Translations under genes and position numbers: made by a program
The notes under the pieces: model-generated
The model's database searches: none
The model's input: only the letters and a program-made list of their open reading frames with translations
Told to the model about the DNA's origin: nothing
NCBI RefSeq assembly: GCF_900101015.1
Contig: NZ_FNFZ01000028.1
Coordinates: 1 to 43,386, forward strand
Length of the DNA: 43,386 bases
Reading direction: 5' to 3'
Source: Sarcina sp. DSM 11001
GTDB lineage: Bacteria > Bacillota > Clostridia > Lachnospirales > Lachnospiraceae
Part shown: positions 1 through 43,386 of the stretch, one piece after another
How the letters are laid out: the number at the start of each line of letters is the position of its first letter
Position numbering within the stretch: the stretch's first letter is position 1

Positions 1-2336
1 AATTCTGCCTGGGTAGCTTTCCTGTCTTCATCATTTTCGGCATAAATCAGCTCATCCTTTCCGTTCAACGCGCGGATCCGGTAGGCAGAGTTATCATTAG
101 TGTCCTTTAGTACAGGGATATCCGTAAAGTCGGCCGTCCAGCCATTGGCTCCTGTCAGTTCTTTTCTCCGTTCTATTACATTCCACTTTCCCTGGGAGGG
201 ATTGTAGATCTGCAGCTCCACCAGTATTCTCGAGGGCTTATCAACCCAGTCTCCAACACCCCATTCCGCGGCTGCGGTATATGTTTGTCTCTTCAGAGTG
301 TTGGTGATCGTAGTGGTCCCTTCCCCGATCACATAGGCTGCCGTATACGCTGCCTCATAGCCCGCATTTCCCTTATTAAGGATAAATGCCGCGTCGGCAG
401 ACAGGTTTTCTCCGGGGAGAACCGTCTCATTCAGGCAGTCCTTTTCAATAAACCGGTATTCAGCACCAGGTACTGAGATCATTGTGATCGACTGCGACCA
501 GTCGTTTTCCTCATTCAGGACCAGATCTTCTTTTCTGGTCGCCCAATCCTGGCCGTTTTTCCGCTCCTGAAGGTCTACTTTCACGTCTCTGTGTGTGTAG
601 TTCTCCCCGTTGTCCGCCCAGTTCAGCCTGACCTCAAGCGTCGTTTCCATGGTAAATTCGGCATAGACCTTTACAACAGCGGGTTCCATTATGAACGTGT
701 ACTTGCCTTCTTTATCTTTTTCTATCTCAGCGCGATAGCTTTCTTCCTGATCATCAACAAAGGCTGTAAAATACAGTCTACTGAGCACATAACCTTCCGC
801 CGCCTGTACATCGACCGTGACACGATCACCGTTGCAGGCTTTGTCTGTTTCCTGATTATCTACAAGGAAGAAAATCCCGCCCTTACTATTGTCATAATCA
901 GAGAGTATATTGAATTTGATTTTCTCTGTGTAAACATGGATGGTCACGTCCCCAGAGGTATTCAGGGTGAATTCGCCCTCCCGGTATCCCTCCGGGTCGC
1001 CAGCTACAGTAAACTCAGTCTCTTCACCCTGCTCAGCCTGCCAGGTGACTCTACTGATCTCATACCCGGCTTTTGGAAGAAGCTTCACTCTAATCGTTTC
1101 TCCCAGCCTGGCCTGCCCGGCTTCCTCACCATTCACATAGACAGATGATCTGAGGAGTCCCTCCGATTCCTCAACCTGGATCCCATAATAAACGGCAGCA
1201 AAAACAGCCGACACCTCCACGGGGGAGGCCGGCATCGTGAAAGTATATTCATCTGCGTTATTTCCGCCGGGACCATTCCAGGCGACTTCACTGCCATCTT
1301 CATCGGTGATTGTCAGGCTGTCCATCTGATACCCGGGCTCCGGATGTACTATCAGAATGACATTATCGCCCCACCTTGCCGTATCCTGACCGTTTGCCGT
1401 ACTGATCGTACCGTTGACGACCTGCTGGTCGATCGTGATGGCATAGTCGGTCTCGTCCGGAACGAAATTTCCCCTGACCGTCATATCTCCCCACTTGATC
1501 TCGAAGGTGTTATTGACAATGTCAGGGTATTCACTCGTTCCAGAACTGTCAGTCACCGTCAAATACCAGGAATCCAGAACATACCCCGGCTCCGGCTCTG
1601 CTGTAAGTTTTACCAGATCGCCCTCTTTTCCCTCCGTTCTGTCGGCGCTGATGGTGCCATGTTCACTCTGGACAAGGATAACCTTACGGTATGGTTCCGA
1701 TTTTATATAAAGCAGAACATTCTGAGCTGGCATTTCAAAAGTAAGGCTATACGTGTTTTCATTGACCTCTACCGCATGGACCGGGCCGGCGTCAACATCA
1801 TAGATTGCCTCATAGAAATAAAAACCATCTTTAATAGTTACAGACACAGTCACCTGATCCCCGGCCTTCGCGGACTCAGGCCCGCTACTTTCCTCGATGC
1901 CCTCATCATTATCCAGCTCAAGCGTGTATGTTTCGGCTTCTCCATTCTGCATGGCCGGGCTGTCCGTCACTTCCTCATCCGGGTATTCCTCAACAGCCTG
2001 GTCTCCTCCTGAAGGATCATCCTCATCGGTCTGGTCTCCGCCTGAAGGATCATCCTCATCGGTCTGATCTTCTCCTGAAGGATCATCCTCAACGGCCTGT
2101 TCTCCTTCTGAAGGATCATCCTCAACAGTCTGGTCTCCTTCTGAAGGACCATCCTCCAGGGATTGGTCTTCCTCTGCAGAATCCTGCTCCTCCGCGACAT
2201 CTTCCTCCCCTGCAGCCTGCATCTGAACAGACTCCGGCTCTGAGGCCATTGCTGTCATCGGCACTGATTCCGTCAGCAGCGACAGACATAAAAACATTGC
2301 AAGAGTACGAATCCATATACTTGTTTTCATTCTCAT
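1..2336 (-). CDS. Large cell-surface protein with InlB-like and Cna_B-like repeats (3' end outside window)
   Basis: The reading frame is open from an ATG at 2336 to the window edge, giving 778 codons; the C-terminus, where a sortase signal would be expected, is missing. The ATG at 2334-2336 has AGGAGG 8 bases upstream and is followed by a second in-frame ATG. The N-terminus is a signal peptide (basic start, hydrophobic stretch ending near AMASE). Next comes an acidic stalk of about six 11-residue repeats, then several domains of about 70-80 residues with motifs like GYQMDSLTITD and GYEISRVTW, typical of bacterial InlB-type repeats. Last come two Cna_B-like domains (motifs LEVRLNWADNGENY and YTAAAEWGVGDW). 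Exported adhesin or wall protein is the family expectation; the ligand is unknown. Confidence 0.85.
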   Translation of the reverse strand, partial: MRMKTSIWIRTLAMFLCLSLLTESVPMTAMASEPESVQMQAAGEEDVAEEQDSAEEDQSLEDGPSEGDQTVEDDPSEGEQAVEDDPSGEDQTDEDDPSGGDQTDEDDPSGGDQAVEEYPDEEVTDSPAMQNGEAETYTLELDNDEGIEESSGPESAKAGDQVTVSVTIKDGFYFYEAIYDVDAGPVHAVEVNENTYSLTFEMPAQNVLLYIKSEPYRKVILVQSEHGTISADRTEGKEGDLVKLTAEPEPGYVLDSWYLTVTDSSGTSEYPDIVNNTFEIKWGDMTVRGNFVPDETDYAITIDQQVVNGTISTANGQDTARWGDNVILIVHPEPGYQMDSLTITDEDGSEVAWNGPGGNNADEYTFTMPASPVEVSAVFAAVYYGIQVEESEGLLRSSVYVNGEEAGQARLGETIRVKLLPKAGYEISRVTWQAEQGEETEFTVAGDPEGYREGEFTLNTSGDVTIHVYTEKIKFNILSDYDNSKGGIFFLVDNQETDKACNGDRVTVDVQAAEGYVLSRLYFTAFVDDQEESYRAEIEKDKEGKYTFIMEPAVVKVYAEFTMETTLEVRLNWADNGENYTHRDVKVDLQERKNGQDWATRKEDLVLNEENDWSQSITMISVPGAEYRFIEKDCLNETVLPGENLSADAAFILNKGNAGYEAAYTAAYVIGEGTTTITNTLKRQTYTAAAEWGVGDWVDKPSRILVELQIYNPSQGKWNVIERRKELTGANGWTADFTDIPVLKDTNDNSAYRIRALNGKDELIYAENDEDRKATQAE
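1988..2168 (-). repeat. 33-bp tandem repeat coding for acidic stalk
   Basis: About five and a half copies of a 33-bp unit lie in frame in the surface-protein gene and encode 11-residue units of the form DQTVEDDPSEG. Copies differ by a few substitutions. Such Asp/Glu/Pro-rich repeats usually form an extended stalk next to the membrane or wall, and copy number may vary between strains. Confidence 0.85.
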
Positions 2337-2490
2337 GCCCTTCCCCTCCTATTTCTTGTTTTGTAAAGTCAGAAAAACATCGGATCTTTCGCAACAAACA
2401 GCATTTTCCCTTTATAATTAAGTGACTCAAATAAACTGACAATTGCAAAAAAATCCGATAACTTGTTTGTTTATGATTGTTTATTGCTAT

Positions 2491-2519
2491 ATTTTACTTG
2501 AGCATTGCCTTTTTATCAA
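2491..2519 (-). promoter_or_regulatory. Sigma-A-like promoter for the surface protein
   Basis: On the minus strand there is a -35 box TTGATA (2514-2519) and a -10 box TAAAAT (2491-2496) with a 17-bp spacer. It points at the surface-protein start at 2336 and leaves an AT-rich leader of about 150 bases. Confidence 0.65.
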
Positions 2520-2677
2520 TTGAATTATGAATGAATGATAGTTTTATTCAGTCTGTTCACACTTTACAAAAATTCGAGAAATTTTAACGCGTTTCTCAGC
2601 ACTAAGACCCGAGTTTTTCTCGTTTCAGGTTTTGCAAACTGCACTTTTCGCCTGCTGCAAGAACCCGGACCAGCCTG

Positions 2678-2715
2678 AAAAAAGCCTCGCCGATGCAGGA
2701 CCGGCGAGGCTTTTT
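2678..2715. terminator. Bidirectional rho-independent terminator
   Basis: A GC-rich stem GCCTCGCCG/CGGCGAGGC (2684-2692 with 2702-2710) is flanked by six A on the left and five T on the right, so it can act on either strand. It lies downstream of the minus-strand cls cluster and upstream of the surface-protein promoter. Confidence 0.85.
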
Positions 2716-2725
2716 GCCTTTTGAA

Positions 2726-2775
2726 GACTATTTGTAAAGACTATTTGTAAAAAACTATCTGTAAAAACTATTTGA
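2726..2775. repeat. Short degenerate tandem repeat, 13-15 bp unit
   Basis: Four consecutive copies of a GACTATTTGTAAA-like unit differ by small substitutions and 1-2 base length changes. They lie just beyond the terminator of the cls cluster. Confidence 0.7.
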
Positions 2776-2848
2776 ATCAGGATAAACAGAATCAGGTAAA
2801 CATAAGAAAAGACGGGCAGCTGGTCAGAAGTTATTAAAGTACAGTTCC

Positions 2849-4420
2849 TTACATCAGAGGGGCCAGCCACTTGAGCAGGCGTCCGAAAAACTTGTAGGAA
2901 AACTTCTCATTTTTAATGGTATCCGGAGTCACTTCCCTGCATTTTGCCAGGGTCTCCCGGAAGTCCTTCTCGATGTCCGCGATACAGTCCGTCTTATACA
3001 GATAAGTCGCGCACTCGAAGTGATGATAGAGGCTCCTGTAATCCAGGTTGATGGTGCCGACCACCGCCTTAATGTCATCACTCACGAAAACCTTTGCGTG
3101 GACAAATCCCGGAGTATACTCATAGATCCTGACACCGGCTTCATAAAGCGATTTGTAGTGGGTTTTGGCCAGGGAGTATGCCGCCTTTTTGTCCGGGATC
3201 CCCGGGAGGATCAGTTTCACATCCACTCCGCGCTGGGCGGCGAAGCGAAGAGCCGTCTCCAGCTCACCGTCCAGGATCAGGTAGGGCGACATAATATGTA
3301 CATAGTCATTGGCGCGGTTCAGGATGTCCATATAGACTGACTCTCCCGCTTTATACTCATCGAGCGGGCTGTCGGCATAGGGCATTACATAGCCTTTTGA
3401 CTCCTCAGACGGGCAGTCCGGGACTGAGAGGAATTCCCCGTAATCCGGATTTTCGTAAGGCATGTTCCACATCTGCAGGAACATCAGGGTAAAGCTTTTG
3501 GCTGCCGGGCCTTTGAGCATGACCGCCGTATCCTTCCAGTGGCCAAAGCGCTCCAGGCGGTTGATGTACTCATCCGCCAGGTTAATCCCTCCGTTGAAAG
3601 CGACTTTCCCGTCGATCACCAGGATTTTCCTGTGATCCCGGTAATTATAGTGAGAGGAGACGACCGGCATGATCGGCGAAAATGCTCTGGCATGGATCCC
3701 CTGCTTTTCCAGCAGCTTAAAATAGCCGGACGGCAGGGAAGACGCTTCGCACATCCCGTCATAGGTCACGCGGACATCCACCCCTTCCTTCGCTTTCCGG
3801 ATCAGGATCTCCAGGATGCGGCCCCACATATAGCCCTCGGTAATGATAAAGTACTCCATGAAAATAAACTTTTCGGCCTTCTCGAGTTCTTCGATCATGG
3901 CCGCAAACTTATCCTCACCGAGGGGGAAATAAGTCACCTGTGTTTTATTGTAGATTGGAAAGCACCCGCTGAGGTTCAGGTATTTTGCAAGGTCATCTGT
4001 TCCTGAGCCGTCATCCCGGATCTCTTCGATGACATCCGGCGGCTGTTTCAGCGCCTCTTTTGTGTTGTCGATCTGCCTTTTAACCAGCTCCGCTTCTTTC
4101 CGGTGTCCGATGTTGGATTGGGTGAACAGCAGTAAAAGAGCACCTGCCGCAGGCAGTAAAGACAGGATCAGCATCCAGGACAGCTTCGCAGAAGCGTCCA
4201 TGTTATTGTTGAACAGGTAGATGACCATCACAAATGTGAAGACCCAGTACAAAGCAAGCAGGGCAGGATACTTGTTTGTGGCCCAAAGCCACAGGGCAAT
4301 CAAAATGACGACCTGAATCAGAAGCAGCGCTATGACCAGAAATAACCTGCTGAATATAAAACTGCCAAGCCCCTTCTTAACCGGCTTCGCCAGTCTGATC
4401 ACATTTTTCTCGTTATCCAC
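2849..4420 (-). CDS. cls: Cardiolipin synthase (phospholipase D superfamily)
   Basis: Condenses two phosphatidylglycerols into cardiolipin at the cytoplasmic membrane. Two or three hydrophobic segments near the N-terminus (about residues 23-46, 54-70 and 81-99) are followed by two PLD catalytic domains. Each has a full HxKxxxxD motif: HRKILVID at about 263-270 and HAKVFVSD at about 441-448. Length (about 523 aa) fits the family. The frame stays open up to a TTG at 4453 without a ribosome site, whereas the GTG at 4420 has GGGAG 8 bases upstream, so the GTG was chosen. It lies 80 bases downstream of the HD-protein gene on the same strand and is probably co-transcribed with it; transcription ends at the hairpin at 2678-2715. 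Confidence 0.93.
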   Translation of the reverse strand: MDNEKNVIRLAKPVKKGLGSFIFSRLFLVIALLLIQVVILIALWLWATNKYPALLALYWVFTFVMVIYLFNNNMDASAKLSWMLILSLLPAAGALLLLFTQSNIGHRKEAELVKRQIDNTKEALKQPPDVIEEIRDDGSGTDDLAKYLNLSGCFPIYNKTQVTYFPLGEDKFAAMIEELEKAEKFIFMEYFIITEGYMWGRILEILIRKAKEGVDVRVTYDGMCEASSLPSGYFKLLEKQGIHARAFSPIMPVVSSHYNYRDHRKILVIDGKVAFNGGINLADEYINRLERFGHWKDTAVMLKGPAAKSFTLMFLQMWNMPYENPDYGEFLSVPDCPSEESKGYVMPYADSPLDEYKAGESVYMDILNRANDYVHIMSPYLILDGELETALRFAAQRGVDVKLILPGIPDKKAAYSLAKTHYKSLYEAGVRIYEYTPGFVHAKVFVSDDIKAVVGTINLDYRSLYHHFECATYLYKTDCIADIEKDFRETLAKCREVTPDTIKNEKFSYKFFGRLLKWLAPLM

Positions 4421-4500
4421 GGACACTTCTCCCACTTGTTTTTTCTCCGGCAAATCAGATCAGTGATGACAGAGCACTCTTCTTCTCCCGCAGGACGCGC

Positions 4501-5013
4501 TTATTTACAGATCTTGCTTTTACTCTGTTGTTTTTTCTCTGACAGATCATGTTTCTTCAGCAGCATCTCATTTACGGCGCAGTATTTATCTGCAAGACAG
4601 ACAAGCACAGCTTCCCTGCTCATCGGAGGGTGCAGAAACGTCATCGGCCACATATGGCTGCGGATGATATTTGTTTCCTTTTCAGTAAGGCGGTGGCGCT
4701 TCGATGCGTTTTTCAAAGCTGTCTCCGGATGGCTTATGCCATGCCGGTAGGGACTCATCTTCGTCTCCTTGAAAGTATAGAGATAATAATCGTGGAGCAT
4801 GGCGCCCCTGGCCAGCGCTTTTTCATCAATATCGATCCCCAGTTTTTCAGCAATGCGGAAACTGACATCAGCTACGTTTTCAACATGCTGAAGTGTGGTA
4901 TTTCCATTGTGCATCGTGAAAGAGGCCATCTTCTGTATCTCCGGATCTTCCTTCAGGAGCCGGATCTGTTCATCAAAAATGCTTCTGTCATTGTGTACTT
5001 TAGTCTTCTTCAT
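4501..5013 (-). CDS. HD-domain phosphohydrolase-like protein
   Basis: A 170-residue soluble protein with the metal-binding pattern of the HD superfamily: His43, the His74-Asp75 pair in AMLHDYYLY, and an Asp in CLADKY near the C-terminus. Members hydrolyse phosphate esters or nucleotides, but the substrate cannot be read from the sequence. The ATG lies inside the last codons of the upstream lipoprotein gene (14-bp overlap), which implies translational coupling. cls follows, so a role linked to envelope lipid metabolism is possible but is inference. Confidence 0.8.
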   Translation of the reverse strand: MKKTKVHNDRSIFDEQIRLLKEDPEIQKMASFTMHNGNTTLQHVENVADVSFRIAEKLGIDIDEKALARGAMLHDYYLYTFKETKMSPYRHGISHPETALKNASKRHRLTEKETNIIRSHMWPMTFLHPPMSREAVLVCLADKYCAVNEMLLKKHDLSEKKQQSKSKICK

Positions 5014-6190
5014 AAAGCTTGCTCAGCCTGTCGATCATGATCTCATCAAGTTCCTCTGCAGTCCTGATCTCGCCCTCAAATTCAATTCCCTTCACCTCCG
5101 GATGTTCCTCCAGATATTCTTTCAGGTCATAGGCAACCATGATCCTGCTGGCCTCGAGATCTTCCTGCAATTCGTCAGAAGGGTCATCCATTTTAAGGTT
5201 TAATGCCTGTATGGATGAATCGTAGTTTTCACCTTTTTCCGCAAACTCAGCATCTGTGACAAGATAATTGCCGTCCTGATCCTTCTGATGCGTAAACAGG
5301 ACAACATCCTCCGAGCTGCTCACAAGCCGCAGCTGGTTTTCTTCATCCATCCTGTAATTATTCTGGATCACACAGGCAAGTCTTCTGGCCTGGTCTTCAT
5401 CGATCTCTTCGTCAGCGAGACTGTTGCTTGCTACGATCTGAACATCCCCGGCTTCCATAGATCCGGCGTTGCGTTCCCTGATATAGTCATCCTCCAGATT
5501 TTTGATGCCGTCATAAACCTCTAAGTACTCATCAAGGGAAGCAAAGGGAAGAGGATCATCCTTCTCAAAGTCTGCGGACCCCAGGATCCTTTCCAGAAGC
5601 GCTTCCGCATACTCTTCGAGCGTATCCTGTTGGACATTGGGGTCAATGCTGTCATTCTGTGCCTTTTCGGCGACCTCATCCAGTACCTGTCTGATCTCCT
5701 GGTCCGCCTGGCCCATCTGTTCCCTGGAAGTACCGACCATCTCGTCAATATTTGTTCCCTCCGGGAGGACACCAAAAAGAGGACCGCCCGCTCCAAACAG
5801 GGATTTCACAGCCTCAGCGTACATATCTTCCTGCTCCGGGGAAGCTTCCTCTGTGGCAGAAGCTGCCTCTCCCGCGACGGCTTCCTGCGCTGTGGTGGCT
5901 GCCACTTCCGTGGCGGCTTCCTGTGCTGCGACGGCTGTCCCGTCCGCGGCGGCTTCCAGCGCCGCGGCAGCAGTTCCCTGCTCAGCAGTCGCTTCTTCTT
6001 CCTGCTCCGAAGATGCTTCCTCTTCCACAGGCGCTTCTTCCTGCTCCGCGGATGCCTCCGGCTCTACGGACTCTTCCTGCTTTGCCGGCGCTTTCGCATC
6101 GTTCTGTCCGCCGTTCTTTCCGGCAGACCCACAGGATACAGCCACTGTCATCATCATTATGACCGCCAGTATAGCTATTAAACGTTTCAT
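5000..6190 (-). CDS. Lipoprotein of unknown function with Ala/Glu-rich linker
   Basis: 396 residues. The N-terminus is a lipoprotein signal peptide ending in VAVSCGS, with Cys20 the probable lipidated residue. Residues about 30-120 are low complexity (Ala, Glu, Gln, Ser, Pro), a likely spacer across the wall. A folded acidic domain follows and I do not recognise its family. AAGGAGG lies just upstream of the ATG, and an extended -10 promoter is present at 6278-6286. First gene of the cluster with the HD protein and cardiolipin synthase. Confidence 0.85.
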   Translation of the reverse strand: MKRLIAILAVIMMMTVAVSCGSAGKNGGQNDAKAPAKQEESVEPEASAEQEEAPVEEEASSEQEEEATAEQGTAAAALEAAADGTAVAAQEAATEVAATTAQEAVAGEAASATEEASPEQEDMYAEAVKSLFGAGGPLFGVLPEGTNIDEMVGTSREQMGQADQEIRQVLDEVAEKAQNDSIDPNVQQDTLEEYAEALLERILGSADFEKDDPLPFASLDEYLEVYDGIKNLEDDYIRERNAGSMEAGDVQIVASNSLADEEIDEDQARRLACVIQNNYRMDEENQLRLVSSSEDVVLFTHQKDQDGNYLVTDAEFAEKGENYDSSIQALNLKMDDPSDELQEDLEASRIMVAYDLKEYLEEHPEVKGIEFEGEIRTAEELDEIMIDRLSKLYEED

Positions 6191-6277
6191 GGATAGGCCT
6201 CCTTCCTTCAGAACCTGCAGTTAAAATATGAATTCTGTCAGTCATTTACTTATGTGAGCTTTAAAAGAATCGTTAAT

Positions 6278-6286
6278 ATTATACCA
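6278..6286 (-). promoter_or_regulatory. Extended -10 promoter for the lipoprotein cluster
   Basis: On the minus strand TGG directly precedes a perfect TATAAT (6278-6283), giving the TGnTATAAT extended -10 form. There is no good -35 box at the usual spacing. The start codon at 6190 is about 80 bases downstream. Confidence 0.55.
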
Positions 6287-6363
6287 CACAACCTGCCTGA
6301 ACGAAAACTGGGTATCAGCCCGGAGACCGGGGAATGGAACACCTCGTTATTTAACCTCGTTAT

Positions 6364-7581
6364 TTAATTGTTCTCTTTTTCGTTATTGCTTTCCTTATCG
6401 CTGTCTTTCTTTTTCTCTCTTCCTGAAAAAAGCTTCACCTTCAGTTCTTCCGTAAGGGAAGTCGCTCCAGTCCTGAGGAATCTGCTGATCGCGTCCCGCA
6501 GCACACGTTTATCTTTTTTATCCATCTCAAGCCAGGACTTTACCAGTTCCGGAAGAACACGGAACTGGGCTTTGCCGATTTCAGACACATTTTCCAGGCC
6601 ACTGTCCCCCAGGACAGAAAAAACGATGTTGACGAAATCTTTTCTCTCTTTCATACTCAGTCCCCGAAGCCAGGTCTCGAGGGTCTTTTCCGCGACCACA
6701 CTTGCCTCGGACAGGCGGGGCGCCTCTTCGAAGCGGTTGCGCCTGACTTTCCAGGACAGGGCATCGTGCTGCATGATCCCCTTCCTGCTGCTCGTCACGA
6801 CCTTATAGGAAAAATTGCTCTCCAGAATCAGGCCGAACAGCGATTCCTCCGGAAGGATGCTGTGAACGAGGGGAAGGATTTTTTGATACTCTGCTGTCTC
6901 CAGCACATTTTTCAAAAAGCCCGGGCCGTCATTGGTATAGACGTCGATGATCCTGCCTGCGGCTGCTCCCTCGCAGAAAGCAGCCGCATACACAGCGAAG
7001 TTTCCACCTTTGGAGTGGCCGCCGACCCTGACCGGACAGTCCGTGTTTCTGAGGATGGAGGAAAGGTACTTCGCAGCCCTCTCCTGTCCCGCTGTTCCTG
7101 TTTTGAAAGAAAAATAAAAATCCTCCTTCCAGCCCACCAGCGTGTCATCAGTTCCCCGAAAGGATACATAGACCGTTCCGTCACTCAGAAAACAGCAGAC
7201 TGCCGACATCTGTTCATTATCTGTCTCCGAGACCCTGTTTACGAAGCCCGCCAGCTGCATGTCCCGGAACCGGGCGCCGCTGCAGAGCTTTTTCAAAATA
7301 AAGGGCGATTCTCTGTAAAAGGTCCCGCTTCCCCGCACTTCTTCCTCCGTATGCTTCTCCCAGAAACGGCTGCACACGTCCCCGATTCCGATGCGGGGGA
7401 GGAAACCCGGGTCCGGGATGGAGCGCTCTTCGCAGTCCCCGTTCCGCCCGGGTCCCGGTACGATCGAATCCAGTTCTACATAAGCAAGAACGGATAAAAC
7501 GAGATTGTCTACTTCATTAAACGGATCCACCTGAAAGGGAACGTCGCCCCTCCAGTCCAGATAATCAAACAGATTAGACAT
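6364..7581 (-). CDS. DUF2974 / Mbeg1-like alpha/beta hydrolase
   Basis: 405 residues. The N-terminus (MSNLFDYLDWRGDVPF) and the strand YVSFRGTDDTLVGWKEDFYF are typical of the DUF2974 family of lipase-like proteins in Clostridia. The nucleophile elbow GHSKGG places the catalytic serine at residue 190. There is no signal peptide, so the protein is probably cytoplasmic. The C-terminal tail is rich in Lys, Asp and Asn. The substrate is unknown. The start is an ATG with a weak GGGGA upstream. It lies alone on the minus strand, 173 bases before the lipoprotein cluster. Confidence 0.85.
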   Translation of the reverse strand: MSNLFDYLDWRGDVPFQVDPFNEVDNLVLSVLAYVELDSIVPGPGRNGDCEERSIPDPGFLPRIGIGDVCSRFWEKHTEEEVRGSGTFYRESPFILKKLCSGARFRDMQLAGFVNRVSETDNEQMSAVCCFLSDGTVYVSFRGTDDTLVGWKEDFYFSFKTGTAGQERAAKYLSSILRNTDCPVRVGGHSKGGNFAVYAAAFCEGAAAGRIIDVYTNDGPGFLKNVLETAEYQKILPLVHSILPEESLFGLILESNFSYKVVTSSRKGIMQHDALSWKVRRNRFEEAPRLSEASVVAEKTLETWLRGLSMKERKDFVNIVFSVLGDSGLENVSEIGKAQFRVLPELVKSWLEMDKKDKRVLRDAISRFLRTGATSLTEELKVKLFSGREKKKDSDKESNNEKENN

Positions 7582-7637
7582 AAGTCAGAATCCCCCTGCT
7601 CATCCCGGCGGTTACTTTTCCGGTAACACTGCGACAA

Positions 7638-8318
7638 TCATTTGATGAATTTTTTCCTGTTTGCCCCTGTGTTATTGTGCATGTAAATCTGTGTCATTTT
7701 TGTAGTGCCTACATATTTCTTCAGGTTTTTGTAAAAAACGGCACTGGAGACCTTTTTCCGGGAATTGCCGATATAGAAGCCCCAGTTTTCCAGTCTGTCT
7801 TCTCCCTCGTTCAAGTCCTGATGCTGGATCTCCACTGATTTTTTCCCTGTCTGCAGTTTGTAATATTCTCTGTAGAAGGGAGATCCCTCTGTAGTGGCAT
7901 TTATTCTGAATATTCCTTTCTTTTTATAATAGCCTACAGGAAAGTCATAGAAATCCCCCCACTGGAGGCAGCGGAAATATCCTCCTTTGAATGTCCAGAC
8001 GCCAAACCCATATCTGGTGTCGTGGAGGATAAGCTCCGGAACATCGTCAGCGTCAATATAGGCGATGCTGAATTTCACATATTTGGAAGCGCTCGAATAA
8101 TACCTGATCTCACGATAGTCATCACCCATGATTTTTTTTCCCTGCGGAAGGACGCTGATCCTGCTCTTACTTAAAAGCTGCCTGTACTTCGATAAAGCGA
8201 CAGATTTTGCCGAAGCCTCGCTGGGAACTGCCGGAATCACTGCCACGATCATGACCATGAGCATCAGATAGCCGACCAGAATCCTCAACCACTTGTTCTT
8301 TCTGTTTTTGGTTTTCAT
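7638..8318 (-). CDS. Secreted protein with an acidic DADDVPELIL motif, function unknown
   Basis: 226 residues from the ATG at 8318, which has AGGAGG 7 bases upstream; the frame is open further but the upstream codons look like leader. A basic N-terminus (MKTKNRKNKW) and a long hydrophobic stretch ending at ASA mark a Sec signal peptide. The mature part contains YIDADDVPELILHD, a motif like the Asp-rich loops of many exported Clostridia proteins. A Lys-rich C-terminus follows. I do not recognise a family. It is 56 bases upstream of the DUF2974 gene on the same strand, without a clear terminator between them. Confidence 0.75.
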   Translation of the reverse strand: MKTKNRKNKWLRILVGYLMLMVMIVAVIPAVPSEASAKSVALSKYRQLLSKSRISVLPQGKKIMGDDYREIRYYSSASKYVKFSIAYIDADDVPELILHDTRYGFGVWTFKGGYFRCLQWGDFYDFPVGYYKKKGIFRINATTEGSPFYREYYKLQTGKKSVEIQHQDLNEGEDRLENWGFYIGNSRKKVSSAVFYKNLKKYVGTTKMTQIYMHNNTGANRKKFIK

Positions 8319-8477
8319 AAAAAGACCTCCTAAATTATGACAAGTGAAAAATGCAAAATGAAACCACATCTTTCCAAAGCAGGCATGACAATTTTCTGAC
8401 CGGTTCAGGATCCTATATGGCTTGGAGCAGATTATTATCGGGACGATCGCTGTTATGTCTGCCTGCACCTGACTCTA

Positions 8478-8483
8478 ATTATA
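8478..8483 (-). promoter_or_regulatory. -10 box of the secreted-protein gene
   Basis: A perfect TATAAT lies on the minus strand about 160 bases upstream of the start at 8318. No good -35 element is visible, so support is limited. Confidence 0.4.
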
Positions 8484-8560
8484 GTACCTGATTCCTGTTC
8501 CGTCCTCAGAAAATGACAAAATACAGATTTTCCTGACGAAACTACGTTTCAGGCGGGAAA

Positions 8561-8612
8561 AGGAAAATGGCATGTGCTGAAAAATGGTATGTACCGGAAA
8601 ATGGTATGTACC
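8561..8612. repeat. Short tandem repeat, about 17-bp unit
   Basis: Three consecutive units resembling GAAAAATGGTATGTACC. The last two are nearly identical and the first is more diverged. They lie immediately beyond the rubrerythrin terminator. Confidence 0.7.
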
Positions 8613-8662
8613 GAAAAAATCAACCGCCTCCGGAACAGGATCACTCCTGGCCAAAGGCGGTT
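8613..8662 (-). terminator. Terminator of the rubrerythrin gene
   Basis: The outer stem AACCGCCT/AGGCGGTT (8622-8629 with 8655-8662) encloses an inner CAGGA/TCCTG hairpin. On the minus strand it is followed by a T-rich tract (complement of the A-run at 8614-8619). It lies about 105 bases past the rubrerythrin stop. Confidence 0.7.
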
Positions 8663-8768
8663 TTCATTCAATCCAATGAAAAAGCTGTCAGACAGCCTCT
8701 CATTTGAGTCTTGCAGTCAGCTGACGAATCTTGTTGTCAGTCTGGCAAAGACATCTGTCAGCTCTTGA

Positions 8769-9341
8769 TCATTTGAAATATCTGTCCAGCAGTCCCTTGA
8801 AGCCCTGGCCGTGTCTTGCCTCATCGCGGGCCATCTCATGGATGCTGTCATGAAGAGCATCGAGACCCATCTCTTTGCACTTCTTGGCGAAAGCGGTCTT
8901 TCCTGCGCAGGCGCCGTTCTCAGCTGCTACGCGGACAGAGAGGTTTTCTTTAGTGGAAGCGGAAACCACCTCACCGAGCATCTCGGCATAGCGGGAAGCG
9001 TGGTCAGCTTCTTCGAGAGCTGCCTGGCGGTAGAAAGCGCCGACTTCAGGATAACCTTCGCGGATGGCGGCTCTGGACATAGCCAGATACATGCCGACTT
9101 CTGTGCACTCACCTGCGAACTCGGCACGCAGGAAGTTCTTCATCTCGTCGTCAAGATCGGAAGCGATGCCGATCTTGTGCTCGGATGCCCATGAAAGCTC
9201 TGCAGACTCGTCAACAGGCTCGAATTTGGACTTGGGCTGTTTGCAGATAGGACATTTCCAGTCAGCAGGAAGATCCGCAAACTTTACGCCTTCCTTCTCT
9301 TCATCATAGATATGACCGCAGACGCCGCATTTGTATTTCAT
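8769..9341 (-). CDS. Rubrerythrin with N-terminal rubredoxin domain (reverse rubrerythrin)
   Basis: A peroxide- and oxygen-protection enzyme of anaerobes that reduces H2O2 with electrons from NADH/rubredoxin systems in the cytoplasm. The rubredoxin-like domain comes first, with CGVCG at residues 5-9 and CPIC near residue 30 as the FeS4 ligands. The ferritin-like di-iron domain follows with motifs [19 protein letters not shown] and DEARHG. In classical rubrerythrin the order is reversed, so this is the 'reverse' type. It is 190 residues, complete, with GGAGA upstream of the ATG. It appears monocistronic, with its own promoter (9424-9453) and terminator. Confidence 0.93.
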
Positions 9342-9423
9342 GCTATTCTCCTTTCAGATAAAATCAAAAAATTGATAAATAATAGTTAAACAGCTGTTAT
9401 AAGTGAACTTCTGTTCCCCATCT

Positions 9424-9453
9424 ATTATGCATGGGCTGACGCTGATTAGTCAA
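9424..9453 (-). promoter_or_regulatory. Promoter of the rubrerythrin gene
   Basis: On the minus strand a -35 TTGACT (9448-9453) and -10 CATAAT (9424-9429) are separated by 18 bp, about 85 bases upstream of the start codon. Confidence 0.55.
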
Positions 9454-9486
9454 TGCTAAAGCAAGGGCTTCTGTACCCGGCTGCAG

Positions 9487-9849
9487 TCAGCTTTTATCAG
9501 CCTCCTCCATAGCGAGCATTGCATCGATATATCCTCTGAGTCTGTTCCTGTAGTCTCTTCCGAGAGTATTGTATGCTCCGATCATCTGCCCCAGTTCAGT
9601 GTCTCTGCCCACTACATACCAGTCCGACCGGACTTTCCTGGACCCGTTTTTCTCTATGCCGGAAAGCAGCCATTCCGGTGTGACATCCAGGACCTTGCAG
9701 ATCACCATGATTTTTTCCGATGTCGGATTGGTCTTCTTCTTTTTCCACTCACTGATCGTGCTCTGGAGTATGCCGGTGCTCTCTGAGAACTGTTTCTGTG
9801 TCATACCCATTTGAGCCAGCTTTTCAAAAATTCTTTCGCTGATAGTCAT
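9487..9849 (-). CDS. XRE-family helix-turn-helix regulator
   Basis: 120 residues. The N-terminal 65 residues form a Cro/C1-type HTH (motifs MTQKQFSESTGILQSTISEW and PTSEKIMVICKVLDVTPEWLL). The C-terminal half is short and charged and matches no domain I know. A strong sigma-A promoter lies 150 bases upstream, and direct repeats in the same divergent intergenic region could be its operators. Target genes are unknown; the divergent HIT gene is the nearest candidate. Confidence 0.88.
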   Translation of the reverse strand: MTISERIFEKLAQMGMTQKQFSESTGILQSTISEWKKKKTNPTSEKIMVICKVLDVTPEWLLSGIEKNGSRKVRSDWYVVGRDTELGQMIGAYNTLGRDYRNRLRGYIDAMLAMEEADKS

Positions 9850-10001
9850 TTCGATTTTCCTTTCCGTCCGGAATATGATCCTCTTTAATCTGTGTATCCA
9901 AATGTGTTTTTAATGCTTCCCTTCCGGTCTGATCGCTGTACTTATAATCCTTGTGAAAGGAGATGTTCGATATTGAAATGTTGGTTATTCATTTACGTGA
10001 A

Positions 10002-10030
10002 ATTATACAACATCTGAGCCGGTTTGGCAA
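10002..10030 (-). promoter_or_regulatory. Sigma-A promoter for the XRE regulator
   Basis: On the minus strand there is a -35 TTGCCA (10025-10030), a 17-bp spacer and a perfect -10 TATAAT (10002-10007). The expected transcript starts near 9995, leaving a leader of about 145 bases. Confidence 0.75.
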
Positions 10031-10067
10031 ACCTCATTTATATTGTTTATATAAATCGTTACTGGTC

Positions 10068-10105
10068 GTTACATGTGACGTTGTATCAATAACGTTGTGT
10101 TAATA
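10068..10105. promoter_or_regulatory. Candidate operator: near-palindrome plus 14-bp direct repeat
   Basis: The near-palindrome GTTACATGTGAC (10068-10079) overlaps two adjacent 14-bp units, ACGTTGTATCAATA and ACGTTGTGTTAATA (10078-10091 and 10092-10105), which differ at two positions. They sit between the two divergent promoters, as expected for regulator sites; binding is not shown. Confidence 0.4.
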
Positions 10106-10154
10106 AATAGTACTTTTGCGGGTGTTCTCCATGGCAATATCCGCAGACTTGGGA

Positions 10155-10160
10155 TATAAT
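10155..10160 (+). promoter_or_regulatory. -10 box of the HIT gene
   Basis: A perfect TATAAT lies 54 bases upstream of the HIT start codon. The -35 region is poor (TGGCAA), which would fit a regulated promoter. Confidence 0.5.
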
Positions 10161-10213
10161 TAAGACAGTTACACACATCTGCCTAAATTTTCCAGCATAA
10201 GAGGAGGTTTATT

Positions 10214-10636
10214 ATGGGTTGTTTTTACTGTGATGAACATCATGAAGTCCGTGATTCGATCATGTTCAAGGTAGGCGAAATGAAGGCCGGCGTCCTGTAT
10301 CTGTTCAAGGATCAGGCACACAAGGGCCGCTGCGCGCTTGCCCTGAAGGCTCATAAAAAGGAACTCTGCGAGTGTGATGAGCAGGAAAGAAATGATTTCT
10401 GCGCAGATCTGGCTGCTGCTTCCGGAGCAATCAAGAAGCTCTGGGGATGCACCAAGATCAATCTCGGGTCCTTCGGCGACACGAATCCGCACCTTCATTT
10501 CCACATTGTTCCCAAATACGAGGGAGGTTTTGAATTTGGCGGCAGTTTTGAGATCACAAATCCCAATCCTGTTTTCCTGAAGGATGAGGAGTATCAGGAG
10601 ATGATCGCTGCCCTGAAGAAAGAGCTCGGCATCTGA
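10214..10636 (+). CDS. HIT-family nucleotide hydrolase/transferase-like protein
   Basis: 140 residues. The histidine-triad motif HLHFHIVP spans residues 93-100 and provides the catalytic histidine that attacks the alpha-phosphate of nucleotide conjugates. Cys3 and Cys6 in MGCFYCDEHH may bind metal, as in other HIT proteins of this form. Soluble and cytoplasmic; the substrate is not deducible. GAGGAGG lies upstream of the ATG. It is the only plus-strand gene in this region, ends at a strong terminator and diverges from the XRE regulator. Confidence 0.9.
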   Translation: MGCFYCDEHHEVRDSIMFKVGEMKAGVLYLFKDQAHKGRCALALKAHKKELCECDEQERNDFCADLAAASGAIKKLWGCTKINLGSFGDTNPHLHFHIVPKYEGGFEFGGSFEITNPNPVFLKDEEYQEMIAALKKELGI

Positions 10637-10728
10637 TCCTTTTATCCTGATGAAATATTCTTTTGAAATATTCTTTAGTAAAATATCAGACGTATCTTCT
10701 GTAAAGGCAAAAGATATGCCGGACAAGG

Positions 10729-10773
10729 CATCCCCCGCGAAGTTTTGAAGCTCCGCGGGGGATGTCAGTTTTT
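10729..10773 (+). terminator. Rho-independent terminator of the HIT gene
   Basis: A perfect 11-bp stem CATCCCCCGCG/CGCGGGGGATG (10729-10739 with 10754-10764) is followed shortly by a T-rich tract. It separates the HIT gene from the convergent minus-strand gene at 10810. Confidence 0.88.
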
Positions 10774-10809
10774 AATATTTTTTAGTTAATCTCAGTCTTC
10801 TTCCTCTTT

Positions 10810-11793
10810 TCAGACAAGCTCAATCTCCCGTCTCATCAGCCCCCGCAGGAGTGTCTGCAGGATATGAGCCCGTCCGGCCGTAGCAGCTGAAGCCGCAGGG
10901 CCGGAAGCCGATGCATTGTCTGTTTTTCCTGAGGCCTTGTCAAAGACCGTCCTGACAGGATCTGCCCCACTCAGTCTGCGGACTGTGACCTCCCTGATGA
11001 CCATTTCCTCCTGACCGGAAAGAAGGGCGCCAAAGAGGTCCGATACCTTCCCGGGTGTCTCGTAAGAATCTGCAGAGCCGTGTGCCGGGAGCGCGCAGAA
11101 AGGGGAGGCCAGCCATGAGATCCAGGCATATTCCTCTTCAGAGAGGATCCTCTCATATTCCTCATTTTGTCTGAAGAATTCATTTCCTGCTGTCGCGTCT
11201 TTGTGTCGGAGGACAGTCTTTCCGTCCCGTTTTTCAAACAGATAGACATATTCCCGGGCTCCGGCGGGGTAAGCCGCCGGCGACTGGACAAAGGAGATCG
11301 AAGCAAGCTCCTTTTTATCTGCAGGATCTTGCGCGATGCAGCCTGCAGAAATCTCAGGGAGGCTGACCTTCACGACCTCTTTCCAGGGAAGGAGGAGGTC
11401 CTGGATGCGGTTTTCAATGGCTTCCTTCCAGCCGGGAAGTCTCTCCAGCTCCTCTATCCAGTTTTCACAGGGAAGTTTTTCAAAGATCTCACTTTCCAGC
11501 GGTGCGATAGTCAAGCCGTGATCCCTGGCCAGGCGCAGGTAGCGGTGAATGAAATAATGTCCGACCTTCTTGCTGGACATATCATAATAATACGACAATC
11601 CCCCGCCGGTCTCGTTGTTTACACTGTAATAGACATTGCCTGTAAACAGGTCTATTTCAAGACTGCGGACAAATTCGCCTTCTTTTTTATCCAAAATGAC
11701 CAGGCATTTCCTGCTTCGTCTCCCGATCGGGACGCTGTAGCAGCCTCTATCATCCCGGTAATCCAAATAGCCTCTGCTGACTTCTGCCTGCAT
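10810..11793 (-). CDS. Hypothetical protein
   Basis: 327 residues from the ATG at 11793, which has GGGAG 7 bases upstream; eight more in-frame codons lead up to a TTG that overlaps this ribosome site. There is no signal peptide or membrane segment. The N-terminal half has a regular alternating pattern (RGYLDYRDDRGCYSV, SLEIDLFTGNVYYSV) suggesting beta structure. The C-terminal 60 residues are rich in Ala, Ser and Gly before a basic helix LLRGLMRREIELV. I do not recognise a family. It is 150 bases downstream of a lipoprotein gene on the same strand. Confidence 0.7.
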   Translation of the reverse strand: MQAEVSRGYLDYRDDRGCYSVPIGRRSRKCLVILDKKEGEFVRSLEIDLFTGNVYYSVNNETGGGLSYYYDMSSKKVGHYFIHRYLRLARDHGLTIAPLESEIFEKLPCENWIEELERLPGWKEAIENRIQDLLLPWKEVVKVSLPEISAGCIAQDPADKKELASISFVQSPAAYPAGAREYVYLFEKRDGKTVLRHKDATAGNEFFRQNEEYERILSEEEYAWISWLASPFCALPAHGSADSYETPGKVSDLFGALLSGQEEMVIREVTVRRLSGADPVRTVFDKASGKTDNASASGPAASAATAGRAHILQTLLRGLMRREIELV

Positions 11794-11886
11794 CTTCCGG
11801 CTCCCTTCTCCCCTCAAAAATCAGAATAAAAAATGAATCCTCTCTATTGCTTTCTCCGAGAAGCCCCATCATCTCAGGACATCTTT

Positions 11887-11950
11887 TCTGTCTCAAACAG
11901 CCCGGCATCCCTTTTGTCTCAACAGCCCGACATCCCTGCGGTCTCAGAAC
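11887..11950. repeat. Short tandem repeat, about 26-bp unit
   Basis: Two full units resembling GTCTCAACAGCCCGACATCC and a partial third (GTCTCAGAACAG) are arranged in tandem. The array runs into the last codons of the lipoprotein gene that ends at 11944, so it is another repeat covering a gene's 3' end. Confidence 0.65.
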
Positions 11951-12909
11951 AGATCCGGCAGACCGGAAAGACCTTCTTCGGTAGACACCTCTTCTGCATC
12001 CAGAGCTTCCTGCGGGATCTCGATAGGAGCGATTTCATCATAGTCGTCAAGGGTAATATCGACAGTAAGAGTATTTGCTTCTATGGATAAATCATCCACA
12101 GGCAGGTCCTCTCCCATCTGCTCTAACAGGACCTCGATAAATTGTGTTCCGATCGTCCGGCAGTCAAGATAGATTCTGGCAGGCAGCTTATTCTCTTTAT
12201 AAATATAGAACTCTGCAGGAATCAAAACAGAATCCCAGTCCATGTCCTTTGTGATCTCTGCGAATTTTACAGCGTTCTCGTTATCGAGGTTATCAAGGAT
12301 CTCTTTCAAAAAGCTCCCGGGGATCTTGCAGTTGATCTTATAAGCTTCTTTGCCATTAACAGACGACAGCTCTTCTTCAAGGCTTGCATCCAGAGGATTC
12401 TCCACGGCCATTTTGAGGAGACCGCCGCCGAGCATCATAGGATCGATGCCGCTGTCAGAATCCTCCTTTTCTCCCGGAGCTTTCGTCATTTTCTTCCATT
12501 TACCGCCTTCTACTCTGGAATAAGCGATCTGGGTTCCATCCTCAAGCTTATCGGAATAGCCTTCGGTGTTGACCGTCTGCTCCTGTCCGAGGACATTGAC
12601 CTTGATCACAGCTCCTGTTTTCGTGCGGTCAGGATCTTTTGTAAATTCGGAATATCCGTCGACATTCAACTGCATATCCAGACTGATATCCAGGCCCTTG
12701 GAGCCCAGGGAAAAATCAGAATCAATAATGTAATCAGCCTTGCCGGACTTTATCTTTCCGATATTCGTCAGCGCATCTTTGGTCAGGGTCAGCGCAGAGG
12801 GCTTGAAAGGGTTGAGTGAGGCACATCCTGAAAGCACAAGCACTGTGATCAGTATCGCGGCAGCTGCCGTCAGGAAAGGCCTTTTCCGGGGATTTGTGTT
12901 TCCTCTCAT
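11944..12909 (-). CDS. Exported lipoprotein of DUF6612/LppX-like type
   Basis: 321 residues. A signal peptide with the lipobox LSGC (Cys29) is followed by a domain of repeated amphipathic strands with alternating polarity (KADYIIDSDFSLGSKGLDISLDM, then INCKIPGSFLKEIL), as in LppX/LprG-like or DUF6612 lipoproteins that bind lipophilic cargo. The family assignment is tentative. The C-terminus is acidic. AAGGAG lies 9 bases upstream of the ATG. The upstream 270 bp is AT-rich and contains degenerate repeats. Confidence 0.75.
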   Translation of the reverse strand: MRGNTNPRKRPFLTAAAAILITVLVLSGCASLNPFKPSALTLTKDALTNIGKIKSGKADYIIDSDFSLGSKGLDISLDMQLNVDGYSEFTKDPDRTKTGAVIKVNVLGQEQTVNTEGYSDKLEDGTQIAYSRVEGGKWKKMTKAPGEKEDSDSGIDPMMLGGGLLKMAVENPLDASLEEELSSVNGKEAYKINCKIPGSFLKEILDNLDNENAVKFAEITKDMDWDSVLIPAEFYIYKENKLPARIYLDCRTIGTQFIEVLLEQMGEDLPVDDLSIEANTLTVDITLDDYDEIAPIEIPQEALDAEEVSTEEGLSGLPDLF

Positions 12910-13084
12910 TGTTTCTTTCTCCTTTTCTCTTTTAATAGTCTGTTTTTTAACAGTTTTTCTCTGTTTTAAAATACGGATCAGATCATCCTGTATTCAACAA
13001 ATTATTTTATCCGATATTTATGTACATTCAGTGTTTTTGAAGGTTTTTGTCTGCCAGACTGATTCAAATCCTTATTTGTAACTT

Positions 13085-13145
13085 TACTATGTTTTTTCTC
13101 TATGTTTTTTCTCTATGCTTCTTCTGTATGCTTCTTCTATATGCT
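13085..13145. repeat. Degenerate tandem repeat, about 13-bp unit
   Basis: Consecutive TATGTTTTTTCTC-like and TATGCTTCTTCTG-like units occupy the spacer between the lipoprotein start and the helicase-like gene. No other feature is visible in this 272-bp spacer apart from AT-rich sequence. Confidence 0.6.
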
Positions 13146-13181
13146 GTTTCCAAATGATGGTTCTGGTGGAACAAAGATAAT

Positions 13182-14894
13182 TTACTCAGACTGAGACTGA
13201 TAAATCTCAGTCCCGGGAAGGCATAGAAGGCGGATCGCCAGAAGCTGCTCAAATAGTGTTTTATTGCCTACAACCAGAAGGCAGAGCCTTTCCTTCGCCC
13301 TTGAGAGTCCCTCATAGAGAAGGGGGAGTGCCATGTCCGCCGAGCTGTCCGCACACAGGCGGAGTGTCTCATCATAGTAGAACCGGCTGTCCAGGACCAT
13401 GAGGACTTTGTCAAATTCCTGGCTGATGATCTCTCCCGAGCGAAAGGAATCACTGTTTTCAGGAATGAGTTTATAGCCTCTCGCCCTGCAGTAGGACGTC
13501 AGCAATTGTTCCTCATGCCGGTCGGAAGCATACAGGATGTCTATGCAGCTGTAATCACTGTGGGGCGCAGCATCCTTCTGGTAAAAAAGGGCGCGCAGGA
13601 ATGAATAGATCGGGCGGTTGATCCGTATGTTACCGGAGAGTTCAAGCTGCATAGTCTCGTGTGCGGCGATCACGGCTTCCGCATCCTCCATCCGGGGGAT
13701 CGCCCCCAGGATAGTGTGGGGATCATAGGAAAAAACAGCCGGGATCCTCAGACTTGCAGCCGCCTCGATCAGGCGGACTATGATTTCGGAAGGAAGCCTG
13801 TTCGCTTCATCGACAAGCAGAAAGGAATAATCCCTGAGGGCAGCCAGGGCGCCGGAATCCTGCGGCAGGCTCAGTGTCCGGTCAGTGCCGGACTGGATGC
13901 TGACCTTGTGGAGGCGGCGGTCGATCTCTCTGTGCCCTTCCCTCAGAGGACCTCCGTGCAGGAACAGGACCCTCTTCTTTCTGGAGAGTTCTACCGCCAG
14001 ATCCAGCATCAGGAGGGTCTTCCCTGTACCCGCTCCTCCTGTAAGGGATACTACAGGAACTGTCTCCCTGGTTTCCGAATCATCTGATCCCTTTGACTCT
14101 TTCGATTCCTTTGAATCCTTCGATTCCTCCCAATCCTTTGAAACCTTTGGTTCCTTCGATTCCTTCAGGCTCCTCTCATAGTCCTGAAAGGTTTCCAGGA
14201 TCTGCCTGCGGAATTCAAACTGCTGGTTGGTCAGAAAATACCTGCCTGTCAGGAATTTCTCCGGATTTTTGACCGGGGAGATCAGGTAATCCTGCGCCCG
14301 GAAGCACTCCCGGATGTTTTCCCCGATATAGTCCTGCAGGGCAGGCCTGCGCAGTGCCCGGGCCAGCTCATCGATGCTGCATTCCCGCAGAAAACCGCGG
14401 TCATTACAGTAGTACAGGGTATCCGTCTCCATCACATAGGTATAGGACAGGATCGTCCGGGAAATATGGGAGAGATAATACCTGTTCTGCTCCAGCTGTT
14501 TCCGGATCCGTTCCTCCTCGACAGCTTCGCTCTTTAATTCGATGTTCAGGACACAGCCGGCATCCGCGGAAAGTTTGAGCAGATCAAATTCCTTGCTGAT
14601 ATGCTCGATCGTATAGGAAAAATAAAAGCCGTCCAGGCACCGGATCCATTCCGCACGATAGCCGGAAGGAGCAGCGGATCCGGACCCCTGTTCTGTCAGG
14701 TCCTGCTGCCCATTCTCCTGATAGGGATGCAGGGAAAAGTGTTCATCAAGCGCATCCACCAAGGAACAGAGTGAAAGCATCTCGTGCACACTGCAGGTCC
14801 TTTTCCACGGACTCCCGGACAAGGCCTGGAGGAGGGCAGAAAAAGTCTTTGGATCTCTGGTTCTGGTAAGCGTATAGAGATTCAGTGCCTTCAT
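13182..14894 (-). CDS. Nuclease-helicase-like protein (DUF2075-type SF1 helicase with PD-(D/E)XK-like N-terminus)
   Basis: 570 residues. The C-terminal part is a superfamily 1 helicase/ATPase like DUF2075: Walker A GGAGTGKT at 286-293, Walker B VDEAN at 361-365, and a C-terminal YEGLSRAKERLCLLV resembling motif VI. The N-terminal 180 residues carry EFDLLKL (Asp104) and NIELKSEA (Glu119, Lys121), the pattern of a PD-(D/E)XK nuclease of NERD type. A low-complexity Lys/Glu/Ser linker at about 242-272 joins the halves. Such fusions act in DNA repair or phage defence. No partner gene is adjacent, so the role here is open. It lies downstream of the nucleoside-transport operon on the same strand. 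Confidence 0.75.
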   Translation of the reverse strand: MKALNLYTLTRTRDPKTFSALLQALSGSPWKRTCSVHEMLSLCSLVDALDEHFSLHPYQENGQQDLTEQGSGSAAPSGYRAEWIRCLDGFYFSYTIEHISKEFDLLKLSADAGCVLNIELKSEAVEEERIRKQLEQNRYYLSHISRTILSYTYVMETDTLYYCNDRGFLRECSIDELARALRRPALQDYIGENIRECFRAQDYLISPVKNPEKFLTGRYFLTNQQFEFRRQILETFQDYERSLKESKEPKVSKDWEESKDSKESKESKGSDDSETRETVPVVSLTGGAGTGKTLLMLDLAVELSRKKRVLFLHGGPLREGHREIDRRLHKVSIQSGTDRTLSLPQDSGALAALRDYSFLLVDEANRLPSEIIVRLIEAAASLRIPAVFSYDPHTILGAIPRMEDAEAVIAAHETMQLELSGNIRINRPIYSFLRALFYQKDAAPHSDYSCIDILYASDRHEEQLLTSYCRARGYKLIPENSDSFRSGEIISQEFDKVLMVLDSRFYYDETLRLCADSSADMALPLLYEGLSRAKERLCLLVVGNKTLFEQLLAIRLLCLPGTEIYQSQSE

Positions 14895-14951
14895 TTGACT
14901 TCCTCCGGGAACAAGGTCTCATCAGGAACAGTATTTTGCCATGGACATGAA

Positions 14952-14997
14952 AGACGGTTCTTTTGCCTGCAAAAACCGGCAGTCAAAAGAACCGTCT
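14952..14997. repeat. REP-like inverted repeat
   Basis: A perfect 14-bp inverted repeat AGACGGTTCTTTTG/CAAAAGAACCGTCT (14952-14965 with 14984-14997) encloses a smaller TGCC/GGCA hairpin. There is no T-tract on either side, so it is a poor terminator. The arm resembles the AGAACCGTCC core of the array at 27294-27472, which suggests one repeat family. It lies between the transport operon and the helicase-like gene. Confidence 0.6.
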
Positions 14998-15059
14998 CTT
15001 CTGCCTTCAGGCTTTAAAGACCAGCGGACAAAGACTGTCCCTGAATCTTTTTTGACGGA

Positions 15060-15980
15060 TTACACCCTGGAGCCCTTGTTATAAGGCACGCCGTTGGCCC
15101 TGGGGGCATGGGCGCGTCCGACAAAGAGGATGAGGATGATGATCGTCAGGACATAGGGGAGCATGGCCAGGATCTCCGAGGGGACCGAGAAGCTTCCGCC
15201 GCCCAGGACGATCGTGAGCGCCTGCGCAAAGCCGAAAAGGAGGCAGGCGAGGTAGGCGCCGTGGGGCGTCCATTTGCCGAAGATGACAGCCGCGATGGCG
15301 ATGAAGCCCTGGCCGCAGATGGCGGTGGGCATATATTGGGGTACAATGGCCAGGGTCATGGACGCGCCGCCCAGGCCTGCCAGGAAGCCGGATAGGATGA
15401 CGCAGATGTAGCGGACTTTATAGACATTGATGCCGAGAGTGTCCGCCGCTCCGGGATGTTCACCGACTGCGCGCAGGTGCATGCCCCAGCTGGTCCTGTA
15501 AAAGAGGATCATCATGCAGATGGAAAGGATCAGCGCGATCAGCGTGGTCACATCGACATTGAGGTTGTTCAGGCTGCCGGAGAGCCCGCCGCGGAACAGC
15601 TTGGGGATCTTATAAGTCACCGGCAGCGACTGTGTGGCGCCGTCAAAAAAGAGGCGGCACAGAAAGAGGGCAACGCCGGGACCGACCAGGTTCATGGCAA
15701 TACCGCATACCGTCTGATCCGATTTGCAGGTCACGGAAGCAAAAGCGTGGATCAGTCCGAAGAAAGCTCCGGCGAGCCCTGCACAGATAAAACCGAGCCA
15801 GGGACTTCCGGTATAATATCCGACCGTCGCGCCGGTAAAGGCTCCGACCGTCATCATGCCTTCAATACCGATATTGACGACACCGGAGACTTCGGAGATG
15901 ACACTTCCCTGGGCCGCGAAGACCATGGGCGTCGAATACATGAGTGTGATTCCCAGAAGGAGCAGTATTCTGTCAGTCAT
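15060..15980 (-). CDS. Nucleoside ABC transporter permease (NupQ/BmpC-like)
   Basis: 306 residues, almost entirely hydrophobic, with about eight membrane segments and the family signature SEVSGVVNIGIEGMM near the N-terminus. It is the second permease of a basic-membrane-protein type importer that takes up nucleosides with the ATPase, the other permease and the binding lipoprotein encoded upstream. Its ATG overlaps the stop of the preceding permease by 4 bp (ATGA), a sign of coupled translation. It is the last gene of the operon. Confidence 0.92.
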   Translation of the reverse strand: MTDRILLLLGITLMYSTPMVFAAQGSVISEVSGVVNIGIEGMMTVGAFTGATVGYYTGSPWLGFICAGLAGAFFGLIHAFASVTCKSDQTVCGIAMNLVGPGVALFLCRLFFDGATQSLPVTYKIPKLFRGGLSGSLNNLNVDVTTLIALILSICMMILFYRTSWGMHLRAVGEHPGAADTLGINVYKVRYICVILSGFLAGLGGASMTLAIVPQYMPTAICGQGFIAIAAVIFGKWTPHGAYLACLLFGFAQALTIVLGGGSFSVPSEILAMLPYVLTIIILILFVGRAHAPRANGVPYNKGSRV

Positions 15981-17137
15981 TTTTCCCCTCCTTTCATTTT
16001 CTTACGCTCTTTTTTACTGCGTCTCGACGAATCCAGGCGCTCCACAAACTGAGGGATCAGATAGGACAGGGCGCAGAAAAAGACGATGATGCCGATGATG
16101 ATATTGATGATCTCAGTCGGCGCCCCCACCTTGGACTGGAGGCCGGCTCCGCCATACAGGAGTCCGCCGAAAAGGAGTCCTGCAAACAAGCAGCCGATCG
16201 GAGAACTGAAGGCGATAAAGGCAACGGAAAGGCCGTTGAAACCGACGTTTTCAAAGGCGGACAGGGTCGATACCGTGTGGGGCGACTGTCCGGTGATGTA
16301 GAGGCCCGCGCCGAGTCCGCAGAGCGCGCCGGAGATCATCATGGCATGCACGATGCTCTTGTTGACATCGATACCGACGAACCTGGCGGCATCAATGTTC
16401 TGGCCGACAGCGCGCAGCTCAAAGCCCTTGCGCGTCCTGTTGAGCAGGTGGCTGATCACTAAGGCTGCTATGATGGCGACGATGATACCGGCATGGACAT
16501 CGGTCCTTCCAAGCGTCTCCTGCAGAAAGGGATGCTTTGTCATAAAAGCCCTGCCCTCTTCCGTGCGTTTCCAGAAAGGAAGGATCATGGTATAGGTGCA
16601 GTCATTGACCGGATACATCCCGATCGTCCCGGGTTTGTGGAAAAATTGAAGACCGCAGATCCAGTTGGACAGATAGAGGGCGATCCAGTTGAGCATGATG
16701 CTGGTGATGACCTCATGAATACCCAGACGGGCTTTGAGCAGGCCAACAAAGCCGGCATAGAGGGCGGAAACCAGCATGGCTGACAACAGAACCATCAGGA
16801 TAGCCACGGGCTTGGGGAAATCGAGCATACTGCCGACCATGGTTGCGACCACGCAGCCGATGATATACTGTCCCTCGGCACCGATGTTGAACAGGCCTGT
16901 CTTGATCGCGAAAGCGACACCCAGTCCTGTGAAGATGATCGGCGTACTCCGGATGACCACACTGGAAATGTCCTTGGGCCTGCCGATCATGCTCTCAATG
17001 AGCGTCCGGATCGATTCGACCGGAGGAAAGCCTGCGAGCAGCAGGATCAGACCCGCGACAACAAATCCGAGTATTATGGCGATCACCGTCAGGACAAAGG
17101 GATTCTTGAAAAACTTTTTCATCAAGGATTCTTCCAT
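15977..17137 (-). CDS. Nucleoside ABC transporter permease (NupP/BmpB-like)
   Basis: 386 residues from the ATG at 17137, which has GGGAG 7 bases upstream; the frame is open further, but the upstream part overlaps the ATPase gene. An N-terminal membrane segment (LTVIAIILGFVVAGLILL) and about nine more hydrophobic segments are visible. Motifs FAIKTGLFNIGAEGQYIIG and GFELRAVGQN are typical of this inner-membrane permease family. It starts 22 bases after the ATPase stop and overlaps the next permease by 4 bp. Confidence 0.92.
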   Translation of the reverse strand: MEESLMKKFFKNPFVLTVIAIILGFVVAGLILLLAGFPPVESIRTLIESMIGRPKDISSVVIRSTPIIFTGLGVAFAIKTGLFNIGAEGQYIIGCVVATMVGSMLDFPKPVAILMVLLSAMLVSALYAGFVGLLKARLGIHEVITSIMLNWIALYLSNWICGLQFFHKPGTIGMYPVNDCTYTMILPFWKRTEEGRAFMTKHPFLQETLGRTDVHAGIIVAIIAALVISHLLNRTRKGFELRAVGQNIDAARFVGIDVNKSIVHAMMISGALCGLGAGLYITGQSPHTVSTLSAFENVGFNGLSVAFIAFSSPIGCLFAGLLFGGLLYGGAGLQSKVGAPTEIINIIIGIIVFFCALSYLIPQFVERLDSSRRSKKERKKMKGGEK

Positions 17138-17159
17138 CTCTTTTCTCCCTTCTCCCCGC

Positions 17160-19067
<1,908 letters not shown>

Positions 19068-21197
19068 TTATTTTCCTCCTTTTTTCAAAGTTTCCAGGAA
19101 TACCTTCATCTCCTCCTTGTTGACAGGGGGTTTGATCTTCCTGTCCTTGATCATCTCGCCGACCTGGATCGCCGCATTGTAGATCTCGTCGGAATAGTTT
19201 TCATGATGCTCCGGGATCCCTACCGCATCTTCCGACAGACCGAAGCTCAGGGTCCTGGCGCCGAGCTTCTGGCCCAGGATGAAGCGTCTGGAAACCATGT
19301 CGACGGCAACGTTGACGTTCTTGAGAGAAGAGGTCAGGACAGCATCGGGTGCGAGGTAAGCCTGGTCGCGGTCGACACCGATGGCAAATTTACCGTGCTC
19401 CTTAGCCGACTCGATGACGCCCAGACCAGTGCCACCGGCAGCGTGGTAGACGACATCGCAGCCGTCCGTCGTAAACATCTTGTTGGCAATGCTCTTGCCC
19501 TTGGCCGCGTCGGTGAAGCTCTCCCCGTACTGGACGACTACCTTGACGTTTTTACCGAGGACACTGTTGGCATAGGCGACGCCCGCCTCGTAGCCGTACT
19601 GGAACTGGTCGATGGGATCGCTGACGATACCGCCGACAAAACCGACTTTTTCCGTCTCTGAAACAGCTGCCGCGATATAACCGACCATAAAGGAGGATTC
19701 CTGCGCACGGAACACGACACCCGTAACATTCTGGGGAGTGTGTTCATAGGAATTGTCCACGCAGGCAAAGCTGACCTCCGGATTCTTTTCCGCAGCCTCC
19801 AGGACCGCATCCGCGCAGGCAAAGCCGATTGCCCAGCAGAACTCATTGCCGTTGTCCACCAGGGTCTCCAGGTTGGTTGAGTAATCGCCGCTCTGTTTGG
19901 TCTCGATATAGGCAACCGAGGCACCGGTAGCATCCCTGAGCTGCTGCATTCCCTCCCAGGCACTCTGGTTGAAGGACTGATCGTTGATCCCGCCTACATC
20001 CGTGATCATGGCGATCTTGCGGCCGGCGCCGTTTACCCTGCTCAGGTCATTGACAGGCGCCGTCAATGCTTCTATAGATGCCTCCTGCAGCTCCAGCAGG
20101 AAATCTTCCATCTCTGTCTTGTTTCCGGGAGGATTCAGGATGCCCGCTTTGATCTTCTCTCCGATTTCAAGAGCTTCCTCATAGATCTCGTCGGAATAAT
20201 TGGGGTGCTCGGGCGGGATCCCGACGGCATCGTCCGAAAGGCCGAAGACCAGGGTCTTTCCTCCGATCTCTTTGCCGAGAATATGGAGTTTGGAAACCGC
20301 CTTGACGGCGACGTTTACATTTTTAAGGGAAGAGGTCAGGACATTGTCCGGAGCCAGATAAGACTGGTCGCGGTCAACGCCGATGGCATATTTGCCGTGC
20401 TCCTTGGCCGCTTCGATAACGCCGGTCCCGGTGCCTCCCGCCGCGTGATAGACGACGTCACAGCCGTCCGCCGTGAGCATCTTGTTGGCAATGCTCTTGC
20501 CCTTTGCGGCATCGGAAAAGCTCTCCGCATACTGGACGATCACGCCGACCTTCTTGTTCAGGACTTTATTCGCATAGGCGACGCCCGCTTCAAAACCGTA
20601 CTGGAACTGGTCGATGGGATCGCTGTGGATACCGCCCACAAAGCCGACTTTCTCCGTCTGGGAAACGGCCGCCGCGATATATCCGACCATGAAGGACGAC
20701 TCCTGTGCCCGGAAGACGACGCCTGTCACATTCGGGGGCGTATCATCGAAGGCATTGTCCACGATGGCAAAATGGACATCCGGATTGTTGGCGGCGGACT
20801 CCAGTACAGCGTCCGAGGTCGCGAATCCGATAGCCCAGCAAAGCGAATTGCCGTTATCGATCAGGGTCTCGAAGTTGGTCGTGAAATCACCGCTTTGCTT
20901 GGACTCGATATAACCGACCTCCGCGTTCGTTTCTTCCCTGAGTTCCTGCAGGCCCTCCCAGGAGCTCTGGTTGAAGGACTGGTCATTGATCCCGCCAGTA
21001 TCAGTGATCATGGCGATCTTCCAGCCTGTGCCGTCCACGTCCTCTACGTCCAGATTCATTCCGGACGACCCTGCGCCACCCACGCCGCCTGTCCGGCCGC
21101 CGGTCAATTCGCCAGGGCGGACGAACCGGCACGCGGGAAGCATCAGCGCGATGCACAGGGCAAGGACAATCAAGGCCCTTCTGCTGCACTTTCTCAT
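19068..21197 (-). CDS. Nucleoside-binding lipoprotein with two tandem BMP domains
   Basis: 709 residues, about twice the usual length. The signal peptide ends in the lipobox LPAC (Cys23) and a Gly-rich linker follows. Two complete basic-membrane-protein/PnrA-type binding domains come next, at residues 60-370 and 394-704, both starting KIAMITD and carrying GGINDQSFNQS, GVVFRAQESSFMVGY, YHAAGGTG and AIGVDRDQ. The period is exactly 334 residues and the copies are roughly three quarters identical by eye, so this is an in-frame internal gene duplication. It captures nucleosides outside the membrane for the downstream ATPase and permeases. AGGAGGGAATT precedes the ATG. It is the first gene of the operon. 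Confidence 0.95.
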   Translation of the reverse strand: MRKCSRRALIVLALCIALMLPACRFVRPGELTGGRTGGVGGAGSSGMNLDVEDVDGTGWKIAMITDTGGINDQSFNQSSWEGLQELREETNAEVGYIESKQSGDFTTNFETLIDNGNSLCWAIGFATSDAVLESAANNPDVHFAIVDNAFDDTPPNVTGVVFRAQESSFMVGYIAAAVSQTEKVGFVGGIHSDPIDQFQYGFEAGVAYANKVLNKKVGVIVQYAESFSDAAKGKSIANKMLTADGCDVVYHAAGGTGTGVIEAAKEHGKYAIGVDRDQSYLAPDNVLTSSLKNVNVAVKAVSKLHILGKEIGGKTLVFGLSDDAVGIPPEHPNYSDEIYEEALEIGEKIKAGILNPPGNKTEMEDFLLELQEASIEALTAPVNDLSRVNGAGRKIAMITDVGGINDQSFNQSAWEGMQQLRDATGASVAYIETKQSGDYSTNLETLVDNGNEFCWAIGFACADAVLEAAEKNPEVSFACVDNSYEHTPQNVTGVVFRAQESSFMVGYIAAAVSETEKVGFVGGIVSDPIDQFQYGYEAGVAYANSVLGKNVKVVVQYGESFTDAAKGKSIANKMFTTDGCDVVYHAAGGTGLGVIESAKEHGKFAIGVDRDQAYLAPDAVLTSSLKNVNVAVDMVSRRFILGQKLGARTLSFGLSEDAVGIPEHHENYSDEIYNAAIQVGEMIKDRKIKPPVNKEEMKVFLETLKKGGK

Positions 21198-21206
21198 AAT
21201 TCCCTC

Positions 21207-21250
21207 CTTTTGGTGACAATCGTGACAATTGTAACAACTTTTGCAACTGT
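21207..21250. repeat. 9-bp degenerate tandem repeat upstream of the BMP lipoprotein
   Basis: Four consecutive 9-base units (GTGACAATC, GTGACAATT, GTAACAACT, TTTGCAACT) lie just upstream of the ribosome site of the BMP gene. They could be a regulator site or one of the short spacer repeats seen throughout the window. Confidence 0.55.
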
Positions 21251-21413
21251 TAGCTTTGTTTAGTTATTATCCGTTTTGCTGTATATTGGAGTTTCATTTA
21301 CCGTACAGTTAAAACCTTTTTATATCGTATGGCCGGAATCTTTTTGCTGTATAGTTCAGATTTTTATCCGTACAGATATAATGCGCCTCCCCCTGGCTGC
21401 AGGCATATCGTGT

Positions 21414-22028
21414 TCAGTGCAGGCGGCTCCGGATCAGCTCCAGAATGACCTTCATGGCCGCATCGTTTCTTCCACCCTCCGGGATGATGATATCGGCTTT
21501 CCGCTTGCTGGGTTCCACAAACTGTTCATGCATGGGTTTGACTGTCTCTCTGTACTGCCTGATGACGCTGTCCAGGGAACGCTCCCTTTCTTTGACATCC
21601 CTTTCTATCCTGCGCAGGATCCGCTCGTCGGCATCTGTGTCCACAAAGATTTTGAAATCCATGAGTTCCAGCAGAGAAGGCTCCGCAAGGATCATGATCC
21701 CCTCCAGGATGATGACCGGATTCGGAGGCACCAGGATCGTCCTGTCAGACCGGTTATGGATGGTATAATCATAAACCGGTATACGTACGCTTCTGCCCGC
21801 CTTGAGTTCGCGGATGTGTTCACACAATAGTTCCGTGTCGAAGGCATCCGGATGGTCATAATTGACCCTCGCCCTCTGGTCATAGGTCATTCCCTCCAGA
21901 CGTTTATAGTAATTGTCATGACGCAGGATACTGACCTCGTCCGCTCCAAAACAACTGACCAGCTTGTCTGCCAGTGTCGTCTTGCCGCTGCCGCTTCCTC
22001 CCGCGATCCCGATCAGAATGGTATCCAT
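21414..22028 (-). CDS. udk: Uridine kinase
   Basis: 204 residues, standard length. It phosphorylates uridine and cytidine with ATP or GTP to give UMP and CMP in pyrimidine salvage. The P-loop GGSGSGKT is at 10-17, and RHDNYYK, ARVNYDHPDAFD and DYTIHNRS are family hallmarks, as are IILEGIMIL and the C-terminal IIIPEGGRND. GGAAGGGGAAAGG precedes the ATG. It lies 216 bases upstream of the nucleoside importer on the same strand, so uptake and trapping of nucleosides are likely linked. Confidence 0.95.
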   Translation of the reverse strand: MDTILIGIAGGSGSGKTTLADKLVSCFGADEVSILRHDNYYKRLEGMTYDQRARVNYDHPDAFDTELLCEHIRELKAGRSVRIPVYDYTIHNRSDRTILVPPNPVIILEGIMILAEPSLLELMDFKIFVDTDADERILRRIERDVKERERSLDSVIRQYRETVKPMHEQFVEPSKRKADIIIPEGGRNDAAMKVILELIRSRLH

Positions 22029-22084
22029 ACCTTTCCCCTTCCGGTTTTTTCTGAAGTGTTAAAAAAGAATGCCATACAGTACTT

Positions 22085-22093
22085 ATTATAGCA
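22085..22093 (-). promoter_or_regulatory. Extended -10 promoter of udk
   Basis: On the minus strand TGC precedes a perfect TATAAT (22085-22090), giving TGnTATAAT, about 57 bases upstream of the udk start. No clear -35 is present. Confidence 0.55.
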
Positions 22094-22173
22094 GAACCGC
22101 CGGCCTGTGTTATGCATTTGCGACAAAAAATTCCCTGAAGTATGGGAATAATTGTGTAAAAGTTGCAGAAATA

Positions 22174-22202
22174 TTGTGAAGAATGGAAAATCCTGTTATA
22201 CT
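22174..22202 (+). promoter_or_regulatory. Promoter of the LOG-family gene
   Basis: A -35 TTGTGA (22174-22179) and -10 TATACT (22197-22202) with a 17-bp spacer lie about 35 bases before the chosen ATG at 22237. This also argues against the upstream in-frame ATG at 22183, which sits inside the promoter. Confidence 0.65.
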
Positions 22203-22236
22203 TGCTCACAGTATACAGGAAAGGACCGGTACATCT

Positions 22237-22839
22237 ATGAACATCACCGTCTATCTGGGAGCAAGCAATGGCGTTGACAAAATGTACAGTATGGAGGCAA
22301 AGGGTCTTGGCGAATGGATCGGAAAGAGCGGACACCGTCTCATCTATGGCGGCAGCCGGACAGGTCTGATGGGTGTGCTGGCGGATGCGGTCCTGAGTAC
22401 AGGCGGTGAAGTCATCGGTGTAGAGCCGGCCTTTTTTATCGAATCGGAACTGCAGCATGACTCGATCACCAGACTGATCGTCACTGAGTCCATGGCGGAA
22501 CGCCGCGCAAAAATGATCGAACTCGGGGACGCCTTTATCGCTTTTCCCGGCGGGACCGGAACTCTTGAGGAGATCTCTGAAGTCATCTCTCTTGTAAAAC
22601 TCGGGCACATCGATCATCCTGTCGTCTTCCTGAACCTTGAACACTACTATGACCCCATGGAAGTCATGTATCACAAAATGGTTGAAGAGGGTTTTCTTGA
22701 AAGTGTTCATCTGGAAAAAATACATTTTTCCACTTCTGTAGAGGGAACCGCATCCTATCTGGAGGGGACATGGAACCGGCTTAAAAGCGGAAAAAAAAGC
22801 GCAGCACAGATCGTCGGAACCGTGTCTTTCCCGAAATGA
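22237..22839 (+). CDS. LOG-family nucleoside 5'-monophosphate phosphoribohydrolase
   Basis: 200 residues. The Rossmann-like LOG fold shows the expected motifs: MNITVYLGAS at the start, YGGSRTGLMGVLADA, and PGGTGTLEEI (the PGGxGTxxE motif), with the preceding ESMAERRAKM helix. Homologues split a nucleoside monophosphate into base plus ribose 5-phosphate. In bacteria without a cytokinin role this probably serves nucleotide salvage or housecleaning. It is divergent from udk and has its own promoter and terminator. Confidence 0.88.
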   Translation: MNITVYLGASNGVDKMYSMEAKGLGEWIGKSGHRLIYGGSRTGLMGVLADAVLSTGGEVIGVEPAFFIESELQHDSITRLIVTESMAERRAKMIELGDAFIAFPGGTGTLEEISEVISLVKLGHIDHPVVFLNLEHYYDPMEVMYHKMVEEGFLESVHLEKIHFSTSVEGTASYLEGTWNRLKSGKKSAAQIVGTVSFPK

Positions 22840-22966
22840 AAATAATGAAATCCGCGTCTTTCCGGCAGAAGGGGGGACACGGCTGTTAAACAGCACAAAG
22901 CAAAACAGAGCAAGGTAAAGCGATCCAAAGATAAACAGTACAGGGCAAACCAGTAACAAGACAGAA
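22840..22966. other. Spacer with degenerate repeat of the LOG gene 3' end
   Basis: The last codons of the LOG gene (CCGTGTCTTTCCCG) recur imperfectly just after the stop (CCGCGTCTTTCCGG). They are followed by irregular CAAAGCAAAACAGAG-like units. No gene is present. Confidence 0.45.
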
Positions 22967-22967
22967 A

Positions 22968-23014
22968 AACTCCGGCCAGCATGGATCTGATCAGCTGACC
23001 GGAGTTCTTTTTTT
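22968..23014 (+). terminator. Rho-independent terminator of the LOG gene
   Basis: The stem AACTCCGG/CCGGAGTT (22968-22975 with 22999-23006), extended inside by CAGC/GCTG, is followed by a run of seven or more T. The A-rich left flank might also serve the convergent serA-like gene. Confidence 0.85.
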
Positions 23015-23099
23015 CTATTAATTTTTCAGTTTTTCAGTTCTGATTCTGTTTTTAAGTTCTGTTTTTTGTATTTCTCAATTCTTCTGACTGCACATGATC

Positions 23100-24272
23100 T
23101 CACTCAGCACGGCAGATCTCACGGACCTTATAGACGCCCGGGATCTTCCGGATCCTGTCGAGGAGCTCCTGCTCCGGCGCATTGTCCAGGTCGAGCAGTG
23201 TATATTCCACTTCACCCTTGGACTTACTGGCCATGCCGGCGATATTGACTTCCGAGCTGCCGATGATGCTGGTGAGCTGGGTGATCATATTCGCGCGGTT
23301 CTCATGGAAAACACTGATCCGGTTTCCGGTCTCGCATTTTCCCAGGTCGCAGTTGGGGTAATTGACACTGTTTTTGATATTGCCGTTCTCCAGATAATCG
23401 GAGATCTCCTCAACAGCCATCACCGCGCAGTTGTCCTCTGCTTCCTCAGTAGAAGCTCCCAGATGAGGGATGGTGATGCAGCCCCTGCGTCCCGCCACTG
23501 TCGTGTTGGGGAAATCAGAGACATAGCGGCGGATCCTGCCTGCGCGCAGGGCGGCGACGACAGCATTCTCATCGACCAGAGAATCTCTCGCCATATTGAT
23601 CAGAATGACGCCTGTCTTCATCATTTCAATCGCGTGCTCGTCGATCATACCCTTCGTTGAAGGCAGGGCGGGCACGTGGATCGTGATGTAATCGCACTCC
23701 TCAAAGATATCCTCGATCCGGATCACATGGTTGATACGGCTGGAAAGATGCCAGGCTGAGTCGATCGACACATAGGGATCATAACCGTAGACCTTCATGC
23801 CGAGATTGACCGCTGTATTCGCAACCTGTACGCCGATGGCGCCCAGTCCGATGATGCCCAGCTTCTTCCCCTGAAGCTCAGTGCCGGCAAATCTCTTCTT
23901 TTCTTTCTCGGCAACTTTTGCAATGTCTTCATTGTTCCAGTTGGAACGCACCCAGTCTACACCCTCGACAATATCGCGGGAAGCCAGAAGCATGCCGGCA
24001 AAGACAAGCTCCTTGACGCCGTTTGCGTTTGCTCCGGGAGTGTTAAAAACAACGACACCCTTTTTAGCCAGTTCATCGATCGGGATATTGTTGACTCCTG
24101 CCCCGGCGCGGGCGATCGCCAGCACTTCATCGGAAAGCTCCATACCATGCATGGAAGCGCTGCGCACGAGGATGCCGTTCGCCTCCTCCAGAGAATCCGT
24201 CTTCTCATACAGTGCGGAGAATTTGTCCAGTCCTTTTTGTGAAATATTGTTGAGACAAGCGTATTTAAACAT
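23100..24272 (-). CDS. serA: D-3-phosphoglycerate dehydrogenase
   Basis: 390 residues. It catalyses the NAD-dependent oxidation of 3-phosphoglycerate, the first step of serine synthesis. The NAD-binding motif GIIGLGAIGVQVANTA, the catalytic region NMARDSLVDENAV and the histidine in ITIPHLGASTEEAE are present. The C-terminal 75 residues form an ACT domain (FHENRANMITQLTSIIGSSEVNI), a probable serine sensor. This is the short form without the extra intervening domain. AGGAAT lies upstream of the ATG. It is followed upstream by apt on the same strand; serC is not in the window. Confidence 0.88.
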   Translation of the reverse strand: MFKYACLNNISQKGLDKFSALYEKTDSLEEANGILVRSASMHGMELSDEVLAIARAGAGVNNIPIDELAKKGVVVFNTPGANANGVKELVFAGMLLASRDIVEGVDWVRSNWNNEDIAKVAEKEKKRFAGTELQGKKLGIIGLGAIGVQVANTAVNLGMKVYGYDPYVSIDSAWHLSSRINHVIRIEDIFEECDYITIHVPALPSTKGMIDEHAIEMMKTGVILINMARDSLVDENAVVAALRAGRIRRYVSDFPNTTVAGRRGCITIPHLGASTEEAEDNCAVMAVEEISDYLENGNIKNSVNYPNCDLGKCETGNRISVFHENRANMITQLTSIIGSSEVNIAGMASKSKGEVEYTLLDLDNAPEQELLDRIRKIPGVYKVREICRAE

Positions 24273-24332
24273 TTTTCTTATTCCTGATTCCTTCCTGCTG
24301 CTTTAATTCTGGTCCTTAAAAAGAAATTTCCT

Positions 24333-24857
24333 TTATTTTCCGTCGTATACGAGGACACTGTCAACCCGGTAGCCCTCCAGTTTCTTTCTTCCTTCCAGAC
24401 CCTTGAGTTCGATCATGACAAGAATGCCGGCAACGATTCCGCCGAGCTTTTCGATCAGCTGGGCCCCCGCTTTGACGGTGCCGCCGGTCGCCAAAAGGTC
24501 GTCGACCAGAAGACATCTCTGCCCGGGCTTGATCGCGTCCACATGGATCTCCAGAGTCGCTTTCCCGTATTCCAGATCATAATCGACGGACTCTGTCTTC
24601 CAGGGAAGTTTTCCCTTTTTACGCACAAGGACAAGGGGTTTATGGAGATTGTAGGCCATCGCAGCGCCATAGATAAATCCGCGGGATTCCGCTCCGACGA
24701 TCACATCAAAATCCAGATCCTTGACCTGATCCTGCATCTGGTCGATCGCCAGCTGCATTCCTTCCGCATCCTGAAATACCGTGGTGATATCACGGAACAG
24801 AACGCCGGGCTCCGGGAAATCCGGGATCACACGGATATACTTGTCAAGATTATTCAT
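24333..24857 (-). CDS. apt: Adenine phosphoribosyltransferase
   Basis: 174 residues, standard size. It converts adenine and PRPP to AMP in purine salvage. The motifs are DFPEPGVLFRDIT, VGAESRGFIYGAAMA and the PRPP-binding loop LVDDLLATGGTVKAG. AGGAGGG lies 6 bases before the ATG. It is 60 bases upstream of serA on the same strand. Together with the LOG protein and the nucleoside importer it makes this region rich in salvage functions. Confidence 0.96.
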   Translation of the reverse strand: MNNLDKYIRVIPDFPEPGVLFRDITTVFQDAEGMQLAIDQMQDQVKDLDFDVIVGAESRGFIYGAAMAYNLHKPLVLVRKKGKLPWKTESVDYDLEYGKATLEIHVDAIKPGQRCLLVDDLLATGGTVKAGAQLIEKLGGIVAGILVMIELKGLEGRKKLEGYRVDSVLVYDGK

Positions 24858-24957
24858 AAGACCCTCCTGTCACTGAAAATATTTATTTTTAGCCCCCCAC
24901 GCGCGGCGGGTACCTTACTATAGTTGCTTCTGCAGTTACTGCTTGCCACTGCATCGG

Positions 24958-25932
24958 TCAATGAGCCCCTGCGCGGACGGGTACTTTACTTTTTTCGGCG
25001 AGTACTTCGGCATAGTGGTTGGCCAGCGGGATCGCGTCCGTAAATTCCGACGCCATAAAGCACTCCGCACAGAATTCATCCAGGTTCTCAAAGCCGTCTC
25101 TGCAGGCAGAGAACAGTTTTTTTATCCTTTTATCTTTTTGGATCCCATAAACATCGGCCAGGGCATGCCCGAGTTCATGGACTGTAAGCCGCCTCAGGTT
25201 CATGCTCTCCTCCAGCTGCCGCACAGCCCAGACATCGGCAAAAAAAGGATCCTCGAGTTCGAGCCCGTTGTGGGGACCGGGTTCAATGACAGACCTCCAG
25301 TCTGTGATCCGGTCTTTCTCTTCACACTGCCCTTCCATCTCTTCAATCGGGTATACGGGATCCCGGCTGCCCGGCTTCTCCTCTTTCGCATTCAGTAAGC
25401 CGGTGTCCTGCCCGGACTTCTGTCTGAGATGTCCGGGCTGCTGCCTGAAGAAAGACACGGGAACATCTTCCTCCTCCAGGATCCTGAACACATTCTCCAG
25501 AACCGCTTCCCTGATCTGCGGAGGCGGAGTTCCCCGATTCATCAGGCTGTCCCGGATCTGTCGCGTTGAAGCTGAGATGCGCCCCGCCAGACCGTGTCCC
25601 CTGAGGATCCTGTCAAGCTCTTCCGCAGAGAGATCCACGGGCATCCGGGAGACCCGGATATGATTGAAGGAAATCGAGAGCGTCGCATTGTTAAACACCG
25701 CATGATCCCTGCAGGAAGCAAAGTCCCCATACTTTTCGCCCTCATAGGGAGAACCTTCCTCCATGCCGAAGTCCCATACCCCGTTGATCTCCAGTTCAGG
25801 ATAGCGAAGCCTGTAGCTCCGGATGAGCTCCCTGATCAGACTTTGCTGCCTGTCAGAAAAGCCGTCCCCGCCGATCCGGGTAAAATAAAAATAGGTGTTT
25901 CCCCTGCCCGGCAGGGTCAGTACTTCACTCAT
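24958..25932 (-). CDS. Zincin-like metallopeptidase-fold protein
   Basis: 324 residues without a signal peptide. Near the C-terminus VHELGHALADVYGI provides an HExxH zinc site (His252, Glu253, His256), and acidic residues in ENLDEFCAECFMAS (about 282-295) are candidates for the third ligand. The N-terminal part (ELEINGVWDFGMEEG, ATLSISFNHIRVSRMP) matches no domain I know. Because the protein is cytoplasmic by sequence, it might act on intracellular proteins. The ribosome site is weak (GGGG). It lies about 100 bases upstream of apt. Confidence 0.65.
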   Translation of the reverse strand: MSEVLTLPGRGNTYFYFTRIGGDGFSDRQQSLIRELIRSYRLRYPELEINGVWDFGMEEGSPYEGEKYGDFASCRDHAVFNNATLSISFNHIRVSRMPVDLSAEELDRILRGHGLAGRISASTRQIRDSLMNRGTPPPQIREAVLENVFRILEEEDVPVSFFRQQPGHLRQKSGQDTGLLNAKEEKPGSRDPVYPIEEMEGQCEEKDRITDWRSVIEPGPHNGLELEDPFFADVWAVRQLEESMNLRRLTVHELGHALADVYGIQKDKRIKKLFSACRDGFENLDEFCAECFMASEFTDAIPLANHYAEVLAEKSKVPVRAGAH

Positions 25933-26065
25933 ATCTGTAATCCCCGCAGACCATTTTAACTTTACACATCTAATCAGTCAATAAAAGGTTTTGTTCGATA
26001 CAAGAGACAAAAAAAGCAACCACAAAAAAGCGAAAAGGCGAATGTGTCAAACAGGTTTCACCTCT

Positions 26066-27241
26066 TTACACCAGCTCCAGAAACAAATCAACCGCCGTCT
26101 CGAGTATTCTGTCGTTAAAGTCGTACTCTTCTGTGTGTAATGCCGGGTATTTTTCCCCGTTTCCGATATAGACCATAGCTCCCGGGCATTCCTTCAGATA
26201 CCATCCAAAATCCTCGGAAGCCCGCCACATCCTGTCCATAGGGATTGTCTGTAGGCCGGCTTTTTGTGCGGCTTCACGGATTCTGATGAGGCTCCGGCTG
26301 TCATTTCTGGTCTCCGGAAAATAGTCCCGGATGGCATAGCTGAAGCGGATCCCTAAAGGCTCACTTAATCCCCGGGCATAGTCCAGAAGGTCTTTTTCCA
26401 TTCTTTTCATCTCCGCTTCGTATTCTGCGCGAAGCGTGAGGCAGAGTCTTCCTTCGCCGGGGGAAATACCGAAATCGCCGGTTCCGAGCCCGATCCCGGT
26501 CACCGTACAGAGCGCCATTCCTTCTTTTACACGACCGGCCAGGTCTCTGGCAAAGAGGACAGTTTTTGCAATGACCTCTGCGGGGTTTATACCCTCCCCT
26601 GGCGCGCTCGCGTGAGACGTTTTGCCTGAAAAATGCATCTCCAGCCCCTCCGATGCCGGCTGGGTCAGACCGTCGCGGAAGACCATGCTGCTCTCCGGAA
26701 AGCCGCCTAGATTATGAAATGCAAAGATTTCCGATATTCCCTCTTTTTTGAGCAGATCTCTGCACAACAGGGCACCCTGCCCGGTCTCCTCCCCCGGCTG
26801 GAAAATCAGGTAAACATCATTTTCTGTTTCCATCTGGTCCAGTTCCAGCGCAAGCCCGCACAGCGCCGCGCAGTGACCGTCATGCCCGCATTTGTGTGAG
26901 ACACCCCTGTTCCTGGAATGGTAGGGAAGGTCGTCTTTCTCCATGATCGGAAGTGCATCCATATCCGCCCTGAAGGCAGTTTTCTTCCTGCCCTGTCTTC
27001 CGTTTTTTTCGCCGGACTGTACATAATGTACATTCAGAAGCAGACCTGAATCTGCTTTCCCGGTAGTTCCTCTTTTTGCCGCATAACACCATCCGCCGCA
27101 GTCTGCGACCTGCAGCGAGGTATTTTCTCTCAGAAACTGCCGGATGATTTTCAAGGTTCCTGACTCCTGCATGGATAATTCCGGATACATATGGAGCTCA
27201 TGCCGCAGTTGAGTGATCTTTTCAAGATTTTCTTTTTTCAT
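26066..27241 (-). CDS. M20-family amidohydrolase/peptidase
   Basis: 391 residues from the ATG at 27241. Members remove acyl or amino-acid groups from N-acylated or dipeptide substrates with a di-metal site. Motifs include RHELHMYPELSMQE near the start, the ligands in ADMDALPI and CGHDGH, FQPGEETGQGA and FAFHNLGG, and the C-terminal His in ALHTEEYDFND. A short basic insertion (GEKNGRQGRKK) precedes ADMDALP. The frame extends 32 codons further upstream into the 45-bp repeat array, but AAGGA upstream of 27241 supports the shorter form. Confidence 0.88.
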   Translation of the reverse strand: MKKENLEKITQLRHELHMYPELSMQESGTLKIIRQFLRENTSLQVADCGGWCYAAKRGTTGKADSGLLLNVHYVQSGEKNGRQGRKKTAFRADMDALPIMEKDDLPYHSRNRGVSHKCGHDGHCAALCGLALELDQMETENDVYLIFQPGEETGQGALLCRDLLKKEGISEIFAFHNLGGFPESSMVFRDGLTQPASEGLEMHFSGKTSHASAPGEGINPAEVIAKTVLFARDLAGRVKEGMALCTVTGIGLGTGDFGISPGEGRLCLTLRAEYEAEMKRMEKDLLDYARGLSEPLGIRFSYAIRDYFPETRNDSRSLIRIREAAQKAGLQTIPMDRMWRASEDFGWYLKECPGAMVYIGNGEKYPALHTEEYDFNDRILETAVDLFLELV

Positions 27242-27293
27242 ATCAGTTTTATTCCTTAACCTGTGAGAGTTCAGGGAAATGCTCCGCAGCAAG

Positions 27294-27472
27294 CCCGGGG
27301 ACTGGAAGATCGGGAGACAGAGAACCGTCCTCTTCAACCCCGGAAGCCGGAAGATCAGGAGACAGAGAACCGTCCGCTTTAAACCCGGAGGCCGGAAGAT
27401 CGGGAGACAGAGAACCGTTCACTTTAAACCCGGAGGCCGGAAGATCAGAAGACAGAGGACCGTCCGCTTCCT
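27294..27472 (-). repeat. 45-bp tandem repeat array, four copies
   Basis: Four head-to-tail 45-bp units start at 27294, 27339, 27384 and 27429 and differ by a few bases. Each contains a GGGAGACAGAGAACCGTCC core. Since 45 is a multiple of three, a minus-strand frame stays open (27249-27539) and would encode 15-residue units such as DGSLSPDLPASGFKA. It has no ribosome site at its ATG, so I treat it as a repeat rather than a gene. The core resembles the arm of the inverted repeat at 14952-14997. Confidence 0.85.
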
Positions 27473-27571
27473 GGTCGCTTTGATGAGAAAAAGATGGCAC
27501 AAAAACCGTCTCCGTGTCAACCCGCATGGATCCATGCACTTTAATTCGCTAAAAATAAATCGAAAAACCAC

Positions 27572-27600
27572 TTGCGCTCTCGAAAAAAGAATGCTATGCT
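27572..27600 (+). promoter_or_regulatory. Promoter of the trp operon
   Basis: A -35 TTGCGC (27572-27577), 17-bp spacer and -10 TATGCT (27595-27600) place the transcript start near 27607, at the beginning of the T-box leader. Confidence 0.65.
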
Positions 27601-27606
27601 CTACTA

Positions 27607-27910
27607 AACCGTTGAGGGAGAGTGAGTAAGCTTTATCCCTGACTCCACAGAGAGCTGCGGATGGTGAGAGCGCAGCGGGTCATATACAGCCGAATGGACT
27701 CCTGAGGGCAAGCAGAAAGAGGCAGGGCACATTTTTAATCTTGTGTTCGTACTGTTAGTGCCTCAAGTATGTGAGACGGAGAAGGCGCTCCGTGATCAAA
27801 AGCCAGCGTATGTCAGTACGCGTTGAGTGGGTACAAGTATGTACCAAGCCGGGTGGCACCGCAGGAATTTTCAATCCTGTCCCAGCGTAATACTGGGACA
27901 GGATTTTTTT
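27607..27910 (+). promoter_or_regulatory. T-box riboswitch, tryptophan-specific, with terminator
   Basis: The leader has a stem I region with AGAGAG-like and distal-loop elements. A specifier context CGAATGGAC has TGG at 27695-27697, a Trp codon followed by A. The conserved T-box CGGGTGGCACCGCA lies at 27850-27863. A strong terminator follows, with stem AATCCTGTCCCAG/CTGGGACAGGATT (27873-27885 with 27893-27905) and a T-run to 27910. Uncharged tRNA-Trp should favour the antiterminator and expression of the trp genes. Class and specificity follow from known T-box rules. Confidence 0.92.
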
Positions 27911-28434
27911 GCGTGAAGCAATGAGCCATGCACGGACGTGTAAATTGAAGGCTGACGCGTGCCCGCACGCGGGCAGACTGATATTTACACGGACGTATAC
28001 GGCGAATGCCGCGACAACATCATCTCCTTCGGAGCTGAGCAAACACCCTGTGTTTGCGAATCTGTCGGCATGGCGAATTGCGGGCCTGTTTGAAAGCAGC
28101 CATGCATTTTTTCTTGTCCCGACACTGACATCCTGTTTTTTCATTTTTCGTGTAACCTATACCGGTCTGTAAAGAGCGCAGGCTGCACATAGGACGCAGA
28201 GCAGTATACAGCAGCGATCCGGAGATGAATCTGTACTGGAGATTCTGTACTGAAGATGCTGTACTGTATATTCTGTACTGCAGATTCTATACTGCAGATC
28301 ACACGTTACTGATCTGGTCAAAGAGCAGGCGGAAACGATCATACTGTTCTGCCAGTCCTGCTGCCCGGCTCATTATGCTGATCCTCAGGTTACACAGCCA
28401 GGTTACACAGTTATTTTCAGAAGGGAGAAGAATC
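27911..28434 (+). other. Gene-free 524-bp segment between T-box and trpD
   Basis: trpE and trpG would usually stand here, but no trpE or trpG sequence is visible in any frame. The left part (27931-28172) holds nested inverted repeats: GTGTAAAT/ATTTACAC (27938-27945 with 27983-27990) around GCCCGC/GCGGGC, and an ATGCCG..ACA/TGTCGGCAT pair (28006-28071) around two hairpins, CTCC/GGAG and GCAAACAC/GTGTTTGC. Long frames on both strands lack ribosome sites. The right part holds a 14-bp tandem repeat and the trpD ribosome site. Confidence 0.6.
28223..28299. repeat. 14-bp tandem repeat upstream of trpD
   Basis: One 17-base and four 14-base units resembling AGATTCTGTACTGC are arranged head to tail with single-base differences. 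They lie in the transcribed leader between the T-box and trpD. Confidence 0.8.
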
Positions 28435-29460
28435 ATGTACAAAGACATTCTGAGCAAGCTGACCAACGGTGTGGATCTGAACGCGGAAGAAGTAGCCAAG
28501 ATCATCTCGGATATCCGTGAGGACAAACTTACAGAGGGGCAGATCTCCGGATTTCTGGTAGCCCTCGTTATGAAGGGAACAACTCTTGAGGAAACTGCCT
28601 ACATCGCCCGGGCCATGCGGGAAAACTGCATCCCGATCCGTCCTGACATCTCCGTGGAGATGATGGATACCTGCGGGACCGGCGGCGGACTCTCCACCTA
28701 CAATATTTCCACCGCGACAGCACTGATCGCTGCAGCCGCCGGCATTCCCGTCGCCAAGCACGGCAGCCGTTCCATCTCCAGTCTGTCCGGCAGTGCCGAC
28801 GTCCTGGAGGCTCTCGGAGTCAATATCAATCTTACGCCTGAACAGGCCGCTGAACTGATCAAAGAAATCAACATCGCTTTCATCTATGCACCGCTCTTCC
28901 ATCCCGTGATGGGAAAGGTCCTGCAGCCGGAAGCCGCGCTGGGGATCAAGACCATTTTCTACACCATCATCGGGCCCCTGATCAATCCCTCCTTTGCTCC
29001 CCGCCACCTGCTGGGGGTCTATAAACCCGAGCTTCTGGAGCAGGTCGCGACTGTCGCGAAAGAGATCGGCTATACACGCGCCATGTTTGTCCACGGACTG
29101 GACGGTCTGGATGAAATCTCTCTTCTCGGAAAGACCCGGATCATGGAACTCAAGGGCGGCGGGTTCTCCACTTATGAGATCGAGCCTGAGGATTTCGGTC
29201 TGCAGCGCTGCACACTGGAAGAGATCCGGACCGGTACACCGGAAGAAAACGCAGCGACGATCCGCGGTGTCTTCGACGGAAGCATCCGCGACGCACGACG
29301 CAGCGCAGTACTGCTCAACGCGGCGGGCGCCCTGATCATCGGCGACAAGGCAGGCGGATTTGCTGACGGTATTGCCAAAGTGGCAGAGATCATAGACAGC
29401 GGCAGGGCCGCCGCAAAGCTGGATGAGCTGGTCAGACGGTCCAATGCCTTCATCTCCTGA
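28435..29460 (+). CDS. trpD: Anthranilate phosphoribosyltransferase
   Basis: 341 residues. It transfers phosphoribosyl from PRPP to anthranilate, the second step of the tryptophan branch. Diagnostic motifs are DTCGTGGGLSTYNIST (PRPP and anthranilate site), KHGSRSISSLSGSADVLEALG and HGLDGLDEISL. The ATG at 28435 has GGGAG 8 bases upstream; the frame runs further upstream through the repeat spacer but that part is not protein-like. First structural gene after the T-box. It is not fused to a glutamine amidotransferase domain, so TrpG must come from elsewhere or be absent. Confidence 0.96.
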   Translation: MYKDILSKLTNGVDLNAEEVAKIISDIREDKLTEGQISGFLVALVMKGTTLEETAYIARAMRENCIPIRPDISVEMMDTCGTGGGLSTYNISTATALIAAAAGIPVAKHGSRSISSLSGSADVLEALGVNINLTPEQAAELIKEINIAFIYAPLFHPVMGKVLQPEAALGIKTIFYTIIGPLINPSFAPRHLLGVYKPELLEQVATVAKEIGYTRAMFVHGLDGLDEISLLGKTRIMELKGGGFSTYEIEPEDFGLQRCTLEEIRTGTPEENAATIRGVFDGSIRDARRSAVLLNAAGALIIGDKAGGFADGIAKVAEIIDSGRAAAKLDELVRRSNAFIS

Positions 29461-29502
29461 AACACGACATGGGGAACAAGGTATTTTAATCTGAGACACA
29501 CT

Positions 29503-29520
29503 GCAGGAAAGTTTTCCTGC
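29503..29520. repeat. Small hairpin in the trpD-trpC spacer
   Basis: The sequence GCAGGAAAGTTTTCCTGC is a perfect 8-bp inverted repeat with a two-base centre. No T-run follows, so it is more likely an mRNA processing or stability element than a terminator. The rest of this 162-bp spacer shows nothing else. Confidence 0.45.
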
Positions 29521-29622
29521 CCTGTACACAGTATTAGAAAATCATGCATTTTACACCCGGTAAGCAGTATCGGGAAACCATACAGTTCTGTCCATGAGGC
29601 GGGTTAAAAAGAGGATATCAAC

Positions 29623-31014
29623 ATGGATTTTCTCCAGGCATTGAAAAAAAGAAAAGCAGAGGGACCCTTTCCCGTTATACCGGACATCAAATGCTTTTCC
29701 CCGAAGGAAGGGGACCTGATCCGCGGCAGGGATCCCGCGGCTCTGGCCGCACAGCTGGAAGCTGCCGGCGCCTGTGTCCTGTCTGTCGTGACAGAACCGG
29801 ATGATTTTCACGGCTCCCTGCAGATGCTGCGGGAGATCTGCAGCACAGTCCGAATCCCAGTTCTGCGCAAGGATTTCATCGGGACTAAGGAAGATCTGAT
29901 CCTGACAAAAGAAGCCGGCGCCTCGGCAATTCTCCTGATTTATTCCTGCCTGGGGAAAGACCGTCTGAAAGAACTCTATGAGCAGGCACTTGGAATCGGT
30001 CTCGTCCCTTTTGTAGAAACACATACGGCACAGGAGCTGGAATGGGCGGCTGAGCTCGGTGCCCGGCTGATCGGGATCAATAACCGGGATATTCTGAAGC
30101 TCGAGCGCGACGACGGTGATGTCTCCCGTTCCGAAGACCTGATGAGATTTCGTCCCCGGCAGGCTTTTCTTGTCGCTGAGAGCGGCATGATGAGCGGAGA
30201 AGATGTCCGGCGCGCCGCCCGCTGCGGCGCGGACGCGGCTCTCGTCGGCACAGCGATCCTCCGGGAGAAAGACCCCGGTGCCATGTACCGCGCCATGACC
30301 CGCCCATGCGGCCTGAAAATCTGCGGCCTCATGGATCCGGAAGGGGTCCGGCTCTGTCTGGAACAACATGTGGATGTTCTGGGCTTTGTCACGGAATATC
30401 CCGTTCCTGTCCCCTGGAACCTGCGGAAGGACGAAGCCGCAGACCTACTCTCTTCAGCCAGAGACCTGTGCGGCAGGCTCTCCTCTCCCGCCGGGCTGTG
30501 CGTCGTTACCGGCGGAGCGCCGGACAAGGTCATCCGCCTCGCGCGGGATCTGCGGCCCGATTTTGTACAGCTCCACTATACGGAAACAGCTGAAGAGACT
30601 GTGAAGATTGCTGAAGCCCTGCACCGGGAAGGCATTCAGGTGATCCGCAGCATCCCCCAGGACAAAGAACAGAAAAACCGGATGTTCGGCACCGCCGATC
30701 CGGCTGAGATCGCCCGGAGCTTTAGTCCTGCCAGAGTCGACGCCCTCCTGCTCGATGCCAGAGATGCCGCCAACGCAACGGATGGCGGAGGTTCTATTCT
30801 GGAACATGTGGACCTGACAGCTGTTCAACAGATGCGCAGCCATTTTGCCGGAAAGATCATTCTCGGCGGCGGGCTTACGGCACAGAACATCCGCAGAGCC
30901 GCGGACCTGTTCCACCCCGACCTGGCAGATGTCATGACCGGAGTGGAGACAGGACCCGGGAAAAAATCCGAAACACTCCTTAAAGAGCTGATCAAAGGAC
31001 TCGAGCAGTCATGA
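29623..31014 (+). CDS. trpCF: Fused indole-3-glycerol-phosphate synthase / phosphoribosylanthranilate isomerase (TrpC-TrpF)
   Basis: 463 residues carrying two TIM barrels that catalyse successive but reversed-order steps. Residues 1-225 are TrpC: PVIPDIKCFSPKEG, VLRKDFIGT, PFVETHTAQE, INNRDI and VAESGM. Residues from about 227 are TrpF: LKICGLMDPEGVRL, VDVLGFV, FVQLHY, LLLDARD, ILGGGLTAQNI and VETGPGKKS. In the first motif the usual catalytic Glu (AEFK in most enzymes) is Asp (PDIK), with the catalytic lysine kept. GAGG lies 9 bases before the ATG. The gene order matches enteric-type TrpCF fusions. Confidence 0.94.
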   Translation: MDFLQALKKRKAEGPFPVIPDIKCFSPKEGDLIRGRDPAALAAQLEAAGACVLSVVTEPDDFHGSLQMLREICSTVRIPVLRKDFIGTKEDLILTKEAGASAILLIYSCLGKDRLKELYEQALGIGLVPFVETHTAQELEWAAELGARLIGINNRDILKLERDDGDVSRSEDLMRFRPRQAFLVAESGMMSGEDVRRAARCGADAALVGTAILREKDPGAMYRAMTRPCGLKICGLMDPEGVRLCLEQHVDVLGFVTEYPVPVPWNLRKDEAADLLSSARDLCGRLSSPAGLCVVTGGAPDKVIRLARDLRPDFVQLHYTETAEETVKIAEALHREGIQVIRSIPQDKEQKNRMFGTADPAEIARSFSPARVDALLLDARDAANATDGGGSILEHVDLTAVQQMRSHFAGKIILGGGLTAQNIRRAADLFHPDLADVMTGVETGPGKKSETLLKELIKGLEQS

Positions 31015-31057
31015 GCATCCGCAGCCATAAATCAAAAGCAGAGATCACCTGCAACAA

Positions 31058-31157
31058 GCAGCCATTACATGCAACATGCAGCTATTACATGCAACAGGCA
31101 GCCATTACATGCAACAAGCAGCTATTACATACAACAGGCAGCTATTACATGCAACAA
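31058..31157. repeat. 20-bp tandem repeat between trpCF and trpB, five copies
   Basis: Five adjacent copies of exactly 20 bp resemble GCAGCTATTACATGCAACAG, alternating C/T at the sixth base and with one or two other changes. A partial copy precedes them. They end 28 bases before the trpB start. Confidence 0.92.
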
Positions 31158-31185
31158 GGCTGTCAGGATAGATGAGGTAAAAGAA

Positions 31186-32373
31186 ATGTCAAAGGGAAGA
31201 TTCGGCATACACGGCGGGCAGTATATTCCCGAAACGTTGATGCACGCAGTAGGCGAGCTGGAAAGGGCTTACCTGAAATATAAAGAGGACCCCGGCTTTC
31301 AGAAAGAACTGACGGATCTGTACAACAATTATGCCGGCAGGCCCAGCATGCTCTACTATGCGGAGCATATGACAAAGGATCTGGGCGGGGCAAAAATTTA
31401 TCTGAAAAGGGAGGATCTCAACCACACGGGTGCCCACAAGATCAACAATGTACTCGGCCAGGTCCTGCTGGCCAGATATATGGGCAAGACCCGCGTGATC
31501 GCGGAGACCGGTGCCGGCCAGCACGGCGTGGCTACCGCCACGGCGGCCGCCATGATGAACATGGAGTGCGAGATCTTTATGGGAAGAGAGGACTGCGAGC
31601 GTCAGGCCCTCAATGTGTACCGCATGAAACTCCTGGGCGCGAAAGTCCATCCCGTGGACACAGGGACCAGAACCCTCAAGGACGCTGTCTCTGAAACCTT
31701 CAAGGAGTGGACGCGCAGGATCGACGACACCCACTACGTGCTGGGTTCCGTCATGGGACCCTACCCTTTCCCGGAGATGGTCCGCGATTTTCAGGCCGTG
31801 ATCAGCCGTGAGATCAAAGCGCAGATCCTGGAGCGGGAAGGCAGACTTCCCGATGCAGTACTTGCCTGCGTGGGCGGCGGGTCCAATGCCATCGGCGCCT
31901 TCTATCACTTTATTGATGATCCTTCCGTCAGGCTCATCGGCTGTGAGGCGGCGGGACGCGGCGTCAGCACTTCCGATACGGCCGCCACGATAGCGACCGG
32001 GCGTCTGGGGATCTTCCACGGTATGAAATCCTATTTCTGCCAGGACGAATTCGGGCAGATCGCTCCTGTATACTCTATCTCTGCAGGTCTGGACTATCCC
32101 GGGATCGGACCTGAGCACGCGTACCTGTATGACATCGGCCGGGCCCAGTATGTTCCCGTCACCGATGATGAAGCCGTCCAGGCTTTTGAATACCTGTCCA
32201 GAACCGAAGGCATCATCCCCGCCATCGAGAGCGCACACGCCGTCTCCTACGCGATCGCCCTCGCCCAGTCCATGAGAAAAGATCAGATCATCGTCATCAA
32301 TATTTCCGGCCGCGGCGACAAGGATGTGGCATCGATCGCCCGCTACAGGGGAGAAACCGATCTGTCGCTGTAA
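31186..32373 (+). CDS. trpB: Tryptophan synthase beta subunit
   Basis: 395 residues. It condenses indole with serine using PLP in the alpha2-beta2 complex. The PLP lysine is Lys85 in HTGAHKINN; other motifs are [16 protein letters not shown], the phosphate loop [12 protein letters not shown] and the C-terminal NISGRGDKD. The ATG at 31186 has GAGG 9 bases upstream; an in-frame extension through the 20-bp repeat is not protein-like. It lies between trpCF and trpA with repeat-filled spacers on both sides. Confidence 0.97.
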
Positions 32374-32458
32374 TGCAGAGCAGCGATATGTTTGCTGCAA
32401 TATATACAGCGGGATTCCTGCTGTAATGCGGGGCAAAGCGGAATGCCTGAATAAAGAT

Positions 32459-32553
32459 GAGCACATTTGTGATGACCACATTCCGTGATAATCACATTCT
32501 GTTAAGAACACATTCTGTGATGGGTACATTCCGTGATGAACACATTCTGTGAT
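32459..32553. repeat. 16-bp tandem repeat between trpB and trpA, six copies
   Basis: One 15-base and five 16-base units resembling GAACACATTCTGTGAT lie head to tail, ending 20 bases before the trpA start. Before them (32374-32458) the trpB 3' end itself appears degenerately repeated: GCTGTAATGC occurs at the stop codon and again near 32420. Confidence 0.9.
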
Positions 32554-32573
32554 GAGAATTTGAGGAGATGATT

Positions 32574-33347
32574 ATGAGCACGATTGCAAAAGCATTTGAC
32601 CACGGGAAGGCACTGATCCCGTTTATCACCTGCGGGGATCCCTCCATGGAAAAAACCGCGGAATATGTCCGTGCTGTCGTGGACGCGGGCGCCGACCTTG
32701 TGGAACTGGGCATTCCCTTCTCAGACCCCACAGCGGAGGGGGATGTCATCATGGCGGCGGACGCCCGCGCCCTGGCGGCCGGAACAACCACGAAAAAAGT
32801 CTTTGACCTGGTCCGGGAGCTCCGTCGGGATATCACAGTCCCCATGGTCTTCATGACCTATGCCAATGTTTTGTTTTCCTACGGTTCCGAGGACTTCATC
32901 AGGACCAGCAGGGACATCGGGATCGATGGTTTCATCCTTCCCGACATTCCTTATGAGGAAAAAGATGAATTTGACGGGATCTGCAAAAAATACGACAGGG
33001 ATCTGATCTCTATGATCGCCCCCACCTCCAAAGAAAGGATCACCATGATCGCAAAAGAGGCCTCCGGCTTTTTGTACTGTGTCTCCTCCCTGGGAGTCAC
33101 CGGTACCAGAAGCTCGATCACGACCGATGTAGGAGCCATGGTACGCACCGCCAAACAGGCCAAAGACATCCCCTGCGCAGTGGGCTTCGGAATCTCCGGT
33201 CCCGAACAGGCTGCCGCCATGGCCGCTGTCTCGGACGGCGTTATCGTGGGATCCGCGATCATGAAGATCATTGCTGCGGACAAACCGGGTACGACAGGGG
33301 AAGTTTACAGGTTTGCCAAGGAGCTTAAGGATGCTATAAAGACTTAA
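32574..33347 (+). CDS. trpA: Tryptophan synthase alpha subunit
   Basis: 257 residues. It cleaves indole-3-glycerol phosphate to indole, which is channelled to TrpB. Motifs PFITCGDPSMEKT, LVELGIPFSDPTAEG (catalytic Glu), GFILPDIPYEE (catalytic Asp region), GTRSSITTDVGAMV and VGFGISGPEQ are all present. The ATG at 32574 has GAGGAG 6 bases upstream; an ATG two codons earlier would overlap the ribosome site. Last gene of the trp operon. Confidence 0.97.
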   Translation: MSTIAKAFDHGKALIPFITCGDPSMEKTAEYVRAVVDAGADLVELGIPFSDPTAEGDVIMAADARALAAGTTTKKVFDLVRELRRDITVPMVFMTYANVLFSYGSEDFIRTSRDIGIDGFILPDIPYEEKDEFDGICKKYDRDLISMIAPTSKERITMIAKEASGFLYCVSSLGVTGTRSSITTDVGAMVRTAKQAKDIPCAVGFGISGPEQAAAMAAVSDGVIVGSAIMKIIAADKPGTTGEVYRFAKELKDAIKT

Positions 33348-33426
33348 TGAAATCAGGAAAGTCAGAATGAAATCAGGACCACCAGACTGAATGAAATCAG
33401 GAAAGCAGAATGAAATCAGGACCACC
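33346..33426. repeat. Tandem repeat including the trpA stop codon
   Basis: Four units of 18-24 bp begin with AATGAAATCAGG, followed alternately by AAAG(T)CAG and ACCACC. The first unit overlaps the TAA of trpA, so the gene's very end forms part of the repeated unit. The last unit runs into the terminator stem. Confidence 0.88.
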
Positions 33427-33448
33427 GGTTCAGCCGGTGGTCCTGTTT
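33418..33448 (+). terminator. Terminator-like hairpin of the trp operon
   Basis: A perfect 11-bp stem AGGACCACCGG/CCGGTGGTCCT (33418-33428 with 33434-33444) has a five-base loop. Only GTTT follows, so termination may be partial. Confidence 0.65.
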
Positions 33449-33453
33449 ATGAG

Positions 33454-33537
33454 TACAGACTATGGGAACAGACTATTAGAATAAACTATGAAAATATACT
33501 ATGAAAATATACTATGCGAACAGACTATAAGAATATG
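33454..33537. repeat. Tandem repeat, about 13-bp unit
   Basis: About six units resembling GACTATGAAAATATA, with varying length, fill the space between the trp terminator and the 3' end of the convergent phosphatase gene. Confidence 0.75.
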
Positions 33538-33581
33538 AAAAAAGGAAAGGAACTTACATCATGCAGGGTGTGAGCAGTTAT

Positions 33582-34547
33582 CTATTCCGTGCACAGAGAT
33601 TCTATTTTGACTCCGCGGTCCGGATATGAAACTGCCAGATTCTTCTTTAGTGCAGAGATCTCGTTCACAGTCATGCCGCCCGTTTTTAAATAGGTCCCGG
33701 CACATCGTGCCAGATCCACTTTACTCCAGTCGGTAATATTTTTCTGCCCGGAAATGTATATCAAATCTTCATTAACGTGCGAAACCGCCTTTTCCCACGC
33801 CTTCTCAGCACTGCAGGAATCTATATTGATATATGACCGGGCATAGTCGTTCACCATGTACTCATAAGGAGCTCCCATCAGACACTCAAGCAGCAGGATC
33901 ACCAGGCCGCTGCGGTCTCTGCCAACCTCACAATGCACCAGATACGGACCCTTGTTTTTCACAAAAAATCTCAGGGCTTCCGCAACTTTGGGACAATAGG
34001 AAGGGCCTCTCCGGGTGACTCTCAGATTCGCTGTATATACACGTCCTCTGGCATACAGCGTCTTGTAATAATAAGAGGGGCTTACCATATAGTCCTTGAA
34101 AAATTTATTGAGTTTAGCGTCTGAATCTGACAGGTTCAATACGGTCAGAATGCCGTTTTCCTCTGCAAGCTCATTTGCATATAGAGATCTGACAGTCCCG
34201 TTCGCGGGATGCTGGCTCCGGAACAGATTGTTCTTCCCGATTTTTCCCGCCCTGACATTGCGAAAGTTCGCGTATGCCGCATCAGGTGAGGCGCATTCTC
34301 CGTCTGCAATCTGGTTTCTGTCTGCAATTTTATTCCCGTCTGCCGGCCGGGTCCCATCAGCTGCCTTGTCCCCGTCAGTTGCTTTATTTCCGGCCGCCGG
34401 CCGGGTCCCATCAGTTGTCTGGCTCCCGACTGCCGTCTGGTTTCTGTCTGCCGCTTTTACAACATTTAAGGAAAGACTGAACATCAAAACCGTCAGCGTC
34501 AGAAGAAAAGCCAAATATCTCAATATCGGTTTTATTTTTTCTGTCAT
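33582..34547 (-). CDS. Secreted tyrosine-type protein phosphatase
   Basis: 321 residues from the ATG at 34547, which has AAGGAG 8 bases upstream. A signal peptide (membrane stretch YLAFLLTLTVLMFSLSLNVV, then KAAD) is followed by a linker of degenerate 8-residue repeats such as ADGTRPADGNK. The catalytic domain begins at FRNVRAGKIGKNNLFRSQHPA, a typical start for this phosphatase family. The active-site loop HCEVGRDRSG gives Cys206 and Arg212 of the CX5R motif. It probably acts on phosphorylated tyrosine, phosphoinositide or polysaccharide substrates outside the cell. It is 31 bases downstream of the Fe-S/thioredoxin gene and likely in its operon. Confidence 0.85.
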   Translation of the reverse strand: MTEKIKPILRYLAFLLTLTVLMFSLSLNVVKAADRNQTAVGSQTTDGTRPAAGNKATDGDKAADGTRPADGNKIADRNQIADGECASPDAAYANFRNVRAGKIGKNNLFRSQHPANGTVRSLYANELAEENGILTVLNLSDSDAKLNKFFKDYMVSPSYYYKTLYARGRVYTANLRVTRRGPSYCPKVAEALRFFVKNKGPYLVHCEVGRDRSGLVILLLECLMGAPYEYMVNDYARSYINIDSCSAEKAWEKAVSHVNEDLIYISGQKNITDWSKVDLARCAGTYLKTGGMTVNEISALKKNLAVSYPDRGVKIESLCTE

Positions 34548-34578
34548 CCGCTTTTCTCCTTCCCTCAAACTGTAAAGC

Positions 34579-36372
34579 TTACGGGGCTGCCGGTATTTCG
34601 GCGTCCGCCTGTTTATAGAGGACTTCCAGCATTTCCGGTGTAACCGATCCGACCCGGTTGTAAACGACTTCTCCGCGCCGGTTCAGCACGATCGTCTGCG
34701 GCAGAGTCGAGCCGCCGTTGGCAATGGTGAAAATAGTGTCTTCCTCTTCATCATCAAGGGCAAAGGGAAGTGTCCATTTATCCCATCCTTTAGATTTCAC
34801 ATAATCCTGCGGTTCTATTTCGCCGGTCATCGAAGAATGGACCGCGATCACGGCGACCTCTCCCTCGTGTTCATGAAGAAGTGCTTCAAAATCAGGCAGT
34901 TCCTGAACGCAGGGTGTACAATAGGTCCCCCAGAAGTTGATAAAGACGATTTTTCCTCTCGTATCGGCCAGATGGAATTCTCCGCCATCGAAGGTGGGCG
35001 TCGTGAAATCCGCTAGCTGCTGACCGATCTCATATCCTACAGGAGCACTGCTCTCAAAGCTGACGCCGGCTTTTTCAGCAGGAATCTCAGCGGATGTTCC
35101 GGCAGATGTCTCAGCAGATGTTCCGGCGGATGTTCCGGCAGATGTTCCGGCAGATGTCTCAGCAGATGTTCCGGCGGATGTTCCGGCAGATGTCTCAGCA
35201 GATGTTCCGGCAGATGTTCCGGTAGATATTTCAGCGGCTGTATTTGAAGATGCTCCGGTGGTTTTTTCAGAGGAATTCTCAGCGGCGGGAGATATTCCGT
35301 TCTCTGCTTCTCCCTCAGAAACCTCATTCATCACCTCATCCGGCGTCACGGAGGGCTTTGCGGCTGAGCGCTTTCTCACAGAAGGATCCAGGAAATTGAA
35401 CCACAAGAGAGCTGCGCAGAGAAAAACAAGGGCTGCGCTCCATATGATCCTGAAGACGTGCTTCCGGTTTATATCCTGATCCCGGTTTAAAGAATCCGTT
35501 TTGTCCGCCGGTGCTTTCAGTGTGAAAGAGCCCGCCTTGATGGAGATGGCGTTCCGGGTGCAGACCTCCATGCACCTGCCGCAATTGATGCACTCGTGGT
35601 CGCCCACATGCCGCACGTCCATGCCGCAGGAACATACGCAGCTGCCACAGCCGCTGCAGCGGCTGCTGTCCACTTTCACGCCGATGACATTAAAGCTGTT
35701 GAAAAGGCCGTAGATCGCTCCCAGGGGGCAGATAAAACGGCAGAAGGTCCGGTAGCAGAACACGCACAGCAGCCCGATGAGGAGCATGATGATAAACTTC
35801 CGCGTGAACAGGATGCCCAGCATGGAAAACTTTTCCGAGTTTACCGGGTTTGCCAGGAGTCCTATGGCCCCCTCAAAAGTCCCGGCGGGGCAGATATATT
35901 TGCAGAAGCCCGGCAGAGGCATGTTGTGCCTGAGCCCATACCACAGCGGGATGGCAACTGCAAAGACCGCGAGAAGAATGTACTTCAGCCAGCTGAGGAC
36001 GCGGGTAATGCGGGACTTTCTGATTTTCGGCGTGGGGATCTTGTGCAGCAGCTCCTGAATAAGGCCCAGGGGACAGAGCCAGCCGCAGATCGTGCGGCCG
36101 AGTATGACACCGTAGAGCAGGATGATACCGAGCACATACCAGCCTGCCTGATGGCCGGCGGCAGCAAGCGCGTTCTGGATCGAGCCCAGCGGGCAGGCTC
36201 CGATCGCGCCGGGGCAGGAATAGCAGTTAAAGCCCGGCACGCAGACCGTCTTTGCCCTGCCCACATAGATCTCCCCGTCTATGAAACCTCTCAGATGGGC
36301 ATTGTAGAGCAGAGCGCTGTACAGCTGCACGAGCCGGCGGGTTCCGGGGCAGCAGCGCTGCCGCCAGTTCAT
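34579..36372 (-). CDS. Membrane 4Fe-4S protein (NapH-like) fused to TlpA-like thioredoxin
   Basis: 597 residues from the ATG at 36372; an in-frame TTG at 36393 inside the preceding gene is an alternative. The N-terminal part has about five membrane segments with Cys-rich loops (CVPGFNCYSCPGAIGACPLG, CGWLCPLG, CKYICPAG, CRFICPLG), as in NapH/Fer4_5 proteins. Two 4Fe-4S ferredoxin motifs follow (CSGCGSCVCSCGMDV and CINCGRCMEVC). After another membrane segment there is a linker of about 12 five-residue units (GTSAE/GTSAG), then a TlpA-like thioredoxin domain with active site WGTYCTPC. The protein may pass electrons across the membrane to an extracytoplasmic thiol-disulphide domain (inference). 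Confidence 0.85.
   Translation of the reverse strand: MNWRQRCCPGTRRLVQLYSALLYNAHLRGFIDGEIYVGRAKTVCVPGFNCYSCPGAIGACPLGSIQNALAAAGHQAGWYVLGIILLYGVILGRTICGWLCPLGLIQELLHKIPTPKIRKSRITRVLSWLKYILLAVFAVAIPLWYGLRHNMPLPGFCKYICPAGTFEGAIGLLANPVNSEKFSMLGILFTRKFIIMLLIGLLCVFCYRTFCRFICPLGAIYGLFNSFNVIGVKVDSSRCSGCGSCVCSCGMDVRHVGDHECINCGRCMEVCTRNAISIKAGSFTLKAPADKTDSLNRDQDINRKHVFRIIWSAALVFLCAALLWFNFLDPSVRKRSAAKPSVTPDEVMNEVSEGEAENGISPAAENSSEKTTGASSNTAAEISTGTSAGTSAETSAGTSAGTSAETSAGTSAGTSAGTSAETSAGTSAEIPAEKAGVSFESSAPVGYEIGQQLADFTTPTFDGGEFHLADTRGKIVFINFWGTYCTPCVQELPDFEALLHEHEGEVAVIAVHSSMTGEIEPQDYVKSKGWDKWTLPFALDDEEEDTIFTIANGGSTLPQTIVLNRRGEVVYNRVGSVTPEMLEVLYKQADAEIPAAP
35091..35232 (-). repeat. 15-bp coding repeat in the linker of the Fe-S/thioredoxin protein
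   Basis: About nine or ten 15-bp units encode GTSAE or GTSAG pentapeptides and alternate in blocks. Near-identical copies indicate recent slippage; length probably varies between strains. Confidence 0.85.
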
Positions 36373-36379
36373 ATTTCCA

Positions 36380-37231
36380 TTATCCAAGGCCAATACACTC
36401 CGTACAAATATTTGCAGCTTTTGTGAACACAGCTTTCGCGCTGCCGTTCATCACACCCAGAACAATAAAGACGACCGCCGCGATGGTCAGGACGATCCGG
36501 AGCGTCCGCTTCGCCTTCGGATTCCCGGCCTGCGGACAGTTTTTCGTTGAATTCTTCTCTGTCTCTGACTTTTTCTCAGTCTCCGAATCCTTCTCGATCC
36601 CGTCCGCCTTCGGCTCCGGCCGGATCCCGGATTGGCTCCCGGATTCTTTTTCCGCTTTGATCTGTGCCTGAGCGGCAGCTGTCTCTCGCAGCATGCTCTT
36701 TTCCTGCAGAACAGTGGACACTATGAGACAGCCGAATCCCAGAATGATCCAGGGAAAAATATGGGCAGCCAGAGCTGCGGCCATCTCTTCCAGACTGCCG
36801 CCGGGGAAATGCTCACCGTTTGCGACATAGATGATCACCGGCACCAGGCAGAGCAGAAACAGCACCCGGCCGACCCGGCGGAGCTTTTTCTGCCTGCGCT
36901 GCTCTTCTTTCATCTGTTCACCGGGATCCACCACACGCGCGACAATGAGATTACGGGCAAGCTCCGTATCCCTGACCGGCTTTTCAGCGTTGTCATCTTT
37001 GACGGCCAGGATCCAGCCCGCGGCTGTCAGGCCGAACGAGCCGAAAAACAGCGGAGCGATCGGCCTGAATTTTTCAGCTGCCTTTTCGGCAGTATAGATC
37101 GATTCCATCGGGTCCTCAGCCTTGCGGGCCTTACCTTCGCGGTAGATCGAGACGGCCGAAGCTGCCAGAAGGATCACCAGCAGCACGCAGACCACCGACT
37201 GGACGATCAGATACAGTTTCTTTTCTGTCAT
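36380..37231 (-). CDS. Membrane protein ending in a CD1871A-type CXXC tail
   Basis: 283 residues with about four membrane segments (residues 7-29, 60-76, 121-138 and 156-173) and a further one near 245-262. A charged low-complexity linker (190-235) separates the N-terminal part from the last 45 residues, which end KAANICTECIGLG. That tail resembles the small CD1871A-type CXXC membrane proteins of Clostridia, here joined to a larger protein. The stop lies 7 bases before the ATG of the Fe-S/thioredoxin gene, which points to coupled expression. A redox role beside that protein is likely; the exact function is unknown. Confidence 0.72.
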   Translation of the reverse strand: MTEKKLYLIVQSVVCVLLVILLAASAVSIYREGKARKAEDPMESIYTAEKAAEKFRPIAPLFFGSFGLTAAGWILAVKDDNAEKPVRDTELARNLIVARVVDPGEQMKEEQRRQKKLRRVGRVLFLLCLVPVIIYVANGEHFPGGSLEEMAAALAAHIFPWIILGFGCLIVSTVLQEKSMLRETAAAQAQIKAEKESGSQSGIRPEPKADGIEKDSETEKKSETEKNSTKNCPQAGNPKAKRTLRIVLTIAAVVFIVLGVMNGSAKAVFTKAANICTECIGLG

Positions 37232-37282
37232 AAAAATCCACCCTTCCTGTCCGGGAATTATGATGGCCCGAAACGGTTTTTA

Positions 37283-37744
37283 TTAGTTCGAATCTGCTTT
37301 CTGCAGGGAGATATAGATATCGCAATAGACGGTCTCGGTCTTGAATTCTTCGTTGTTCTTTTCATAACCGGAGGGAACCTTCAGCATGTGTATGGTATAG
37401 ATCTGGCCTTCATCCGCTTTGAAAGAGGCTACACCGTTTTCATCGGTCTTTGCCATCATGCAGGTGCTGTCCGAGCAGAACTGTACCGCTGCGCCTTTCA
37501 CCATGTTTCCCTCTGTATCGCTGACGAACACGCGGTAGACACCCGCATCGTTGGGTGCAATACTGACAGACTCAGGCTCCTTCACTTCAGGCTCGTTTCC
37601 TTTCAAAAGACTATCGATGACTTTCTCATATTCGTCCATTTTTGCAGGGGCACCCTTGAAGCTTCTGCAGAGAAGAGTTCCGTCGCTGCCGAAAAAGTAG
37701 GATGTGGGAAAGGCTCCGTCATACTCAAGGAGTTCATAGAGATC
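37283..37744 (-). pseudogene. 5'-truncated TlpA-like redoxin with C-terminal carboxypeptidase-regulatory-like domain
   Basis: Reading in frame from an in-frame TAG (37745-37747), the sequence DLYELLEYDGAFPTSYFFGSDG is the C-terminal part of a TlpA-like redoxin. It continues into a domain with VYRVFVSDTEGNMVKGAAVQ and MAKTDENGVASFKADEGQ, typical of carboxypeptidase-regulatory-like or prealbumin-like folds. Upstream of the stop only about 15 compatible codons (SLLSESGIRQV) remain, and the CXXC-containing half is missing. A 118-residue piece could still be made from the ATG at 37639. The intact counterpart would fit the redox cluster just downstream, so this looks like a decayed member of it. 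Confidence 0.65.
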
Positions 37745-37848
37745 CTAAACCTGCCGGATTCCGGACTCGCTCAAAAGGGAGTTCCGTCTTATTGGTTTAT
37801 TATAGCATTGAATCATCAAAGGGTGAACAGGCCCGCTGCACTTCTATA

Positions 37849-37893
37849 AATAACGGACAAGTCAATGATCAATGATCAGACTTGTCCGTTATT
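37849..37893 (-). terminator. Terminator-like hairpin of the RiPP locus
   Basis: A perfect 15-bp inverted repeat AATAACGGACAAGTC/GACTTGTCCGTTATT (37849-37863 with 37879-37893) has a 15-base loop that itself contains two ATGATCA copies. It lies 3 bases past the radical SAM stop. The T-tract is weak. Confidence 0.65.
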
Positions 37894-37895
37894 AT

Positions 37896-39227
37896 TCAGG
37901 TCAGGTTTTCTTCCCCAAGAGCTGTATTATTATTATCCGCATCGTCCACCAGGCGGCATAAAAAGGCTGTCTTCAATACCTTACGTACTTCCCGGCAATG
38001 ATAGTCCTCCACAGGGCAGGCGGCAAAGGATGTGCAGTCAGGAAGAAAAAGGCAGGTCCTGCATTTTTCCCGTGTACGATCCACCCGGCAGAATTCCCTT
38101 CGGGCATCGTCGTCCGTAACACCCTGCCAAATATCCCCGAAGCGGCTTTCCGGAGGGCAATGCTCGCAGGCATACAGGCTTCCATCCGGCCCGATCACCA
38201 CGCCGCTGCCATCCGCCATGCAGTGGTTCACCCTGTATCCCGGCTTTTCTCCGAAGAGCGGACCGGTGGAAAACCCGGCAGCCTCGATCAAGGGTCTTGC
38301 TGCAGTCACTTTTCTCCAGACCGGAAGATCTCTCTCCCCCGCGCGGATCCCGTACAGAGGGGAAAGATAGCATCGCACCTTCTCCTTGCAGGGGATACCG
38401 TCTTTCAAATCCTCGAGAAAGGCGGGGATCCTGTCAAAATTGTCTTCGTCCACATTGCAGCGGATGCTGACCTCGATGCCGGCTTCGCTCAGCATCCTGA
38501 TCGCTTCCAAGACACGGTGATAGTGATCCTGGTAGTTAATATACCGTTTTCGAAGGATATAATCACTTTCCGCGCCGTCCATGGAAATCTGGATCCTGTC
38601 CAGCTGCCATAGGCCAGTCATTTTTGCAAGAATCTCCGGGGTGATCAGACTGCCGTTTGAAACCATCGAAGAACGATAGTGCAATCCGGCATCACGCAAT
38701 CCTTCACAGATGCGTCCGATGATATCCGGGCACATCAAAGGCTCCCCGCCAAACCAGTGCAGGCCCACGCTTTTATCTGTATGTGTGTCCACGATATAGC
38801 GGATGGTCTGCTCTACGGTTCCAGGAGCCATGGTCACCGGTTTCATGCCCTCTTCGTAGCAATAAACGCAACGGGCGTTGCAGGCGAGAGTAGGCAGAAT
38901 GGTGTACCCCTTATACCCTTTACTGTCCTTCTTTTTTCCAAAGACTCGAAGCATGGACATAACAGCATTATAAAAGCCGCATTCGTCCTTGCCTTCCGGT
39001 ACCAGAAAAAGCTTCCTGATCAGAGCGTCATAGCCTTCCCCGGCCCTGCACCGCCCGGGCAATTTCGTTTCCAGACATTGCCGGGTCAGCGTGTTACACA
39101 CAAAATCCCTCCCTTTGTAAGCAAAGGACAGCGTGAACTGGGAAGGGACATAGACGACACCGTCAAGAAGCCGGACAGGCGGTAATACCTTTGCCAGCGT
39201 TTCATCAGGTTTTCGTATTTCTCTCAT
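37896..39227 (-). CDS. Radical SAM/SPASM peptide maturase
   Basis: 443 residues. The radical SAM cluster motif CNARCVYC gives Cys116, Cys120 and Cys123, and GGEP at 160-163 contacts SAM. The N-terminal 100 residues look like a peptide-recognition region. The C-terminus has a SPASM-type set of cysteines (ACEHCPPES, CRTCLFLPDCTSFAACPVEDYHC) for auxiliary 4Fe-4S clusters. Such enzymes install thioether or other crosslinks in ribosomal peptides. Two small precursor genes lie directly upstream on the same strand, which supports that role. The ATG at 39227 has no nearby ribosome site; an AGGAGG sits about 40 bases upstream, and an in-frame TAA lies seven codons before the ATG. Confidence 0.9.
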   Translation of the reverse strand: MREIRKPDETLAKVLPPVRLLDGVVYVPSQFTLSFAYKGRDFVCNTLTRQCLETKLPGRCRAGEGYDALIRKLFLVPEGKDECGFYNAVMSMLRVFGKKKDSKGYKGYTILPTLACNARCVYCYEEGMKPVTMAPGTVEQTIRYIVDTHTDKSVGLHWFGGEPLMCPDIIGRICEGLRDAGLHYRSSMVSNGSLITPEILAKMTGLWQLDRIQISMDGAESDYILRKRYINYQDHYHRVLEAIRMLSEAGIEVSIRCNVDEDNFDRIPAFLEDLKDGIPCKEKVRCYLSPLYGIRAGERDLPVWRKVTAARPLIEAAGFSTGPLFGEKPGYRVNHCMADGSGVVIGPDGSLYACEHCPPESRFGDIWQGVTDDDARREFCRVDRTREKCRTCLFLPDCTSFAACPVEDYHCREVRKVLKTAFLCRLVDDADNNNTALGEENLT

Positions 39228-39291
39228 TTGATGCTTTATAATTTCTTAAAAAGATTTTGAAAATAATTCCTCCTGACGATGCAAATCATCA

Positions 39292-39414
39292 TTAGAAAGT
39301 ATGCGTGTCGGGGCCTTCATTTGTATCTGCTGTTCCCCCAACACAGAAGCTGGTCAGAATCACATCTCTATTGAGTTCCACAATTTCCATTATGGGCTTT
39401 TCGTACTTTTCCAT
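39292..39414 (-). CDS. RiPP precursor peptide B
   Basis: 40 residues. The first 22 (MEKYEKPIMEIVELNRDVILTS) match precursor A closely and look like a leader. The remaining 18 (FCVGGTADTNEGPDTHTF) form a divergent core with one cysteine, two Gly and several Thr/Asp. AAAGGAAAAA precedes the ATG. It lies between precursor A and the radical SAM maturase, all on one strand. Assignment rests on leader similarity and context; I cannot name a known peptide class. Confidence 0.8.
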   Translation of the reverse strand: MEKYEKPIMEIVELNRDVILTSFCVGGTADTNEGPDTHTF

Positions 39415-39526
39415 TTTTTCCTTTCTCAGGGTTTTACCCGATTTTCAATTTTTATTATTCATTATCGGAAATGACATTTTCAGTGTTTTTCTGCCGAAGC
39501 ATTATTCAGCTGTCAACATATAACAG

Positions 39527-39652
39527 TCAGAAAACATTTGCCATGGAAGGCTCATTATCAGCAGGGTTGCCCGAACCGCACCTTCCGCTGGTAAGGATAA
39601 CCGAATCGTCTATATCAATAATCTCCATTTGAGGCTCATCATACTTTTCCAT
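39527..39652 (-). CDS. RiPP precursor peptide A
   Basis: 41 residues. The leader MEKYDEPQMEIIDIDDSVILTS is followed by the core GRCGSGNPADNEPSMANVF with a single cysteine. The ATG at 39652 has AAGGAA about 6 bases upstream. The frame is open for 36 more codons upstream, but a promoter lies at 39749-39777, so the short form is the likely product. It is the first gene of the RiPP locus. Confidence 0.8.
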   Translation of the reverse strand: MEKYDEPQMEIIDIDDSVILTSGRCGSGNPADNEPSMANVF

Positions 39653-39748
39653 GGTTTTTCCTTCTACTTGTTTTGCCAGGGTTTCATTCCTGTCCGTGGC
39701 TGCTGCCAACGACATGCCGTCCCACAGCTTATAATATCCATCGCATGC

Positions 39749-39777
39749 ATTATAATACAAAAAAGCATGTATAACAA
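39749..39777 (-). promoter_or_regulatory. Sigma-A-like promoter of the RiPP locus
   Basis: On the minus strand a -35 TTGTTA (39772-39777), 17-bp spacer and perfect -10 TATAAT (39749-39754) predict a start near 39742, leaving a 90-base leader before precursor A. Confidence 0.72.
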
Positions 39778-39952
39778 CGATTCATCCTCATTTATGAAGA
39801 TATGCGGGATTGAATTGGTACAGTTTAGAACGCCTCAAAACCCGATGCCAGGCGTTTTTCGTAATCTTAAGCGTACTCCCCCCGGGTGGAATGGCGAAAA
39901 TCCTGTCACGCAGCGATAACAAAACTTAACTTTGCAGAATGGGTTTTTGGCA

Positions 39953-39994
39953 AAAGTTACTGTCACACCCTCAATAGGGCGTGACAGTAACTTT
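39953..39994. repeat. Long REP-like inverted repeat
   Basis: Arms of 18 bp, AAAGTTACTGTCACACCC and GGGCGTGACAGTAACTTT (39953-39970 with 39977-39994), pair with one mismatch around a six-base loop. There is no T-tract. It may be a repetitive extragenic palindrome or the end of a lost mobile element. Confidence 0.7.
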
Positions 39995-40114
39995 CGAATA
40001 CGTCCAGCTGTCAATGGGGAATCGGGACGATCATCCCGGTCACGCTGATTTCAGAAGGGCTTATTCCAGGTTATTTTCCAGGTTATTGCCCTGATTTCCT
40101 GTTCTTATCGATAA

Positions 40115-40240
40115 AGCAGACTGCGGATGTCCATGATGTTATTAGTCAAACGCAGCAACACGTGGCTCCTGCGGTGCCCGGCTTCATTGCGGCTGCGGTC
40201 CATGATGTTATCAATAAAACGCAGCAACTGCAGCCTGGTT
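40115..40240. repeat. Imperfect duplication at the end of the surface-gene remnant
   Basis: The 3' end of the remnant frame, including its stop (minus strand GCTGCGTTTTATTGATAAC then ATCATGGAC), recurs about 70 bases further as GCTGCGTTTGACTAATAAC then ATCATGGAC. Confidence 0.7.
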
Positions 40241-41095
40241 GTAAAGATACAGCGCTTTGCCCAGATCGCTCACCTCCTTTTCGGCCTTTCCGGCGCAGGA
40301 GCGCGCGTAGGTCAGCACGGACATCGTGATCGTGTAGGTGTTTGTGCCGTCCGATATTGAATAGTCATTTGTATCCTGCAGATGGTTCGAATATACGCCG
40401 GTATCCAGTGCCAAGTATCTACCGACACTGTGATCTCCTGCTCAGGCTGCATGCTGACAGGATCCGCGTCTCCAATCGCCACCGACCACTCTTTAAAGAC
40501 CTTGCCGGCCACTACATAGTCGCATTCGGGAAGCGGATACACGGTGTCCTTAACGGACTTCACATTTTCTATCTCACCTTCAGCGCTGTCATCACCAGGC
40601 TGGAAGTTCACAGAGCACAGATCCGGGACAGTTTCCAGAGGCACCAGCGTAACCGTTTTTTTCGGTGTCGTTGTGCTTCCTCTGAGGTATACATTATCTT
40701 TTATCGTATCCTTGAAATCGCTGTCGAACGTTGTCTTTGTACTGAAAAAACTCGTGGTAACTTTCATATCGGCTTTGCCGGACTCGGTCCAGCCGAAGTG
40801 AACGTTCATGCTTGTGGTAGGGTTGGGACCAAAGCCTCTTCCTATCCCGATGCCTACGTAGGTCGTCTTTCCGTCAGGTTCCAGGTCCATATTGCCGCCG
40901 GTGATGTTGACGTCAAAGCCGCCGGCATAGAAAGAGCTGCCGATGGAAGCCCCGGAGTCTGAACCGTTGACCGTGAGCGTACCGCCGGATATGTTGACAG
41001 TGCCTCCCGACGGGATGATATTATCCGGATCGCCTGAGACATTTACGGAAGCTGTTCCGGATACATGTATGCCTCCGCCGTTCTTTACGCAGGTG
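40211..41095 (-). pseudogene. Decayed fragment of a large surface protein
   Basis: From about 41095 to 40415 one frame encodes a piece with no start, NNTCVKNGGGIHVSGTASVNVSG, then GGNMDLEPDGKTTYVGIGIGRGFG, and further on YVVAGKVFKEWSVAIGD. This is the beta-solenoid and InlB-like style of extracellular Clostridia proteins. Near 40415-40430 the frame changes, and another frame supplies LDTGVYSNHLQDTNDYSISDG, then LTYARSCAGKAEKEVSDLGKALYLYNQAAVAAFY and a stop. Missing N-terminus plus frameshift or deletion make it a pseudogene. Its 5' break lies inside the end of the kinase gene. Confidence 0.75.
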
Positions 41096-42206
41096 TTGTT
41101 CCGGAAGGAACCTGTTCTTTTTCCAATTCCCTCAGTCTCCGGAAAAACATCTCCTCTGTTGCCTGGTCTTCAAACCATTCTCTCCGGATCTCACCGATCC
41201 GGTTCAGACCGACTGCTTTTACCCCCTGCCGCGCCGCTTCAAACTGACTCATTGGTTTCTGCGCGGTCAGGCAGCGCGCGCCCTCCAGATCTTCATAAGC
41301 CAGAAACGCCTTGTTAAAGTCCATCAGCGGATGCAGCCGGATCGGCAGATTGGTCCGGTTATCGATCCAGAAGCCCCAGTTTCCCCAGTGCCGGTCAGTG
41401 TTCCCGATGAGATAATCGATAATGTTCATCATATGATAACCATACATGTCATACTGACCGATCAGGGCCATTCCTGTCGTATCGTGATTAGCTGCATAGA
41501 TCTCCACATACTCCATCGGGACAATGCTCTTTTCCACAGAAGTTATCAGGCGGCTGGAACTGACTTTCACCCCGCTGTAGACAAAGGGCTCGTATAAAAC
41601 CTGTTCAATGTCAAAACAGCGCGCGATCCGGCTGGCGAGCAGTTCCGCCTGAACATCCCTCTCCCCGCCGTCTTTCAGCAGATAAAACAATCCTCCTCTC
41701 CTGATCCAGGCCTTAGGTACTGCCCCCAGAGTGGAAACATCCCCTGCAGCATCCGCAGGCTTCAGAAGCTCCGCATTCTCCACCGTCAGGTTCCTTCCCA
41801 AAAGACTGACATCCACAAAAGCATCAGACAGGGAATGCTCATAAAGGTTCAAATCCGAAAAGGAGACCTGTTCTCCTTCCTTTCTGACCCAGAAGACATC
41901 TGTTAGCGTGACACAGTGATAGGACAAAGAGATTCCGGCACGTTCACGGTCCGTCGCCGCCTGCACAGCGCCGATAGCATTCAGCACTTCCTTTGCATAA
42001 ACACGATCCAAAGTTAGTACACGGGATGCGCACCAGTAATAAAAATTGGTCAGATTATTAATACGGATGGACAGATCCTGCCCGGGATCCTCCTCCAGAT
42101 AAAGATTCCAGGGAAGAAATGAAACCGCGGAAATCCTGCACGAACCATCCGAGGAAATTCGCGCCGCAACCACGTCCAGATGCATGATCTCATAAGTCCA
42201 GTCCAT
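41085..42206 (-). CDS. HipA-like/CtkA-like protein kinase
   Basis: 373 residues. The kinase core is recognisable by GNTDRHWGN at 268-276 (catalytic Asp and metal-binding Asn) and PLMDFNKAF near 293-301 (DFG-like). A possible ATP lysine is Lys178 in FYLLKDG. HipA-type kinases phosphorylate tRNA synthetases or other proteins and may be toxins; no HipB-like antitoxin is adjacent, so this may be a solitary CtkA-like kinase. There is no signal peptide. The last ten codons overlap the broken end of the surface-protein remnant, so the native C-terminus may have been replaced. Confidence 0.78.
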   Translation of the reverse strand: MDWTYEIMHLDVVAARISSDGSCRISAVSFLPWNLYLEEDPGQDLSIRINNLTNFYYWCASRVLTLDRVYAKEVLNAIGAVQAATDRERAGISLSYHCVTLTDVFWVRKEGEQVSFSDLNLYEHSLSDAFVDVSLLGRNLTVENAELLKPADAAGDVSTLGAVPKAWIRRGGLFYLLKDGGERDVQAELLASRIARCFDIEQVLYEPFVYSGVKVSSSRLITSVEKSIVPMEYVEIYAANHDTTGMALIGQYDMYGYHMMNIIDYLIGNTDRHWGNWGFWIDNRTNLPIRLHPLMDFNKAFLAYEDLEGARCLTAQKPMSQFEAARQGVKAVGLNRIGEIRREWFEDQATEEMFFRRLRELEKEQVPSGTTPA

Positions 42207-42271
42207 CCTGCACTATTCCTTTCTCAACATTTTACAACAATCCAGTCTGCCAGGCTCTGAATCCTGAGAAA

Positions 42272-42300
42272 ATTATAACCTCTGATTGTCGGCCGGGCAA
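42272..42300 (-). promoter_or_regulatory. Promoter of the HipA-like kinase gene
   Basis: On the minus strand a -35 TTGCCC (42295-42300), 17-bp spacer and perfect -10 TATAAT (42272-42277) lie about 65 bases upstream of the start at 42206. Confidence 0.68.
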
Positions 42301-42357
42301 GGAAAGCGGAAGTTTCCTGCTGTCTCCTGCTGTCTGTTTTCTCAACTGGCTATTCCT

Positions 42358-42402
42358 ATTACATGAAATAGTTTACATGAAATAGTTTACATGAAATAGT
42401 CC
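42358..42402. repeat. 14-bp tandem repeat including a stop codon
   Basis: Three copies of ACTATTTCATGTAA (minus strand) lie head to tail. The first is the coding 3' end of the PD-(D/E)XK-like gene (codons for Tyr-Phe-Met and the TAA stop); the other two are duplicated downstream. Confidence 0.9.
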
Positions 42403-43199
42403 CGGATTACTCGAAAAACAGTATCGTATCCCAAGGGCACCTGACGCGTCTCAAAAGTCAAAATCAAATTAACGGTGGGGATATAACCATTTCGAAGATA
42501 TATTCTAAGTTTTTTCAGTGTTCGTTCTAGATACTCTTCCTGGTCAACCATTCCAAAATGCTCCCATATGAATACTTTTCCTGTAGTAGGATGCCTGATT
42601 GTAAAATCAGGGTAAAAAAACTGTCCTTCGAGTCTCAGTTCACACTCATATCGATAAGGAATTCCATTATATGCAAGCCCCGAAGCAATAAGAGATTCTG
42701 ATTTGGACCTCACCAAGGTCCCATCAGAAGCGCTTACCTGAAGAGCTTCCGGATAAAACGGATTTCCGGGATAATCAGCCACTCTCCACTCTTCCAATTC
42801 CTTGTTCATTAATGGCATATCAGAAATAAGCAGTTCTCTGAATCCAGAGTTCTCACTCAGGTATTGCCGTTCCGGCATCGCTGCGTTATTACTGCTGTTT
42901 AAATATCTGTTTAGTGCAAATAATTCTTTTCTACAACCAACCAATTTTCTTTTATCATAAGCTTTTCTTGCAAGCTTCTCTGCCAAAGGTCGCCCTGTTT
43001 TTTTGGAGATGTATTTGCGTTTTGCATTTTTTTCCTTTACTCTATGATCTTCTTCGTCGATGAAGTACCACCTGAAGTTTTTTCCATTCTTATGGCACCG
43101 CAGCGATCCTTTAGGAGCCTTTTCCAGTCTCATCTCCAATTCGCGAACTTCTTTTTCAAGCCTGTCTGCCTCTAATTGTATTATTTCATGTAAATTCAT
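42387..43199 (-). CDS. PD-(D/E)XK-like nuclease-fold protein
   Basis: 270 residues from the ATG at 43199, which has AAAGGAG 7 bases upstream; the frame continues 18 codons further up without a better site. The N-terminal 100 residues are a charged coiled coil and a basic region. The C-terminal half has SESLIASGL (Glu168), YECELRLEGQFFYPDFTI (Asp198) and IWEHFGMVD (Glu213), the acidic pattern of PD-(D/E)XK nuclease folds with the lysine replaced by His. DNA cleavage is plausible but unproven. It stands upstream of the HipA-like kinase with separate promoters. Confidence 0.7.
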   Translation of the reverse strand: MNLHEIIQLEADRLEKEVRELEMRLEKAPKGSLRCHKNGKNFRWYFIDEEDHRVKEKNAKRKYISKKTGRPLAEKLARKAYDKRKLVGCRKELFALNRYLNSSNNAAMPERQYLSENSGFRELLISDMPLMNKELEEWRVADYPGNPFYPEALQVSASDGTLVRSKSESLIASGLAYNGIPYRYECELRLEGQFFYPDFTIRHPTTGKVFIWEHFGMVDQEEYLERTLKKLRIYLRNGYIPTVNLILTFETRQVPLGYDTVFRVIRDYFM

Positions 43200-43386
43200 T
43201 CCAATACTCCTTTCCTTTTTCCCCGCAGGGGTGATTAATTGCTTTTGTCTCATTTCTGTCGCTTCGCTTTTTCACGATTTCTTCATTTGCTTTTCACGGC
43301 TTCTTCACTGCATGCGTGACCTTTTGACTGCCATGGCTTCCGGTCGCTTCGCTCCCTCTCCCGCAGTGGTGATCTTTTTCTTTTGA
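43200..43386. other. Right-edge spacer with short repeats
   Basis: 187 bp with no supportable gene. On the minus strand GCGAAGCGAC occurs twice, and GTGAAGAAGCC/GTGAAAAGC/GTGAAAAAGC-like units recur, another degenerate repeat. The upstream gene, if any, lies outside the window. Confidence 0.5.

Follow-up and report, generated by a model that had tools for sequence, protein, structure and literature searches.

Two precursor peptides with lasso-type leaders beside a radical SAM/SPASM maturase: a probable thioether-forming RiPP system split over several loci

Organization of the locus

The window analyzed here is the whole 43,386-nucleotide stretch of DNA, contig C49 of a 4.15-Mb genome in 76 contigs. 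On its minus strand, running from 39652 to 37896, lie the genes for precursor peptide A, precursor peptide B and a 443-residue enzyme. A spacer of 112 nt separates A from B, and one of 64 nt separates B from the enzyme. Precursor A (39527..39652, minus strand) comprises 41 residues, with an ATG start and a TGA stop, and precursor B (39292..39414, minus strand) comprises 40; an AAGG sequence occurs a short way 5′ of both ATGs. The two share a 22-residue leader of the form MEKYxxPxMEIxxxxxxVILTS, which reads MEKYDEPQMEIIDIDDSVILTS in A (39587..39652, minus strand) and MEKYEKPIMEIVELNRDVILTS in B (39349..39414, minus strand). The leader of A contains a lasso-type YxxP motif and closes with Thr-Ser, its end being placed by conservation. 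The cores, GRCGSGNPADNEPSMANVF in A (19 residues; 39530..39586, minus strand) and FCVGGTADTNEGPDTHTF in B (18 residues; 39295..39348, minus strand), are unrelated to each other and have one cysteine apiece. In these points the open reading frames, strand and cysteines match the sequence-only reading of this DNA, which had described two same-strand short genes with a 22-residue leader and one-cysteine cores of 18–19 residues. Both precursors score well against a leader HMM whose seeds include their own leaders (E 3.2e-11 for A and 9.4e-14 for B), and searches of NCBIfam and Pfam at E up to 1 gave no match to either.

Two flanking signals proposed earlier hold in part. A sigma-A-like promoter site, TTGTTA-17-TATAAT, is present at 39749..39777 (minus strand) with 10 of 12 consensus positions, but six such sites were counted in the region against 3.3 (sd 2.4) expected, an excess over chance that is not clear. 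The terminator-like hairpin, found 3′ of the maturase stop codon (37849..37893, minus strand), folds strongly through 15-bp arms (−26.2 kcal/mol, z −6.3), but no U-run follows it and a terminator scan made no call there. An Rfam scan of 37000–40500 returned nothing above the gathering score.

The radical SAM/SPASM maturase

The enzyme (443 residues; 37896..39227, minus strand) begins with an RRE-like domain at about residues 22–82 (38982..39164, minus strand). The radical SAM [4Fe-4S] site, CNARCVYC, occupies residues 116–123 (38859..38882, minus strand), and its three cysteines are invariant in an alignment of 32 maturases. In the same alignment, the SPASM auxiliary-cluster residues (38016..38222, minus strand) comprise the invariant C336, C354, C389, C392 and C398 and the nearly invariant C404. 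The Pfam model Radical_SAM PF04055 matches far above its cut-off (E 1.2e-19), and the SPASM model below it (E 0.052; 14.3 of 21.5 bits). The PF04055 match and the five invariant C-terminal cysteines bear out the earlier description of a radical SAM enzyme with SPASM-like cysteines. The protein has the general features of radical SAM/SPASM RiPP maturases, namely a CxxxCxxC motif, C-terminal auxiliary cysteines and a SPASM-type fold, and it adjoins cognate precursors with a conserved leader and a variable core.

That the locus pairs RiPP-type precursors with a single radical SAM/SPASM maturase likewise stands, with the enzyme under the cut-off of every NCBIfam model among the best 25 of 69 matches. 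TIGR04463 ranks first among these (118.2 bits over residues 67–403), yet its cut-off of 525 bits means that the maturase is not a member of that family. The maturases of four relatives, likewise under every listed cut-off, score 109.5–125.5 bits on the same model, and one of them ranks TIGR04334 first (120 of 600 bits). By sequence profile the best match is CteB, which also ranks first by predicted fold, tied with TigE. CteB is a thioether-forming maturase.

The window enzyme ends in NLT and is without the terminal cysteine of its relatives, which 20 of 24 relatives' maturases carry (directly before the stop in 19, penultimate in one). The relatives' Cys-stop often lies directly 5′ of the ribosome-binding site of a PqqD gene. 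A TGA at the position of the relatives' cysteine, with the hairpin right after it, raised the idea of a selenocysteine; this was dropped because no tRNA-Sec match exceeded the gathering score and because loss of a TGC before the TGA explains the arrangement equally well.

Recurrence of the leader in relatives and in the same genome

A contig scan yielded 228 relatives, of which the best 80 were kept, and 26 of these (L016–L040 and L080; E up to 5e-70, 32–62% identity) were taken as close loci. A leader HMM was built from 21 seeds chosen by eye from the close loci and from the genome itself, and was applied at E up to 0.01. Among 16,528 open reading frames of 20–120 residues from the loci taken it matched 30, all on the same strand as an enzyme and at most 1.5 kb from it, and these place a leader peptide in 22 of the 26 close loci. 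Homologous loci with the same enzyme and no conserved small peptides, which the sequence-only reading had named as the finding that would count against it, are not the pattern seen in this set. Matches to seeded sequences are circular, since the seeds came from the same loci; the unseeded matches include L034, L035 (two), L031, L080 and L039. Close loci without a match are L024 and L038, where look-alike frames were seen by eye, L028, where none was seen, and L032, whose contig begins within the enzyme. The leader end is reached by 24 of the best 25 HMM rows, with Ser or Ala as last residue in all 24 and a preceding Thr in 21. An NCBIfam scan of six relatives' precursors gave one chance-level match.

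In three close precursor pairs, leader pN is 0.02–0.08 against a pS of 0.29–0.48, and core pN is 0.14–0.26 against a pS of 0.23–0.66; changes in the second L029/L040 pair may be overstated by aligning the cores without gaps. With pN below pS and the leader changing more slowly than the core, the frames behave as translated genes in which the leader is conserved and the core evolves faster.

Within the genome itself, a search with the window maturase gave one other strong match, a 43% identical enzyme on contig C46 with a leader-type frame on either side, which adds two more leader peptides. When the four leaders of C49 and C46 are aligned, M1, E2, K3, Y4, P7, E10 and I11 are invariant. A tree of 32 maturases places the window enzyme in a set of 14 rows with support 100/99 and the C46 enzyme outside it; the two lie on separate branches and therefore do not derive from a recent duplication.

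Across 397 genomes of the family, the maturase was found in four (E up to 1e-40), PqqD in 12 (E up to 1e-15) and both in two (G000 and G109), so that family-wide evidence for co-occurrence is sparse; in G357 and G272 the maturase is present, but PqqD gave no match even at E up to 0.001. Some relatives come from metagenome-assembled genomes titled, for example, Anaerolineaceae or Planctomycetales, which may be mis-binned rumen Clostridia.

Cysteine pattern of the cores

Wherever a leader was visible the core was listed by hand, giving 42 cores. Of these, 34 adjoin close enzymes (four in the genome itself); of the other eight, one is from L039 and seven adjoin distant enzymes. Every one of the 42 contains cysteine. 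A single cysteine, pointed out earlier for A and B, is true of both but belongs to a minority of listed cores (13 of 42). After five near-duplicates were dropped from the 34, Asp or Asn occupies position Cys+3 of the remaining 29 in 39 of 87 cases, where 16.7 would be expected, an enrichment reached at any of 12 offsets by none of 5000 shuffles. Single-cysteine cores have no Asp or Asn at +3 (0 of 11) and have one at +4 in five of 11, namely core A, the L020 core and three related cores of L017 and L018. Among relatives' cores, L017 has CTPVDVPAYDDWFG, and the L030 core is rich in cysteine. One bridge per core would not be odd, since NxxcA has a single Cys-Asn thioether (PMC8326336).

A kinase, a PqqD protein and an S26-like peptidase encoded elsewhere

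By sequence clustering, and with some contigs short, a PqqD-type RRE shares a contig with the enzyme in 21 of the 26 close loci, an HprK-like kinase in 14, an S26-like peptidase in 14 and an NTP_transf_5 nucleotidyltransferase in 10. L033 is a cut contig, and another contig of the same genome (L116) has the remainder of an enzyme gene with PqqD after it; L036, L037, L039 and L080 have no PqqD on the contig and one elsewhere in each genome. The relatives' PqqD proteins are 86 residues long, and the one tested scores above the PF05402 cut-off. In the window genome PqqD is absent from the locus and present on contig C53, where an HprK-like kinase flanks it on one side and an S26-like peptidase on the other. 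This comparison does not support the picture of a self-contained locus: relatives carry PqqD and other partners in cis, and here the kinase, RRE and peptidase are on C53. Among the window frames that were read there is indeed no dedicated protease or exporter, but the genome has a candidate protease on C53.

The C53 proteins were compared with their counterparts at the 26 loci linked to a maturase and at 10 PqqD loci in genomes of the family without a maturase match. C53 PqqD is 63–85% identical to 20 maturase-linked proteins versus 44–72% to the 10 others (72% for L126 and no more than 60% for the remaining nine), and C53 S26 is 47–74% identical to 13 maturase-linked proteins versus 32–44% to eight others, ranges that lie apart. 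For the kinase the ranges overlap (34–64% to 14 maturase-linked, 37–43% to eight others). The tetranucleotide profile of C53 correlates with that of the window at r 0.96, and those of loci L016, L022 and L030 at 0.66–0.79; a binning error is therefore unlikely.

The PqqD profile has as its best solved match TbiB1 (E 5.7e-6), by title a lasso RRE crystallized with its leader, and C53 PqqD scores 40.4 bits on the NCBIfam model lasso_PqqD_Strm (cut-off 70). The C53 kinase is under every NCBIfam cut-off; by hand count it has H-x17-G-x-GKS with DD further on, much like the lasso-kinase motif. In the S26-like protein Ser23 and His61 are kept in all eight aligned sequences; it scores 27.3 of 51.85 bits on archaeal-type signal peptidase I, below the cut-off, has no Pfam match at E up to 0.01, and is a candidate leader peptidase.

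A kinase-PqqD-S26 cassette also occurs in eight of the 10 family loci without a maturase match, with no radical SAM homologue in the roughly 3 kb examined, and the module seems wider than the maturase system. These eight are L127–L130 and L133–L136, seven of them with an ABC or NTP_transf_5 gene; L133 has a look-alike leader with YxxA for YxxP and a core without cysteine. Two further proteins in the window genome are not claimed as partners: an NTP_transf_5 protein on C32, which by eye sits among polysaccharide-type genes, and the best ABC match, on C38, which is 26% identical.

Cysteine-free leader peptides were also seen. On contig C48, MEKYETPVMEIDLFDEAELKTYTGTGDALDPESFQ (L106, 3415–3522) lies directly 5′ of a second HprK-like kinase (3746–4603); the genome search with the window maturase gave no radical SAM match on C48, and the peptide is perhaps phosphorylated only. 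On contig C63, a leader-like peptide with a cysteine-free core, KENYESPEMEVCLFDTDDVITQSPIEEDDED (L107, 3176–3274), adjoins a repeat-rich surface-type frame. Given these peptides, the C53 set may act on several substrates.

Relation to known families

Lasso leaders are marked by YxxP and a penultimate Thr, according to PMC10368454 and PMC12710340. The leaders described here have YxxP and, given the leader end placed above, Thr at −2, and the genome supplies a discrete PqqD-type RRE of the lasso B1 kind, on C53 and not beside the precursors. Genes for an HPr kinase, a PqqD protein and a nucleotidyltransferase occur in rumen lasso clusters (PMC7533575). The bsf cluster of Bradymonas (PMC10368454) and paeninodin-type phosphorylated lasso clusters also share the YxxP leader with Thr at −2, the discrete PqqD-type RRE, the HprK-like kinase (here on C53) and the nucleotidyltransferase (here in 10 of 26 relatives' loci), but where they differ, our system has a radical SAM enzyme and an S26-like peptidase instead. 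No lasso cyclase was recognized among the window frames or the shared neighbors read in relatives; Asn_synthase matches in the genome lie on contigs C36, C37 and C45. The lasso B2 leader peptidase model PF13471 has one genome match, at 21.4 bits, and a full lasso system was dropped because no B2 match exceeds the cut-off of 26.

With ranthipeptides, or SCIFF peptides (CteB TIGR03974; PapB NF047865), the system shares a SPASM radical SAM enzyme, a cysteine-bearing core, acidic or amide acceptor candidates near the cysteine in relatives, and CteB as best profile and first-ranked, though tied, fold. The maturase nevertheless scores 45.5 of 425 bits on TIGR03974 and 94.3 of 340 on NF047865. Unlike ranthipeptides, the system has a lasso-type leader and, in relatives, a kinase, an S26-like peptidase and a nucleotidyltransferase, and the window cores have one cysteine and no Asp or Asn at +3.

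The SynChlorMet cassette brings together a radical SAM/SPASM enzyme and an HprK-like protein. Its ScmE model matches the maturase and its ScmC model weakly matches the kinases, but both fall far below their cut-offs (ScmE 49.6 of 400 bits, ScmC at most 27.8 of 125); a literature search found no paper on this cassette. The system matches no named family tested; we regard it as a RiPP system with a SPASM enzyme, built on a lasso-type chassis. To say that it fits no nameable class, as had been proposed, is too strong, with leader and RRE of lasso type and an enzyme fold close to the thioether-forming CteB. A literature search outside preprints and most subscription journals found no paper describing it; the 22 unreported radical SAM pathways annotated in PMC9062424 could include it.

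Proposed mechanism and alternative explanations

The case for a RiPP system is strong. Taken as a whole, the locus is best explained as two RiPP precursors with a radical SAM/SPASM enzyme that cross-links their cores, a reading we favor with some reserve. The system is probably thioether-forming and ranthipeptide-like, on a lasso-type chassis and split over several loci. The YxxP leader would be bound by an RRE, either the reduced RRE-like domain of the enzyme, the discrete PqqD on C53 or both. The enzyme would then abstract a hydrogen from a residue, most likely Asp or Asn, that lies a few positions away from the core cysteine, and the cysteine sulfur would close the thioether in the manner of ranthipeptides, each bridge lowering the mass by 2 Da. 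The HprK-like kinase on C53 may phosphorylate a core residue with help from the RRE, and the S26-like Ser/His peptidase would cut the leader off behind its terminal Thr-Ser. In this manner two dispersed precursor-maturase loci, on C49 (the window) and C46, could share one kinase-RRE-peptidase set.

We speculate further, and tentatively, that this is a RiPP class in which the core-modifying enzyme has been swapped on a lasso chassis. The YxxP leader, RRE, HprK-type kinase and nucleotidyltransferase would be retained, an S26-like peptidase would stand in for the lasso protease and a radical SAM/SPASM thioether synthase for the cyclase, and thioether-bridged, possibly phosphorylated products would arise with one C53-type set serving several dispersed loci. 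If true, the leader, the RRE and the tailoring kinase constitute a portable chassis whose cross-linking enzymes are exchangeable, here from lasso cyclase to radical SAM enzyme. The locus would also offer concrete substrates for a group of maturases that no NCBIfam model fits, and its one-cysteine cores are the simplest case for assigning a bridge. The Hungate1000 survey uses TIGR03973 as a ranthipeptide mining rule (PMC13289728); mining of this type would miss A and B, which match no NCBIfam model at the threshold used.

The same RiPP architecture might instead host other radical chemistry, with the cysteine acting elsewhere: a Cα thioether as in sactipeptides, a C–C or C–O cross-link, a ring such as cyclopropylglycine, or epimerization. 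We consider this unlikely, though worth serious weight, given the cysteine in every listed core, the Asp/Asn enrichment at Cys+3 and the rank of CteB by profile and, tied, by fold. The system may also be functional in relatives while the window copy, cut off from its RRE, is an inactive, decaying remnant. Such decay would account for the PqqD missing in cis, when all 13 other rows of the window's tree set have PqqD on the contig, for the lost terminal cysteine codon and for neighbor genes that look broken on both sides; it is improbable in view of three open frames, a kept leader and kept radical SAM and SPASM cysteines, and a kinase-PqqD-S26 set in the genome that is akin to maturase-linked ones and matches the window in tetranucleotide profile. 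That the short frames arose by chance or are small genes of other kinds, as their lack of NCBIfam and Pfam matches might suggest, is hardly credible and already contradicted by the relatives' loci, given the leader's recurrence there and in the genome itself and, in the three pairs compared, fewer amino-acid than silent changes per site.

Flanking genes and repeats

Right behind the hairpin, a gene at 37283–37846 (minus strand) resembles a 5′-truncated thioredoxin-like or SpaA-like protein, and with broken-looking genes on both sides the RiPP locus sits between two of them. Surface-type proteins adjoin three loci with YxxP leaders: on C49 (window 40211–40890, minus strand), C46 (L008, 8956–17988) and C48 (L106, 3–2048). 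Their C-terminal ends are similar by eye, the window copy being in broken frames; the C46 protein has Cna_B repeats, and the C48 protein is without a Pfam match. By tblastn, neither the C46 nor the C48 protein had a match in the window. A mobile element was considered and rejected, a phage search giving no match and a plasmid search two matches at 27%, to Clo7bot maturases (both at E up to 1e-20). Upstream of the locus lies a 19-bp inverted repeat (39953–39994; 95% complementary, with a 4-nt loop), and the window also has a 31-bp direct repeat (40129–40159 and 40198–40228; 90% identical).
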